The notes under the pieces are model-generated. The model was not told the origin of the DNA and made no database searches. It saw only the letters and a list, made by a program, of their open reading frames with translations. Source: an uncultured Flavobacteriales bacterium (GTDB lineage Bacteria; Bacteroidota; Bacteroidia; Flavobacteriales_D; Parvicellaceae). Taken from it: DNA of 64,000 bases. Each line of letters starts with the position of its first letter. Within the stretch, counting starts at the first letter, position 1. Below, piece after piece: positions 1 to 64,000 of the stretch. The position numbers and the translations under genes were made by a program. Location: assembly GCA_943788755.1 (NCBI GenBank), contig CALSRM010000003.1, positions 1,860,001-1,924,000 of the forward strand, read 5' to 3'.

Positions 1-1
1 A

Positions 2-394
2 ACAGTTAAAACAAATGTTGGTGTTTCTCATGAAAATGAATCATCTGGAGGAAATAGCAATAGTAGTTTAATTGGTGATGTAGATGTTGAGTACAAATTA
101 AACCCACCAGAAGGAAACTTAAGGGTTCATGCATTTAATGAGTCAAATGAATATGACATTGCTAAAGTAGATCAAGGCAATTATACACAAGGTGTTGGGT
201 TATTCTATCAAGAGAGTTTTGATAATGCAGGTGAGCTCTTTTGTAAATTGGCAAATCTTTTTCGGTTTGGTGATAATAATTGCACAGAATGCCAAGATAA
301 GGAAAGCAGGGAAAGTTGGAAGGCTGCCAAAAAAGAAAAAAGTGCTGCTAAAAAGAGCAAAGTGGTTGAAATAGAAGAGTCTTTTCCAGATTAA
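2..394 (+). CDS. Translocation/assembly module TamB-like protein, C-terminal end (partial)
   Basis: Only the last 130 codons are present; the 5' part lies before the window. The frame is open from base 2 to a TAA at 392-394. The peptide contains GDVDVEYKL, RVHAFNES, YTQGVGLFYQESF and a short hydrophilic Lys-rich tail. This matches the C-terminus of the DUF490/TamB family of Bacteroidota, large proteins that span the periplasm and help insert outer-membrane proteins or move lipids. The family call comes from these C-terminal motifs only, since the N-terminal membrane anchor and the beta-helical body are not visible. The gene converges on the aromatic operon, with about 37 bases between the two stops and no clear terminator there. 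Confidence 0.75.
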   Translation, partial: TVKTNVGVSHENESSGGNSNSSLIGDVDVEYKLNPPEGNLRVHAFNESNEYDIAKVDQGNYTQGVGLFYQESFDNAGELFCKLANLFRFGDNNCTECQDKESRESWKAAKKEKSAAKKSKVVEIEESFPD

Positions 395-431
395 TCCACA
401 AAATAAAAGTTCCGGCTCGTTAGAAAGGCCT

Positions 432-1529
432 CTATTGTTGTGTATCTTTAATAGGTTTACTCAGTAAACGGTTTTGTGTATTAATTGAATTTTGATGAAT
501 AGCATGGAAAACTTTCGAAATTAGTTTGGGTTCTAATGAGAGTTTTTCTGCCTGCTTTTGATGCTTTGCAAGCAACGAACTCCATCTGTTCTTTTGAAAA
601 ACAGTCATGCCATTGTTTAATTTGAATTGAGCAATGTCTTTTATTACATGCGATCTGTAACTTAATAAATCAATGATTTGTTCATCTATAAAGTTGATTG
701 ATTTTCTAAGTTCATCGATACTTTTTAATTCAATTCCCTCTGGTGTTTCAGCTCGCACGATTAAACGGTCCAGAATGTTGGTCAGCTGCTCAGGGGTAAC
801 TTGTTGTGCTGGATCACTCCATGCTTTATCGGGTTCGAAATGTGATTCTATCATTAGTCCATCAAAGTTTAGATCCATTGCAGTTTGCGATATTTTATGA
901 ATTAACTCGCGATTTCCACTAATATGACTCGGGTCATTAATTATGAGAATGTCAGGTAGTTGTTCTCTTAATTCAATAACCATTTGCCACTCTGGATTGT
1001 TTCGGAAAGATGATTTTTCGAATTGTGATACACCTCGGTGTACTGCTCCAATTCGAGTGATTCCAGCTTTACTTAACCTTTCAATTGCTCCTATCCATAA
1101 TGCTACATCTGGGTTCACAGGGTTTTTAACCAATACAGGAATGTCAACACCTTTTAGGGCGTCTGCAATTTCTTGAACTGCAAATGGATTAGCTGTTGTT
1201 CTAGCGCCAATCCAGAGTATGTCAATTCCTGCTTTTAACGCTTCGTAAACATGTTTTAAATTCGCAACCTCGATCGCTACAGGCATTCCTAGTTCGTTCT
1301 TTACACGCTGTAACCAAGGAAGACCAATGCTTCCAACTCCTTCAAAACTTCCTGGTTTTGTTCTAGGTTTCCAGATTCCGGCCCTGTAAATCTTTACGCG
1401 ATTATCACTTTTTAATTCCTTAGCAGTTTGCATTACTTGTTTTTCAGTTTCAGCGCTGCATGGTCCCGCAATAATTAATGGCTCATTTTTTTTTAGTTGT
1501 GGCCAGGCTTCAGTTTTAATTAACATCAC
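432..1529 (-). CDS. Bifunctional 3-deoxy-7-phosphoheptulonate synthase / chorismate mutase
   Basis: This 365-residue protein should catalyse both the first step of the shikimate pathway (PEP plus erythrose-4-phosphate) and chorismate to prephenate. Residues 1 to about 265 form a short KDO8P-synthase-like (type I beta) DAHP synthase barrel with IIAGPCS at 19-25, then RAGIWKPRT and GAVHRG. Residues about 268-350 form an AroQ-type chorismate mutase helix bundle with IDEQIIDLLSYR. This fusion is standard in Bacteroidota. It is the last gene of the leftward pheA operon and starts 3 bases after the aminotransferase stop. A second Met follows the first directly, so the start is uncertain by one codon. 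Control probably comes from the attenuators upstream of pheA. Confidence 0.93.
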   Translation of the reverse strand: MMLIKTEAWPQLKKNEPLIIAGPCSAETEKQVMQTAKELKSDNRVKIYRAGIWKPRTKPGSFEGVGSIGLPWLQRVKNELGMPVAIEVANLKHVYEALKAGIDILWIGARTTANPFAVQEIADALKGVDIPVLVKNPVNPDVALWIGAIERLSKAGITRIGAVHRGVSQFEKSSFRNNPEWQMVIELREQLPDILIINDPSHISGNRELIHKISQTAMDLNFDGLMIESHFEPDKAWSDPAQQVTPEQLTNILDRLIVRAETPEGIELKSIDELRKSINFIDEQIIDLLSYRSHVIKDIAQFKLNNGMTVFQKNRWSSLLAKHQKQAEKLSLEPKLISKVFHAIHQNSINTQNRLLSKPIKDTQQ

Positions 1530-1532
1530 TTT

Positions 1533-2687
1533 TTATTTTAAATTATTTATTCTAATCAATGCTTCTCGCAAAATCTCTGTTGTGTTACATAATGAAACAC
1601 GGATGAACTTATTTCCACTTGAGCCAAATATGAATCCTGGAGTGATAAATACTTTTGCGTTATAAAGAATTTCATTTATCCAAATTTCGGCACTATCAAA
1701 TTTATCAGGTATGCTTGCCCATACAAATAAACCAACGTTATCCTTTGAGTAAGAACAATCCAATTTGTCTAAAATTTCCCAGACTACTTTTCTTCTTTCA
1801 GAATAGGTAAAATTGAGTTGTTCAATCCAATCTTTAGAAACATTTAAGGCACTGATTGCAGCTTTTTGAATAGGAAGGAACATTCCAGAGTCCATATTGC
1901 TTTTTACCTTCAATATGGATTGAATTAATTCTGTTTTTCCAGTAACCCAACCAATCCTCCAGCCAGACATATTATGTGATTTACTCAATGAGTTGAGTTC
2001 AAGACAGTTTTCTTTCGCCCCATCAATCTGAAATATACTGAAGTAGTCATCGGTCAAAAGCGTGCTGTAAGGATTGTCGTTAATAACAATACATCCATTT
2101 TTATTTGCCAATGCTATCAATTCCGTTATTGCTTTTTTGTTCGCAGGAGTACCTGTCGGCATATGTGGATAATTTAACCAAAGAACCTTTGTGTTTCCGC
2201 TTAATAAACTGGACAACTCGTCCAAATCAAAGCTTCCATCTGATTTGATTGAATATTCAACAACAATTGCTTGAGCTAAATTTGAAACCGACCGATAAGT
2301 AGGATATCCCAGCATAGGAACGAGTACTTTGTCACCTTTATTAACGAAGGCTTGCGTAATATGGTGAATACCTTCTTTGGACCCCATTAACGGCAATATT
2401 TCATTATCTGCATTAAGGTCTACGTCATAAACTTTTTTGCTCCATTCTTTTATAGCCAATCGAAATTCAGGAATGCCATTATATCGCTGATAACCATGAA
2501 CGTTATTTTGGGTTGACCATGTTGTCAGTTTATTTATAACTACTTTGGGTGGTTCCAAGTCTGGACTTCCAATTCCTAAATTGATCACTTGAATACCGTT
2601 TCGATTGATTTCATTTATTTCCCTCAGTTTTTTAGAGAAGTAATATTCAGAAACGTTATTTAACCTATTTGCTTCAACAATTTTCAT
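1533..2687 (-). CDS. PLP-dependent class I/II aminotransferase of the aromatic operon
   Basis: This 384-residue fold-type I aminotransferase carries the PLP lysine in SLSKSHNMSGWRIGW (Lys about 236) and NDNPYSTL in the Asp/Tyr cofactor region. Its position between pheA and the DAHP synthase suggests it transaminates phenylpyruvate, hydroxyphenylpyruvate or prephenate, but the sequence alone does not fix the substrate. At 171-179 the usual NYPHNPTG motif reads NYPHMPTG, so the conserved Asn that contacts cofactor and substrate carboxylate is Met 176. Its start overlaps the pheA stop by 4 bases (ATGA type), which suggests translational coupling. Confidence 0.9.
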   Translation of the reverse strand: MKIVEANRLNNVSEYYFSKKLREINEINRNGIQVINLGIGSPDLEPPKVVINKLTTWSTQNNVHGYQRYNGIPEFRLAIKEWSKKVYDVDLNADNEILPLMGSKEGIHHITQAFVNKGDKVLVPMLGYPTYRSVSNLAQAIVVEYSIKSDGSFDLDELSSLLSGNTKVLWLNYPHMPTGTPANKKAITELIALANKNGCIVINDNPYSTLLTDDYFSIFQIDGAKENCLELNSLSKSHNMSGWRIGWVTGKTELIQSILKVKSNMDSGMFLPIQKAAISALNVSKDWIEQLNFTYSERRKVVWEILDKLDCSYSKDNVGLFVWASIPDKFDSAEIWINEILYNAKVFITPGFIFGSSGNKFIRVSLCNTTEILREALIRINNLK

Positions 2688-3517
2688 GCGTAATCGATTT
2701 TTCCAGGATGGTATTTCCCTAATATTTTTAATTCAATTGTCAACGGCGTAAGCGCCTCAATTGTATTTTGATAACTAACTTTTTCATGAAGAATAAAATC
2801 TAAAAAAAATCTGTATTGAAAAGGTTTTCCAATCACTGGAGCAGATTCAATCTTGGTTAGATTTACACCCAATAAATGAAGTAAGGAAATTGCTTTTGAT
2901 AATGCACCTGAAACGTTAGAGAGAATAATAGATAAACTTACTTTTGCTCCATCGGTAGAGGCGTCGATGTGTTTTCCTAAAACGGCAAATCGTGTGTAGT
3001 TACTTTTATCTGTTTCGATACCTTTAGCTAATAATTCCAATCCATATTCTTCAATTGCAAGTTTACTTCCAATGGCAGCAATTTGCAGGTTATCTTGTTC
3101 TGAAACTTCTTTTAGGCTTAAAGCGGTGTCTGCCGATTCAACTAATTTAACACTAGGATGGTTTTTAAAAAAAGCTCTGCATTGATTGAGTGCCATGTAA
3201 TGAGAACTAACTTCAGTTAATTTATTAATAGTTGCTCCTTTTAACGCGCCTAGGTTTTGTTCAATCCGTAGATAAGTTTCACCAATAATTGCTAAATCAT
3301 TATTCCGAATGAGTTCTAAATTTTGAAGAATTGTACCAGATATTGTATTTTCAATTGCCATTAGTGCATAATCTACTTCCTCGTTTACCACTTTGGTGGT
3401 TAATTCTTGAAATGTAATAGAAGGTGAAATATTAATATCATTCCCAAATACGTTTTTTGCTGCCTCTTCATGAAAAGCACCTTTAATTCCTTGTATTGCA
3501 ATCGTTTTTATTGTCAT
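2684..3517 (-). CDS. pheA: Prephenate dehydratase
   Basis: This 277-residue monofunctional enzyme converts prephenate to phenylpyruvate. The catalytic dehydratase domain (about 1-185) has ENTISGT at 56-62 and the signature Thr-Arg-Phe at 175-177. An ACT domain follows (about 193-275), with a motif like the usual ESRP Phe-binding site but reading ESAP, so allosteric sensitivity may differ. Chorismate mutase is absent here and is instead fused to the DAHP synthase two genes downstream. This is the first gene of the leftward operon; its ATG lies 14 bases after the second attenuator hairpin. Confidence 0.94.
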   Translation of the reverse strand: MTIKTIAIQGIKGAFHEEAAKNVFGNDINISPSITFQELTTKVVNEEVDYALMAIENTISGTILQNLELIRNNDLAIIGETYLRIEQNLGALKGATINKLTEVSSHYMALNQCRAFFKNHPSVKLVESADTALSLKEVSEQDNLQIAAIGSKLAIEEYGLELLAKGIETDKSNYTRFAVLGKHIDASTDGAKVSLSIILSNVSGALSKAISLLHLLGVNLTKIESAPVIGKPFQYRFFLDFILHEKVSYQNTIEALTPLTIELKILGKYHPGKIDYA

Positions 3518-3531
3518 AATTATTTTAATAA

Positions 3532-3566
3532 TAAAAGAAGCCTTCTGGTTTACAAGGCTTCTTTTA
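3532..3566 (-). terminator. Second attenuator terminator, directly before pheA
   Basis: A perfect 12-bp stem (arms 3533-3544 and 3554-3565, extended by one A-T pair) with a 9-base loop. On the minus strand the stem ends in CTTTTATTATT, resembling an intrinsic terminator. It ends 14 bases before the pheA start codon, so if formed it would stop transcription into the operon. Its core (GCCTT-N2-AAACC-N2-AAGGC) matches that of the upstream hairpin, which suggests a duplicated unit. Confidence 0.8.
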
Positions 3567-3587
3567 TATTAATTACATTAATATCCT

Positions 3588-3644
3588 TCATTCCATTTTC
3601 ATAAAATAGGAGTGATAGCGGTATGTAAAAGTAGTCTTATTCAT
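3588..3644 (-). CDS. Second aromatic-rich leader peptide (18 aa)
   Basis: The reading frame encodes MNKTTFTYRYHSYFMKME. Five of nine consecutive codons (FTYRYHSYF) are Phe or Tyr. It starts 11 bases past the first terminator's T-run and stops 22 bases before the second terminator stem. This is the classic layout of a ribosome-mediated attenuator leader for aromatic amino acids. Translation is inferred from codon content and position, and there is no Shine-Dalgarno sequence, as expected in this phylum. Confidence 0.75.
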   Translation of the reverse strand: MNKTTFTYRYHSYFMKME

Positions 3645-3654
3645 TGTGTTTATT

Positions 3655-3688
3655 TATCAAAAAAAGCCTTCCGGTTTGGAAGGCTTTT
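3655..3688 (-). terminator. First attenuator terminator
   Basis: A perfect 11-bp stem, AAAAGCCTTCC against GGAAGGCTTTT (3662-3672 and 3678-3688), with a 5-base loop and seven T residues on the minus strand. The word GGAAAGGCTTT inside leader peptide 1 and AAGCC just after its stop can both pair with the terminator arms, giving possible antiterminator structures. Confidence 0.82.
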
Positions 3689-3719
3689 CAATTATGTAAT
3701 CGATAAAACGTTTCCGGCT

Positions 3720-3767
3720 TCAGTAATTGAAATAAAGCCTTTCCGTATATATTGTAAACTTTTTCAT
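3720..3767 (-). CDS. First aromatic-rich leader peptide (15 aa)
   Basis: The reading frame encodes MKKFTIYTERLYFNY and then stops. Five of 15 residues are Phe or Tyr, four of them in the second half. Its ATG lies about 13 bases after the predicted transcription start of the operon, and its stop lies about 30 bases before the first terminator stem. It should act as the first sensor of charged tRNA-Phe/tRNA-Tyr for the pheA operon. Confidence 0.78.
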   Translation of the reverse strand: MKKFTIYTERLYFNY

Positions 3768-3785
3768 TTTCTTGTTTTCGATGAA

Positions 3786-3817
3786 CAAATGTATGAAATA
3801 TAATTAATGAGCTACAA
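3786..3817 (-). promoter_or_regulatory. Promoter of the pheA aromatic operon
   Basis: The minus strand has TTG, 21 bases, TACATTTG (3786-3793), a full match to the Bacteroidota consensus TTG-N17-23-TAnnTTTG. The predicted start near 3780 leaves a very short untranslated stretch before leader peptide 1, as expected for an attenuation leader. Confidence 0.72.
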
Positions 3818-3949
3818 GTAATTTAAGAATTAAATTTCGAAAATGATACCTGATTATTATCTAAGGCAAAATATAGTTCTGTATTATGTTTATTTTTAGA
3901 TGAAAAATTTTGATTTTTCAGCAGTTTCTAAAACAAAGTTGCCATAAAT

Positions 3950-6253
3950 CTATTTCTTTTGCGCTTTCTTCATTGGGTTTGCTGCTCCAGTATGCCTACC
4001 TTTAGATTTTTTGTATAGCTCAAATCTAGTTGGCACAATTTTTCTGGGCCATGAATTATTAGAAATATCAGTATCGGCAGTTTCCAAATTTGGATCTAAT
4101 TCAATTGATATGACTTCTTTTTCAAAAAAGAAAACTTTAGAGACATTGTAATTGTTCGATTTCCATATTTCAGCTGGAATTCTTAGGGTTTCAGAAGAAT
4201 TGTCATTAAATGTAAATTTTAAAATTAATGGCATTACCAGTCCACCTTTGTTTGAAAATGAAAGTTGATAGTAATTAAACTTACTTTTTAAAATAGCTAA
4301 CTCGTTAGCACTTAGACTTTCAATAAGCTTTTTATATTTTTTCTTATCTTTTTCGGTAACATCAAAAGGGTTGTAAGTATTATAAAAATCATATAAAGAA
4401 TTATCTTCTTCAGCATACGTTCTTTCAATGTCCTTTTTATTTCTAGTAGTACTTATATCTTCTGGAAATTCATTCGCTTTAGCCTCAGCTAAAGGATTCT
4501 CTATCGTAGGATCTTTTGTGCTGATTTGAAACCATTGCACGTCATCCATCGAAATATCTACGTGATCAGTTGAGTAAAACCAACCTCTCCAAAACCAATC
4601 TAAATCAACTGCACTAGCATCTTCCATTGTTCTGAAAAAGTCAACCGGGGTTGGGTGTTTAAACATCCAACGTTGCGCATAAGTTTTAAACGCGTGATCA
4701 AAAAGCTCTCTACCCATAATTGTTTCACGAAGAATATTTAATGCAGTTGCTGGTTTTCCATATGCATTGTTTCCAAATTGGTGAATTGATTCACTGTTCG
4801 TCATAATAGGAGAGATGTTACTTTTATCTCCTTTCATATAGTCAACAATTTTAGAAGCAGGACCTCTTCTGCTCGGAAAATCTCTTTCCCAAGTTTGTTC
4901 TGTTAAATACTGTAAAAAAGTATTTAACCCCTCATCCATCCAAGTCCATTGTCTTTCATCAGAATTAATAATCATCGGAAAGTAGTTGTGTCCAACTTCA
5001 TGGATTATTACTCCAATCATTCCATATTTCATGCGTGGAGAATAGGTGCCATCTTCATCAGGTCTTCCATAATTGAAGCATATCATTGGGTATTCCATTC
5101 CCTGGTCCTTAGCGTGCACCGAAATAGCTACAGGATATGGATAGTCGAACGTATAGCTACTGTATGTTTTTAATGTTTGGGCTACAGCTTTTGTGCTGTA
5201 TTGCTCCCATAATGGGTTTCCTTCTTTCGGATAAAATGACATAGCCATAACATCTTTTGTTTCTTGGTGCACAACCATTGCGTCCCAAATAAACTTTTTA
5301 GAAGATGCCCAACCAAAATCCCGTACATTTTCAGCTTCAAAAATCCAAGTTTTTAGAGATTTGACCTTACTTTTTTCAGATTTTTCAGCTTCTTTCTGTG
5401 TTACAATAATTACTGGTTCTTTATCAGATTTTCGGGCAAGTTCTAGCCTTTGTAGCTGTTCTTTTGTTAAAACATCGGTCGCATTCGAAAGGGTTCCTGT
5501 CGAAGCAACAACATGGTCGCCTGGTACAGTAAGACTTACTTTGTAATTCCCAAAAGGAACAGCAAATTCTCCTCTGCCCAAAAACTGCTTGTTTTGCCAT
5601 CCTTCTACATCGCTATAAACGCACATACGCGGATAGAACTGGGCAATTACATAAAGGCGGTTATCATCTTTTGGGAAATATTCATAACCTGATCGCCCTC
5701 CAATTTCCATCATGTTATTTACATTATACCACCAATTAATAGTAAAAGAAACTTGATCTCCTGCTTTTAGTGGCGTGTCTAAATCAATTCTCATCATTGT
5801 TTTATTAATAGTATGCTTCAATGGCTTTTCATCCATCGAAACTTCAGTAATTTTAAAGCCTCCGTCAAAGTCCGAATGAAGTCGTTTTAAACTATTAAAA
5901 GATGTTCCACCAATAGAACTTGTTTGAATTTTGTATGTGTCCGATGTTTTTGCTCTTACATTTTGGTCTAATTGAATCCATAAGTATTCTAAATCGTCCG
6001 GAGATTCATTGTGATAAGTAATTGTTTCTTCTCCTGTAATTTTCTGCTCACCGTCATTCAGAGTGATCTTCATGTCGTAATCAGCTCTATTTTGGTAATA
6101 CATATGACCAGGTGCACCAGAACCATTCCTATACACATTTGGTGTAGCAACCTCTTCTTTTAATTGCTTAAATTTATTATGATTAGTGTTATCCTGAGCA
6201 ATGCCAGAGACTATGGTTAGCATTGAGAGTAATAGGCTAAATATATTTTTCAT
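3950..6253 (-). CDS. M1 family metallopeptidase, secreted
   Basis: This 767-residue zinc peptidase starts with a signal peptide (MKNIFSLLLSMLTIVSGIAQ). An N-terminal beta domain runs to about 300. The gluzincin catalytic domain has QGMEYPM (the GAMEN-type substrate loop) at about 384-390, HEVGH at 418-422 and the third zinc ligand Glu at 441, exactly the HExxH-x18-E spacing of family M1. The last 200 residues are less conserved, ending in a Lys-rich basic tail. It likely trims peptides in the periplasm or at the cell surface. The DUF6702 gene lies 8 bases upstream in the same operon, a pairing often seen in Flavobacteriia. Confidence 0.92.
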   Translation of the reverse strand: MKNIFSLLLSMLTIVSGIAQDNTNHNKFKQLKEEVATPNVYRNGSGAPGHMYYQNRADYDMKITLNDGEQKITGEETITYHNESPDDLEYLWIQLDQNVRAKTSDTYKIQTSSIGGTSFNSLKRLHSDFDGGFKITEVSMDEKPLKHTINKTMMRIDLDTPLKAGDQVSFTINWWYNVNNMMEIGGRSGYEYFPKDDNRLYVIAQFYPRMCVYSDVEGWQNKQFLGRGEFAVPFGNYKVSLTVPGDHVVASTGTLSNATDVLTKEQLQRLELARKSDKEPVIIVTQKEAEKSEKSKVKSLKTWIFEAENVRDFGWASSKKFIWDAMVVHQETKDVMAMSFYPKEGNPLWEQYSTKAVAQTLKTYSSYTFDYPYPVAISVHAKDQGMEYPMICFNYGRPDEDGTYSPRMKYGMIGVIIHEVGHNYFPMIINSDERQWTWMDEGLNTFLQYLTEQTWERDFPSRRGPASKIVDYMKGDKSNISPIMTNSESIHQFGNNAYGKPATALNILRETIMGRELFDHAFKTYAQRWMFKHPTPVDFFRTMEDASAVDLDWFWRGWFYSTDHVDISMDDVQWFQISTKDPTIENPLAEAKANEFPEDISTTRNKKDIERTYAEEDNSLYDFYNTYNPFDVTEKDKKKYKKLIESLSANELAILKSKFNYYQLSFSNKGGLVMPLILKFTFNDNSSETLRIPAEIWKSNNYNVSKVFFFEKEVISIELDPNLETADTDISNNSWPRKIVPTRFELYKKSKGRHTGAANPMKKAQKK

Positions 6254-6261
6254 AGTGTATG

Positions 6262-6765
6262 TTACTTAAATTGAAATTCTTTAATCGAACTATTTTTTTT
6301 AAAAATAAAATCCTTTTTAATCGGGCTAGAATTAAAATAGGTGATGTTTTCTTGTTCCGGAAAAGTATTAGTTAAGATGTTATTTATAATTTTCACTTTG
6401 TCCAATTTTTTCGGTGCATTAGAACTAAAATACAGATAAAGTGTCTCGTCATTTTCTATTTCTTTGCCAACAAAAACTAATTCATTTTGTTTATCGTTAA
6501 TCCAGATACTGAAATGATTTTTAATATAAGATGCTAAAATTTGATTAGCGTTTGCCAACTCTTTGTCACTCCCTAACTTTAACCCTCCTCGATTCTTTAA
6601 AGCTTTTTCAACATCATGTGCCGTCAACTTTATGCTTATTTCAAAAGCCTTCAAATCCTTTTTATGATGGATAGTTGTAATACTTACGAAGTAATTATGT
6701 TCCGAAACAAAAGAACTGTTAAGGAACATTGTAGCAAGAATAATAATAATTGAAAGTATACGCAT
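6262..6765 (-). CDS. DUF6702 family exported protein
   Basis: This 167-residue protein starts with a signal peptide (MRILSIIIILATMFLNSSFV). After it come HNYFVSITTIHHK, a conserved central region and a basic C-terminus. The pattern and its position directly upstream of an M1 peptidase match the DUF6702 family of Bacteroidota. No enzymatic motif is visible and the function is unknown. It may be an accessory subunit of the peptidase, which is inferred from the 8-base spacing. The first gene of the two-gene operon, it has a TAnnTTTG element 24 bases before its start. Confidence 0.78.
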   Translation of the reverse strand: MRILSIIIILATMFLNSSFVSEHNYFVSITTIHHKKDLKAFEISIKLTAHDVEKALKNRGGLKLGSDKELANANQILASYIKNHFSIWINDKQNELVFVGKEIENDETLYLYFSSNAPKKLDKVKIINNILTNTFPEQENITYFNSSPIKKDFIFKKNSSIKEFQFK

Positions 6766-6789
6766 TTGATCTTCTTTTTAAAAGAACGT

Positions 6790-6797
6790 CAAATATA
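6790..6797 (-). promoter_or_regulatory. -7 element of the DUF6702-M1 peptidase operon
   Basis: TATATTTG on the minus strand, a full TAnnTTTG match. The predicted start is about 18 bases before the DUF6702 ATG. No TTG lies at the ideal -33 distance. Confidence 0.5.
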
Positions 6798-6882
6798 GAA
6801 AGATTAATGGTAAGATAATGTTATGTAATTTACAAACGGTAAATACATCCTATATTCAACAGCAGAATGAGCTTAAGCAAGG

Positions 6883-7914
6883 TCAGTTCAATACGCTTTG
6901 TAAAGTTTTGATACGATCTAGTTTTCTTGTTTTCGTTTCTAGAAAAGAATCTGTATAATAGATTGTTTTTGGCATTTCGAATGTGTCCAATAGTTTTTCT
7001 AGACTTGACTCAAGCTCAGAAATATTATTTTGTGACTCAATAACCAAAATGAGTCTTTCGCCGAGCAATTCGTCAGGTAAAGAAGAAAAGAAAAAACGCG
7101 CGTTATGAAATAGGTTAGAGACCCTTGTTTCAAGCTCTTCTGGATGAATTTTTATTCCGCCAGAATTAATGACATTATCTATTCTTCCAATCCATTTAAA
7201 AGTTTGTTTATCAATTATTTTAATAATATCACTTGTAGTTATTGTTGATATTGATAAATGAGGTGTTTTTATAATAAGGCAGTCATCCTTGTTAGGTTGA
7301 AAAGTGATGTTTGGAAGTGCTTCAAAATACTTGCTTTTGTATTTTCCATTTATTTTTTTTACTGCGATATGCGTGATGGATTCCGTCATACCATAAGTGC
7401 TATAACAATGTGTTTTAACTTCTTGTAATTTCGATTCTAATGGGCTGTTAACTGGAGCACCACCAATTATTAGTTGTTTAATTAAATTGAGCTTATCAGG
7501 AGATTGATTTAAAACAGTATTTACTTGCATGGGTGTCATAGCGGCAAAGCTTATTGATTGAATACAGTTAATAATCGGGTTAGATGAAGGTTTAACCGAA
7601 ATTAAATCTAATCCTAAAACCATGGCTCTTACCAACATCATTTTACCAGCTATATATTTTAAGGGTAGACAAAGTAAAGCTGTTTGTGCATTTTCTAAAT
7701 TGAAGTAATCTCCGGTCAATTTAGCACTTGCAATCATGTCTGATTTGAGAAGGTGAATTAACTTTGGTTTGCCAGTAGAACCTGATGTTTTTACAGGTAT
7801 CGATGGTTCTTCATTTTCCCATTCTTCAAGGAAAGCCCTTATTTCGGAATCATCAATGCTTAATAAATTCTCGTTATCATAGTGTTTCCCGTTTATTTGA
7901 ATTGACCAATTCAT
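6883..7914 (-). CDS. menE: o-succinylbenzoate-CoA ligase (AMP-binding), short form
   Basis: This 343-residue ANL-superfamily adenylating enzyme should activate o-succinylbenzoate with ATP and CoA in menaquinone synthesis. It has the phosphate-binding loop TSGSTGKPK at 43-51, YGMTES around 197-202, and WIGRIDNVINSGGIKI marking the hinge to the C-terminal domain. It is much shorter than the roughly 480-residue MenE of Bacillus because the N-terminal part is reduced, which is usual in Bacteroidota. Its start overlaps the menC stop by 4 bases, which supports the assignment over other acyl-CoA ligases. Confidence 0.9.
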   Translation of the reverse strand: MNWSIQINGKHYDNENLLSIDDSEIRAFLEEWENEEPSIPVKTSGSTGKPKLIHLLKSDMIASAKLTGDYFNLENAQTALLCLPLKYIAGKMMLVRAMVLGLDLISVKPSSNPIINCIQSISFAAMTPMQVNTVLNQSPDKLNLIKQLIIGGAPVNSPLESKLQEVKTHCYSTYGMTESITHIAVKKINGKYKSKYFEALPNITFQPNKDDCLIIKTPHLSISTITTSDIIKIIDKQTFKWIGRIDNVINSGGIKIHPEELETRVSNLFHNARFFFSSLPDELLGERLILVIESQNNISELESSLEKLLDTFEMPKTIYYTDSFLETKTRKLDRIKTLQSVLN

Positions 7915-8966
7915 TGTTCTTCAAATAAAGATAAGTCCCACTTTACTTTTTGGTTGTAAGTCAGTTGGTCTCCATTTAGCGTAAGTGGACAATCAATATT
8001 ATTCGTGTATAGTTGTCCTGTTCCTAATCCTTGGGGAAGTGGGTTGTTAAATGTTGCTGTATATTGGGATACAGCATTTAGGCCAATGTTAGATTCCAAA
8101 GCAGATGTAATCCACCATGGAATACTTAATTCTCCTGCTGCCTCAATCCACTCATTAGACCCTTTAATTCCTCCAATAAGACTTGGTTTTAAAATAATAT
8201 AATGCGGTTGAATTTTTTCTAATAACCACTTTTTTTCAGTAAGTGTGGTAACTCCTATCAGTTCTTCGTCCAATGCAATTGGAAGCGGTGAAAGTTCACA
8301 TAGCTTAGCCATTTCTTTGAACTGACCTTGTTTGATAGGTTGTTCTATTGAGTGTAAGTCAAATTCTGAAAGGGTATTAAGTTTATCTAATGCCTTTTCT
8401 GGCTCAAACGCTCCATTAGCATCTACACGGAGCTCCAAAACATCATGGCTGTATTCAGTACGAATACTTTTAAGGACATTAAGTTCTTCTTCGAAATCAA
8501 TTGCTCCAATTTTTAACTTTAAACAGGAGAAGCCAAGTTCTATTTTGGTTTTTATCTGCTCCAGCATAAAGTCTTTGTTTCCCATCCAAATAAGTCCATT
8601 TATTTTAATAGGGTAGTTAGACCGCACAAACTGGGAACGGAAAAGATTTTTGCTGCCATTAGTTTGAATATCCAATAGCGCAGTTTCTAGTCCAAATTGG
8701 ATAGAAGGAAATTTTGAGAGCCCATTCAATAACTCTTCTCTTTGATTTATGTTTTCACAAACGAATTGTAATTTGCTTTCATATTCCTCCATATTGTCAG
8801 GGCTTAACCCCTCAATGATACTACATTCTCCAATTCCTTGTGTATTTGTGTTGTCAGTGTCACAAAGAATTAAAAACCAAGAGTCTTTTGTTTTAAGAAC
8901 TCCTCTAGAAGTTCCACTGGCTTGTTTGAATTGAAGCGTATGCTTTATGAATTTTGCCTTTAACAT
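7911..8966 (-). CDS. menC: o-succinylbenzoate synthase
   Basis: This 351-residue enolase-superfamily enzyme dehydrates SHCHC to o-succinylbenzoate. The acid/base lysine pair appears as LKLKIG (Lys 150 and 152). Metal ligands are seen in VDANGA (Asp 182), SIEQP (Glu 208) and ALDEE (Asp 233), and the second catalytic Lys in IILKPSLIGG. The order menC-menE with a 4-base overlap is a classic menaquinone gene pair. A TAATTTTG element lies only 7 bases before the ATG, so the mRNA may be leaderless. Confidence 0.93.
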   Translation of the reverse strand: MLKAKFIKHTLQFKQASGTSRGVLKTKDSWFLILCDTDNTNTQGIGECSIIEGLSPDNMEEYESKLQFVCENINQREELLNGLSKFPSIQFGLETALLDIQTNGSKNLFRSQFVRSNYPIKINGLIWMGNKDFMLEQIKTKIELGFSCLKLKIGAIDFEEELNVLKSIRTEYSHDVLELRVDANGAFEPEKALDKLNTLSEFDLHSIEQPIKQGQFKEMAKLCELSPLPIALDEELIGVTTLTEKKWLLEKIQPHYIILKPSLIGGIKGSNEWIEAAGELSIPWWITSALESNIGLNAVSQYTATFNNPLPQGLGTGQLYTNNIDCPLTLNGDQLTYNQKVKWDLSLFEEQ

Positions 8967-8973
8967 TGATTTA

Positions 8974-8981
8974 CAAAATTA
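8974..8981 (-). promoter_or_regulatory. -7 element immediately before menC
   Basis: TAATTTTG on the minus strand matches TAnnTTTG and sits 7 bases before the menC ATG. Initiation at the usual distance would start the mRNA at or one to three bases before the start codon. Confidence 0.45.
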
Positions 8982-8999
8982 TTCAATTAACTTGTTTAT

Positions 9000-9260
9000 G
9001 GGGAGTTCTAATAATTCATTTCTTTCAAAAAGCAAAGATAATGAATAACATGCGAGGCGTAACTATTTTTGAATAGCATTCGCTATTTAAAAATAGTTTA
9101 ACGAAGTCAGATTGTTTGTTGTCTTTATTCCCTGAGGGTTCACATAGTTTTTCATATACCGCTTCAAATTCCATCTTATTATCCAAATAGAAAAATGAAA
9201 TTTTCATTGTCTCTAAAAAGCTATGTGAATTTTGATGCGAATGAATTATTAGAGCTCCCC
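9000..9260. mobile_element. MITE-like element, 261 bp, with terminal inverted repeats
   Basis: The left end (from 9000) reads GGGGAGTTCTAATAATTCAT; the right end, read inward on the minus strand from 9260, reads GGGGAGCTCTAATAATTCAT. Nineteen of the first 20 bases match, and weaker similarity continues to about 33 bases. Inside is a 17-bp stem with one G-T pair (9061-9077 and 9082-9099). A 60-codon minus-strand frame (9025-9207) has no recognisable domain. There is no transposase, so this fits a non-autonomous element or deletion remnant. No clear target-site duplication is visible. It fills most of the 8967-9392 gap; the rest (9261-9392) holds only the DUF4846 gene's upstream region. Confidence 0.7.
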
Positions 9261-9392
9261 TAATGTAACAGAAAGCGGATAATAATTAAGAATGAGCAAA
9301 TGCCATTTATTGGTTTTAAGATAATAGGTTTGCCTTTACGTGTATAGAGAAAGTTGTACCTTTTCAAATAGTTAGCATTACCAAAAGAAAAA

Positions 9393-10304
9393 ATGATGAA
9401 CAAGCTACTTATACTATTTATGCCAATTGCAACAGCATGTGCGCAGGAAGATTCAACTGAATTTTTGGTAAACGAAGCTGCCGAAGAACGGGTAATTATT
9501 GAAGAGGTTCCGCAGGAGTTAGACTCTGTAAAATATAATATCCCGTGGTTGGATTCATTTTCTATCAACAATACCTTAATTAATAGGGTAGATTTACCTA
9601 GTGGGTACTTTCGGAAAAATGATAAGGAAGGAAATTTTGCTCATTGGTTGAGGAGGTTGCCTTTAAAAGAAGGAAACCCAGATGTCCAATTGTATAATGG
9701 AGTGCTAAAAGGATATCAAAATGGACATGCTTATATAATAAACATGGATGTTGGCTCAAAAGACTTGCAACAGTGCGCAGATGCTACTATGCGTTTAAGG
9801 GCTGAATATTTATATGGGAACAATAGGCATGATAGCATCCATTTTCATTATACGAATGGTGCCAATGTTCAATTTTCTAAATGGAAAAGTGGTCTATATC
9901 CCGTTCCAAAATCTGGTAAAGTTGATTGGGTTAATTCTACTAAAAACAATAAATCATATGCTAGTTTTAAAAAGTATATGATCCAAATATTTAATTACGC
10001 AGGGACTTTGAGTTTGAGTAGAGAATTAGAACCTGTAGCTATTGAAAGTATTCAGCCTGGTGATATTTTTTGTCATGGTGGTTCCCCTGGTCATGCTGTT
10101 ATGGTTATGGATGTTGTAGAAAATGAGTTAGGAAATAAAATATTTTTATTGGCCCAAAGTTATATGCCTGCTCAAGAGATGCATATTTTAAAAAATCCTA
10201 ATGATGAGGTTTTTTCACCTTGGTATAACTTCTCAGAAATAGGAGAAGAAATTAATACCCCAGAATGGACTTTTAACCGAGCAGAATTAATGCGATGGAA
10301 TTAA
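9393..10304 (+). CDS. DUF4846 domain lipoprotein
   Basis: This 303-residue protein has a short hydrophobic leader ending in ATAC (Cys at about 17), a possible lipoprotein signal. The body has WLRRLPLK, LYNGVLKGYQ, CADATMRLRAEYLY and a C-terminal QPGDIFCHGGSPGHAVMVMD. The last motif places a Cys and His in a YiiX/NlpC-like arrangement. This combination matches DUF4846, found in Bacteroidota and of unknown function; a hydrolase or transpeptidase activity is only inferred. The stop overlaps the convergent thioesterase gene by 4 bases. A second Met directly follows the first. Confidence 0.82.
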   Translation: MMNKLLILFMPIATACAQEDSTEFLVNEAAEERVIIEEVPQELDSVKYNIPWLDSFSINNTLINRVDLPSGYFRKNDKEGNFAHWLRRLPLKEGNPDVQLYNGVLKGYQNGHAYIINMDVGSKDLQQCADATMRLRAEYLYGNNRHDSIHFHYTNGANVQFSKWKSGLYPVPKSGKVDWVNSTKNNKSYASFKKYMIQIFNYAGTLSLSRELEPVAIESIQPGDIFCHGGSPGHAVMVMDVVENELGNKIFLLAQSYMPAQEMHILKNPNDEVFSPWYNFSEIGEEINTPEWTFNRAELMRWN

Positions 10305-10711
10305 TTACTTTCTAAAGAAGCTGTTAATAAATCCTTCCATTCTTCAAAAACAGGCACAGAGTTATCTTTTTCAAAGTCCATGCAAACTAGAATGCTCCTT
10401 CCTTTAGTGCACAACTCATTTCCATTTTCACCATTGGTTTTGTACAGTTCATAAGAGAGTGTAAAGCTTTTTATTCCTACATGATCGCACTTTGTGACAA
10501 TACAAATTTCATCATTTAAGTAAATGGGAGAGATGTAATCAATTTCATTTCTTCCTAGAACTAATCCTTTTTTTCTCCAATTCCAATCCGAACCAGCCAT
10601 TTCAGAAAGAAAGTCAATTCTTCCTTGTTCAAAATAGCATAAGTATTTACTGTTGTGAACATGCCCTGCCATGTCGATGTCTGCAAATCTTATTTCTAAT
10701 TTAGTTTTCAT
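10301..10711 (-). CDS. Acyl-CoA thioesterase, hotdog fold (4HBT family)
   Basis: This 136-residue single-domain protein has the hotdog signature RFADIDMAGHVHN at 8-20 followed by YLCYFEQGR. Asp 13 is the catalytic aspartate of 4-hydroxybenzoyl-CoA-thioesterase-type enzymes and Glu 28 sits on the central helix. It should hydrolyse acyl-CoA thioesters, but the chain-length preference cannot be read. It lies 12 bases downstream of the sugar-nucleotide dehydratase gene on the same strand, so it may be co-transcribed. Confidence 0.87.
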   Translation of the reverse strand: MKTKLEIRFADIDMAGHVHNSKYLCYFEQGRIDFLSEMAGSDWNWRKKGLVLGRNEIDYISPIYLNDEICIVTKCDHVGIKSFTLSYELYKTNGENGNELCTKGRSILVCMDFEKDNSVPVFEEWKDLLTASLESN

Positions 10712-10723
10712 ATTGTAAGTTTA

Positions 10724-12607
10724 TTAATCTAGTTTAGTAAAAATAGAATTGTTACTTTTAAATTCGGGCACAATTTCCTTCATTTGTTTGACAAGATTTT
10801 CGTTATTTTGAGAAGAATAATCTTTTATTAATTTCTCTACGTTTTCCTGAACTTCTGCTAAGTTGTATTCACGAACTTTACCGATCAATATTTTGTCGTG
10901 GTGCGTAGGAGAAGTATTCTCATCATTATTAAGTAATTCCTCGTATAATTTTTCTCCAGGCCTCAAGCCGGTTATTTTTATCGCAATATCTGTGGTAATT
11001 TCTAAACCAGAAAGTTGAATCATTTTTTTAGCTAAGTCCATGATTTTCACACTTTCTCCCATGTCAAAAACAAATATTTCACCGCCTTTCCCCATGCTTC
11101 CAGCTTCTAGTACAAGTTGGCAAGCTTCAGGAATGGTCATAAAAAAACGGGTAACTTCTTCGTGTGTAACAGTAAGTGGTCCTCCTTGTTCAATTTGTTT
11201 TTTGAAAAGCGGAATAACAGATCCATTACTTCCCAGAACATTTCCAAATCGCGTTGTTATAAACTTTGTTTTAGACTCCTTGTTTAAAGACTGAGTATAT
11301 ATTTCTGCAATTCGTTTGGAAGCACCCATTACATTAGTCGGGTTGACCGCTTTGTCAGTGGAGATCATTACAAATTCGGAAACTTTATTTTCATTGGCTA
11401 AATCAGCAAGTGTTTTGGTGCCTTGTATATTTACTTTTATTGCCTCTGCTGGGTTTTTTTCCATTAGAGGTACATGTTTGTAGGCGGCTGCATGAAATAC
11501 TACTTGAGGCGCAAAAGATTCAAACACATTTTTCATTCGCATATAATTTGAAACGTCGGCTATTACAATTTCCCAATTACATTCTTTAAACTTACTGCGA
11601 AGTTCCATGTCTAATTCGTAAATCGGACTTTCTGCTAGGTCTAGTAATATAAGCTGCTTTGGAGCGTATTTAAGTATCTGCCGAGCCATCTCACTTCCAA
11701 TCGACCCCGCACCACCAGTAATCAAAATCACTTTATCTTTAATTTGAAGATTGATGTTTTCTTCATTGAGTTTTATTTCTTTTCTACCTAATAAATCTTC
11801 AATTTTAACTCTTTGAATTTGATTTGCTGTAAATTCTCCATTCATCCATCTATCTATGGAGGGCACTGAAGATACCTGAATGTTTAATTCTAAACATGTA
11901 TCAATAATTTTTCTTTTGTTGATTGGGTTCATTTTCTTTACAGAAATAATTACACTATCAACTTGTTTTTTGTCTTTCCATTTTTCAAGCGCTTCAATAG
12001 ACTTAATAGGAGATCTTTCTAGTAACTTTCCTTTTTTCTTCGAATCATCATCAATAAATCCGATTACATTATAAAGTGTATTTGCGTCTTTTTCTAATGC
12101 ATGTTTAGTGATTAGTCCCATTTTCCCTGCTCCATAGATTACTACATTTTGGGTTGCACCCCTAGATTTATGCTGCTCGACGTAAATTAGCTTTACCGCA
12201 ATTCTAAAGGTGATTAGTAAGAATACTGAGACCAAATATTCAACAAAAATTATAGATAAAGGAAGAAAGAAGAACCCATCATAAAAATAAAATCGAAGGG
12301 GGGCAAGTCCCATAAAGGTCATACTTCCAAGGGTTACTGTTAAGAATATTCTTTTTGCATCTTGCGTTCCAGTATGTCTAATAATGCCCGCATAAGTTTT
12401 TCCTAAAATAAAGGAAAGTGCTCTGATAAATATATAAATGGGAAGTGCTGGCTTTAATACTTCCCATTCGTTCTGTAGTATTATTCTATCAATATTTACA
12501 AAATCAAAACGAACCAAATATGCAACTATGAGGGCAAATAAACACAACAAAATATCTTGAGTAAAGATTAATGGTCTCGGTGTATTATTTTTAGGAAGTC
12601 TTATCAC
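10724..12607 (-). CDS. Membrane-bound nucleotide-sugar 4,6-dehydratase (CapD/WbpM/FlaA1 family)
   Basis: This 627-residue protein has about four N-terminal membrane segments (residues 15-140), a CoA-binding-like Rossmann domain with IYGAGKMG at 157-164, and an SDR domain with GGAGSIG at 298-304. The catalytic STDKA (416-420) is followed by Met 427 and Lys 431. The Met in place of Tyr is typical of WbpM-like UDP-GlcNAc 4,6-dehydratases. It likely makes a deoxy-sugar precursor for surface polysaccharide. The start is GTG (family-like N-terminus), with TACCTTTG only 4 bases upstream. The neighbouring methyltransferase and glycosyltransferase, on the other strand, fit a polysaccharide theme. Confidence 0.92.
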   Translation of the reverse strand: MIRLPKNNTPRPLIFTQDILLCLFALIVAYLVRFDFVNIDRIILQNEWEVLKPALPIYIFIRALSFILGKTYAGIIRHTGTQDAKRIFLTVTLGSMTFMGLAPLRFYFYDGFFFLPLSIIFVEYLVSVFLLITFRIAVKLIYVEQHKSRGATQNVVIYGAGKMGLITKHALEKDANTLYNVIGFIDDDSKKKGKLLERSPIKSIEALEKWKDKKQVDSVIISVKKMNPINKRKIIDTCLELNIQVSSVPSIDRWMNGEFTANQIQRVKIEDLLGRKEIKLNEENINLQIKDKVILITGGAGSIGSEMARQILKYAPKQLILLDLAESPIYELDMELRSKFKECNWEIVIADVSNYMRMKNVFESFAPQVVFHAAAYKHVPLMEKNPAEAIKVNIQGTKTLADLANENKVSEFVMISTDKAVNPTNVMGASKRIAEIYTQSLNKESKTKFITTRFGNVLGSNGSVIPLFKKQIEQGGPLTVTHEEVTRFFMTIPEACQLVLEAGSMGKGGEIFVFDMGESVKIMDLAKKMIQLSGLEITTDIAIKITGLRPGEKLYEELLNNDENTSPTHHDKILIGKVREYNLAEVQENVEKLIKDYSSQNNENLVKQMKEIVPEFKSNNSIFTKLD

Positions 12608-12611
12608 TTGA

Positions 12612-12619
12612 CAAAGGTA
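12612..12619 (-). promoter_or_regulatory. -7 element immediately before the CapD-like gene
   Basis: TACCTTTG on the minus strand matches TAnnTTTG and ends 4 bases before the GTG start, which predicts a leaderless transcript beginning at or inside the start codon. Confidence 0.4.
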
Positions 12620-12712
12620 GCTTTTGAATCGTTAAATAGAAAATTTTATAAATATCAAATTTAAATTGTGTAAAACCATTGTTATATTTTATATAATTAG
12701 TAGTAATTGAAT

Positions 12713-12720
12713 TATATTTG
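12713..12720 (+). promoter_or_regulatory. -7 element upstream of the methyltransferase-glycosyltransferase pair
   Basis: TATATTTG matches TAnnTTTG, with its end 61 bases before the ATG at 12782. No TTG is found at the ideal -33 distance. Confidence 0.45.
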
Positions 12721-12781
12721 TAACCATTAAATTAGTTAGTGTTTAGCAACCGTTAGATATATTGAATAGCAAAAAAAAATC

Positions 12782-13690
12782 ATGTTAGAATATTCACGAA
12801 AACCTGTTAAGGAAATTGATTTTAACGATGTTAGAATAGCATCATTTGTGTCAGAGTCTGATCAGAATATTGATATAGATACCGTGGATTCTTTTGGGGA
12901 GGAATGGACCAAGTTCTCTAGTTTTTCGGAAGTAGAAATTAAAAATGCTGGTGACCAATATTTTGACATTGTAACTGAAGAGATTTGTAACTCTTCATCT
13001 GTTGTTTTAGACATGGGTTGCGGTACAGGAAGGTGGTCAAAGTATTTAGCAAACAGGGTTAAATTTATAGAAGCAATCGACCCTAGTAAAGCTGTTTTAT
13101 CTGCATCTCACCTTACTAAAGATTTAAATAATGTAAGGGTTACTCAGGCGGGTGTAGATTCTATCCCGTTTGCCGATGAAAGTTTTGACTTTGCTATGGG
13201 TGTTGGAGTTTATCATCATATTCCCGATACACAGAAGGCAGTTCGAGATACAGTAAAGAAAATAAAGAAAGGTGGATATTTGTTGATTTATTTATATTAC
13301 AGTCTTGATAATAGAGGGGCTGGGTATAAATTCATATTTAAAATGTCTACGATTATCAGAAAGATTGTTTCTTCAATGCCAAATAGATTAAAAAAAATAA
13401 CATGTGATTTTATTGCATTTTTTGTTTACATGCCATTTGTAATGTTGGCTCGGCTTTTTAAAATGTTTTTTCCAAAAGGGGGGATTTGGGAAAAGATACC
13501 ATTATCTTACTACCATGATAAAAGCTGGAATATTATTAAAAACGATGCTTTAGATCGTTTTGGAACACCTTTAGAACAGCGTTTTAGTAAAAAAGCGTTG
13601 GTTCAAATACTAGAATCTTGCGGGATGGAAGATGTTGTTGTTTCAGATGGTTTGCCATACTGGCATGCTGTTGGTAGAAAAATGAAATGA
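12782..13690 (+). CDS. Class I SAM-dependent methyltransferase
   Basis: This 302-residue protein has motif I VVLDMGCGTGRW at 74-85, an acidic residue after beta 2 (EAIDPSK), and the FDFAMGVGVYHHIPD post-II region typical of methyltransf_11/25 proteins. The C-terminal 120 residues hold hydrophobic stretches (for example FIAFFVYMPFVMLARLF) that may associate with membrane or lipid-linked substrates. Its stop overlaps the glycosyltransferase ATG (ATGA), so the two are translationally coupled. A role in modifying a glycan or lipid carrier is inferred from this pairing. Confidence 0.88.
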   Translation: MLEYSRKPVKEIDFNDVRIASFVSESDQNIDIDTVDSFGEEWTKFSSFSEVEIKNAGDQYFDIVTEEICNSSSVVLDMGCGTGRWSKYLANRVKFIEAIDPSKAVLSASHLTKDLNNVRVTQAGVDSIPFADESFDFAMGVGVYHHIPDTQKAVRDTVKKIKKGGYLLIYLYYSLDNRGAGYKFIFKMSTIIRKIVSSMPNRLKKITCDFIAFFVYMPFVMLARLFKMFFPKGGIWEKIPLSYYHDKSWNIIKNDALDRFGTPLEQRFSKKALVQILESCGMEDVVVSDGLPYWHAVGRKMK

Positions 13691-14772
13691 GGATGAAAAA
13701 AGTCTTGTTTATAGCACATCATCGCTTAGATCGCGCACCGGGACAAAGGTATAGGTTTGAGCAGTATTTTTCTTATTTAGAAGATAATGGTGTTATATGC
13801 GATTTGAAAAATATAATTTCTGAAGAGGATGATAAAATTCTTTATTCACATGGTAATTACCTAAAAAAGGCTGCAATTGGCTTAAAATCATTAAGAAAAC
13901 GTAAAAGTGATTTGAAGTCAATTAGTCAATATGATTTGGTTGTAGTTTTCAGAGAGGCAATTCTTACAAGTTCTATATTTTTTGAAAAAAGGCTAGCAAA
14001 AAGTAGAGTGCCAATTTTATTTGATTTTGATGACGCTATATGGGTTAAAGATGTTTCTGAAGGTAATCAAAGGTTATCATTCTTAAAAAATCCAGATAAA
14101 ATAAAAAAGATATTGCCTTTGGTGTCTCATGTTTCAGCAGGTAATAGTTATTTAAAGGAGTTTGCATTAAAATATAATAAAAGTGTATCTATTATACCAT
14201 CCACGATAGACACCGATAAATATAAGGAGATTAAAAAGTTTAAAGAAGGTCTTGTGACTATAGGTTGGGTAGGGAGTCACACTACAATAAAACACTTTGA
14301 AACAATTGTACCTGTCTTAATTAAATTAAAGGAAAAGTACGAAGAGAAAATAGATTTTAAAGTTATAGGTGATCCGGTTTACTGCAACAGTGATCTAGGT
14401 ATTAATGGGATGGCTTGGGATAATAGTAAGGAAGTTGAGTTTTTTAATATGCTAGATATTGGGGTAATGCCGCTACCTGAAGACGAATGGACAAAAGGAA
14501 AGTGTGGAATGAAAGGTCTTTTGTATATGTCGGTGAATACGCCGGCTGTAATGTCTTCCGTTGGAATGAATTCGGAAATAATAGCGAATGGCATAAATGG
14601 TTTTTTAGCGGATACACCGGAAGAATGGTTTGAAGTACTTTCGAAATTAATTGAAGATGATAATTTACGAAAGTCAATTGGATTGGCGGGGCGAAAAACG
14701 GTTGAAGAAAAATATTCTATGAATTCGCAAAAAGAGAAATATTTGGATTTATATTTATCCCTAATGAATTAA
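13687..14772 (+). CDS. Glycosyltransferase (GT-B, group 1-like)
   Basis: This 361-residue protein begins with KKVLFIAHHRLDRAPGQRYR, a GT-B N-terminal Rossmann strand and loop. The C-terminal half has VTIGWVGSHTT, the acidic-loop region GVMPLPEDEWTKGKCGMKGL (with Glu in the donor site), NTPAVMSSVGMNSEII and NGFLADTPEEW. These are hallmarks of GT4-like glycosyltransferases. The sugar and acceptor are unknown. It overlaps the methyltransferase by 4 bases; a second possible Met lies at codon 3. It converges on the amidase gene with only 12 bases between the stops. Confidence 0.88.
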   Translation: MRMKKVLFIAHHRLDRAPGQRYRFEQYFSYLEDNGVICDLKNIISEEDDKILYSHGNYLKKAAIGLKSLRKRKSDLKSISQYDLVVVFREAILTSSIFFEKRLAKSRVPILFDFDDAIWVKDVSEGNQRLSFLKNPDKIKKILPLVSHVSAGNSYLKEFALKYNKSVSIIPSTIDTDKYKEIKKFKEGLVTIGWVGSHTTIKHFETIVPVLIKLKEKYEEKIDFKVIGDPVYCNSDLGINGMAWDNSKEVEFFNMLDIGVMPLPEDEWTKGKCGMKGLLYMSVNTPAVMSSVGMNSEIIANGINGFLADTPEEWFEVLSKLIEDDNLRKSIGLAGRKTVEEKYSMNSQKEKYLDLYLSLMN

Positions 14773-14784
14773 GGTATCAAGACC

Positions 14785-15699
14785 TTATTCGAATTTCACT
14801 AAAAAAGCATCGCTAAAAACAGATTGACGAACTTCCTTTAAACCCTGTTTTGCATTCTTTTTCTCTTTGTAGATTCCAACATAATATTTGTAGTTAAATG
14901 GAGTAGTAGGATTTTCAATTTTAACTTCTTCGATTGTTTTGCTTAATGAGGTGAAATCAGGATTTGAAAGGCCAATAGGTCCTGTAGATGCCATTATTTG
15001 AATCTTCCATACAGGTTTAGTTTCTGCTATAGTATCCATTTTTTCAGGAGTTCGCATGGATATGTTGTGGTTTTTTTTTGCGAAATTTCGAAATGATCTA
15101 AATATTGCTGATGCAATTAAGTCTTGTCCTTTTTCACTGTTTAAGTACCTTTCTTCTTGTTTATTGGTCATAAAACCAGTTTCTACCAGTATGGCTGGCA
15201 TTTTACTGTCTTTTAGCACTTGTAAGTTGAAGCGTCTGTCCGTTTTTAGTTTGACACCTCGACTATTTCTTCCAGCCCTATTTTTAAATTGAGATTCTAC
15301 CATATTAGCAAGTTCTGAGCTTTTTTTTGTGTTTAAATTGTGAATATGTGTTTCTGTCCCAAAAACTTCAGGTTTGGTTGATGAGTTGCAATGAATTGAA
15401 ATAAAATAATTTGCTTTAATATCATTTGCGATTTTTATTCTGTCGTTTAGCTCAATAAATGTATCCGTTTTTCGAGTGTAAATTATCTCAACTTCATGAC
15501 CTAGATACATTTCGACATACTCTCCAAATTGCAAGGCCATGGAAAGGTTAAGGTCTTTCTCTTGTTTTAATCCAGTGTCTGAACGAAGATTTCCTGGGTC
15601 TGTTCCTCCATGACCAGCATCAATGACCAGTATAATTTTATTTTGAGAAAATCCAATTGAAACTGAGATGATTGATAATAATGTTAGTAATTTTTTCAT
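14785..15699 (-). CDS. N-acetylmuramoyl-L-alanine amidase (Amidase_3) with C-terminal SPOR-like domain
   Basis: I choose the ATG at 15699 because it gives a clean signal peptide (MKKLLTLLSIISVSIGFSQ); a longer frame exists upstream. The 304-residue enzyme has DAGHGGTDPGN (first zinc His), FISIHCNSS (later zinc His) and the catalytic ILVETGFMTN, all typical of the AmiC/Amidase_3 family that cuts the amide bond between muramic acid and the stem peptide. The C-terminus (about 225-304, with WKIQIMAS and YYVGIYKEKKNAKQGLKEV) resembles a SPOR domain that binds denuded septal glycan. It follows the NlpC/P60 gene after 4 bases, forming a cell-wall hydrolase operon. Confidence 0.92.
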   Translation of the reverse strand: MKKLLTLLSIISVSIGFSQNKIILVIDAGHGGTDPGNLRSDTGLKQEKDLNLSMALQFGEYVEMYLGHEVEIIYTRKTDTFIELNDRIKIANDIKANYFISIHCNSSTKPEVFGTETHIHNLNTKKSSELANMVESQFKNRAGRNSRGVKLKTDRRFNLQVLKDSKMPAILVETGFMTNKQEERYLNSEKGQDLIASAIFRSFRNFAKKNHNISMRTPEKMDTIAETKPVWKIQIMASTGPIGLSNPDFTSLSKTIEEVKIENPTTPFNYKYYVGIYKEKKNAKQGLKEVRQSVFSDAFLVKFE

Positions 15700-15703
15700 T
15701 GCT

Positions 15704-16588
15704 TTAATCTTTAACAACCCGTGCGTAATATTGAATTTTTGGTGTCCAGTAGCTATTATTTTCAATATTACTAATCATAATACCTTTACTTGAAGAAGCA
15801 TGAATCATAGAAATGGAAGAGCCTTTTTCTGAAGAAACTATTCCAACATGTGAAATGTTTTTCTTGCTAGATCCAAAAAAGACTAAATCTCCTTTTCTAG
15901 CTTCACTCGATTTGATTTTGGAATAAGTGTCTCCTTGAGATTGTGCAGTTCTTGGAAGATTGTATCCATGGTGTCTCATTATGTATTGCGTAAATCCAGA
16001 ACAATCAAAACCTTTTTTTGAATTGCCTCCATACAGGTAGGGAATTCCTATATAGTCTTTTGCATAAGAAATAATATTATCGCGTTGTACTGTTTTGTTG
16101 GTGATTGATGATAATGATTCTTCCTGAAAGGGCGTGTTTGCTGTTATTTCTTCAAATGGAATAGTGTTTTCAAACAATTCCTTAAAGATTGCGTATGTTT
16201 TTAATGCCTCTTTCCTACTTACTTTATTATTGAGGTATCTAATATGGTTTGCCATTCCAAGTTGCATATCATAAATATATATGTCAAACTTCAAAAGAAA
16301 TAATCCATTGAGATCTCCTTCCTTAAATTGTCTGAAATTATTATATGCATTGCCTGCTGAGTGTTTTTTGCTAGTTTTTGAAAGCTGGTATTCAGCTAAT
16401 GAATTGAATAGTGTTAAAGTCGAATTATTTTTGAATTCTCCTGTTTTTAACAGTTTAAGAGTCTTTTTGTAAACCTTTTTATAATTTCCCTGGTCATAGA
16501 ACATCTCAATATTATCAAGGTTTTTGTTTTGACAAAACCCTAGAATTGAAAACATCATTATAGGAATAAAAATGAAATGAAACTTCAT
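15704..16588 (-). CDS. NlpC/P60 family peptidoglycan hydrolase, exported
   Basis: The ATG at 16588 is preferred because it opens the signal peptide MKFHFIFIPIMMFSILGFCQ; a longer frame begins at 16660. The 294-residue protein has an N-terminal helical region of about 170 residues with no known domain. The NlpC/P60 domain follows, with YAKDYIGIPYLYGG, catalytic Cys in KGFDCSGF, catalytic His in ISHVGIV and a polar third residue in IHASSS. It should cleave D-glutamyl-mDAP-type bonds in peptidoglycan. It is the first gene of a two-gene operon with the amidase. Confidence 0.9.
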   Translation of the reverse strand: MKFHFIFIPIMMFSILGFCQNKNLDNIEMFYDQGNYKKVYKKTLKLLKTGEFKNNSTLTLFNSLAEYQLSKTSKKHSAGNAYNNFRQFKEGDLNGLFLLKFDIYIYDMQLGMANHIRYLNNKVSRKEALKTYAIFKELFENTIPFEEITANTPFQEESLSSITNKTVQRDNIISYAKDYIGIPYLYGGNSKKGFDCSGFTQYIMRHHGYNLPRTAQSQGDTYSKIKSSEARKGDLVFFGSSKKNISHVGIVSSEKGSSISMIHASSSKGIMISNIENNSYWTPKIQYYARVVKD

Positions 16589-16758
16589 ACTTAACTGCAT
16601 AAGGCAAAAAAAGATAATTAATGAATATATTTGTGTCAATTGAAAATTGTATGCCAACAATTAAATGTTAATTTAGTTAGGTGAAAACTATTGTTTTATC
16701 CTAACTTGGGAGACTGATTGTTAGCCTAAGTAATTTACTATTTTCAAAATAAAATTAT

Positions 16759-18306
16759 ATGTATATTAACAAGCGAAGAACGGTTGCGAAATTTGTATTT
16801 ATTTTTTTACTTATTCCTTTCCTTGGGATAAGTCAAAAGGCAACATTAAAAAAGTTAGATAAGTACTTTCAAACGAGTCTAACAGCATGGAATATACCTG
16901 GAATGTCAATAGCAATAGTTAAAGATGATTCTCTGGTTTTTGCTAAAGGATATGGAGTTAGAGACATTGTCACGAAAGAAGCTGTTGATGAAAACACGCT
17001 GTTTGCGATTGCATCAAATTCGAAATCATTCACTTCTGCAGCTTTAGCAATATTAGTGGACGAAGGTAAATTGAAATGGGACGATAAAGTTATAGACTAT
17101 TTATCCTATTTTAAGCTTTACGACCCTTATGTAACGCATTCTATGACTATAAGAGATTTACTTTCTCATAGAAGTGGATTGAAAACCTTTAGTGGGGATT
17201 TAATTTGGTATGGATCTTCTCATAGTCGCGAAGAAGTTATTAGGAGAGCAAGTTTTTTAAAGCCTAGATATTCATTTAGAACCGAATTTGGTTATTCAAA
17301 TATTATGTATCTCGCGGCTGGTGAAATAATACCAATAATTTGTAATACCTCTTGGGATGATTTTGTTAAGAATCGATTTTTTAAACCACTGGGTATGGCC
17401 AGAACAATTACTTCTGTCGAGGATATAAAAAGCATGAAGAATGTTGCTATTCCTCATAACAATATTGGTGGAATTAATATTAAAGTTGGTTACATGAATT
17501 GGGATAATATTGGGCCGGCCGGGAGTATTATTTCTTCTGCTAAGGATATGTCTCAATGGCTAAAATTACATTTGAATGATGGGTCCTTAAATGATAAATC
17601 AATTATTCCTGAAGAACAAATAAGAGAAATGCGCCATCCGCACGTAAGCAAAAGAGTTGGCGCTGGAAGTGAGTCTTTGTGGCCTACAAAACATTTTAGT
17701 GCTTATGGGTTAGGATGGGACCTTTTTGATTATAACGGCTATAAAGTAGTTACGCATGGAGGCGGTTATGATGGGATGATTTCTCAGGTAGTAATGGTTC
17801 CAGCGTTGAATTTAGGATTTGTTGTTCTAACAAATAATACAAACTCTTTGCCCTATGCTCTAATGTTTTCTGTGTTAGATGAATATACAAAGATGGATGA
17901 AAAACAAGATTGGGGCGATTTGTTTTTGGAATTTGATAAAAGTGGAAAAGAAGCGGAAGAGAGAGAAGCTTATAGCAATACGCAAAAAAGAGTTCCAGAC
18001 ACAAAGCCATCTATGCCACTTGGTCAATATGTAGGGACGTATTATGGCGAAATGTACGGTAAAGCAGAGGTAAAACAAATCAATGGTAAATTAGAAGTTC
18101 AATTTTTACCAACTTCGATATTTTATGGTAAATTGGAGCATTGGCATTATGATACCTTTACTATAGAAATGAGCGCTGTACCCTCTTTGAAAAAAGGAAA
18201 GTGTAGTTTTGTTATTGACTCTCAGGGTGAGGTAGAAGAAATGCGAATCGACATACCTAATCCAGATTTTGATTTTACAGAATTAGAGTTTAAAAAAATA
18301 AAATAA
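16759..18306 (+). CDS. Serine hydrolase, beta-lactamase/PBP4* family with DUF3471-like C-terminus
   Basis: This 515-residue protein starts with a signal peptide or membrane anchor (residues 11-26). The class C beta-lactamase-like fold has SNSK at 86-89 (nucleophile and general base Lys), YSN at 179-181 and THGGGYDG as the HxG third motif. The last 110 residues (LGQYVGTYYGEMYGKAEV onward) look like the DUF3471 domain often attached to these hydrolases. The role may be esterase, D-aminopeptidase or peptidoglycan-related; the substrate is unknown. Its TAA shares one base with the bshB1 ATG (TAATG), so translation is probably coupled. Confidence 0.9.
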   Translation: MYINKRRTVAKFVFIFLLIPFLGISQKATLKKLDKYFQTSLTAWNIPGMSIAIVKDDSLVFAKGYGVRDIVTKEAVDENTLFAIASNSKSFTSAALAILVDEGKLKWDDKVIDYLSYFKLYDPYVTHSMTIRDLLSHRSGLKTFSGDLIWYGSSHSREEVIRRASFLKPRYSFRTEFGYSNIMYLAAGEIIPIICNTSWDDFVKNRFFKPLGMARTITSVEDIKSMKNVAIPHNNIGGINIKVGYMNWDNIGPAGSIISSAKDMSQWLKLHLNDGSLNDKSIIPEEQIREMRHPHVSKRVGAGSESLWPTKHFSAYGLGWDLFDYNGYKVVTHGGGYDGMISQVVMVPALNLGFVVLTNNTNSLPYALMFSVLDEYTKMDEKQDWGDLFLEFDKSGKEAEEREAYSNTQKRVPDTKPSMPLGQYVGTYYGEMYGKAEVKQINGKLEVQFLPTSIFYGKLEHWHYDTFTIEMSAVPSLKKGKCSFVIDSQGEVEEMRIDIPNPDFDFTELEFKKIK

Positions 18307-19022
18307 TGAAACTAGATATTTTGGCTTTCGCCGCCCATCCAGATGACGCTGAGCTGGCTGCTTCCGGAACTTTGATGACGCATATTAGTCAAGGTAATAA
18401 AGTGGGAATTGTAGATTTAACTAAAGGAGAGTTGGGAAGTAGAGGTTCTGCTGAATTGAGAACAAAGGAAGCGTTAGTTGCATCTGAATTAATGGGTATT
18501 GATGCTAGAGTCAACTTGGATTTAGGAGATGGGTTTTTTAATAATGCAGAAAAAGAATTAAAGAAAGTAATTGAACAAATCAGGTATTTTCAGCCAGATA
18601 TTGTATTGTGTAATGCTCATTCAGATAGACATCCAGATCATAGCAGAGGAAGTGAATTGGTTTCAAGAGCTTGTTTTTTAGCAGGTTTAAATAAGATTGA
18701 GACAAAACATAATGGAGAAAAACAAGCTCCTTGGCGACCTCAGTCAGTTTTTCATTATGTACAAGACAATTGGATTGATCCTGATTTTGTAATTGATATT
18801 ACTGAAGTGTTTGATGGAAAGATGGCTGCTATTAGCGCGTTTGGCTCTCAGTTCTTTAATCCAGAAAGTGATGAGCCTGCAACTCCGATTTCATCACTTG
18901 AATTTATGGAACACATCAAAGGCAGGGCAATTGCTTTTGGAAGATTAATTGGTGTCAAATATGGTGAAGGATTTACCGTTGAGAGAGCGCTAGGTGTAAA
19001 AGATCTTACTTCATTAAAATAA
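18306..19022 (+). CDS. bshB1: Bacillithiol biosynthesis deacetylase BshB1
   Basis: This 238-residue LmbE-like zinc deacetylase removes acetate from GlcNAc-malate in bacillithiol synthesis. It has AHPDDAELAASG near the N-terminus (zinc His and Asp plus the catalytic Asp), TKGELGSRGS, and HSDRHPDHSRGSELV, which carries further metal and catalytic residues. The overall pattern and length match BshB1 of Bacteroidota rather than a generic LmbE protein. It overlaps the serine hydrolase stop by one base. Other bsh genes are not in the window. Confidence 0.92.
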   Translation: MKLDILAFAAHPDDAELAASGTLMTHISQGNKVGIVDLTKGELGSRGSAELRTKEALVASELMGIDARVNLDLGDGFFNNAEKELKKVIEQIRYFQPDIVLCNAHSDRHPDHSRGSELVSRACFLAGLNKIETKHNGEKQAPWRPQSVFHYVQDNWIDPDFVIDITEVFDGKMAAISAFGSQFFNPESDEPATPISSLEFMEHIKGRAIAFGRLIGVKYGEGFTVERALGVKDLTSLK

Positions 19023-19101
19023 AAATGTTGAGAAGTCGTTTTTTACATTGTAGTGGTTATTCAATATAATACCTACTATTGTTATAAATAATAAGATTAA
19101 A

Positions 19102-19965
19102 ATGAAAAGAGTTTTTCTAATGGCCTTTTTGGCAATATCGCTTGTTTCGTGTGAAGATATAGAAACAGAAGGATTAATTAATAGCACTGCAAATACGGCT
19201 GCTGCAGATAAGGATAATGAGATTTTATCTCTGAAACAAGAATTGGCAGAGAATGACTCTACAATGAATTCTTATTTTTCTTATGTCAATGAAATTAGAG
19301 AGAACTTGCATATGATATCTAATGAGCAGGATTTAATTCTTCATCTTCAAGAAAATCCAGAGATGATTAGTGTTGATAATATTGATTTAATTGAAGAGTT
19401 AAAAACACTGGGAGTTTTGATGTCTGAAAACGAAAATAAAATTGCACAATTAAAAGCAGCATTGAAAAACGCTGATTACCAAATGGGGGAGTTTGAAGAA
19501 ATGATAATGTCTTTAACGGAAGAGGTTGAAATGAAAAATAGGGAGGTTTTTCAATTACAAGAAGAATTGGAAAGTCTAGATGGGGCCTTTTCAGAATTGT
19601 TTGTTGCTTTCGAGGATCAGACGGAAGAGCTTGCTATTATGAAGGATGAATTGAATACAGCATATTTTACTTTTGGCTCTAAAAGCGAATTAATCGATAA
19701 TGGTGTTATTACTAAAGAAGGTGGCTTTATTGGGATTGGTAAAATCAGTAAATTAAAAGACGATTTTAACAAAACGTACTTTACTGAAGTTAAAATGTCG
19801 GAATTGACTGAAATTCCATTGGGCGTCAAAAAAGCGAATATTGTGACATCGCATCCGTCTGATTCTTATGAATTAATAGGGGAGGATCCAATTGAAAAAA
19901 TCGTGATTAAAGATGCTGCGGCTTTTTGGGGAGTATCTAAGTATTTGGTTGCAGTTGTGAAGTAA
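19102..19965 (+). CDS. Coiled-coil lipoprotein of unknown function
   Basis: This 287-residue protein has a lipoprotein signal (MKRVFLMAFLAISLVSC, lipobox LVSC). Residues about 35-195 are Glu/Leu/Lys-rich with heptad-like spacing and almost no Pro, predicting a long coiled coil. The C-terminal 90 residues form a compact domain with KSELIDNGVITKEGGFIG, TSHPSDSYEL and a hydrophobic end. I recognise this as a widespread Bacteroidota lipoprotein type, but I cannot give it a proven role. It may be anchored to the outer membrane. It stands alone, 79 bases after bshB1, and the downstream gap holds a REPIN-like repeat. Confidence 0.75.
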   Translation: MKRVFLMAFLAISLVSCEDIETEGLINSTANTAAADKDNEILSLKQELAENDSTMNSYFSYVNEIRENLHMISNEQDLILHLQENPEMISVDNIDLIEELKTLGVLMSENENKIAQLKAALKNADYQMGEFEEMIMSLTEEVEMKNREVFQLQEELESLDGAFSELFVAFEDQTEELAIMKDELNTAYFTFGSKSELIDNGVITKEGGFIGIGKISKLKDDFNKTYFTEVKMSELTEIPLGVKKANIVTSHPSDSYELIGEDPIEKIVIKDAAAFWGVSKYLVAVVK

Positions 19966-20137
19966 ATACAATAAAACAAATAACCTAACTAAGTGTTTTG
20001 TTTAGTGGTTATAAGTTTTTTTTAAACTTGACTTAGGGATTCTTTAGTTAGTTGTAATTCATATATTTAAGTCTTTATTCTCAAGCAATGGTTTAATATG
20101 TTTTTCTAGGTTTGAATAGTAGAAATTTTTCCTCAAA

Positions 20138-20272
20138 GCTAGCGCGAGCGTCTTTCGCTCGTGATCCAAAGATAGTAGCGCCTTTCGCTCGTGACTAATC
20201 ACAGTTTGTATCAGAAGCTATTTAATGGAAATAGTAGTGGACGTTAGTACGAGCGAATACGATCGCACTAGC
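20138..20272. repeat. REPIN-like repeat (two inverted REP units plus a partial third)
   Basis: The left unit (20138-20162) contains the hairpin CGAGCG-TCTTT-CGCTCG. The right unit, read on the minus strand from 20272 to 20249, is GCTAGTGCGATCGTATTCGCTCGT and matches the left unit at all but about four positions. A third copy (20176-20194, TAGCGCCTTTCGCTCGTGA) lies between in the left orientation, lacking six bases that form the hairpin's left arm. Such paired inverted palindromes are typical of REP elements mobilised in trans by a Y1 transposase. It lies between the lipoprotein gene and rlmD and could act as a transcript 3' end. The rest of the 19966-20288 gap holds nothing I recognise. Confidence 0.7.
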
Positions 20273-20288
20273 GGAGGAATAAGAAACA

Positions 20289-21719
20289 TCAGCCTTTCTC
20301 AAACAACATAATACTCTCTACGTGAGAAGTATGTGGAAATTGATCTACCAAACTAAATTTCTTTAATTCGTATCCAGCATTGCTTAATTCAACTCTATCA
20401 CGAGCTTGTGTAGCCGGGTTGCAACTTACATAAACCATTCGTTTGGCGCCTAAATTGATTACTTTTTTTAACGTTTTAGGAGCAATTCCAGCTCGTGGTG
20501 GATCCAAAACAATTGTACCGATTTTTCCTTCGTATTGTGGGTATTCTTTTAAAAATTTACCAACATCGGCTGCATAGAAATCTATATCAGAAATATCGTT
20601 CAATTTTGCATTACGTTTTGCGTTATCTATTGCAGATTCAACAATATCCACGCCGATAATTTTAGTGTTTTTTGTTTTTGATGCAAGTATTTGCCCAATG
20701 GTTCCGGTACCACAGAATAAATCCATGACAACTTGATTTTCTAGGTCGTTGTCTTCAAACGTATAATCAATTACTTTTTGGTAAAGCTTCTCAGCACTTG
20801 CTGGGTTGGTCTGAAAAAAACTTTGCATACTGATTTCGAATTTCAAACCTAATATACTTTCAATAATGGTTTCGTTTCCGGTTACTAAACCACTAGGACC
20901 TTGCTCTAGCTTGGCTCTGTCGGCAACATCATCATTAATCGTATGAATAAAACCAGCCATGCGCTTACCTAATAGCTCTTTAAGAAAAGCGGCAAAGGCA
21001 TGTTTGTCAAATTTTTCAGAATCAGTAGAAGAGGTAACCAGGTTAAGCAATAACTCATCATTTGAAAAGCTCTTGCGCACTATTAAGTGCCGGTAAAAAC
21101 CTTCTTTCTTTGGCGGATGCCACGCCGGTAGTCCTGTTTGTTCTAAGTAGATTCGAATATCTTTTAAAGAATCCTCTATTTGTTTATCAAACAATCCGGA
21201 GTCTTTATCTAAATTTTCAACTTTCCACCAAGTTCCAGTGTGCTTAAAGCCAAGTCCAAAATCGTCGTGTTCTTCATTGGTGTTAATGTCATGTCGAATT
21301 ACCGAAAATGAATATTCCATTTTATTACGGTAATTATATACCTCTGGAGATTCAATGTATTCATCAAAGAGTTCTTCTGTATTGTCAATTTCACCAATCT
21401 TTCTAAACAAGTCTATAGCAGTAAGTTTCTTGTACTCTTTTTGTTTGCTGATTGGTAAAGTGATATAGGGTGCACCCGAAATAGGCTGGAAAGGAACTTT
21501 AATCTCATCTGCAGAAGGAGTAATGACTTTAATTTTTCGCGCTTCGGCAAAACGCTTTTTCTTCTTCATTACTTTGGCCTTTACTGTTTGTCCAGGGATG
21601 CCATTAGTTACAAATATTACGAACTCACCATCTTCCGTTTTTACTCGGCTAATTCCTTTTCCCCCAGAGGCAATGTCATGAATTTCTAATTCAATTATTT
21701 CTCCCTTTTTAAAATTCAT
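20289..21719 (-). CDS. rlmD: 23S rRNA (uracil-5-)-methyltransferase RlmD
   Basis: This 476-residue RumA/TrmA-type enzyme should make m5U in 23S rRNA. An N-terminal TRAM domain (1-60, [19 protein letters not shown]) binds RNA. The SAM domain has [13 protein letters not shown], the IVLDPPRAG motif and the catalytic Cys in [13 protein letters not shown]. The [4Fe-4S] cysteines of enterobacterial RlmD are not evident, so the family call could also read as a generic TRAM-domain uracil methyltransferase. Its start overlaps the prfC 3' end by 11 bases. Confidence 0.88.
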
Positions 21720-23310
21720 TTGATGATAGCTTAAAATCAGATGTTGTATGGAATGTGATTGCTGGATAGTCTCCTTGCGCTTGCGTAAGTAGAAAAGGGG
21801 AGTCTGCTAAGAAAACAGGGTTTTCATCTTTGTCATATCCAATGTTGTTGACTTTTCTTTTGATAAATTCATCTAATTGCCCTTTGTCAGTAGTTGTCAT
21901 CCAGCAAGCTTTATGATGCGGCTTGGAACGGAAACTTGCTGTAGCACCGTACTCGTGTTTTAGTCTATATTGAATAACTTCAAATTGTAATTCTCCGACA
22001 GTCCCAATAACTTTTCGATTCCCTGGTTGTATTACAAATAACTGTGCAACACCTTCATCGGTTAACTGTGATAGGCCTTTTTCCAATTGCTTAGATTTCA
22101 TTGGATCATCGTTTTGCACTTCTTTAAAAAGTTCTGGAGAAAAACTTGGAATTCCTTTGTACATCATTTTCTCCCCTTCGGTAAGTGTATCTCCAATTTT
22201 AAAGTTTCCTGTGTCGTATAAACCAATTACATCACCAGGGTAGGCCACATCTATTACTTCTTTCGTGGAAGCCATAAAGCTAGTAGGGTTGGGAAACTTG
22301 AATTTCTTGTCCAATCTTATGTGTTGGTAAAATGTATTTCGTTTAAATTCTCCTGAAACGATTCTTAGAAAGGCAATTCTATCTCTATGTTTAGGGTCAA
22401 TATTCGCATGTATTTTAAAGACAAACCCACTGAATTTTTTCTCATCTGGGCTTACCAACCTTGTGTCAGATTCTCTACCACGAGGAGTAGGTGATATTTC
22501 AGTAAATCCGTCTAGTAATTCTTGAACACCAAAATTGTTCAAAGCAGAGCCAAAAAACACAGGAGCTACATCTCCTGAGAGATAAGTGTTGATGTCAAAA
22601 GAGTCATAAACTCCGTTTACCAATTCTACTTCTTCGCGCAGCATAGCAGAATCTTCTTCACCTATGTAATCTTCTAGTTTATTATCTTCGATTCCATCAA
22701 TTGATATTAAATCGGTTTCGATACCTGTTTTATTCCCTGAAAACAAGTTTAAGCTATTTTTATAGAGATTAAAAACGCCTTTAAATGTCGATCCAATACC
22801 AATTGGCCAACTCATCGGGCGAACTTTAATTTTTAGTTTTTCCTCAATTTCATCCAATAAATCAAAGGCATCTCTACCTTCTCGATCCATTTTATTAATA
22901 AAAACAATAACGGGAGTATTTCGCATGCGACAAACTTCCATTAGTTTTTCTGTTTGTCCCTCGACACCATTGGCACAATCAATTACCATTATTACGCTAT
23001 CAACAGCAGTAAGTGTTCTGTAGGTGTCTTCAGCAAAGTCTTTGTGACCAGGAGTATCTAGAATGTTTATTTGCTGTCCATTATAAGAAAAAGCCATAAC
23101 GGAAGTAGCGACAGAAATACCTCTTTGCTTTTCAATTTCCATAAAATCGGAAGTCGCAGTCTTCTTAATTTTATTGTTCTTAACTGCTCCAGCAGATTGA
23201 ATTGCTCCACCAAATAACAAAAGTTTTTCAGTTAAAGTAGTTTTACCAGCATCTGGGTGACTAATAATTCCAAACGTTCTTCTCTTATCAATCTCTTCTG
23301 TAAAGCTCAT
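21709..23310 (-). CDS. prfC: Peptide chain release factor 3
   Basis: This 533-residue translational GTPase recycles RF1/RF2 after termination. The G1 loop is [13 protein letters not shown], switch [16 protein letters not shown] and G4 NKMDREGRD. Domain II and the RF3-specific C-terminal domain ([18 protein letters not shown]) follow, at the standard family length. It is the first gene of the leftward pair with rlmD, overlapping it by 11 bases. I found no clear promoter in the 150 bases upstream. Confidence 0.95.
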
Positions 23311-23464
23311 TAAATCTCAATTAATTAAGGTGTGCGAAGATATTGTTATTTAAAGTAAGAAACAAGACGAATGAAATAATCAAATATCTGGCAATAAAAA
23401 GTATCTAAAGTTAACAAAGAAGAATACAGAAACTTGTTTTCAAGACGGGAGCACTTAAGATAAA

Positions 23465-24013
23465 TTAATAAAGGTTTTTATATAAAATCTCAAAGACACA
23501 ATCATGCTTCATAATCGGTGCTTTTTCAGGATTAACATCCGTAAATTTTATGGTTTCAATATACTTGTACCCTAAATTCTCATACCACATTTTTAAACTA
23601 TGCTTACGGGGCATTTCTAGAGTTGGAGAGAACAACAATTCTATATGTAACTTATCTACCTTATCTTTTTTTAGAAAGGTTTCAACATAATTAATAAGTT
23701 GTTTTGCAATTCCTTTTTTTCTGTGACCATAGAAAGTTGTAAGCATACCAAAATACCATTTTGAATCGATCTCATAAACTTTAATTGTAGCTACAGGTTG
23801 ATTTCCATAAAAGGCAACGATTAATTCACCACTCTTAGCTGATTGTGTAAGGTTTTCTGCATTGGTGCGTTCATATTTGCCGTCTGTTGGCCATATGCCT
23901 TTTTCTTCCTCTAAATAGATGTCATTAACCTGTTTGGAAATTATATTTAAATCCGATTTCGATAGATTAGCGTAACGTTCTATTCGAATATTTCCGTTTG
24001 TTTGCAAATGCAT
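23465..24013 (-). CDS. GNAT family N-acetyltransferase
   Basis: This 182-residue protein has the acetyl-CoA pyrophosphate-binding loop HRKKGIAKQL at about 95-104, preceded by YFGMLTTFYG (strand beta 4) and followed by a C-terminal NLGYKYIETIKF typical of the last GNAT strand. The substrate is unknown. It stands alone between prfC and the flavoprotein gene. The first 30 residues are polar. Confidence 0.8.
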   Translation of the reverse strand: MHLQTNGNIRIERYANLSKSDLNIISKQVNDIYLEEEKGIWPTDGKYERTNAENLTQSAKSGELIVAFYGNQPVATIKVYEIDSKWYFGMLTTFYGHRKKGIAKQLINYVETFLKKDKVDKLHIELLFSPTLEMPRKHSLKMWYENLGYKYIETIKFTDVNPEKAPIMKHDCVFEILYKNLY

Positions 24014-24171
24014 GGTAAAAGTTTATGCGTAGAAATTAAGGTGTGTACTAAGTTAGCGTAATAATTCTTATCATTAAGAAGTTGTTCCTAGGGTAACGAT
24101 TATTGAGTGGTGTGTTGAGAATTTATAATATTAATTAGTCGCATAAATGACTTTAGTCAACTGCATAGTTA

Positions 24172-24179
24172 TATTTTTG
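24172..24179 (+). promoter_or_regulatory. -7 element upstream of the flavoprotein gene
   Basis: TATTTTTG matches TAnnTTTG and ends 40 bases before the ATG at 24220. No TTG at the ideal -33 spacing. Confidence 0.4.
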
Positions 24180-24219
24180 TGCAATAAGGTAGTTGAATTC
24201 ATTATTAGCTTATTTTGAA

Positions 24220-25437
24220 ATGGATAAAAAGAAAGTTGTTGTAATAGGAGGAGGAGCAGGTGGTTTTTTTGCTGCTATTAATTTGGCTGAAAGTAATCCA
24301 GAAGTAGCTGTAACAATTTTAGAGAAATCAGGTCATGTATTGGGAAAGGTAAAAGTCTCTGGTGGAGGAAGGTGCAATGTAACGCATGCTTGTTTTGTGC
24401 CAAAAGACCTTGTTAAGTTCTATCCAAGAGGGAATAAGGAGTTACTGGGTCCTTTTCATCAGTTTATGACAGGAGATACTATGGAATGGTTTGAAAACAG
24501 AGGAGTTCCCTTAAAAATAGAAGGCGATAACCGTGTTTTTCCTACTTCTAATTCTTCTCAAAGTATAATTGATTGTTTTTTAGGAGAGGTAAAGCGCTTG
24601 GGTATAACTGTAAAAAAGAATTGTGGAGTAACTGAAATAACAAAAACACCCGTTAACTGGCAGCTTAAAACTTCTTTTCGAAATTTGGAAGCTGATGCAG
24701 TTATTGTTGCATCAGGAAGTAGTAAGTTGGTTTGGGGAATGCTTGAGAAATTGGGTCATAGCATCGTTGAACCTATGCCATCTTTGTTTACCTTTAATAC
24801 AAAAGATATAAGACTAAGGGATTTGTCAGGTTTGGTAGCCTCCAGTGTGGAGGTTAAAATAAATGGAACAAAATTAAAAGAACGTGGGCCGCTTTTGGTA
24901 ACTCATTGGGGGATGAGTGGGCCAGCAATTTTAAAATTATCCTCCGTAGGAGCGAGAATACTTTATGAAAAGCAATACAAATTTTCAATATCCGTTGACT
25001 GGTGTTTTGAATATGATGAAGAGGATGTTCGAGAAGCTTTTATAGATATGAAAGAAAACAATCCAAAACAGCAGTTACAAAAAACAAGGTTGTTTAAATT
25101 ACCAAAGCGTTTGTGGTTTTCATTTCTTAATTATTGTCAAATACCTGAGGACAAAAATTGGGCTGATATTTCTAAAAAAGAAATGAATAAATTGATAGAA
25201 ACGTTGAAGCGAGGGCAATTTAGTGTAAATGGAAAAAGCACAAATAAAGAAGAGTTTGTAACATGTGGTGGAATTGATTTAAAAGATATTAATTTCAAAA
25301 CCTTCGAGAGTAAGTTACAGCCTAATCTATTTATTGTGGGAGAGTGTTTAAATATTGATGCCTTAACTGGTGGCTTCAATTTTCAAGCTGCGTGGACAGG
25401 TGGTTATATAGCGGGAAAGTCAATATATTTTGATTAA
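24220..25437 (+). CDS. BaiN/HI0933-like NAD(P)/FAD-dependent oxidoreductase
   Basis: The ATG at 24220 is preferred because the FAD-binding strand VVVIGGGAGGFFAA begins right after it; an in-frame TTG lies 27 bases upstream. The 405-residue flavoprotein carries VSGGGRCNVTHA near residue 45, PSLFTF and RDLSGL in the middle, and a C-terminal TCGGIDLKDIN...GECLNIDALTGGFNFQAAW region, all typical of the HI0933/BaiN family. The physiological substrate is unknown in most bacteria. It lies upstream of HMG-CoA lyase in the same orientation, 52 bases apart. Confidence 0.9.
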   Translation: MDKKKVVVIGGGAGGFFAAINLAESNPEVAVTILEKSGHVLGKVKVSGGGRCNVTHACFVPKDLVKFYPRGNKELLGPFHQFMTGDTMEWFENRGVPLKIEGDNRVFPTSNSSQSIIDCFLGEVKRLGITVKKNCGVTEITKTPVNWQLKTSFRNLEADAVIVASGSSKLVWGMLEKLGHSIVEPMPSLFTFNTKDIRLRDLSGLVASSVEVKINGTKLKERGPLLVTHWGMSGPAILKLSSVGARILYEKQYKFSISVDWCFEYDEEDVREAFIDMKENNPKQQLQKTRLFKLPKRLWFSFLNYCQIPEDKNWADISKKEMNKLIETLKRGQFSVNGKSTNKEEFVTCGGIDLKDINFKTFESKLQPNLFIVGECLNIDALTGGFNFQAAWTGGYIAGKSIYFD

Positions 25438-25489
25438 TGATAAATTGATTTAATTCAATATTACTAACTTTACGCAACTAATTTATTTT

Positions 25490-26341
25490 ATGAAATTGAT
25501 TGAATGTCCGAGGGATGCGATGCAGGGGTTACACGATTATTTGTCTGTTGCGGATAAGGTTCGGTACATTAATGCAATTTTAAAGGTTGGTTTTGATACA
25601 ATAGACGCAGGAAGTTTTGTTTCTCCTAAAGCTATTCCACAATTGAAAGATACGGCTGAGGTATTGTCTAAATTGGATATGAGTTCAACCAAGTCAAAAC
25701 TATTGGTAATTACTGCAAATAAAAGAGGAGCAGAGGAAGCCGTAAAATTTGATGAGGTTTCTTATTTGGGTTTTCCTTTTTCTATTTCTGAAACTTTTCA
25801 AAAACGGAATATTAATTCTACGATTGAAGATTCGCTAAGAAGATTGGATAATGTGCAAAATTTATGTTTAAAGAATAATAAGAAATTGGTTACTTATTTT
25901 TCTATGGCATTTGGCAATCCTTACGGAGATGAATGGAGTCCTGAGATTGTAGCAAATTGGGTAGAAAAATTAATAGAGGAATCAGGAGTTGACATTCTTT
26001 CTCTTTCGGATACTATCGGAACTTCTAATCCCGATTCAATTAAATGGTTATTTGAATATGTTATACCTAACTTTCCAGAGGTTGAAATAGGAGCACATTT
26101 GCATACAACGCCAGGTACATGGAAAGAAAAGATAGATGCTGCCATAGAAAGTGGATGCAAACGTTTTGACGGAGCTATAAAAGGGTTTGGAGGTTGTCCA
26201 ATGGCAACCGATGGATTGACTGGTAATATGGCAACTGAGAATATTATTTCGTATCTTAACGAGATGAATATTGATCATGGGCTTAATGAAAAAGCTTTTA
26301 GTGAAGCTTTGCTGATGTCTCTAGAAATATTTCCGAATTAA
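25490..26341 (+). CDS. Hydroxymethylglutaryl-CoA lyase
   Basis: This 283-residue DRE-TIM barrel enzyme should cleave HMG-CoA to acetyl-CoA and acetoacetate in leucine and ketone-body catabolism. It begins with LIECPRDAMQGL (the R-D pair of the DRE motif), has SLSDTIGTSNP, the metal-ligand motif HLHTT and the signature FGGCPMA containing the active-site Cys. The short length fits the bacterial type. The small membrane protein gene follows after 3 bases, so the two may be co-transcribed. Confidence 0.91.
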   Translation: MKLIECPRDAMQGLHDYLSVADKVRYINAILKVGFDTIDAGSFVSPKAIPQLKDTAEVLSKLDMSSTKSKLLVITANKRGAEEAVKFDEVSYLGFPFSISETFQKRNINSTIEDSLRRLDNVQNLCLKNNKKLVTYFSMAFGNPYGDEWSPEIVANWVEKLIEESGVDILSLSDTIGTSNPDSIKWLFEYVIPNFPEVEIGAHLHTTPGTWKEKIDAAIESGCKRFDGAIKGFGGCPMATDGLTGNMATENIISYLNEMNIDHGLNEKAFSEALLMSLEIFPN

Positions 26342-26344
26342 ATA

Positions 26345-26761
26345 ATGAAACTTAAAAAAAATAGAATTATTACAGCAGGATTAGCCTTGCTATTTATATT
26401 GTCTTTTCTAATGCCTGCATTACAAGGTCCATTAGGGATTAAATTAAACGGGTTTTCTGTTTTTGGAGCAAACATAGCTACAGTTGTTTTTGCCGAAGAT
26501 TTTTATGATTATATATTGTTTTTACATACTGCTTTGACCAATGTATGGGTTGTTCTTTTGCTTATTTGGTCTTTACGGGGTAAGGTAAAGACTGTTCCTA
26601 CTCTTATATTGTCTTTCTTGTCTTTTACTTCTGCACTTTCATGGAAGTTTAATATGGAGGGAGATCAAGTGCTGTTGATGGGGTATTGGTTGTGGGTGAT
26701 TAGTATTGTGTTGATAATAAGCTTTGCTATTTACCGCTCTTTTAGAAATCCAGTGGAATAG
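26345..26761 (+). CDS. Small integral membrane protein of unknown function
   Basis: This 138-residue protein has four predicted membrane segments at about 9-27, 54-78, 84-100 and 108-130, separated by short loops, with a basic N-terminus and a basic C-terminal end. I do not recognise a domain. It starts 3 bases after the HMG-CoA lyase stop, which suggests the same transcript but gives no clear function. Confidence 0.72.
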   Translation: MKLKKNRIITAGLALLFILSFLMPALQGPLGIKLNGFSVFGANIATVVFAEDFYDYILFLHTALTNVWVVLLLIWSLRGKVKTVPTLILSFLSFTSALSWKFNMEGDQVLLMGYWLWVISIVLIISFAIYRSFRNPVE

Positions 26762-26835
26762 AACTATTCAATTAGAAAAAAATCTATTACCGTTATATAA
26801 TCCTTATATGGCTTTCAAATATCCTTCTCAAAAGC

Positions 26836-26843
26836 TATATTTG
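26836..26843 (+). promoter_or_regulatory. -7 element upstream of ffh
   Basis: TATATTTG, a full TAnnTTTG match, ends 94 bases before the ffh ATG. No TTG at the expected -33 distance. Confidence 0.45.
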
Positions 26844-26937
26844 CATCGTTATTATTTAAAGTTTGTAAAGCAAAAAAGTTATCAATAAACGATTACTTGC
26901 GCTGTAAACGACTTCATTTATTAAATTATATAAGAAG

Positions 26938-28284
26938 ATGTTTGATAATTTATCCGATAAATTTGACAGAGCCTTTAAGGTATTAAAAGGTCATGGTCAA
27001 ATAACAGAAATAAATGTTGCAGAAACCTTAAAAGAAGTTAGAAGGGCTTTACTAGATGCTGATGTTAATTTTAAAACTGCCAAAGATTTTACAACTAGGG
27101 TAAAAGAAAAAGCATTAGGAGAAAACGTTCTTACCACAATTTCTCCCGGTCAGTTAATGACTAAAATTGTTCATGACGAGTTGAAGGATTTAATGGGCGG
27201 TGAAAATGTAGAGCTCAGTTTTCAAGGAAATCCCGGGATTATATTAATGTCTGGTTTGCAAGGATCAGGTAAGACCACATTTTCCGGGAAATTAGCGAAC
27301 TACCTTAAAACTAAAAAAGATAAAAAACCTTTGTTGGTAGCCTGTGATGTTTATAGGCCGGCTGCAATTGATCAATTGCATGTAGTTGGAGAGCAAATAG
27401 GCGTAGAAGTATACTCAAATCGAGAATTAACTAACCCTGTTGAAATAGCTCAAAAAGGAATTCAACATGCGCGCAGTAATGGATTCAATGTCGTAATCGT
27501 AGATACAGCAGGTCGTTTAGCTGTTGATGAGCAGATGATGGATGAGATTGAAAAGGTCAAAAGAGCCATTCAACCCACAGAAACATTATTTGTAGTAGAT
27601 TCTATGACAGGTCAAGATGCGGTTAATACTGCAAAAACTTTTGATGAAAGAATTGATTTTGATGGAGTTGTTTTAACCAAGTTAGATGGTGATACGCGTG
27701 GTGGAGCTGCCTTGTCAATTAAAACGGTAGTAAATAAACCTATTAAATTTATTGGTACTGGAGAGAAGATGGAAGCAATTGATATTTTCTATCCAGAAAG
27801 AATGGCTGACCGTATTCTTGGAATGGGAGATGTGGTTTCTTTGGTTGAGCGTGCTCAAGAAAACTTTGATGAAGAAGAAGCGAAAAAGCTCCATAAAAAA
27901 ATACAAAAGAATAAATTCGATTTTGATGATTTCCTTTCTCAGATAAAGCAAATCAAGAAAATGGGAAATATGAAAGATTTGATGGGTATGGTTCCTGGAA
28001 TGCGCAAGGCAATGAAAGGTGTTGAAGTTGATGATGATTCATTTACTCCAATTGAAGCAATCATCAATTCGATGACGCCTAAGGAAAGAGCAAATCCAGA
28101 GATACTTAAAACAAGTAGACGTCAAAGAATTGCTAAAGGAAGTGGAACATCGATTCAAGATGTAAATAAACTGATGAAGCAGTTTGAAGATATGCGTAAA
28201 ATGATGAAGCTGATGTCCAATAAAAAGAACATGGCTAACATGATGCGTCAAATGAAAGGAATGGGCGGTAAAATGCCTTCGTAA
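26938..28284 (+). CDS. ffh: Signal recognition particle protein (Ffh, SRP54)
   Basis: This 448-residue GTPase binds signal sequences and the SRP RNA to target proteins to the membrane. The N domain (1-90) contains EVRRALLDADVNFKT; the G domain has GLQGSGKTTFSGKLA, DTAGRLAVDE, and TKLDGDTRGGAAL. The C-terminal M domain is Met-rich (MMKLMSNKKNMANMMRQMKG) with the RNA-binding ERANPEILKTSRRQRIAKGSG region. Length and order of domains are standard. folD follows 63 bases downstream on the same strand. Confidence 0.96.
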   Translation: MFDNLSDKFDRAFKVLKGHGQITEINVAETLKEVRRALLDADVNFKTAKDFTTRVKEKALGENVLTTISPGQLMTKIVHDELKDLMGGENVELSFQGNPGIILMSGLQGSGKTTFSGKLANYLKTKKDKKPLLVACDVYRPAAIDQLHVVGEQIGVEVYSNRELTNPVEIAQKGIQHARSNGFNVVIVDTAGRLAVDEQMMDEIEKVKRAIQPTETLFVVDSMTGQDAVNTAKTFDERIDFDGVVLTKLDGDTRGGAALSIKTVVNKPIKFIGTGEKMEAIDIFYPERMADRILGMGDVVSLVERAQENFDEEEAKKLHKKIQKNKFDFDDFLSQIKQIKKMGNMKDLMGMVPGMRKAMKGVEVDDDSFTPIEAIINSMTPKERANPEILKTSRRQRIAKGSGTSIQDVNKLMKQFEDMRKMMKLMSNKKNMANMMRQMKGMGGKMPS

Positions 28285-28347
28285 AATAGATAATAGGCTT
28301 GAGTTTCTGTTTTATAAACCAACGTCTAATATTAATAGTCATAAATT

Positions 28348-29220
28348 ATGGTATTACTAGACGGGAAAAAAACAGCACAAGATATTCAGTTAGAGATAGC
28401 TGAAAAGGTTAAATGTTTGAAAGCAGACGGGAAGAAAACGCCTCATTTGGCCGCAATACTTGTTGGTGGTGATGGTGCAAGTTTAACCTATGTAAATGCA
28501 AAAGTAAAAGCATGTGAGAAAGTGGGATTTGAATCTACTTTGGTTCATATTGATGCAACTACCTCGGAGGAGGATTTATTGAATAAGATTGATGAATTAA
28601 ACAATGATGATGCTATAGATGGCTTTATTGTTCAGTTACCATTGCCAAAGCATATTGACGAAGCAAAAGTAACGCTAGCTGTATCTCCTCGCAAAGATGT
28701 AGATGGGTTTCATCCGGAGAATATTGGTAAAATGTGTTTAAATTTACCAACCTTTTTGCCAGCTACTCCGAATGGGGTTTTAGAAATGCTAAAGCGCTAT
28801 AATATTGAAACTTCTGGAAAGCATTGTGTTGTAATTGGAAGAAGTCACATTGTAGGTTCCCCAATGAGTATTTTAATGGCTCGAAATGGTAATCCAGGAA
28901 ACGCAACAGTAACACTGACTCACAGTAGAACTTCAAACTTGAAGGAAATATGTGCTACTGCTGATATTTTAATTGCAGCCGTTGGTAGGCCATTGTTTGT
29001 CACTGCTGATATGGTGAAGGAAGGCGCAGTAGTCGTTGATGTGGGAATTCATAGAGTAGAGGACTCTTCAAAAAAATCAGGATTCAAATTAATTGGCGAT
29101 GTCGATTTTGCAAATGTTTCGGAAAAATGTTCGCACATTTCTCCAGTTCCCGGAGGTGTAGGTCCGATGACGATTGCTTCTCTAATGATGAATACCTTGT
29201 CAGCGATTGAATTGAAATAG
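28348..29220 (+). CDS. folD: Bifunctional methylenetetrahydrofolate dehydrogenase / cyclohydrolase
   Basis: This 290-residue enzyme interconverts 5,10-methylene-THF and 10-formyl-THF. It has the catalytic Lys in [23 protein letters not shown], the NADP-binding [18 protein letters not shown] and the C-terminal [18 protein letters not shown] signature. The Met after SPMSIL and the short inserted [12 protein letters not shown] loop are common in Bacteroidota. It probably shares the ffh transcript. Confidence 0.96.
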
Positions 29221-29451
29221 TTACTTCATTGAATCGAATGAATAAAGAATTTGTAGTTCCGGGTCATTTTTTTTCCGTTGAAGGACACTTATAACTAATT
29301 TTACTGAGGATGTTCATACTCCGAATACAGTTGCATAGAAATTGTTACAGCATCAATTATTTGTAATTTTATTGTCGAAGTGGTTATAAAGAAAACAAAA
29401 GTGGGTGACAAATTGGTGTCTGTTTGTTTTTGTTATGAATAGACTTGGATA

Positions 29452-29483
29452 TTGTTTAATGTTTTTGTATTTTTATTAAACAA
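29452..29483 (+). promoter_or_regulatory. AT-rich hairpin in the 5' region of the large secreted protein gene
   Basis: TTGTTTAAT (29452-29460) and ATTAAACAA (29475-29483) form a perfect 9-bp inverted repeat whose end is 12 bases before the ATG. It could be a transcript stem or a protein-binding site. The stem is almost all A-T, so the structure would be weak. Confidence 0.35.
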
Positions 29484-29495
29484 AATTAAAATTAT

Positions 29496-31886
29496 ATGAA
29501 AAAGCTCATTGTGTTTTCAGTACTTTGTCTTTTGAGCGGTACTTTTTTTTCGCAGTCTTGTAGCGATTATAGAATAAGGTTGTCTCGAACAAATTCCTTT
29601 TTTTGCGATGGATGGGAAGGCAATTCGATAGCAGTAAAAATAAATAATGTAATTGTATATCCAGATGTCACGCTTAGTTCAAATCAAAATGTTTTTGATT
29701 TTTACTTTCCCGTCAACACTGATGATGTGGTAAGTGTTTTATTTAAACGAAATGGAAGCGATGCGGATTGTTGTAAATATGAAATTTTCGATGGCAGCAA
29801 TAATCTCCTTGAAACGAGAAATGGCGATGGCACAGGATCTAATGGTGGCCCTGAAAATGTAATGGGTTTATTAGCCTGTCCTAGTGGATTTAAGTGCGGT
29901 ACTTACAAAATTGAGATGTTCGATTATTACGGCAATGGATGGGGCGGCTCTTTTGTGCAAGTTTACATAAATGGCAACCCAGAGGTCATTGGTGAATTCG
30001 AAAACTTGAGCAATGCTTGGGCAGATACCGAAGATGTATCTTTTAGTGTTGAATCTGGAGATTCAATTGACATAGTTTGGATGCCTGATCCGAGCGTTTC
30101 TTACTCATTTTATTATAGCTTTATAGCCTACAAAGTCTTTGACGAAAATGACAGTTTGTTAGCTTTTGTAGAGACATTTGATACGACTGTATTGGCTAAT
30201 ACTTACAATTTATTATCCTGTCCAAATATACTTCCTTCAGCTAGCTTCACATCAACAACAACTTCTACGTGTTCTGGCTTGGTCGACTTTTTTGATGCTT
30301 CTTCCAATAATCCAACGCAATGGCTTTGGAACTTTGGAGATGGAAATACAGATACTATTCAAAATCCATCTCACAATTATGTAAACTCAGGATTTTACAA
30401 TGTAACCCTTACAGTAACCAATACATCTGGGAGCAACACATTGATATCTAATAATTATATCTCAGTAAATATAGGGGCTGCTTATCCTATTGCAGTTTCA
30501 TGTGTTCCGAATACACAAGACGGCTCATTGGGTTTTGGGATTACCAATGTGGCATTAGGAAACCTTAATCGATCCTCTGGTGACGCATCCGAGGGGTATT
30601 CAGATTTTACCTGTGATTCAACAGCTCTTTTTATTGGCTATACATATCCAGTTACTATTACCCATGACAATCCAACTTTCCATCAGTGTGCTGTATGGAT
30701 TGATTATAATAATGATGGTTTTTTTGATAACGCTTCTGAGCAAATTATTTATTCCCCAAGTTCTTTGTTTACGGAAGGAGATTTCCAAGTTCCATCTTCC
30801 GCTGTTTTAAATGTTCCTTTGCGGATGAGGGTTTGGGCGGATTACGATTTAGCTGCCGCAGCGGATCCTTGTGCGTCACCTCAATTTGGCCAGATTGAAG
30901 ATTACACTATTTTTATACTGCAAAACACTTCGCCGCCTTCTGCAGATTTTTCTAGTAATATTTCCTATACATGTGATGGTATTGTTCAGTTTTCGGATCT
31001 TTCAACAAATGCGCCTTTTGCCTGGCAGTGGGACTTTGGAGATGGTAACACTTCGGTCGCTCAAAACCCCAATCACACCTATATAAACGATGGTGTTTAT
31101 AATGTTCAAATGACATCCTCAAATGCATTCGGAGACGGAATAATCACAAAAATGTCTTTAGTTGAGGTGAATATTGCAGATAATCTAATTCCTGCAGACT
31201 GTTATCCTGGCACTGTAGATTATTGTTGTGGATATGGAATAGAAAATGTAGTTTTTAACTCAATTGATAATTCATCATTCAATTCTAGTGAGGGGTATGT
31301 TGACTTTTCTTGTGAAAATCAAACTATTGTAAATATAGGAGATTCCTACTCAATAAATATTTCGACCGGACTAGACAATCCTCAAGACACTAAGGTTTGG
31401 TTAGATATCGATAATAATGGCTTTTTTGATAATGATGAATTATTGTTAGAAGCGTATAATGCATATAGCTTTAGTGCTAATATTACTATCCCTTCCGCTT
31501 CATTACTTAACACTCCGATTAGGATGAGGATTTCGTCCGATGAGGTAGGGAATAATTTTGGACCTTGTGATAATTTGATTAGAGGTCAGGCAGAAGATTA
31601 TGCTGTAATTGTGAATGATGCTACTCGTCTTAAAGATAACGATTCTTTTAATTTCAAAATGTACCCAAATCCTTCCAGTGGCATTGTTACTTTTGATATA
31701 GGAAATACTGAATTAGATAAAATCAGCATATATAGTTTAATGGGGAAGAAAATAGTTGATTATACTTTTTCATCACCCTCAACCTCAATAAAGCTAGATC
31801 TTAATGAATTGAAAACAGGATCTTATTTAGTTGAATTAATTGACTCAAGCGGTTTTAGGTCAGTTAAAACATTGGTTATTCAATAA
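29496..31886 (+). CDS. Type IX-secreted protein with PKD and GEVED repeats
   Basis: This 796-residue protein starts with a signal peptide (MKKLIVFSVLCLLSGTFFSQ). Two Cys- and Gly-rich segments follow (about 21-110 and 130-235), the second with DYYGNGWGGSFVQVYING. Two PKD domains (about 250-330 and 485-565) each contain the WxWDFGDGN-type motif (WLWNFGDGN, WQWDFGDGN). Each is followed by a GEVED-type domain ending in GQIEDYTI or GQAEDYAV. Residues about 718-796 are a Por/type A sorting domain (FKMYPNPSSGIVTFDIGN...), which directs export by the type IX system. It is likely a surface adhesin or a protein binding polymers. It converges on the SUMF1-like gene. Confidence 0.92.
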   Translation: MKKLIVFSVLCLLSGTFFSQSCSDYRIRLSRTNSFFCDGWEGNSIAVKINNVIVYPDVTLSSNQNVFDFYFPVNTDDVVSVLFKRNGSDADCCKYEIFDGSNNLLETRNGDGTGSNGGPENVMGLLACPSGFKCGTYKIEMFDYYGNGWGGSFVQVYINGNPEVIGEFENLSNAWADTEDVSFSVESGDSIDIVWMPDPSVSYSFYYSFIAYKVFDENDSLLAFVETFDTTVLANTYNLLSCPNILPSASFTSTTTSTCSGLVDFFDASSNNPTQWLWNFGDGNTDTIQNPSHNYVNSGFYNVTLTVTNTSGSNTLISNNYISVNIGAAYPIAVSCVPNTQDGSLGFGITNVALGNLNRSSGDASEGYSDFTCDSTALFIGYTYPVTITHDNPTFHQCAVWIDYNNDGFFDNASEQIIYSPSSLFTEGDFQVPSSAVLNVPLRMRVWADYDLAAAADPCASPQFGQIEDYTIFILQNTSPPSADFSSNISYTCDGIVQFSDLSTNAPFAWQWDFGDGNTSVAQNPNHTYINDGVYNVQMTSSNAFGDGIITKMSLVEVNIADNLIPADCYPGTVDYCCGYGIENVVFNSIDNSSFNSSEGYVDFSCENQTIVNIGDSYSINISTGLDNPQDTKVWLDIDNNGFFDNDELLLEAYNAYSFSANITIPSASLLNTPIRMRISSDEVGNNFGPCDNLIRGQAEDYAVIVNDATRLKDNDSFNFKMYPNPSSGIVTFDIGNTELDKISIYSLMGKKIVDYTFSSPSTSIKLDLNELKTGSYLVELIDSSGFRSVKTLVIQ

Positions 31887-31973
31887 ATTTGAAAATCAGA
31901 AGTTCTGTTTACTATTTCCTGTTCGTATTTATAACTCAATTCCTTCTTAATTAATAAATGGATGCTGCAACTG

Positions 31974-33581
31974 CTATTTGTTGTCCGATTTAACCTTAGT
32001 ACTTCCTACAAATCGAAAACCAATATATGGAGAGGCTCCTTTATAAAGTTCGGAAGATTTAATCTGCAGGTAGTAGGGAAGACTTCCCCAAGAACCTCCT
32101 TTTGTAATACTTGAATCCGCTATCATTTCAGCTACATTTCCACTCATACAATACACGCCATAGTTGTTAGGATGGTAGCTGTTTACTGGTCCTGTTATCA
32201 ATGAGCCATCTTGGGCAGAAGCATCTCTTAGTTCTGACTCGGAAATCCCAGATACTAAATATGTACTTCCAATGTCTAAAACCCACCTATCTTTAGCTGG
32301 TCTGTAATTACACAACATGCATCCTTTAGCATTTCGAATGTGTGGTCCTCCCCAAGGATAAGGACTTTCTTGCAATCCTCCTCTGGCAGCTAGTTCCCAT
32401 TCTTTTGCTGATGGTAATCTGAATTCATAATTTTGATATTTCCTTTTAGGAAACTTATTGTATTCTTCGGTGAGCCAATTACAGAAAACTTCGGCTCCCT
32501 CTTTGGTAATATTTACAACAGGGTAATTACTGTAATTAGGGTGAGTAGTATAGTCATTTTCAATTACAGCAGGGTAGTCCATTTCTGTTATCCATAAGCT
32601 ATTATCACTTGCATATTTTTGATTCGATGCACTTTCAAGAAAAAGGTTGTAAAGTTGATTGCTCACCTCATATCGACTTATTAGAAAGCTATTATCTCTT
32701 GAAATTTCCGTAAGCATACTTTCAATAAGTTTAGCGCTTAATTCAATTTCTTTTTTAGGCTTTAATGTTTTGAAATCAACAACCTCAATAAAGTATCTAA
32801 ATCCGATTTTGCTGCTTGCTTCTGTGAAACCTGCATATTCATCTTTTCCATCAATCTCCAGAAATGGTGCACGACTTCTCCAACTACCTCCTTTCGTTCT
32901 GCCATCTTCAAAAACCATCTCGGCTACATTCCCACTCATATTATATAACCCATATGCGTTTGGCCAATACGAATATACAGTAGCTGTTACATCAGCATAA
33001 TCATTGAAACTACCAGTAACACCCATGTAATCGCCCCTTCTTCTTAAATAATTTGCCTTTATTTGTCCTTTGAATTTTTTGTCCGTTCTTCTCATTTCTT
33101 CCCCTTTCCATGGAAAAATTGCATTTGGATTTCCCCCTCTAGCTGCTAGCTCCCATTCTGCTTCGGTAGGAAGTCGAACATTTATCTTTTGTACAGGGTG
33201 TTTTGGGTCATTGCTAAACTTATCGTTCAATATCATTTCCAGCCATTCACAATAGCTTTCTGCTTTTTCTTTTGTTAAACCTACCAACGGGTAGTTGCGA
33301 TAAGCAGGATGTCGGAAATAATATTTTACATAAGGTTCTGCCTTTCTAAGGTTATTTCTCCATACTGCAGTGTCAGGAAGCATTTGGTTATGAGCTTCGA
33401 TACCTTTATTTTTCTTTAGATAATATAAATATTCGAGATATTGTAAGTTGGTTAACTCAGTTTTAGCTGCCCATAGAAAGTTTGCTTTAATAGGTTTGCA
33501 GTTAAGAATTTCAAAATCAGCTTTAGGTTCCTGTGCAAAACAATTATTACAGATAAGTATAAGAACAAATAAGTATTTCAT
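31974..33581 (-). CDS. Tandem SUMF1/FGE-sulfatase-like protein, probably non-catalytic
   Basis: This 535-residue exported protein (MKYLFVLILICNNCFAQ leader) holds two formylglycine-generating-enzyme-like domains at about 30-270 and 285-530. Both copies show the same landmarks: YPVVN/YPLVGL...CxWL, RLPxxxEWELAARGG, YGLYNMSGNVAEM or YGVYCMSGNVAEM, GGSW and IGFR. Neither copy has a Cys in the region after GGSW where catalytic FGE cysteines lie, so formylglycine formation is unlikely. The fold resembles gliding/secretion proteins GldJ and GldK, but I cannot assign it to either, and neither is usually a tandem duplicate. A structural role at the cell envelope is inferred. Confidence 0.86.
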   Translation of the reverse strand: MKYLFVLILICNNCFAQEPKADFEILNCKPIKANFLWAAKTELTNLQYLEYLYYLKKNKGIEAHNQMLPDTAVWRNNLRKAEPYVKYYFRHPAYRNYPLVGLTKEKAESYCEWLEMILNDKFSNDPKHPVQKINVRLPTEAEWELAARGGNPNAIFPWKGEEMRRTDKKFKGQIKANYLRRRGDYMGVTGSFNDYADVTATVYSYWPNAYGLYNMSGNVAEMVFEDGRTKGGSWRSRAPFLEIDGKDEYAGFTEASSKIGFRYFIEVVDFKTLKPKKEIELSAKLIESMLTEISRDNSFLISRYEVSNQLYNLFLESASNQKYASDNSLWITEMDYPAVIENDYTTHPNYSNYPVVNITKEGAEVFCNWLTEEYNKFPKRKYQNYEFRLPSAKEWELAARGGLQESPYPWGGPHIRNAKGCMLCNYRPAKDRWVLDIGSTYLVSGISESELRDASAQDGSLITGPVNSYHPNNYGVYCMSGNVAEMIADSSITKGGSWGSLPYYLQIKSSELYKGASPYIGFRFVGSTKVKSDNK

Positions 33582-33822
33582 GTGGTTTTTACGGGTATAA
33601 CAATCAAATGGAAAATAGTTACAGTAAATTATATAAATAGGTTTAAATCCTAAAGGATAGAACTTTTTTGAATCAATTATGTTTCAGTTGATAGGTTAGA
33701 TTGCAGTTTTCAATCTAACTAATAATTAAATCAATAATTAAAAGCATTGAATTACAAAATAAAAGATTCCGTTTTAATAGTTCTGTACAAGCCCTTATAG
33801 TTGCAAGGAGCTATTAAAGATC

Positions 33823-33855
33823 TTGAATAAGATTACAATATATTTTGTACATTTG
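33823..33855 (+). promoter_or_regulatory. Promoter of the cold-shock-domain gene
   Basis: TTG (33823-33825), 22 bases, TACATTTG (33848-33855): a full match to TTG-N17-23-TAnnTTTG. The predicted start is about 20 bases before the ATG at 33884. The rest of the 302-base gap from 33582 holds nothing I recognise. Confidence 0.6.
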
Positions 33856-33883
33856 TTGACAACATTTCTAAACACATTATTGA

Positions 33884-34345
33884 ATGGCGAGATCGCAAGA
33901 AACATTTGGAAAAAAGGAAAAAGAGAAAAAACGTTTGAAAAAACGAGAACGTGAGGATAAGCTTCAAAAAGCAGGCTGAGCGCAAAGAAAACTCTAATAA
34001 AGGAGGAAGTTTGGATTCGATGTTGGCCTATGTCGATGAGTTTGGGAATATATCTCAGATACTCCCCCAGATCCAACAGTGAAGAGAGAAGAGGTAGATG
34101 CAGAAAGTATTGAGCTCGGTGTTCCCAAGAGAGAAGAAATTGTTATGGATGCCGTTCGAAAAGGAAAGGTTGAATTTTTCAATGATCAGAAAGGGTTTGG
34201 TTTTATAAAAGAAGATGAAACACAAGAAAAATTCTTTGTACACGTTCACGGTTGTACAGAGGTCATTGTAGAAAATGATAAAGTTTCATTTGAATTAGAA
34301 CAAGGACTTAAAGGACTAAACTGCGTTCGCGTAAAAAAGATTTAA
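33884..34345 (+). CDS. Cold-shock-domain protein, frame broken twice
   Basis: Reading across two shifts gives a protein of about 152 residues: MARSQETFGKKEKEKKR, a Lys/Arg/Glu-rich N-terminus, GGSLDSMLAYVDEFGNIS and a C-terminal cold-shock domain with GKVEFFNDQKGFGFIKED. This matches a common Bacteroidota protein with a basic N-terminal tail and a CspA-like nucleic-acid-binding domain. As given, frame 1 stops at 33977-33979. An extra A in the run near 33966-33970 and an extra dinucleotide near 34053-34056 (TCTC where TC is expected) are enough to explain it. The net change is three bases, so the start and end share a frame. Sequencing error or a real pseudogene are both possible. Confidence 0.78.
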
Positions 34346-34368
34346 TCATAACAGTAGTTATATTTATT

Positions 34369-34395
34369 AAAGACGGACTAGTTCCGTCTTTTTTA
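34369..34395 (+). terminator. Intrinsic terminator of the cold-shock gene
   Basis: AGACGGA (34371-34377) and TCCGTCT (34383-34389), extended by two A-T pairs, form a 9-bp stem with a 5-base loop and a run of T residues. It lies 24 bases after the stop codon. Confidence 0.85.
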
Positions 34396-34491
34396 TGCCT
34401 ATCTAGAAAAATAGATTATTTAGCTGAATGGTAATCAAGGATAACTTATATACAGCACAAAGTTTCTGTGAAATAAATTCCACAATCTTAT

Positions 34492-35268
34492 CTAAACGGT
34501 CTTAACAAACAATTCTCTATCAAATCGAATTCTAGGTCCATAGATTCCATTTTTTGCTCTTTTTCCAACACTTATCGCCATACAGATTTTAGCAGACCCT
34601 GGAAGTTCAAGTAAGTCATGAACTCTGTTTTCATCCAATCCTTCCATAGGGCAGGAGTCGTATCCATAAGAACGAAAAGCTAACATTAAGTTTTGACACG
34701 CTAAGGCAGTCGATTTATGTGCCCAAGTCCTCATATCAGATTTTGAAGCTGGACCTCTTGGTGTAGGTTTTTTAAGTCCCATAAAAAACAAAACAACTTT
34801 TTTAATTGCTCCTTTAATGCCCAAAGGACCTTGGTCATAAGCTAAAGGAACAATTTTGTTGTAATATTGAATAGCAGCGTTAGGTGTTTTGACTTCATCC
34901 TGTTCTTCAAAAGCCTGTAGCATTAACTTTCGAGTTGTCCTCCACATTTCAGGACAAGCAACCGCAACAATAATTTCCGGAGCAGTGGCAGCTGCTGGTT
35001 GATTTAAGCAATAATTATTCAATAATTTTCTTTTATCTTTTGATTTAACCCAGTAAAATTGCCAAGGTTGGAGATTCGATGAGTTGGGCGCTAATAAAGC
35101 CAAATCAAGACATTTTTCAATTACTTCCTCAGGAACAGGCTCATCTGTATAAACTCTACAACTTCTCCTGCTATTAACTAATTTGGTGAAATCAGCTGAA
35201 TTCTGATAGTCAGATTCTTCTTTGTAATTTAAATCTGGAATTTTAGAAAATATATCAACTTTAGCCAT
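34492..35268 (-). CDS. Nitroreductase family protein
   Basis: I prefer the ATG at 35268 (MAKVDIFSKIPDLN), 19 codons inside a longer frame. The 258-residue flavoprotein has NSRRSCRVYTDEPVPEE, the FMN-contact SRRSxR motif, LAPNSSNLQPWQFYWV in the conserved APSxxNxQPW region, and AFRSYGYDSCPMEG near the end. The C-terminal ISVGKRAKNG is also typical of the family. It should use FMN and NAD(P)H, but the substrate is unknown. An insert of about 70 residues between the N-terminal core and GYDSCPMEG makes it longer than the smallest nitroreductases. Confidence 0.9.
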   Translation of the reverse strand: MAKVDIFSKIPDLNYKEESDYQNSADFTKLVNSRRSCRVYTDEPVPEEVIEKCLDLALLAPNSSNLQPWQFYWVKSKDKRKLLNNYCLNQPAAATAPEIIVAVACPEMWRTTRKLMLQAFEEQDEVKTPNAAIQYYNKIVPLAYDQGPLGIKGAIKKVVLFFMGLKKPTPRGPASKSDMRTWAHKSTALACQNLMLAFRSYGYDSCPMEGLDENRVHDLLELPGSAKICMAISVGKRAKNGIYGPRIRFDRELFVKTV

Positions 35269-35518
35269 TTGTTTTATTTTAGATTGTAAAAATATATATT
35301 CAATTGAATTATTAATAATAACCAAATTAATTCATGAAATTTTATTTTCTAGGGTTCATTTATGCAGTTACTAAATACTGTATCGTAAAAATTGAAAAAA
35401 AGAAATCAGTTTTGGCAAATTAAATATCATTTATTTTTCAATAAAACAAAGATTAGTACATTATGTTTTAGCGTATTTAAGTACATTGTCATGTTTTAAA
35501 TAATAAGGTATTAGGGAT

Positions 35519-37579
35519 ATGATGTTCAGGGTAATTGTACTATTTGTTTTTTCTATAAACCTTGCTTATTCTCAGGTTGAACCACTAAATATTGATATTG
35601 TTAGAGGTCCATATGGAACTCCTCATATATTTGCTAAAACAGATAAGGAAACTGCTTACGGTTTGGCTTGGGCGCATGCTGAGGATGATTTCAAAACGAT
35701 ACAACAAACATTTTTGCCGGTTAAAAATTCTCTCGGTAAACATTTAGGTAAAGATGGAGCAATGCTCGATTATGTTATTCAACTTTTGCGTTGTGAGGAA
35801 ACAGTTGATGCTCATTACAATGATTTATCTCCTGAAGTAATAAATGTGATTGAAGGTTATGTAGATGGTATAAACGCCTATGCTTTATGTCATCTAGAAG
35901 AAATTTTAGTGAAAAATACTTTTCCAATTTCGGTAAAAGAATACTTGGTTGGATTTCATTTGGTAATACATTTTTTTTCTGATGCAGGAAATGTAATTAG
36001 AGATCTTTTTGGAAATAGGATTTCTTCAATGACTGATTCTACTTTAACGAGTATTGGTTCGAATGGTTTTGCTTTTAGAAGAGCAAAAACGAAAGATGGA
36101 AATACATATTTAAATGTGAATACACATCAACCACTAGAAGGTCCATTCGCCTGGTATGAAGCTCATTTGGTTTCAGATGAAGGATGGAACATGCTTGGGG
36201 GTTTATTTCCAGGATCTCCCATGCCTTTTATTGGAACCAATGAGAATTTAGGTTGGACCCATACCTACAATTATCCAGACTTGATAGATATTTATCAGTT
36301 ACAAATGAATCCGAAAAATAAGAATCAATATCTTTTTGATGATAAATGGGTGGATTTGGAGATCTCAAAAGCAAAGCTCAAGGTTAAGTTGAAATTTGGG
36401 TTAACTATTCCAGTTCGTAAAGAGTTATTGTGGAGTAAATACGGACCAGTAGTTAGAAATGATAGTGGGGTGTTCTCTTTTCACCTGAATGCATTAGAAA
36501 ATATTTCCGCTATTGATCAGTGGTATCATATGAATAAGTCTTCTAATTATGAGGAGTTTACGCAAGCATTAAATATTATGGGTATACCCAGATTTAATAT
36601 CATGTATGCGGATAGAGAGGATAATATTTTTTATGTAAGCAATGCTCAACTTCCGGTGCGAGATACTTCTTTTGATTGGAATGCAGTTTTACCGGGGAAC
36701 ACCTCAAAAACTATGATTAGAGAATACCACAAGCTAAAAGAGTTGCCGCAATTATTCAATCCCTCTCAGGGATATTTATTCAACACGAACAATAGCCCTT
36801 TTAATTGTGCTCATCGAGATGATAATCCAGATGAGGAAGATTATCCGACTACTTTTTCATTTCAGGAGAAAATTAATAATCGGAGTTTAAGATTTGAAGA
36901 GCTGATTAAACAATATGATAAAATTTCCTATGAAGATTTTATTGACATAAAATATGATCAGCAATACCCAACCCCTATATTTTGTCCCTTCGAGATAAAT
37001 GATGTTTTTGAATATAATTCTGCTGATTATCCAGGAATTAAAAGTTTAATTGATATTATCCAGTCCTGGGATAGAAAAGCAGACACAAATAGCATTGGAG
37101 CCGCACAATGGTACATTTACTACGAATTCCTGAATAAACGTATTGCCGAAGTTAAGCATAATCTAGATGCTCCAGTTCCTAGTGATTTGGTTATTGCCTC
37201 TTTAAAAAATACTAGAGACTATTTCTTGGATAAATTTGGAAGAATTGATATTGTGTTTAAAGCTTTTCAAAAGCATGTGCGCGGTAATGTTGAGTTGCCT
37301 GTTTCTGGTTTAGTTGATATGATCGCTGCAACATCAACAGCAAGTTATAAGGATGGTATGGTGAAAGCTGTTTCTGGCGATTCCTATATTATGTTAATCA
37401 GGTATGGAGATAATCAAGTGGAAATTGAAACAGTTTTACCCTATGGATCTAGTGCTCATGCAAACTCTCCTCATTATGCGGATCAGATGCATATGTATGT
37501 TAACCACCAAAGAAAAAAAATGTCGTTGGATAAAGATGTTATTATGAAGAATGCAATTGAAATTTATCATCCAAAGTAA
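35519..37579 (+). CDS. Penicillin acylase family protein (Ntn hydrolase)
   Basis: This 686-residue exported protein has the signal sequence MMFRVIVLFVFSINLAYS. It is an N-terminal-nucleophile hydrolase precursor: the alpha chain (IVRGPYGTPHIFAKT, YGLAWAHAEDDF) is followed by the autocleavage site and nucleophile Ser 181 in SIGSNGFAF. The beta chain has NTHQPL, WYEAHLVSDEG, FPGSPMPFIGTNENLGWTHT and the later oxyanion-related Asn. It is shorter than the 750-800 residues of typical members. Likely substrates are N-acyl compounds such as acyl-homoserine lactones or beta-lactams; none can be singled out. prmC starts 64 bases downstream. Confidence 0.9.
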   Translation: MMFRVIVLFVFSINLAYSQVEPLNIDIVRGPYGTPHIFAKTDKETAYGLAWAHAEDDFKTIQQTFLPVKNSLGKHLGKDGAMLDYVIQLLRCEETVDAHYNDLSPEVINVIEGYVDGINAYALCHLEEILVKNTFPISVKEYLVGFHLVIHFFSDAGNVIRDLFGNRISSMTDSTLTSIGSNGFAFRRAKTKDGNTYLNVNTHQPLEGPFAWYEAHLVSDEGWNMLGGLFPGSPMPFIGTNENLGWTHTYNYPDLIDIYQLQMNPKNKNQYLFDDKWVDLEISKAKLKVKLKFGLTIPVRKELLWSKYGPVVRNDSGVFSFHLNALENISAIDQWYHMNKSSNYEEFTQALNIMGIPRFNIMYADREDNIFYVSNAQLPVRDTSFDWNAVLPGNTSKTMIREYHKLKELPQLFNPSQGYLFNTNNSPFNCAHRDDNPDEEDYPTTFSFQEKINNRSLRFEELIKQYDKISYEDFIDIKYDQQYPTPIFCPFEINDVFEYNSADYPGIKSLIDIIQSWDRKADTNSIGAAQWYIYYEFLNKRIAEVKHNLDAPVPSDLVIASLKNTRDYFLDKFGRIDIVFKAFQKHVRGNVELPVSGLVDMIAATSTASYKDGMVKAVSGDSYIMLIRYGDNQVEIETVLPYGSSAHANSPHYADQMHMYVNHQRKKMSLDKDVIMKNAIEIYHPK

Positions 37580-37643
37580 ATCAATTATATTTTTTGTTTG
37601 GAGATTAAAAGTTGAGATAATAACTTTAAATATATTTACAACC

Positions 37644-38510
37644 ATGTTTGTCAATTCCAATATTGTAGATCAAATAGTAGCTTACTACCACGAGAAATTG
37701 AGTTCGCTATATCCTAGTAATGAAGTGAAAAACATTACAGAAATAATGTTTGAACATTTTATGGGTTGGGATAAAATGACACTCAGATCAAATAATAAAT
37801 CTTCGCTATCCGAATCGGAATTACTCTTGTTTCATAAAGCATTAAAAAGACTGTTGAAAAATGAGCCTGTGCAACATATAACGGGAGAAATGGAATTTTA
37901 TTCATTGCCTTTTAAAGTAAATAAAAATGTTTTAATACCCCGTCCGGAAACAGAAGAGCTGGTGGATTTGGTTATTAAGGAATGTAAGGGTTCTGAAACA
38001 ATTTTAGATATTGGAACGGGATCCGGTTGTATTCCAATATCTCTTAAAAAACAGTTAAAAAATACGCTTGTTTATGGCGTAGATGTTTCTGAAGAAGCTT
38101 TGGCGATTGCAAGAGATAATGCCGCATTAAATGCAACGGAAGTAACATTTGTTAAAGAGGATGTTCTTCAAATGTCATCTATAGAAAATTCTTTGAAAAA
38201 AGAATTTGATGTTATTATAAGTAATCCGCCTTATATTACAAACTCTGAAAAGGCATTAATGAGTGAAAATGTTCTTACCTTTGAACCACATGTAGCTCTT
38301 TTTATTGAAGATGATGAGCCCTTGTTGTTTTATGATAAAATTGGCCATTTAGCATATGATAACTTATCTTCTGGCGGCAAATTGTATTTTGAAATAAATG
38401 AGCAATATGGTGATCAGACAATGGCGCTTTTAAAATTCATTGGTTTTTCGGATATTCGAATGATAAAAGATTTACAAAATAAAGATAGAATTGTTTTAGC
38501 AATTCGTTAA
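37644..38510 (+). CDS. prmC: Release factor glutamine methyltransferase
   Basis: The ATG at 37644 is chosen because MFVNSNIVDQIVAYYHEKL matches the family start; an in-frame ATG 93 bases upstream overlaps the acylase gene. The 288-residue enzyme methylates the GGQ Gln of RF1/RF2. It has VLIPRPETEELVDL, TILDIGTGSGCIPISL (SAM motif I) and the hallmark IISNPPYI (NPPY). A near match to the Bacteroidota -7 element (TATATTTA) ends 5 bases before the ATG. Confidence 0.94.
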   Translation: MFVNSNIVDQIVAYYHEKLSSLYPSNEVKNITEIMFEHFMGWDKMTLRSNNKSSLSESELLLFHKALKRLLKNEPVQHITGEMEFYSLPFKVNKNVLIPRPETEELVDLVIKECKGSETILDIGTGSGCIPISLKKQLKNTLVYGVDVSEEALAIARDNAALNATEVTFVKEDVLQMSSIENSLKKEFDVIISNPPYITNSEKALMSENVLTFEPHVALFIEDDEPLLFYDKIGHLAYDNLSSGGKLYFEINEQYGDQTMALLKFIGFSDIRMIKDLQNKDRIVLAIR

Positions 38511-38515
38511 AATAA

Positions 38516-40600
<2,085 letters not shown>

Positions 40601-40662
40601 ATTTGGCATTCGATTGTGCGTAAGTATTAGAATATCATTTTTATTGAATGCCTACAATCACT

Positions 40663-40670
40663 TATTTTTG
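40663..40670 (+). promoter_or_regulatory. -7 element immediately before the DUF6913 gene
   Basis: TATTTTTG matches TAnnTTTG and is 6 bases before the ATG at 40677. A TTG lies about 16 bases further upstream. Initiation at the usual distance would give a leaderless or near-leaderless mRNA. Confidence 0.5.
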
Positions 40671-40676
40671 TAATAG

Positions 40677-41234
40677 ATGCAAGTTATAGATAATATAAAA
40701 ATTAAAGCTGGAAGACTTGTTCTTAATAGGGAAGTTAAAAAAAATGCAAATAGAAAACCTGTTGTTTGTAATTTAAATAACGCATCTAGTGTTGCACTTT
40801 TAATGAACATATCGGATGAATCTGATCTACAAAAAATAACAAAGTTTGAGAAGTTTTTAAAAGCAGAATTTGGAATTAAGAAGGTTTTCATTCTTGGCTA
40901 TTCTGACAATAAAAAAGAAGATCCGGAATTTTTACGATCAAGTATAAGTTTTGACTATTTGCAGCGAAAAGATTTATCCTGGAATGGAGTGCCTTCTGGA
41001 AATGTTTATGAAAACTTTGTTGCTGAGCAATTTGATATTCTAATAGATATGACGAATTATTTTAATGTTCCATTGAGGTTTGTTTTGTTGCGGTCGAAAG
41101 CCAAGTTTAAAACCGGAATTTTCTCAGAAGAATCCAAGCCATATTTCGATATGATGATTGCTTTTGATAAAGATGATTTCGAAGAATATGCAAATCAACT
41201 CGTCCATTATTTGACCATAATAAATGCCAAATAA
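40677..41234 (+). CDS. DUF6913 family protein
   Basis: This 185-residue soluble protein has a basic N-terminal region (IKIKAGRLVLNREVKKNANRK cut short here), a central SVALLMNISDESDLQKI, FILGYSDNKKEDPEF and a C-terminal YFDMMIAFDKDDFEEYANQ. The pattern and its place after ligA match DUF6913 of Flavobacteriia. Function is unknown. The stop overlaps the aroK start by 11 bases, so the two genes are coupled. Confidence 0.75.
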   Translation: MQVIDNIKIKAGRLVLNREVKKNANRKPVVCNLNNASSVALLMNISDESDLQKITKFEKFLKAEFGIKKVFILGYSDNKKEDPEFLRSSISFDYLQRKDLSWNGVPSGNVYENFVAEQFDILIDMTNYFNVPLRFVLLRSKAKFKTGIFSEESKPYFDMMIAFDKDDFEEYANQLVHYLTIINAK

Positions 41235-41748
41235 TTCAGAACAAAATAACATTGTATTGGTTGGTTTTATGGGGGCAGGGAAAACCACCATTGGAAAACT
41301 TTTGGCAAAATCTATGGGCTTTAGTTTTATTGATACGGATGAAGAAATTGAAAAAGAAGCAGGAATGTCTATTGCTCAGATATTTAAAAATAAAGGAGAG
41401 GAATATTTTAGAGAATTGGAAAGTGATTTCATTACCAATTTACGTCTAAGCAATTGCATTATTGCAACCGGAGGAGGTATGCCGTGTCATAATGATAACA
41501 TGACAAAATTGAAGGTGTTGGGAACTGTACTATTTATAAACACACCCTATGACTCAATAATTGAAAGATTAAAACTAAATCAGGATTCACGACCTCTTTT
41601 AAAATCGAGTTTGAGTAATGAAAAAGATGAATTGCTAAGTTTGTTTTCAAAAAGGCAACAAATATATAAGTCTTCGGATAAAGAGGTTTTAGGTGACAGC
41701 AATCCCTGTTTTATTGTAGAAGAAATACTGAAAATAGTAAACAGTTGA
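41224..41748 (+). CDS. aroK: Shikimate kinase
   Basis: This 174-residue P-loop kinase phosphorylates shikimate in aromatic amino acid synthesis. It has the Walker A GFMGAGKTT at 14-22, DTDEEIEKEAG with the shikimate-binding Asp, FRELESDFI and ATGGGMPC (the GGG shikimate-binding motif). The lid region DSRPLL follows. It overlaps the DUF6913 gene by 11 bases and precedes the 735-bp orphan gap. Confidence 0.94.
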   Translation: MPNNSEQNNIVLVGFMGAGKTTIGKLLAKSMGFSFIDTDEEIEKEAGMSIAQIFKNKGEEYFRELESDFITNLRLSNCIIATGGGMPCHNDNMTKLKVLGTVLFINTPYDSIIERLKLNQDSRPLLKSSLSNEKDELLSLFSKRQQIYKSSDKEVLGDSNPCFIVEEILKIVNS

Positions 41749-42483
41749 ACGGTGGCAGTATGTGAGTTTTTCCAAAGTTGGTATATTTAGAAGTTGCGAC
41801 TTCAAAAAATAGACTTTATAGTAAAAAGATTAACGGATTTCCCTTTTGTTTACCAGTTACAAGCTACTCTAAATAAATTGAATAGGAACCATTGGTCGAT
41901 CTTCTTCGAAGCTTTACTCCTTTTGGTTGTGAGATCACAAAACTAAGTTCCAATCTCTCTGAACATTGAGTTCGATTTTGCGGTAAAAGAGGCAACAAAG
42001 ATGGTCTATATTAAAGACTTTACGTGATGTTAATCGTGACTTCAAGTAGTCGTCCCACTTACTTTTCAGATAGAGATACATTTACGCAAGTCCTCAGTTC
42101 TATAAGCTTTCAGATAAAAATGTATTTTCTCGGAAGACCTTTTGAAAGCACTAGACTTTTGCTTCTTTTCGGCAATGGAAAAGAAGAGCCTAGCGGCTTG
42201 AGCGAAAACGTCAATATTCCATAAACGTTGAATATTAAATTGGAGTTACTCCCCTTAAGCTATCGGGACGGCGTTGAGCGACGAAAGCTTAACAGAAACG
42301 AACATATTGACTGATTTAAACTATTTGTTGCAAATTAGCAGAGCATCATTCAAATTAATTAGGGGGAAACTCCAAGGAAAACAGAAAAAGATTATTCTAA
42401 AAGAGTCTCTCGAAAAATAATTGAATCACTACGTTTTCTCATTTACTGTCTTATTAATCTTTATAACTTTTTACCTTTAACAG
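41749..42483. other. Orphan intergenic region with many hairpins, no gene recognised
   Basis: No convincing coding frame covers these 735 bases; the longest, at 42024-42224 on the plus strand, has no recognisable domain. The region holds several short perfect palindromes: GAAGT-TGCG-ACTTC near 41793, TTGTGA-GA-TCACAA at 41927-41940, CTTCTTTTC against GAAAAGAAG at 42162-42186, and AATATTC against GAATATT near 42213-42237. A larger inverted-repeat element at 42242-42373 is listed separately. This could be a structured RNA, a degraded insertion or a long regulatory region upstream of pbpC. Confidence 0.45.
42242..42373. repeat. Palindromic 132-bp element with inverted ends
   Basis: The ends are GGAGTTACTCCCC (42242-42254) and GGGGGAAACTCC (42362-42373), which pair over most of their length. 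Just inside the left end, TTAAGCTATCG (42255-42265) pairs with CGAAAGCTTAA (42282-42292) as an 11-bp stem with one mismatch and a 16-base GC-rich loop. The layout resembles a small non-autonomous element or a structured RNA. No target-site duplication is obvious. Confidence 0.45.
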
Positions 42484-44862
42484 GTGAAATTAGTGAATCT
42501 CATAACAAAATATTTTCGAGGCCTTTATAATTGGAGTAAGAGAAGGAAGTATTATCTTCTAGGGTTTTTTAGCGTCCTATTTCTTATTTGGCTTTTCTGC
42601 CTACCAACGCAATTGTTTAGCACTCCTACAAGTACTGTTCTTTTAGATAAAGATGGGAATATGTTAGGTGCTCGTATTGCTAATGATGGGCAGTGGCGTT
42701 TTCCTCCTAGAGACGCTGTCCCCTATAAATATGAAAAAGCAATATTACAGTTTGAGGATAGAGATTTCTATTCCCATATGGGATTTAGTTTGAAGGCTTT
42801 TTCTAGGGCGATGAAACAAAACATCTCAGAAGGTAGAGTTGTTAGTGGAGGAAGTACGATACCAATGCAAACAATTCGCTTGTCTAGACAAGGTAAATCA
42901 CGTTCTGTTTGGGAAAAAGTCATTGAGGTCTTTCAGGCTACTAGAATGGAATGGAGGTATTCAAAAGGAGAAATACTTGCAATGTATTCTTCTTATGCCC
43001 CAATGGGAGGTAATGTAGTTGGTTTGGATGCTGCATCTTGGAGGTATTTTGGACGTAGCCCTGAAAATTTAAGTTGGGCAGAAGCCAGTACTTTAGCTGT
43101 GTTGCCAAATGCGCCTAGTTTAATGCATCCTGGGAAAAACAGAGAAAAGCTGATTGCTAAAAGAAACCGTTTGTTGGATCGATTGCATTTGGTTGGAGAG
43201 ATTGATAAAACCGAATTACAACTTGCCAAAAGTGAGCCATTGCCAACCGCACCGCCAAGTTTGCCAAATGTATCTCCACACGTGATAGATCGAGTCATGT
43301 CCTCAAAATACAAAGGCAAGATCGTCAATTCAACGTTAAAGTCTTCCTTGCAAAATGAAGTTAATAATATCGTTTACAGGCATCATAAACATCTAAAAAA
43401 GAATGAAATATATAACTTATCTGTTCTTATTGTAGAGGTAGAGACCGGGAATATAATAGCATATGTTGGCAATGCCAAAGGAGAAGAACCAGAACACGGA
43501 TATCAGGTTGATATTATTAAAGCGAGAAGAAGTACAGGGAGTATTCTTAAACCTTTTTTGTATGCAGGAGCATTGGATGATGGAGTGATTACGCCCAATC
43601 AATTAATTCAAGATGTTCCAACTATTATATCTGGATACGCACCAAAAAATTATAATGAGAAATACGATGGTGCAGTTCCTGCAAGTAGAGCATTGTCAAG
43701 ATCTTTAAATGTGCCAATAGTAAAATTATTGCAGGAATTTGGTGTTCAGAAATTTCATAATCAATTAAACAGATTGGGTATGACAACCATTGATCGCCCT
43801 TCTACGGATTATGGTTTATCTCTTGTTCTGGGGGGAGCAGAAGCTAGTTTAATCGACCTTACTTCAATTTACGCAAATATGGCAAAGACGCTTAATGATT
43901 TTTCGATTGGAAGAAAATCTAGATTTATTAAGCCTACTTTCGTAAAGTCATTTATTAACGATAGAGTGAATGATAATTTGCTTTTATCTCCGGGAGCTAC
44001 ATGGATGACATTTGAAGCTATGCTAGCTGTTTCAAGGCCAGATGCCGAAGCTAACTGGCAACAATTTTCTTCTTCCCAAAAAATTGCTTGGAAAACAGGA
44101 ACTAGTTTTGGTTTTAGAGATGCTTGGGCAATTGGTGTTACTCCCAAATATGCAGTGGGTGTATGGGTAGGAAACGCGGATGGAGAGGGGAGGCCTGGCA
44201 TAGTTGGAGTGAAAGCTGCAGCGCCAATATTATTTGATGTATTTAAAATATTACCAAAATCGGATTGGTTCAATCAACCGTTTGATGAGATGAAAAAGGT
44301 TCCTATTTGCAAGCAGAGTGGATTTAGAGCATCCGATATTTGCGAAGTTACTGATTCAGTATGGATACCGCTGTCATGCTTAAATACGGTAGCTTGTCCC
44401 TATCATAAAATTGTTCACCTAGATAATTCAGGAAAACGTGTTAACAGTTATTGCGAAGAAGTAAGTAATATGATTGCTACCTCTTGGTTTGTGCTTCCTT
44501 CTATTATAGAGAAGTTTTACAGGAACAATAACCCTAATTACAAACCCTTACCAGCTTTTAGAGAAGGATGCGCTACTACAGAAGAAGTCTTACCAATTGG
44601 AATAATATATCCTAAATCAAAAAGTAAAATTTATGTCCCTGTTAAATTAGACGGTACTTTAAGTAAAACGGTTTTTGAAGCTTCACATCGCGATAACACT
44701 ATAAAAATATATTGGCACTTGGACGATCAATATTTAGGGGAGACGACTCGAATTCATCAAATGGAGCTTGTTCCTGAAGAAGGAAAGCATGTTTTAACCT
44801 TAATGGATGAGCTAGGGAACGAGAAGTCACGAACCTTTGAAGTTATCGTTAAAAGTGAGTAA
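42484..44862 (+). CDS. pbpC: Penicillin-binding protein 1C
   Basis: This 792-residue bifunctional peptidoglycan synthase starts at GTG; no ATG is close. One membrane anchor lies at about 22-40. The transglycosylase domain has QFEDRDFYSHMG (Glu 91), SGGSTIPMQTIRL and a typical GT51 pattern. The transpeptidase domain carries Ser-x-x-Lys in STGSILKPF near residue 350 and KTGTSFGFRDAW as the KTG motif. The C-terminal domain (about 700-792) fits BiPBP_C. The alpha-2-macroglobulin gene that often precedes pbpC is absent; instead there is the 735-bp orphan region. TACCTTTA, one base off the -7 consensus, ends 4 bases before the GTG. Confidence 0.94.
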   Translation: MKLVNLITKYFRGLYNWSKRRKYYLLGFFSVLFLIWLFCLPTQLFSTPTSTVLLDKDGNMLGARIANDGQWRFPPRDAVPYKYEKAILQFEDRDFYSHMGFSLKAFSRAMKQNISEGRVVSGGSTIPMQTIRLSRQGKSRSVWEKVIEVFQATRMEWRYSKGEILAMYSSYAPMGGNVVGLDAASWRYFGRSPENLSWAEASTLAVLPNAPSLMHPGKNREKLIAKRNRLLDRLHLVGEIDKTELQLAKSEPLPTAPPSLPNVSPHVIDRVMSSKYKGKIVNSTLKSSLQNEVNNIVYRHHKHLKKNEIYNLSVLIVEVETGNIIAYVGNAKGEEPEHGYQVDIIKARRSTGSILKPFLYAGALDDGVITPNQLIQDVPTIISGYAPKNYNEKYDGAVPASRALSRSLNVPIVKLLQEFGVQKFHNQLNRLGMTTIDRPSTDYGLSLVLGGAEASLIDLTSIYANMAKTLNDFSIGRKSRFIKPTFVKSFINDRVNDNLLLSPGATWMTFEAMLAVSRPDAEANWQQFSSSQKIAWKTGTSFGFRDAWAIGVTPKYAVGVWVGNADGEGRPGIVGVKAAAPILFDVFKILPKSDWFNQPFDEMKKVPICKQSGFRASDICEVTDSVWIPLSCLNTVACPYHKIVHLDNSGKRVNSYCEEVSNMIATSWFVLPSIIEKFYRNNNPNYKPLPAFREGCATTEEVLPIGIIYPKSKSKIYVPVKLDGTLSKTVFEASHRDNTIKIYWHLDDQYLGETTRIHQMELVPEEGKHVLTLMDELGNEKSRTFEVIVKSE

Positions 44863-44942
44863 ATCCGACACAATGTCAGAAATACTGTCATGTTTTATAG
44901 CGAATTGTGACAATATTGAGGCTGTTTTCTTTCCAAATTCTA

Positions 44943-44959
44943 TTGGCATAAGAATTGAC
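44943..44959 (+). promoter_or_regulatory. Sigma-54-like -24/-12 promoter of dnaK
   Basis: TTGGCATAAGAATTGAC has the GG-N10-G spacing of a sigma-54 promoter (consensus TGGCAC-N5-TTGC), with GA instead of GC at -12. The predicted start is near 44969, about 34 bases before the ATG. The 17-base core is shared with lon (48501-48517). Upstream lie TGTCA repeats and inverted TGACA at 44908-44912, possible activator sites. Confidence 0.55.
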
Positions 44960-44990
44960 TAAGCGAAACCAGAAAATCAAGAATTAATAA

Positions 44991-46916
<1,926 letters not shown>

Positions 46917-46936
46917 TTGTCTCTTAATATAGTTTT

Positions 46937-46968
46937 AAAAGGCCTATTCTTAGAATAGGCCTTTTTTT
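46937..46968 (+). terminator. Intrinsic terminator of dnaK
   Basis: A perfect 13-bp stem, AAAAGGCCTATTC against GAATAGGCCTTTT, with a 3-base loop and a run of seven T residues. It lies 20 bases after the dnaK stop. Confidence 0.93.
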
Positions 46969-47066
46969 GTGCGTTAAATTGTTAGGATACATAGTGTTTA
47001 GCTAAATGCATTTGCTAAGTCTACTAAAAATACTTACATTTATGACACATAAAAAATTCATAATAT

Positions 47067-47714
47067 ATGCCATTAGAAGAAGACGTATTGGATAACAATA
47101 CAAAAGAAACAGAAGCAATAAAAGATTATGCATACCCATTAAACTTTCAATTTAAAGTTACCAGTTTAGCTAATGATTTTAATGTAAAAGATGCTAATGG
47201 AAATAGTTTAGCATATGTTCGTCAAAAGATGTTTAAGTTGAAAGAAGCTATTTCTGTCTTTTCAAATGAAAACAGGTCAGAATTACTTTACAAAATAAAT
47301 GCAGACAGGATAATTGATTTTAATGCAAGCTATTCGTTTACCAATGCAGACGAAGAAGTAATTGGCCGTATTGGAAGAAAAGGAGCTAAATCGATATTAA
47401 AAGCACATTACGAAATATTCAACAAGGACAATAAGCAAGAATTTGTTATTAATGAGGAAAACCCTTGGGCGAAAGTTGGAGATGCTGTTTTAGGTGAGAT
47501 TCCTGTTGTGGGTATGTTTACAGGGTATTTCTGTAATCCACGATACGCGATTAAGCGTGTTGATGGCACTATTATAGCTCGCTTATCAAAAGAAGCCTCT
47601 TTTATGGGAAGAAAGTTTAAGTTAGAGAAGTTGTCTGAATTAAACGAAGGAGAAGGAGAAAGAATGGTGCTGGCGATAATGATGATGTCATTGCTGGAAA
47701 GAAGAAGAGGTTAA
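47067..47714 (+). CDS. LURP-one-related (Tubby-like) family protein
   Basis: This 215-residue protein has YPLNFQFKVTSLANDFNVKD, LAYVRQKMFKLKEAISVF and a repeated beta-strand pattern ending in YAIKRVDGTIIARLSKE. These are features of the LURP-one/phospholipid-scramblase-like beta-barrel with a central helix. A hydrophobic stretch GEIPVVGMFTGYF lies before the last third. It may bind membrane or phospholipid, but function in bacteria is unknown. A strong two-way terminator follows. Confidence 0.78.
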   Translation: MPLEEDVLDNNTKETEAIKDYAYPLNFQFKVTSLANDFNVKDANGNSLAYVRQKMFKLKEAISVFSNENRSELLYKINADRIIDFNASYSFTNADEEVIGRIGRKGAKSILKAHYEIFNKDNKQEFVINEENPWAKVGDAVLGEIPVVGMFTGYFCNPRYAIKRVDGTIIARLSKEASFMGRKFKLEKLSELNEGEGERMVLAIMMMSLLERRRG

Positions 47715-47733
47715 AAAAGAATGTCAATATTAT

Positions 47734-47768
47734 AAAAAAAATCCATTCAATGTAGAATGGATTTTTTT
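47734..47768. terminator. Two-way terminator after the LURP-one-like gene
   Basis: AAAAAAAATCCATTC (47734-47747) pairs with GAATGGATTTTTTT (47754-47768) around a 6-base loop. Poly-A on one side and poly-T on the other make it usable on both strands. Confidence 0.87.
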
Positions 47769-47826
47769 GTTATTGCCTAGTCTTCAAAAATTATTATCTT
47801 CTAGAGATTATATAGTAAATCACAAA

Positions 47827-47862
47827 CTAAAAAATCCCTATAAATATAATTTACAGGGATTT
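47827..47862 (-). terminator. Intrinsic terminator of ndk
   Basis: On the minus strand AAATCCCT and AGGGATTT form an 8-bp stem (47832-47839 and 47855-47862), extended by pairs near the loop, followed by six T residues. It lies 24 bases past the ndk stop. Confidence 0.82.
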
Positions 47863-47885
47863 AATAAGTAAGCAGTAGAGTGCGG

Positions 47886-48308
47886 TTAAGCTACAACTTC
47901 AGCTACTGGAAAATGAAAATTACCCTCTATCTCAGCATTTTCATCGCTATCTGATCCATGTACAGCATTTCGACCAATAGATTCAGCATATTTAGCTCTA
48001 ATCGTGCCTTCAGCTGCCTCAGCTGGATTTGTTGCTCCAATTAGTGTTCTGAAGTCTTCAACTGCATTGTCTTTCTCCAAAATTGCAGCGATTATTGGTC
48101 CAGAAGTCATGTATTCGACTAATTCACCATAAAATGGTCTTTCAGCATGAATAGCATAAAATTCTTGAGCCTGCTCAGTTGATAATCTTGTTAATTTCAT
48201 TGCTTTGATAGTAAACCCTGCATCTGTAATCATTTGTAGGATGTTGCCAATGTTGTTGTCTTCAACTCCATCAGGCTTAATCATTGTAAAAGTTCTTGTA
48301 CCAGCCAT
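47886..48308 (-). CDS. ndk: Nucleoside-diphosphate kinase
   Basis: This 140-residue enzyme transfers the gamma phosphate of ATP to nucleoside diphosphates through a phosphohistidine. It begins with [20 protein letters not shown] and has the active site [17 protein letters not shown], with the catalytic His just before GSDS. Length and motifs are standard. A -7 element (TATTTTTG) lies about 39 bases upstream, and a strong terminator follows. Confidence 0.97.
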
Positions 48309-48346
48309 ATCTATATTATTAGTAAGTTTTGATTTAAATTCGGCAG

Positions 48347-48381
48347 CAAAAATAAGGAGTTTATTTCATTTGAAGTAACAA
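48347..48381 (-). promoter_or_regulatory. Promoter of ndk
   Basis: The minus strand reads TTG, 24 bases, TATTTTTG (48347-48354). The -7 element is a full match and the spacing is one base over the usual range. The predicted start is about 32 bases before the ATG. Confidence 0.5.
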
Positions 48382-48500
48382 ACCTTTGTGTTTTATTAAA
48401 GGTTCTGGTGATCATTACTTTTATTTTTCTAATGACTCTACCTGAAAAGGGGTGGTAAACGATAGCAAACTAATAATGACAATTTTTCAGTGTTTGTTGA

Positions 48501-48517
48501 TTGGCATGTAGCTTGAC
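48501..48517 (+). promoter_or_regulatory. Sigma-54-like -24/-12 promoter of lon
   Basis: TTGGCATGTAGCTTGAC shares TTGGCAT-N5-TTGAC with the dnaK element, with the GG-N10-G spacing of sigma-54 promoters. TGACAAT lies 24 bases upstream (48477). The predicted start gives a leader of about 140 bases before the lon ATG. The rest of the gap from 48309 holds the ndk promoter only. Confidence 0.55.
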
Positions 48518-48665
48518 ATGTAAAAGTTGAAAGCAGCTGTAAAAAAGTATAAAATGTTCTAGGAGCATTGTAAATAGGGTTGTTTTTGTTTTAATAAAAA
48601 TAAACGTCTAAATGGTTAGTGTTATTAATCTGCCAATATGACGTTACGAAAAATATATTATTGAG

Positions 48666-51143
48666 ATGAGTGATTTTTTATCAGAAAATGATTGGGTTGG
48701 GTTTGCAGGTATAGGAGAAGAAGAAACAGAATTTATTCCCTTAATTTCTGCAGAGGATGAAGAAAGAATGGATAACGAGGTTGTTCCAGAACAATTACCA
48801 ATCTTATCTTTGAGAAATAACGTCCTTTTTCCAGGTGTCGTTATACCTATTACTGTAGGAAGAGATAAGTCGATTAAGTTAATTCAGGATGCTTACAAAA
48901 CAGATAAAATTATCGGTGTAGTATCTCAAAAAGATTTTGCTCTAGAGAATCCGGGCTTTGAGGATTTATTTGAAATTGGTACGGTAGCTCAAATAATAAA
49001 GATGCTTAAAATGCCTGATGGTAGCACAACGGTTATTATCCAAGGAAAGAAAAGATTGAAATTAATTTCCCCAATTCAAGAAGATCCTTATTTAAAAGCG
49101 CAGATTGAAACCTTTTTAGATGATAAACCTAAAAAGTTTGATAAAAGATTAATAGCGCTTTTTGATTCTTTAAAGGATATGGCACTAAAAATTATAAAGC
49201 AATCGCCAAATATACCCTCGGAAGCATCTTTCGCTATAAAAAACATAGAAAGTTCTTCCTTCTTAGTCAATTTTATTTCTTCTCACATGCAAGCAGAAAT
49301 AGAAGAGAAACAAGGTCTTCTGGAAGAGGTGAACTTAGAAGCTAGAGCTAATCTTTTGCTAAAGCATTTAGATAAGGAGTTACAGGTTCTTGAGATTAAA
49401 AATGATATTCAATCTAAGGTCCGCACAGATCTTGATCGACAACAACGTGAGTATTTTCTTCAGCAACAAATGAAGGAAATTCAAAACGAATTAGGTGATA
49501 ATCCAGTTCAAGAAGAAGTTAATGACATGCGGAGTCGAGCTTCTAAGAAAAAATGGCCTACTAAGGTTGCAGATGCTTTTTACAAAGAGTTAAATAAGCT
49601 GGAACGTATGAATCCGCAAGGAGCTGAGTATGGTGTTCAATCTAACTATTGTGAATTACTCTTGGATTTACCTTGGGATGTTTATACGAAGGATAAGTTT
49701 GATTTGAAACGAGCTACTAAGGTTTTAGATAGAGATCATTATGGTTTAGAAAAAGTAAAGGAAAGAATTATTGAATATTTGGCAGTGTTAAAATTGAAAG
49801 GTGACATGAAGTCTCCTATTCTTTGTCTGCATGGACCTCCTGGTGTTGGTAAAACATCTTTAGGGAAATCTATTGCGGAGGCAATTGGAAGAAAATACGT
49901 CCGAGTATCGCTCGGTGGAGTGCACGATGAGGCTGAAGTTAGAGGTCATCGAAAAACGTATATAGGAGCAATGCCTGGTCGAATAATGACTAATATTAAA
50001 AAGGCTAAGTCATCGAATCCAGTTTTTGTATTGGATGAAATTGATAAGGTGGGTAAAAGTAATCATGGTGATCCATCATCTGCTTTGCTAGAAGTTTTGG
50101 ATCCTGCTCAAAATGATTCTTTTCAAGATAATTTCGTAGAAATTGAATACGATTTATCTAAAGTAATGTTTATTGCTACCGCCAATGAATTGGGTTCTAT
50201 ACAACCAGCATTGTTGGATAGAATGGAGCTTATTGAAGTGAATGGATACACTGTAGAGGAAAAAACAGAAATAGCTAAAAGACATTTAACACCAAAGCAG
50301 GTTAAGGAACATGGGTTATCAAAAACACTATTTTCAATAGAGGATAAGGTTATAGAGAAGATAATAGAATCTTATACTAATGAAAGTGGTGTAAGAGGTC
50401 TTGAAAAGAAAGTTGCTAAAGTTGTGCGTTACAGAGCAAAACAGATTGCAATGGAAGAAGAATATAATGTCGCAATTGATTTGTCCGATCTAAAAACAAT
50501 TTTAGGACCAGCTCATGAAAAAGATGGTTATGAAAATAATGAAGTAGCTGGTGTTGTTACAGGATTGGCTTGGACTCGGACTGGAGGGACTATACTATTT
50601 ATTGAGTCATCAATTACTAAAGGAAATGGGAAATTAACCCTTACCGGGAATTTAGGTGATGTGATGAAAGAATCTGCTGTTATTGCATTGGAGTATTTAA
50701 AAGCACATTGTACTGATTTAGGAATTGAACAAGAAGTATTTGATAATTATAATGTACATGTGCATGTGCCAGAGGGCTCAACACCTAAAGATGGGCCTTC
50801 TGCTGGTATAACAATGTTGACAGCCTTAGCTTCTTTGTTTACACAAAAGAAAGTGAAAAGTCATTTAGCGATGACAGGTGAAATAACGCTAAGAGGGCAA
50901 GTGTTGCCTGTTGGAGGGATAAAAGAAAAGATTTTAGCTGCAAAAAGAGCAAATATTAAAGAGTTGATTCTTTGCGAAAAAAACAGAAAAGATATTGATG
51001 AGATTAACCCTAGATATCTTAAAGAGTTAAAGTTTAGCTATGTTAAAACAATGGATGAGGTTATTCAATTAGCTTTAACAGACGATTTAGTAGCAAACCC
51101 CATTACTTTAAAAGTAAAGAAAGCTGCTGGAAAGCAATTATAA
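48666..51143 (+). CDS. lon: ATP-dependent endopeptidase Lon (La)
   Basis: This 825-residue AAA+ protease degrades damaged and regulatory proteins. The N-terminal substrate domain starts [19 protein letters not shown]. The AAA domain has Walker A GPPGVGKT at 390-397, [11 protein letters not shown] (Walker B) and a standard sensor. The proteolytic dyad is Ser 712 in DGPSAGITM and Lys 753 in [11 protein letters not shown]. Length and spacing match bacterial LonA. It stands alone behind a sigma-54-like promoter shared in sequence with dnaK. Confidence 0.96.
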
Positions 51144-51247
51144 ATATCTTTGGAACAGAAGTTGTTTGATTTTTCGTATCCCCAAAATGACATTATAAAT
51201 AGATAATGGATTTGGGTAGTAAAAAGATTGATTCTGTTTTTTCGAAG

Positions 51248-51271
51248 AAATGGCGTTTTTAAGCCATTTTT
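51248..51271 (+). terminator. Possible terminator of lon
   Basis: AAATGGC (51248-51254) and GCCATTT (51263-51269) form a 7-bp stem with an 8-base loop followed by only a short T stretch. Its position, about 105 bases past the stop, is far, so it is a weak candidate. Confidence 0.4.
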
Positions 51272-51382
51272 AGCTTTATTATCAGTAATTAACATGGGAA
51301 ATGTTAATAAAACCCATAGTTTCAAGGTATTTAGCACGTGTTTTATTCGTTAATTTCACCAACTTAATTGCTGCGTAGAATT

Positions 51383-53234
51383 ATGGCTGAACAAAAAGTA
51401 CAGTATACTGAAGATAATATTCGTTCACTTGATTGGAAGGAGCATATACGATTACGGCCTGGGATGTATATCGGTAAATTAGGAGATGGTAAATCAGCTG
51501 ACGATGGTATTTACATCCTAGTTAAAGAAGTTGTAGATAACTGTATCGATGAATTTGTAATGGGTAATGGTCGTAAAGTTGTTGTCAAAATAAAAGAAGA
51601 CTCAGTTTCAATTAGAGATTGGGGACGAGGAATTCCTTTAGGGAAAGTTGTGGATGTTGTATCTAAAATGAATACAGGAGGAAAGTACGATTCTAAAGCG
51701 TTTAAAAAATCAGTTGGATTAAATGGTGTAGGGACAAAAGCAGTAAATGCATTGTCTAGTTACTTTAAAGTTCAATCCTTTAGAGAAGGAGAGGAGAAAA
51801 CAGTAGAATTTGAAAGAGGGAATATTTTAAATGATCATGATTTAGTTAAAACAGATAAAGAGAATGGAACATATGTGAAGTTTGTTCCAGATGCAGAAGT
51901 GTTTAAAGCATATCATTATAGAAATCAATACTTGGATAAACTTTTTTGGAATTACTGTTATTTAAATAGAGGGTTAACAATCGAGTTTAATAGCAAACGG
52001 TTTCATTCTAAACACGGATTAAGAGATTTATTAGAAAACAATATGGATGGTGATCCATTGTACCCAATTATCCATTTAGAGGGAGAAGATATTGAAGTAG
52101 CATTTACACATGCTCGTAGTTATGGGGAAGATTATTATTCTTTTGTAAATGGGCAACATACTACGCAAGGTGGGACACATCAAAGTGCTTTTAGAGAAGC
52201 TATTGCCAAGGTGATAAAAGATTTCTTTGGCAAATACGACCCGGTAGATATTAGGCAGTCTATTGTTGCTGCTGTGGCAGTAAAAGTAATGGAGCCTGTT
52301 TTCGAATCACAAACAAAAACAAAATTAGGTTCTTTAGAAGTTGAACCCGGAGGCAAATCTATGCGTGGATTTGTAATGGACTTCTTAAAAGATAAATTAG
52401 ATAATTATTTACACAAGCACCCTGAAGTGACTGAGGTACTTGAAAACAAGATTAAACAAGCAGAAAAAGAGCGTAAAGAGCTTTCAGGTATTCGTAAACT
52501 AGCTAGAGATAGGGCTAAGAAATCAAACTTACACAATAAAAAATTAAGAGATTGCCGTATTCATTTCAATGATTTAAAACACGATAGAAGAGAAGATACT
52601 TCTATTTTTATTACGGAGGGAGATTCGGCAAGTGGTTCAATTACTAAAAGTAGAGATGTCTACCAGTCAGGCAGTATTTAGTTTGAAAGGAAAACCGTTA
52701 AACTCTTTTGGCTTAACGAAAAAAGTGGTTTACGAAAACGAAGAGTTTAACTTAGTGCAAGCCGCTTTAAATATTGAAGACGGATTAGAAGGATTGAGAT
52801 ATAATCATGTCATTATAGCTACCGATGCTGATGTTGATGGTATGCACATTAGATTATTACTGTTAACTTTCTTTCTACAGTTCTTTCCTGATTTGGTAAA
52901 GAAAGGACATGTTAAGATACTGCAGACACCTTTATTTCGTGTTAGGAATAAAAAGGAAACCAGATATTGTTATTCGGAAGAGGAGAGATTACAGGCTTTG
53001 ACCGACTTAGGTAAAAACCCAGAGATTACTCGTTTCAAAGGTTTGGGTGAAATCTCTCCCGATGAGTTTAAGTACTTTATTGGAGAAGACATGCGATTAG
53101 AACCAGTATTAGTAACAAAAGATCATTCAATTGAGGAGATATTAACTTTTTATATGGGTAAGAATACGCCAGATAGACAGAAGTTTATTATCAATAACCT
53201 GAAAACAGAAGAAGACTTAGACGAAAAAGATTAA
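51383..53234 (+). CDS. parE: DNA topoisomerase IV subunit B (GyrB-like), frame broken once
   Basis: I use the ATG at 51383 ([20 protein letters not shown]); an in-frame TTG lies 15 bases upstream. The GHKL ATPase domain has [10 protein letters not shown] and [11 protein letters not shown]. The TOPRIM domain has the catalytic Glu in [11 protein letters not shown] and the metal ligands [11 protein letters not shown]. As given, the frame breaks at about 52661, where one extra T between Val and Thr codons of RDV-TSQAVF shifts the reading by +1. The corrected protein is about 616 residues. ParE is preferred over GyrB because of the short length and the partner gene 20 bases downstream. Confidence 0.9.
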
Positions 53235-53254
53235 CCTCTTAGAAAATACGCAAA

Positions 53255-56180
53255 ATGAGCACAGAAGAAGAACATAGCGAAGAAGAAGAGTTGAATCAAG
53301 ATGAAGCTAATTCTGAGGAAAAAGAGGAGCTATCTGTGGAGTTGATTGAGGTTGGCGACAATGGAGTTCCAGGTGGCGGTGATGATAATATTGTATCGCT
53401 ATCTGGGATGTACGAAGAATGGTTTTTAGATTATGCCTCTTATGTAATTTTAGAAAGAGCTGTTCCAGCGCTTGAAGATGGATTAAAACCAGTACAAAGA
53501 AGGATTCTTCACTCGTTAAATGAATTAGATGACGGCAGGTATAACAAAGTTGCCAATGTAATTGGTAATACAATGAAGTATCATCCGCATGGAGATGCAT
53601 CTATTGGAGATGCAATGGTACAGATTGGTCAAAAGGAATTGTTAATTGATTGTCAAGGGAACTGGGGTAACACTTTAACAGGAGATGGAGCTGCTGCACC
53701 TCGTTATATTGAAGCACGTTTAACCAAATTTGCAAAACACGTAGTATTTAACCCTAAAACAACAGTTTGGCTTTCATCTTATGATGGTAGAAATAAAGAA
53801 CCAGATAACCTTCCTGTTAAATTTCCATTGCTATTAGCACAGGGAGCTGAAGGGATAGCGGTAGGTATGGCGTGTAAAATATTGCCGCATAATTTTATCG
53901 AGCTAATTGATGCCTCTATTAGTCATCTCAGAGGCAAAAAAGTAGATATTTACCCTGACTTCCCACATGGAGGAATGGCGGACTTTACGAATTATAATGC
54001 AGGCTTAAGAGGTGGTAAAGTTCGCGTTCGTGCTACAATAACTAAAGTAGATAAAAAGACACTTAAGATTAGCGATATACCTTTTGGAACAACAACTGAC
54101 ACGTTAATTGATTCCATTGTAAAAGCAACGGAGAAGAATAAGATTAAAGTTAAAAAGGTAGAAGATAATACGGCTGCAATTGCAGAAATAATTATTCATT
54201 TACCTACTGGAGTTTCTCCAGACAAGATGATTGATGCATTGTATGCATTTACAAATTGTGAAGTTTCTATTTCTCCAAATGCTGCTGTTATTCAGGGAGG
54301 AAATAAGCCTGTTTTTATAAGCGTCAATGAAATGCTAAAGCATTCGACTGATAGAACAGTTGATTTGTTGAAGCTGGAGCTAGAAATCCGCAAGGCTGAA
54401 TTGGAGAACCAATGGCATTGGGCTTCTTTAGAACGGATTTTTATTGAAAATAGAATTTACCGCGATATTGAAGAGGAAGAAACTTGGGAAGGTGTAATTT
54501 CTGCAATTGATAAGGGGTTAAAACCGCATACTAAACATCTTAAAAGAAAGGTGAATGAAGAGGATATTGTTCGCTTGACAGAAATTAAAATTAAGAGGAT
54601 ATCAAAATTTGATGCCTTTAAAGCGGATGAAACTATAGCCAAAATAGAAGAAGCTTTAAAAGAAGTTCAAGGATATTTAGATAATTTAATTCCTTTTGCA
54701 ATTGATTACTTTAAGGATTTAAAAGATACTTACGGAGAGGGTAGAGAGCGTAAGACTGAAATAAGAATTTTTGATAGTATATCTGCCAAGAAAGTTATCG
54801 TTACTAACAAAAAACTTTACGTAAACAGAGAAGAAGGTTTTATTGGCTGGACACTTCGTAAAGATGAATTTATTTCTGATTGTTCTGAGATTGACGACGT
54901 AATTGTCTTTTTCGCTACAGGTAAAATGCTTGTAACGCGTGTATCGGATAAGAAATTTGTTGGTAAGGGAATTATACACGTAAGTGTTTGGAAAAAAGGA
55001 GACAAAAGAACTATTTATCACTTGATTTATCAAGATGGTAAAGGCGGTGCCTCTTACATGAAGCGTTTTGATGTAAGCAGCATTACCAGAGATAAGGAGT
55101 ACGACTTAACAAATGGTGCTACTGGTTCGAAGGTGCATTATTTATCTTGTAATCCGAATGGAAGGAAAGAAGTTGTTGCCGTAAAGATGCGTCCAAAACC
55201 AAACTTAAAAAAGTTAAGATTTGATATCGATTTTGAAGAATTGATAATTAAGGGTAGGGGCTCTAAAGGGAATCGTGTTACAAAAGACATGATTAGCAAA
55301 GTAGAGCAAAAAGAAGTTGGAGGTTCCACATTAGCTGCTCGTAAAGTCTGGTGGGACGATGTTGTTCGGAGGTTGAACGATGATGGAAGAGGAACGCTTC
55401 TGGGTGAATTTAGAGGTGAGGATAAGATTTTAACCTTACATCAATCTGGAAATTATAAATTAAGTGGATTTGAGTTAGCGACGAAGTTTGACCATGATTT
55501 GATTAGTATTGAAAAATGGAAGCCAAGTCATCCCGTGGCTGCTGTTTATTGGAGCTCTGTCAAGGAGTTGTATTATATAAAACGATTCTTAGTGGAATCT
55601 TCTTCTAAGAAAGTATTGTTTATACCTGAAGAAGAAGGAGTAGAGTTGGTAGTTGCCTCCACACAGCATAAACCTAAGATTAAAATTGTTTACAATAAGC
55701 GTTTAAAAGAAACCAAACACCTTAAAGACAAGGTAGAGGAAGTAAACGACATTATTGATATAAAAGGCTTAAAAGCGCAAGGGAATCAGCTTACAAAACT
55801 AGCGGTAAAAGATATTGAGTTATTGGCTACAGTTGAAGGAGAAGAATGGCCTGTTGAGGTTTTTGAGGAACCAATAGCTCAAATTGTAGAGGAACAAATT
55901 GATGAAACGGTTTCTGAGGAGTTACGGAAAACGAGGTCTCGTAGGTGCAGAAATACCTTCAGAAGAAGTAGCTGATCCTGAAACGGAAGATTTTCAAAAG
56001 AAGGCTAAAGCAAAGCCTGCTAAGAAATCAAAACCAGTCAAGGATGATAAACCTGTTGAGATGGAATGGGATATAGCACCTGTAAAAAAAGCTGATGAAG
56101 ATAAACCTGCCAAGAAAAAGAATCCTTCGAAAGGGACTGTCAATGAGGATGATGAGGATGGACAGATAACTCTGTTTTAG
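53255..56180 (+). CDS. parC: DNA topoisomerase IV subunit A (GyrA-like), frame broken near the 3' end
   Basis: The protein starts with an acidic tail (MSTEEEHSEEEELNQDE), then has SLSGMYEEWFLDYASYVILE, VPALEDGLKPVQRRIL and the catalytic Tyr in GAAAPRYIEARLT. The breakage-reunion domain is followed by a coiled coil (about 440-510) and a C-terminal beta-pinwheel-like region. The frame breaks between about 55920 and 55945. The first reading ends in an out-of-place Arg-rich string, and the other frame continues an acidic and Lys/Pro-rich tail (VADPETEDF, KPAKKSKPVK). The exact indel combination is unclear; the net shift is +1. It pairs with parE, 20 bases upstream. Confidence 0.9.
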
Positions 56181-56279
56181 TTAATAATTGCAGATAAAAT
56201 ATCGAATCAGTAGCCATTCTTACTGCCAATTATAACACAGTTATAGCTAAAAAATTATTGCTAAGAAAAGCACCCCCAA

Positions 56280-56783
56280 ATGATTACTAAAGTAACCGTG
56301 AAAACAATTTACAATTGCTCGCTTGAAAGAGCATTTAAGACCCCTATGCTTTGTGATGTAGCCAAAATTCATACGGGATATTGGATTATGCCTAAGGTTA
56401 CGCATTGCACGGAAGATGAAAATTGGGGGATTCCTGGCAATAGTAAAAAAGTATTTTTTGCAAAGTCATTTACGCAAAAAGGAGGATGGGGGTCAATGGA
56501 TAAGGTTATTGAGCGAATTGAAAACAAATATTGGAAAATAGAAGTGAGTCGATTTTCAAACTTGGATGTTGGGGTTTTTTAAATTTGTTGGAGAATGGAG
56601 CACTACTGAAATTGAACCAATAAAATTCAAATTGAATATACCTATTCAATGCATTCAAAGAGTAAAATTCTTTATCCTTTAAATTGGTTGTTTGCAAAAC
56701 TTTTTTGGAAAGTTTATATGAAAAGAGTTTTAGAAAATATTAGAAATATGGCTTCTGCTAACGAGCCATATCTTTTTCCTTAA
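56280..56783 (+). CDS. SRPBCC/polyketide-cyclase-like protein, frame broken twice
   Basis: Reading across two shifts gives a protein of about 167 residues with VTVKTIYNCSLERAFKTPM at the start, then YWIMPKVTHCTEDENWGIPG, FFKFVGEWSTTEIEP, YTYSMHSKSKILYPLNWLF and a C-terminal NIRNMASANEPYLFP. The pattern fits a START/SRPBCC ligand-binding fold. The breaks are an extra G in the GGGG at about 56571-56574 and a missing A in the run at about 56617-56622; both lie in homopolymers. It converges on and overlaps the thioredoxin-type gene's 3' end. Confidence 0.68.
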
Positions 56784-57556
56784 TCGATTTATATATATTT
56801 TCTTAACAATTGTTCCTCCTGTATGCTCAATTTGCAAGAGATAAATACCATTGGTTAAGAAAGATGTGTCAAAACTATTGTGGTTATTGCCTTCCATTCT
56901 TTTTATAATTTGTCCAGTGATGTCGATAATATTTAAAGACTCCAATTTATTGATATTTTTCAAAATAATTTTTTTGTTTGTGTTGTCCACAATTATTTCT
57001 ATGGCTTCTTCATTTTCATTGACAATAAGTGCTCCAGGACAGGCATCTGCTTTTTGAAATAACTCTGCAGTTGAATAACTGATGTCCATTATTTCGGTAG
57101 TTTTATCAGTACATATTTTATATACTATTGGATAATAATTCACATTGTAATTTGTAAATATTCCTCTATCCGGGTTTTCTGCATTGATTTTAGGAATAGA
57201 GCTTCCAGTAATCCAATCTCCCTGAGTCCATCCTGCGGTTCCATTAAACTCGTTTGTGCCATTCCATTGATCGTATTCAATCATTATAACCATTATTTGG
57301 TCGGTTCCACTGGTCCATAAGTTTGATATAGGCTTTCCAATTTCCCGTATTATGATAGCTCCAACAAGAAGGACAATGGCAAGCAAAAAACTCAACAAAT
57401 ACAGTCTTTCCTTCTGCTAAATACTGATGCAGATGGTGCCAGTTTCCATTAATATCTGTTAGATTGAAATCTGGAGCAATTGAACCATTTGTTAATTGCG
57501 CATGCGAAGAATGTGAAATTACAAGAAATGCAATAATTGTTCTTCAGTATTTTCAC
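56730..57556 (-). CDS. Type IX-secreted protein with thioredoxin-like domain, frame broken
   Basis: Reading across the breaks gives a signal-peptide-like start (IIAFLVISHSSHAQ), a redoxin domain with PDFNLTDINGNWHHLHQYL and the CxxC in VEFFACHCPSCWSYHNTG, KLYGPVGTDQIMVIMIEYDQW, and a C-terminal sorting domain (LESLNIIDITGQI, FLTNGIYLLQIEH, IVKKIYINR). The frame breaks are explained by missing bases in homopolymers at about 57320 (TTT to TT) and about 57309 (GGG to GG) plus one near 57545. The GTG at 57556 is the best start. The normal end is probably near 56785; the frame continues to 56730 by what looks like another indel. Confidence 0.7.
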
Positions 57557-57719
57557 AAGCGTTTATTTATACTATTACAATGCTAAAGTAGACCAAATTA
57601 TTAATAAAATTATTACAATAGAATAAACCTTAGCAAGTTTGCCTACTGCGAATATATAATCTTGTTCATTCGTTAGTTTCTATTTATATTGCTCAAAATT
57701 AATATTGAGGAAGCGTAAA

Positions 57720-58193
57720 ATGAAGGAAGATTTCACTATTCATATTTGTAATTCAAAAGAGGAATTCGCCATTGCTAGAATTATTACCCAAGATTACTTG
57801 AAGTGGTTAGGAATGAATCTTGATTTTCAAAATACGAAGAAAGAGTTTCAAGTGTTCGAAACAATGTATGGCAAACCTGGTGGTTGTTTTATCTATGCTA
57901 CAATAAATGGAGCTATTGCGGGTGGTGTAGCGATTCGGAAATTAGATGCAAAAATTTGTGAAATGAAGCGTCTGTTCGTTTATCGCTCTTTTCAAGGAAA
58001 GGGATTGGGAGAGGTTCTTTGTAATAAAATTATTTCAATAGCTCGTGAGGTGGGTTACTGCAAGATGAGACTGGATACAGTATCAAAACTTAAAAGTGCT
58101 ATAGGGTTGTATAAAAAAATAGGGTTTTATGAAATCGAGGCATATTGTCCCAATCCAGATCCTACTGTGAAATATATGGAGCTGGAAATTTGA
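57720..58193 (+). CDS. GNAT family N-acetyltransferase
   Basis: The ATG at 57720 (MKEDFTIHICNSKEEF) is preferred; an in-frame TTG is 15 bases upstream. The 157-residue protein has GGVAIRKLDAKICEMKRLFV (strand beta 4), the acetyl-CoA loop RSFQGKGLGEVL and YCKMRLDTVSKLKSAIGLYKK followed by IGFYEIEAY. These are classic GNAT motifs. The substrate is unknown. The gene stands alone between divergent and convergent neighbours. Confidence 0.87.
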   Translation: MKEDFTIHICNSKEEFAIARIITQDYLKWLGMNLDFQNTKKEFQVFETMYGKPGGCFIYATINGAIAGGVAIRKLDAKICEMKRLFVYRSFQGKGLGEVLCNKIISIAREVGYCKMRLDTVSKLKSAIGLYKKIGFYEIEAYCPNPDPTVKYMELEI

Positions 58194-58261
58194 ATTATTT
58201 AGTGAATCGGAATATGTGTAATTGAAAATTTCAGCTACTGCCAAAATACTTTAACTTATAT

Positions 58262-58300
58262 AATAAAAAAGCTGAACAATGCATACATTGTTCAGCTTTA
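58262..58300 (-). terminator. Intrinsic terminator of the PA-domain secreted protein gene
   Basis: A perfect 14-bp stem, AAAGCTGAACAATG against CATTGTTCAGCTTT, with a 4-base loop. On the minus strand it is followed by a T run. It may also stop plus-strand transcripts from the acetyltransferase gene. Confidence 0.88.
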
Positions 58301-58354
58301 GTTAACCTTATTGATTCCTTAATAAGCAGTATCTGCTATTAAGGATAATTTATG

Positions 58355-60101
58355 TTATTTGTTTATAACAACATTAAAGTTAGCAACACTTCCGCTACTC
58401 ATTTCGGAATGGAATACGTAGGCTCCATTTGGTAAATTTGAAACATCAATTTTAGTTACGTCATTTGAAAGCATTGAAACAGAAACTGTTTTAACAATTT
58501 TTCCAGACATATCTGAAATTGTAATTGTAGCATCACCTTCTAATTTTCCAAAAGGAATACTGATGTAATTAGATGTTGGATTAGGGTACGGTATAATTTT
58601 AGCGTTTTCAGAAGTAGATTCCTCTATTCCTATTGAAGCTACTTCAATCATTGGAATCTGAATTCTTGGCATGTCACTATTGCCAAACCCAAGACCATAC
58701 CAAGTTGCAGCACCATCGGCATCGGTACCATAAATAACTGAGATAGGTTCATCATACAAACTATCCTGGTTTAATTGATAATCTTGAGTTGTATTGCAAG
58801 GCATTTGAAATTCTGGACTAAAAGCAGTTATGCAGAATAGGTAGCGTTGGTTATCCACTAATGCAATATTTTCTTCAAAGTTTAAAAATACATTTTGATT
58901 TTGTAAGTCAGAGTCATATACGTATGATCCATAAGCTATTTCGGTTAACGCTGATAGGGCAAAATTTGGGTCGCTAATGCCCGTAAAGGAATCATCCCAG
59001 CTATAAGCTCGCCCCTCTATGTATTCATTGTCTAATGGAACATCCACTTACCGGAGATGTTGCTCCTGCAAATTCAATTCCGGTAACACCAACTCTGCTT
59101 GCGTTCGGATTAGAGAAAGCAATACAAAACCTTTGTTCATCAGCTGCATCTAAAGCCACAGATCTTCTAGCCGTGCCTCCTGTCATTTCCATTGTTAAAG
59201 AATCATAACCGCAATAAGAGAAACCTTCACCCGTGATAGAAAAATCAGCTGACCTATTGTTATCACTCATATATTCGTCAGCATTGTCACTGGTAATTTC
59301 ATAGATTGTATGGTAATAACCTACATTATAGTTCGGCTGTGAAAAAGTTGGTAAAACCACGAAAGCACTATCTCCAGCTGCAATATCTAAAGGGGTTGAA
59401 CTTCCAGTATATAGAGAGTTTCCTCCTAATTTTATGTCAGCTGAAAGTATAACATTTGTCTGATTCAATACTCCCAAATTATAAATCCAAGTTCCAACTT
59501 CAACACTAAATTCAGAAGCATTTTGTGCTAAAATTTGCGGAGTTACTGCGCTAGGAGCTCGTAGCATATGCTCTTGATTAAAACCGATATCATAATCAAA
59601 AAGGCCATTTTTAGTTCCGTAAAATATTTCTACATCAGTTCCAGCATCCATTTGAGCTCTGATAGCAGCACCAGTAACGGAAGAAATCATTAAAACAGGC
59701 ACACTTACACTTGGACCATCTGTACCAGGTCCCATTCCAACAACTCCCGGAGCTATATTAATAATGATTACGCCAATAGCGCCTGCGTTTTCTGCATTTA
59801 ATGCTTTTGTTCCAAATTCACATGAGCCTCTATATAATACGGCAATTTTCCCAGTTAAGTCAGCACTTAATGGATTACAAGACAAGGTATCTCCTCCAGA
59901 ATCAGCTACCAATTGCAGTGTTCCTTGGATAAAATTTGATGGGATGGTCATGTCTGGTGTTAAGGGCCAAGTTCCAACGTCAACCCCATCAAAAGGGTAT
60001 TCACCCGCAATTGCTGCAGGCGATTCAACATTAAAAATAACTTGAGCATTAGCGCAAATAGTAACAAGTGCCAAAGTTGTTAAAAGGTAAATTCTTTTCA
60101 T
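58355..60101 (-). CDS. Type IX-secreted protein with PA domain, frame broken once
   Basis: Corrected, this is a protein of about 581 residues with signal peptide MKRIYLLTTLALVTICANAQ. A protease-associated (PA) domain runs at about 80-160 (KIAVLYRGSCEFGTKALNAE, AGAIGVIIIN, VPVLMISSVTGAAIR). A middle region follows, with TNVILSADIKLGGN and YNVGYYHTIYEIT, and a C-terminal Por sorting domain (IIPYPNPTSNYISI ending NFNVVINK). The frame breaks near 59049-59052, where one extra A before GTGGAT shifts the reading. No catalytic peptidase domain is visible, so it may bind surface polymers. A -7 element lies about 37 bases upstream. Confidence 0.82.
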
Positions 60102-60137
60102 AGTGTATGATTGTTAGTTTGTAAAAAGGTTAAAACC

Positions 60138-60145
60138 CAAAAATA
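60138..60145 (-). promoter_or_regulatory. -7 element of the PA-domain secreted protein gene
   Basis: TATTTTTG on the minus strand is a full TAnnTTTG match, giving a predicted leader of about 31 bases. No TTG at the ideal distance. Confidence 0.45.
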
Positions 60146-60236
60146 GTAAAAAAAGAAAGGGTTTTAAGTATTATCAACTAAAAAATTCATTCTGTCGATT
60201 TATATTCTGTTTTCCTCTCCGAAAAAACATGTTTAG

Positions 60237-61463
60237 TCAATAGTTAGACTTGTATTTATTTGCTCCCGTCTTCATACGTATGTGAATGATTAGTGCTGAG
60301 ATAATTGTAAGCCATCCAATTAGAGCGATTGAGGTATTAATATTCCAGATATCTGATATAATCCCTGTTATTATTGCTCCAAAAGCATATCCAGAATCTC
60401 TCCATAATCTAAATATACCGATGCTTTTGGCTCTTTGTTCGGGGTGAGTATAATCACCTATTCCAGCAAGGAATGTTGGATAAACAATTGCGGTTCCTAT
60501 ACCAAGAACCGATGATAATAGTGCAAAGTGCCAAAATGTTGTTGCATAAATCATGGATAAAAGAGCAGCTCCTTGAAGAAGCATTCCGAGGAATAGCATT
60601 TTCTTTTTGTCAAAAACATCAGCCATTTTACCCGTGAATAATTGACCAACTCCCCAAAATATAGGATAGACTGCTACGATGGTTGCTATTTCGTCTAGTT
60701 TAAAATGTTTTGTAGCTAATAGTATGGGGAATAATCCCCAAACCATTCCATCATTTAAGTTGTTAACTAATCCAGCTTGCGATATAGAGCCAAGGTTTCT
60801 GTCTTTCCAAGTAGTTTCCCAAAATATGTTTTTCAGTTTTTTAATACTGCTAACAGCTGTCTCTTTTGCTACATGCTGAATTGTATCTTTCACCAAGATC
60901 CACGAGCCCAATAGTCCTAAAATAGAAAAACCAACTCCTAAATAGAAAGGATAAGGTCGTAAACCGTATTCACTTGCAATCCAGCCAGTAAGAAATGCAA
61001 TTCCACCTACCGCTAAATACCCTGCAGATTCATTGAGACCCATAGCCAAACCTCTTTGCTTTTCGCCAACCAAATCAATTTTCATAACAACCGTACTCGA
61101 CCATGTTAACCCTTGGTTAATTCCCAACAGAACATTCGCAAAAATAATCCAGTTCCAGTTACTCGAGTACATTAGAATGAATGGAATAGGTAAAGCAAAA
61201 ATCCATCCAATAACCAATAAGTTTTTTCGACCTATTTTATTGGCAAATGCACCAGTGAAATAATTGGTAATAGCTTTAGTAAAGCCAAATACAATAATAA
61301 AAGATAGGATTACTGCATTTCCTTTCAAACTAAATACACTTTCTGCTAATTCTGGTAAAATGGTTCGTTCCATTCCAACCATTCCACCAACAAATCCGTT
61401 AATAAGAACAAGTAGCGAAAATTGTTTCCAGTTTTCTGTAAGACCTAATTTAACTTGAGACAT
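60237..61463 (-). CDS. Major facilitator superfamily transporter
   Basis: This 408-residue protein has about 12 membrane segments. It shows FANKIGRKN, an A-motif-like loop between segments 2 and 3 (GAFANKIGRKNLLVIGW), GMGLNESAGYLAVG cut around segment 5, and a second-half loop GKMADVFDKKKMLFLG. The substrate is not evident; the closest look is to drug or metabolite exporters. A TATATTTG element sits only 6 bases before the ATG, which predicts a leaderless mRNA. Confidence 0.87.
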   Translation of the reverse strand: MSQVKLGLTENWKQFSLLVLINGFVGGMVGMERTILPELAESVFSLKGNAVILSFIIVFGFTKAITNYFTGAFANKIGRKNLLVIGWIFALPIPFILMYSSNWNWIIFANVLLGINQGLTWSSTVVMKIDLVGEKQRGLAMGLNESAGYLAVGGIAFLTGWIASEYGLRPYPFYLGVGFSILGLLGSWILVKDTIQHVAKETAVSSIKKLKNIFWETTWKDRNLGSISQAGLVNNLNDGMVWGLFPILLATKHFKLDEIATIVAVYPIFWGVGQLFTGKMADVFDKKKMLFLGMLLQGAALLSMIYATTFWHFALLSSVLGIGTAIVYPTFLAGIGDYTHPEQRAKSIGIFRLWRDSGYAFGAIITGIISDIWNINTSIALIGWLTIISALIIHIRMKTGANKYKSNY

Positions 61464-61469
61464 ATTTTA

Positions 61470-61477
61470 CAAATATA
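61470..61477 (-). promoter_or_regulatory. -7 element immediately before the MFS gene
   Basis: TATATTTG on the minus strand matches TAnnTTTG and ends 6 bases before the ATG at 61463, so initiation would be at or next to the start codon. Confidence 0.5.
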
Positions 61478-61599
61478 TCAACTGTAGAATTAATCGAGGT
61501 GATGAATCTTAAATAAGGCTATGATAGTTGGAAACAATTTATATTGAAACGAAAAAGTCGGTATATAATTTTTATACTTGTGATACTAAAATTTTAACC

Positions 61600-63717
61600 A
61601 TGTCATTACCCATATCTTTTATTTCGAAATCATTGTCTATTTCCGAAAAGCAAGTTTCGACTACAATAAATTTACTCGAGGAAAAAGCAACTGTTCCTTT
61701 TATTTCGCGCTATCGAAAACAAATGACAGGTGGGTTGGATGAAGTCCAAATTGATAACATTCAAATGGCTTTTTTAAAATTAAAGGATTTAGAGAAGCGT
61801 AAAAAAACCATTTTAGAAACTATTTTGGATCAAGGGAATCTAATTCAGGAATTAAAAGAAAAAATTGAAAACTCATGGGACAGTAACCAATTAGAAGATC
61901 TCTATTTACCATTTAAGCCAAGAAGAAAATCAAGAGCTGATAAAGCAATTGAATTAGGGCTAGAGCCTTTAGCAAAGATGCTAATGTCGCAACAGGGAGC
62001 TAGTTTTAGTTCAATGGCAGAGCGATTTGTTAAAGGAGAAGTTGAGAATATTAACGAAGCAATTAAAGGAGCTCAAGATATTGCTGCATTATGGATTAGT
62101 GAAAGACAATACATTCGTCAAAAAATTAGAGGATTGTTTTGGAGAAAAGGCGTGCTCAAATCCAAAATGGTAAAAGGAAAAGAGGAAGAAGGCGAAAAGT
62201 TTAAGGATTATTTCTCTTTCGAAGAACCAATTAAAAGAATTAAGTCACATCGCTTTTTAGCTGTTTATAGAGGGCAAAAAGAAGGTGTTTTGAAAGTTGC
62301 AATTGAACCGCCAACCAAAGAAGCAATTCTAATGGTCGCTGATTCCGTTTTAAAGCGAGACGGTGATTTTAAAAAGGAAATACAAGAAGTAGTTAAAGAT
62401 GTTTATACACGGTTATTAAAAATATCCATAGAGACAGAAGTAAAAAAAGACCTAAAAACACAAGCAGATGTAGAAGCGATAAAAGTATTTGCTGAAAATT
62501 TGCGTCAACTATTATTACAATCTCCGTTAGGAGGAAAAAGAATTTTAGCTATCGATCCCGGATTTCGTTCGGGATGCAAAGTTGTTTGTTTGAGTGAAAA
62601 TGGAGACTTAGTTGGTAATTCTAGTATTTTTCCGCATCCTCCTCAAAACAAAACAACAGATGCCATGAAGAAGATATCTACTATGGTGCAGCAATATAAA
62701 ATTGAAGCTATCGCTATAGGTAATGGAACAGCAGGTAGAGAGACTGAAGCTTTTATTAAAAGAATTCGATTCAACACAAAAGTAAATGTCTATATAGTAA
62801 ATGAAGCTGGTGCTTCTATTTATTCAGCTTCAAAAATTGCCAGAGAGGAGTTTCCAGATTACGATGTAACGGTTCGTGGAGCAGTTTCTATTGGAAGAAG
62901 GTTAATGGATCCGCTTGCTGAGTTGGTTAAAATAGATCCAAAGAGTATTGGTGTTGGTCAATATCAACATGATGTAGATCAAGCTGTATTAAAACAAAGG
63001 CTTGATTCGGTTGTTGAAAGTAGTGTAAATAGAGTAGGAGTCGATGTAAATACAGCGAGTAAGTATATTTTGACATACGTTTCTGGAATTGGACCGCAAA
63101 TAGCAGAAAACATTGTCGCATACAGAAAACAAAATGGTGACTTTACCGCTCGAAAAGAATTGAACAAAGTACCAAAATTAGGAACAAAAGCATTTGAGCA
63201 AAGTGCAGGTTTTCTGCGTATTTCAAATGCAGAAAATCCATTGGATAATAGTGCTGTTCATCCAGAGAGTTATTCTCTGGTGCAGAAAATGGCAAAAGAT
63301 GCAAAGTGTTCATTGAACGAATTAATTGGAAATGAAGCGTTGGTAGGTGATCTCGATATTAAAAATTATATTACCAAAGAAGTAGGGGAACTAACCCTTA
63401 ATGACTTGATAAAAGAATTGGTTAAGCCTAGTAGAGATCCTCGTAAAATTGCCCGCGTTTTCGAATTTGATAAGCGCTTAAGAAGCATTGCCGATGTAGA
63501 ACAGGGAATGGAAATAGTCGGTATAGTAAACAACGTTACTAATTTTGGAGCTTTTGTAGATATCGGAATAAAAGAAAGTGGCTTAATCCATATCTCCAAT
63601 CTCGCAGATAGTTATGTAAGCAACCCTGCTGATATAGTTTCTGTGCATCAACATGTTCAGGCTAAAGTAATTTCTATAGATGTTGATCGGAAACGAATTG
63701 GATTAAAATTAATCTAG
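61600..63717 (+). CDS. tex: Tex-like RNA-binding transcriptional accessory protein
   Basis: The ATG at 61600 (MSLPISFISKSLSISEKQ) is preferred; a longer frame begins at 61528. The 705-residue protein has the Tex order: N-terminal helical domain (VPFISRYRKQMTGGLDEVQ), DLYLPFKPRRKSRADKA, the YqgF-like RNase H fold (ILAIDPGFRSGCKVVCL), helix-hairpin-helix segments (ASKYILTYVSGIGPQIAENI) and a C-terminal S1 RNA-binding domain (VGIVNNVTNFGAFVDIGI). It binds nucleic acid and affects transcription. Length is slightly under the usual 720-780. Confidence 0.95.
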   Translation: MSLPISFISKSLSISEKQVSTTINLLEEKATVPFISRYRKQMTGGLDEVQIDNIQMAFLKLKDLEKRKKTILETILDQGNLIQELKEKIENSWDSNQLEDLYLPFKPRRKSRADKAIELGLEPLAKMLMSQQGASFSSMAERFVKGEVENINEAIKGAQDIAALWISERQYIRQKIRGLFWRKGVLKSKMVKGKEEEGEKFKDYFSFEEPIKRIKSHRFLAVYRGQKEGVLKVAIEPPTKEAILMVADSVLKRDGDFKKEIQEVVKDVYTRLLKISIETEVKKDLKTQADVEAIKVFAENLRQLLLQSPLGGKRILAIDPGFRSGCKVVCLSENGDLVGNSSIFPHPPQNKTTDAMKKISTMVQQYKIEAIAIGNGTAGRETEAFIKRIRFNTKVNVYIVNEAGASIYSASKIAREEFPDYDVTVRGAVSIGRRLMDPLAELVKIDPKSIGVGQYQHDVDQAVLKQRLDSVVESSVNRVGVDVNTASKYILTYVSGIGPQIAENIVAYRKQNGDFTARKELNKVPKLGTKAFEQSAGFLRISNAENPLDNSAVHPESYSLVQKMAKDAKCSLNELIGNEALVGDLDIKNYITKEVGELTLNDLIKELVKPSRDPRKIARVFEFDKRLRSIADVEQGMEIVGIVNNVTNFGAFVDIGIKESGLIHISNLADSYVSNPADIVSVHQHVQAKVISIDVDRKRIGLKLI

Positions 63718-63745
63718 CAACCGGCGAAAAGGAAATTTAAAACAA

Positions 63746-64000
63746 TTACAAAGAACCAATAGCTTTTTTCAAGGCCATTATATATCCAAAGTGCAAACCT
63801 TCGTGCACATTATTAAAAGCAATTGCCTTTTCTGTGCTGCTCAGAGTGATATTGTAACTTGCAGTATATTCAGAATATTCCGTAAATAAACCACTATCAT
63901 AATCTTGTTGCATTAGTTTTGCAGAAGATATTAATAGTCCTTTAATTTCGTTGATTTCATTTTCTGATACATTTTTTGGCGCTGAAGTTCCTTTCCTATA
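63746..64000 (-). CDS. DinB family protein, C-terminal end (partial)
   Basis: The last 85 codons run in from the right edge; the start lies beyond the window. The peptide has IKGLLISSAKLMQQDYDSGLFTE cut into parts, then FNNVHEGLHFGYIMALKKAIGSL at the end. The HEGLHxGYIMAL motif, with its conserved histidines, is typical of the DinB four-helix metal-binding superfamily. Function is unknown; some members are thiol transferases. It converges on tex with 28 bases between the stops. Confidence 0.8.
   Translation of the reverse strand, partial: YRKGTSAPKNVSENEINEIKGLLISSAKLMQQDYDSGLFTEYSEYTASYNITLSSTEKAIAFNNVHEGLHFGYIMALKKAIGSL

Follow-up and report, generated by a model that had tools for sequence, protein, structure and literature searches.

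Leader-peptide attenuation is textbook knowledge for trp, his and pheA of E. coli, and T-boxes are known to bind tRNA directly. Nearer to the present case, pheA is preceded by a structured 5′ element in Flavobacterium psychrophilum and other Flavobacteriaceae, with clues of leader-peptide attenuation before amino-acid operons, according to the part of that study drawn on here (PMC9723704), and short ORFs resembling leader peptides have been reported in B. thetaiotaomicron (PMC7366714). Serial arrangements have also been described. The double T-boxes of Firmicutes are pairs of antitermination elements set in series ahead of amino-acid genes (PMC9413887), and Salmonella mgtCBR has tandem ORF-coupled attenuators, mgtM and mgtP, which answer to the signals ATP and proline and act additively, an arrangement that the authors call 'singular' (PMC3641672). 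What, then, is to be made of a pheA operon preceded by two leader peptides that are rich in the same aromatic residues? We think it quite probable that this operon, made up of pheA, an aminotransferase gene and a DAHP synthase/chorismate mutase gene, is under the control of two complete ribosome-mediated attenuators of transcription, arranged in series.

The window, the whole 64,000-nucleotide stretch that was analysed, comes from an uncultured Flavobacteriales bacterium, and all of the features described here lie on its minus strand. On domain evidence, pheA (2684..3517, ATG at 3517) encodes a prephenate dehydratase (PDT plus a weak ACT). Its stop is overlapped by the next gene, for a class I/II aminotransferase (1533..2687), which is followed by the gene for a DAHP synthase fused to chorismate mutase (CM_2; 432..1529). 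A peptidase M1 gene on the same strand is the upstream neighbour of the double leader, with pheA on the other side. Read along the minus strand from 3793 to 3533, the order is promoter-like site, leader 1, terminator 1, leader 2, terminator 2, and then pheA. The putative Bacteroidota-type -7 box, TACATTTG (3786..3793), fits TAnnTTTG, the -7 consensus for F. psychrophilum in the part of PMC9723704 used here, and a putative -33 element, TTG (3815..3817), lies 21 nt upstream of it and is kept upstream of pheA in congeners. This was the sole -7-type box spotted when the leader region was inspected by eye, and since only one promoter-like box lies upstream, both modules should share a single transcript, which would then carry two ORF-coupled attenuators. 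The 286-nt leader RNA folds at -64.8 kcal/mol (ViennaRNA; z = -6.9 against shuffles). An Rfam scan of the window gave no match, and the pheA leader does not fit the T-box model.

The original prediction, that two leader/terminator modules precede pheA, proved accurate to a base or two. Leader peptide 1, MKKFTIYTERLYFNY plus stop (3720..3767; ATG at 3767, stop at 3720), is conserved in the three congeners and has 15 codons, of which 2 are Phe and 3 Tyr (5/15 aromatic). Sequence and folding agree on intrinsic terminator 1 (3659..3688), whose 11-bp stem, AAAAGCCTTCC/GGAAGGCTTTT with loop AAACC, runs from 3688 to 3662, with seven T at 3665-3659. When truncated RNA was folded with the ribosome edge moved along it, an antiterminator was predicted at 3678..3715, pairing GGAA (3715-3712) with UUCC (3681-3678), GUUUU (3709-3705) with AAAGC (3687-3683) and UCGAUU (3703-3698) with AAUUGA (3693-3688), so that the GGAA..UUCC helix and the inner stem engage the terminator 5′ arm. 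Its 15 pairs are paired in 98% of cells over four species, with no covariation. In the window genome (G000) the strongest single complement sits within the leader; this complement, AAGGCUUU, was dropped as the main antiterminator of module 1, being lost in two congeners (G001 and G003). In G000 and G002, GGCUUUA (3739-3733) can pair with UGAAGCC (3722-3716) as a candidate 1:2 pause hairpin, which is weaker in the other congeners.

Module 2 begins after a 14-nt linker, GATAAATAAACACA (3645..3658), which forms the leader 2 start region and is invariant in three species. Leader peptide 2, MNKTTFTYRYHSYFMKME plus stop (3588..3644; ATG at 3644, stop at 3588), has 18 codons, again with 2 Phe and 3 Tyr (5/18 aromatic), and is conserved in G001 and G002 and absent from G003. 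Intrinsic terminator 2 (3533..3565, from sequence and folding) has a 12-bp stem, AAAAGAAGCCTT/AAGGCTTCTTTT, a 9-nt loop and the tail ATTATT; its T tract is interrupted in the window strain (TTTTATTATT), and it ends 15 nt before the pheA ATG, rather than the 14 first given. The antiterminator that folding predicts here (3554..3588) is joined to the terminator by only 4 bp, AAGG (3588-3585) with CCUU (3557-3554), plus a helper stem, AUAUUAAU (3584-3577) with AUUAAUAU (3573-3566), and its complementarity alone is no better than in shuffles in G000 (p 0.66). No pause (1:2) hairpin is evident in module 2. An ATG that overlaps the leader 2 stop (ATGA) opens a 13-codon frame, MKDINVINIKEAL (window 3591-3550), which crosses antiterminator 2 and the terminator 5′ arm and differs in length in G001.

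Each module thus has an aromatic-rich leader ORF with an intrinsic terminator between leader and gene. Both terminators were recovered by a purpose-made terminator detector and by ViennaRNA; a simple promoter/terminator consensus tool listed neither, the 9-nt loop of terminator 2 exceeding its limits. Under a strict rule (ATG start, at least four F/Y/W, at least 22% aromatic residues and a terminator within 70 nt), the leader and terminator detector returned two modules at the window locus.

We compared the window genome with three congeners, G001, G002 and G003, whose PheA proteins are 93-95% identical. Both modules are kept in two of the three, so that the arrangement is complete in three species counting G000, and the leaders have drifted yet stay aromatic (MNKFTIYTERFYFNY / MGNITFTCIYRLYFIKIK in G001, MKKFTKYVERFYFRY / MNKTTFTYNYHLYFMKTK in G002). 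The stop-to-terminator spacers, in which the predicted antiterminators lie, are 87% (module 1) and 91% (module 2) invariant among the three species, compared with 69% for the promoter flank and 70-83% for the leaders. The alignment of orthologs that had been proposed as a check therefore bore out both leaders in two of three congeners and gave no covariation within the genus, the stems hardly varying among the four species. In G003 (L004), leader 1 and a single terminator stand straight before pheA; leader 2 and one terminator are cleanly absent (window equivalent 3530-3660), and the tail of the lone terminator joins what is the pheA start region of the other congeners. The junction falls in the similar 3′ arms and T tracts (GGCTT...TTTT) of both terminators. 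Since leader 1 hardly differs among the four species and leader 2 is very unlike it, the loss of a module in G003 is a likelier history than its late gain by the others.

Does the position of the ribosome decide between antiterminator and terminator? A model ribosome edge was stepped along each leader, with the RNA folded as it would be before the terminator 3′ arm emerges. In module 1 the mean pairing of the arm was 0.89 as long as the edge had not passed the late leader, and fell to 0.25 with the ribosome at the stop; in module 2 it was 0.36 (4 of 11 positions, which is the fully formed state) and fell to 0.03. In this folding model, then, a ribosome stalled at most of the aromatic codons would leave the arm of either module free, and one at the stop would cover it, as the suggestion to look for alternative pairings had anticipated. 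A competing antiterminator, available during a stall and hidden once the stop is reached, is predicted for each module, weakly for module 2 taken alone. G041, from another family, folds with the same layout from unrelated sequences. Over 180 modules, pairing of the arm (best 4 nt) dropped from 0.99 with the ribosome stalled at the middle aromatic codon to 0.39 with it at the stop, against 0.88 and 0.50 when spacers were shuffled (Wilcoxon p 4e-14). Thermodynamics alone favours the terminator nearly always in these folds, so the switch must be kinetic.

A geometric test that dispenses with folding points the same way. The best complement to the terminator 5′ arm was significant in 107 of the 180 modules, and in these the arm starts a median of +13 nt (IQR 11-15) past the cluster's last aromatic codon, between +6 and +23 in 99 of them. 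The distance to the stop codon is variable (IQR 15.5), and shuffling gives a flat distribution. A ribosome with a codon in its A site is expected from toeprints to cover mRNA to about +13. The arm start thus matches the front edge of a ribosome at the last aromatic codon, which suggests that the arms are placed by where a starved ribosome stops. The folded arms of the window start at +10 (module 1) and +17 (module 2). We regard this 107-module ruler as strong sequence evidence for ribosome-mediated attenuation, and with the conserved leaders and spacers and a candidate antiterminator in each module it gives good support to the mode of control first proposed for these aromatic leaders. Alignment folds of two groups of single loci (f50, 16 loci; f63, 14 loci) gave covariation in 4/13 and 6/9 terminator pairs; the antiterminator was not found in these alignments, which started at the stop codon, because the arms there fall in the leader's last codons. 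At many such loci (L164 and L206, for example) the arm seems to overlap these codons (...SRD against terminator GUCCCGGC), so that the C terminus of the peptide would change with terminator sequence.

We infer the following course of events. In each module a ribosome would translate the Phe/Tyr-rich leader close behind RNA polymerase. With ample Phe-tRNA and Tyr-tRNA it would reach the stop and cover the 5′ arm of the antiterminator, the terminator would form, and transcription would end. Were either charged tRNA short, the ribosome would stall on an aromatic codon with its front edge just before the arm, and the uncovered arm would pair with the terminator 5′ arm and let polymerase continue. 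Polymerase would have to pass both gates to reach pheA, and their read-through probabilities would multiply, giving less basal leak and a steeper response. Two gates that answer to the same signal and multiply repression are the best and simplest reading, and the doubled attenuator is apparently a means of tighter shut-off of the operon.

One might think that composition alone could produce such a leader, as TTT and TAT codons are common in AT-rich DNA, which would yield aromatic-rich short frames and hairpins by chance. But two modules appeared in none of 705 shuffled pheA upstream regions and one module in only five, and given the conservation and the ruler as well, chance is extremely improbable. 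That the second hairpin acts mainly on pheA translation, not transcription, is suggested by its place 15 nt before the start codon and by hairpins near the start codon at many single loci too. T-rich tails, the widely varying distance between terminator and ATG at other loci and a stem that leaves the ATG uncovered make this improbable. Perhaps, instead, only one gate works, its partner being a relic or a redundant spare with no measurable effect? That one gate can suffice is shown by G003, where leader 2 and one terminator are missing; about 90% of attenuated pheA loci have a single module, and the T tract of terminator 2 is broken in the window strain. Against this, both leaders, spacers and terminators are conserved in G000 to G002, the spacer of leader 2 no less than that of leader 1, both arms lie at the ruler distance, and tandem loci persist across a wide PheA clade, so that we hold an idle second gate to be unlikely.

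The two gates might also sense different cues, one mainly Phe and the other mainly Tyr, or one of them general translation speed as well, and so form a logic gate like that of Salmonella. The two-signal precedent of mgtCBR (PMC3641672) and an operon that can feed Phe and, via a hydroxylase, Tyr speak for it, whereas both window leaders have 2 Phe and 3 Tyr codons and no consistent division appears over 16 tandem loci; we judge it distinctly unlikely. The simplest form of the idea, one Phe leader and one Tyr leader, is rejected on codon counts at those loci, and both window leaders are mixed and alike in codon make-up. Since each of these has both kinds of codon, shortage of either amino acid should open a gate, and the early suggestion that low levels of both are required is not supported. 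Its companion, that both Phe and Tyr are sensed, is plausible. Prephenate dehydrogenase was not found in the four genomes of the genus, where PDH_N matches are short and weak, and the one in G000, a candidate tyrA, turned out to be pyrroline-5-carboxylate reductase. A biopterin-dependent aromatic amino-acid hydroxylase is present in the genus, its frame doubtful in some of the four genomes. Phe and Tyr may therefore both derive from the pheA operon, a physiology that fits a joint signal. The hydroxylase gene adjoins a second DAHP synthase-like gene (L325, G000:C4 18.5-20.5 kb; L324, G003:C10; L327, G001:C176); its frame has a stop in G001, a frameshift in G003 and an altered C terminus in G000, from decay or assembly error.

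How general is the preferred arrangement, two same-signal gates in series? We gathered 236 distinct pheA loci, nearly all from Bacteroidota, and applied the strict rule to 235. At least one aromatic leader with a terminator precedes pheA in 164 of the 235, and two modules do so in 16; all 11 additional pheA loci in a phylum sample have a single module. Residues of the surveyed leaders are 22.6% Phe and 16.6% Tyr (39% together). By analogous rules, a His leader precedes hisG in 20 of 30 loci and a Trp leader precedes trpE in 16 of 18, always singly; no tandem modules were seen in these small samples. Attenuation thus looks like the norm in Bacteroidota, with doubling seen only at pheA. The belief that the double version is unusual was right as to proportion (16/164 attenuated loci), although the arrangement recurs across the phylum. 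The window genome itself has a single His leader, MNLKKLHHHHFYNCSQASGK, before hisG (L323, G000:C1:516800-518600) and a single Trp leader, MKNLKSNNYWWSAKHNVSQIG, before trpE (L301, G000:C4:26696-27112), which suggests that this genome makes use of leader attenuation. In the order to which the window belongs, only 52 of 395 genomes gave a prephenate dehydratase match, whereas a phylum-wide draw gave 341 of 396; either Phe auxotrophy is frequent in the order, or the search was limited at its first look. A contig binned as Lentisphaerae (L073) has a Bacteroidota-like pheA behind an aromatic leader of its own, MTALRYYGTSYAFRFSG, by transfer or by binning error.

What evolutionary steps gave rise to the tandem loci? 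A branch of the PheA tree with support of 98 unites 15 rows from several families and orders and holds 10 of the 16 tandem loci (from the window genus, G041, G180, G188, G667, Salinivirgaceae, Ancylomarina and Pontibacter) as well as G003. The tandem state requires 8 changes on the tree, against 13-16 with shuffled labels. PheA proteins from the window's family do not form a single clade (AU p about 2e-63), so the gene must have passed from one family to another, seemingly together with its leader. Some metagenome contigs may have been misbinned, though the window itself sits on a contig of 1.95 Mb. About five further origins are likely, since the remaining tandem loci (Chitinophaga, two Saprospiraceae-like, a Bacteroidales and G504) are placed among single ones. 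A shared hairpin core had been taken to suggest duplication. Duplication is possible, but it is not demonstrable from sequence similarity: that between modules of a locus is only slightly above that across loci (p 0.04), and the core, AAAGCCTT, is common in unrelated attenuators. We suggest tentatively, with somewhat more doubt than confidence, that the same-signal double attenuator is a recurrent pheA circuit, which moves from family to family along with its gene as a ready-made steep switch, has had several further independent origins, and can revert to one gate by recombination between its two terminators.

How does this locus stand beside the known systems? As in E. coli trp, his and pheA, a short leader rich in end-product codons is followed by a choice, predicted to be set by ribosome position, between antiterminator and Rho-independent terminator; unlike them, it has two complete units in series with Phe and Tyr codons mixed, the arm lies where the leader ends or just past it, and a 1:2 pause hairpin with clear conservation did not emerge. 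Related predictions may be contained in the comparative-genomics work on attenuation by Lopatovskaya, Seliverstov and Lyubetsky. In the literature searched, which took in few subscription journals, we found no description of same-signal tandem leader-peptide attenuators. Bacteroidota mostly initiate translation without Shine-Dalgarno sites, and coupling there is little studied; the +13-nt ruler offers phylum-wide sequence evidence that ribosome position steers transcription termination in these bacteria. Sister species, moreover, provide natural one-gate and two-gate forms of one regulator, so that the benefit of a second identical attenuator, be it lower leak, a steeper response or nothing, is directly measurable. 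The F. psychrophilum element shares gene and phylum with the present one, and the part of that paper used here does not describe a tandem arrangement (PMC9723704). Like the double T-boxes, the leader places antitermination elements in series before amino-acid genes, with the difference that the sensor would be a translating ribosome. Like mgtCBR, it has two short ORFs in one leader, each within an attenuator; unlike mgtCBR, both would read the same aromatic amino acids, and before a biosynthetic operon. Flavobacterial pheA attenuation and tandem attenuators with different signals were thus already known, and what is added here is a conserved, same-signal double form, real as an arrangement and putative in function.
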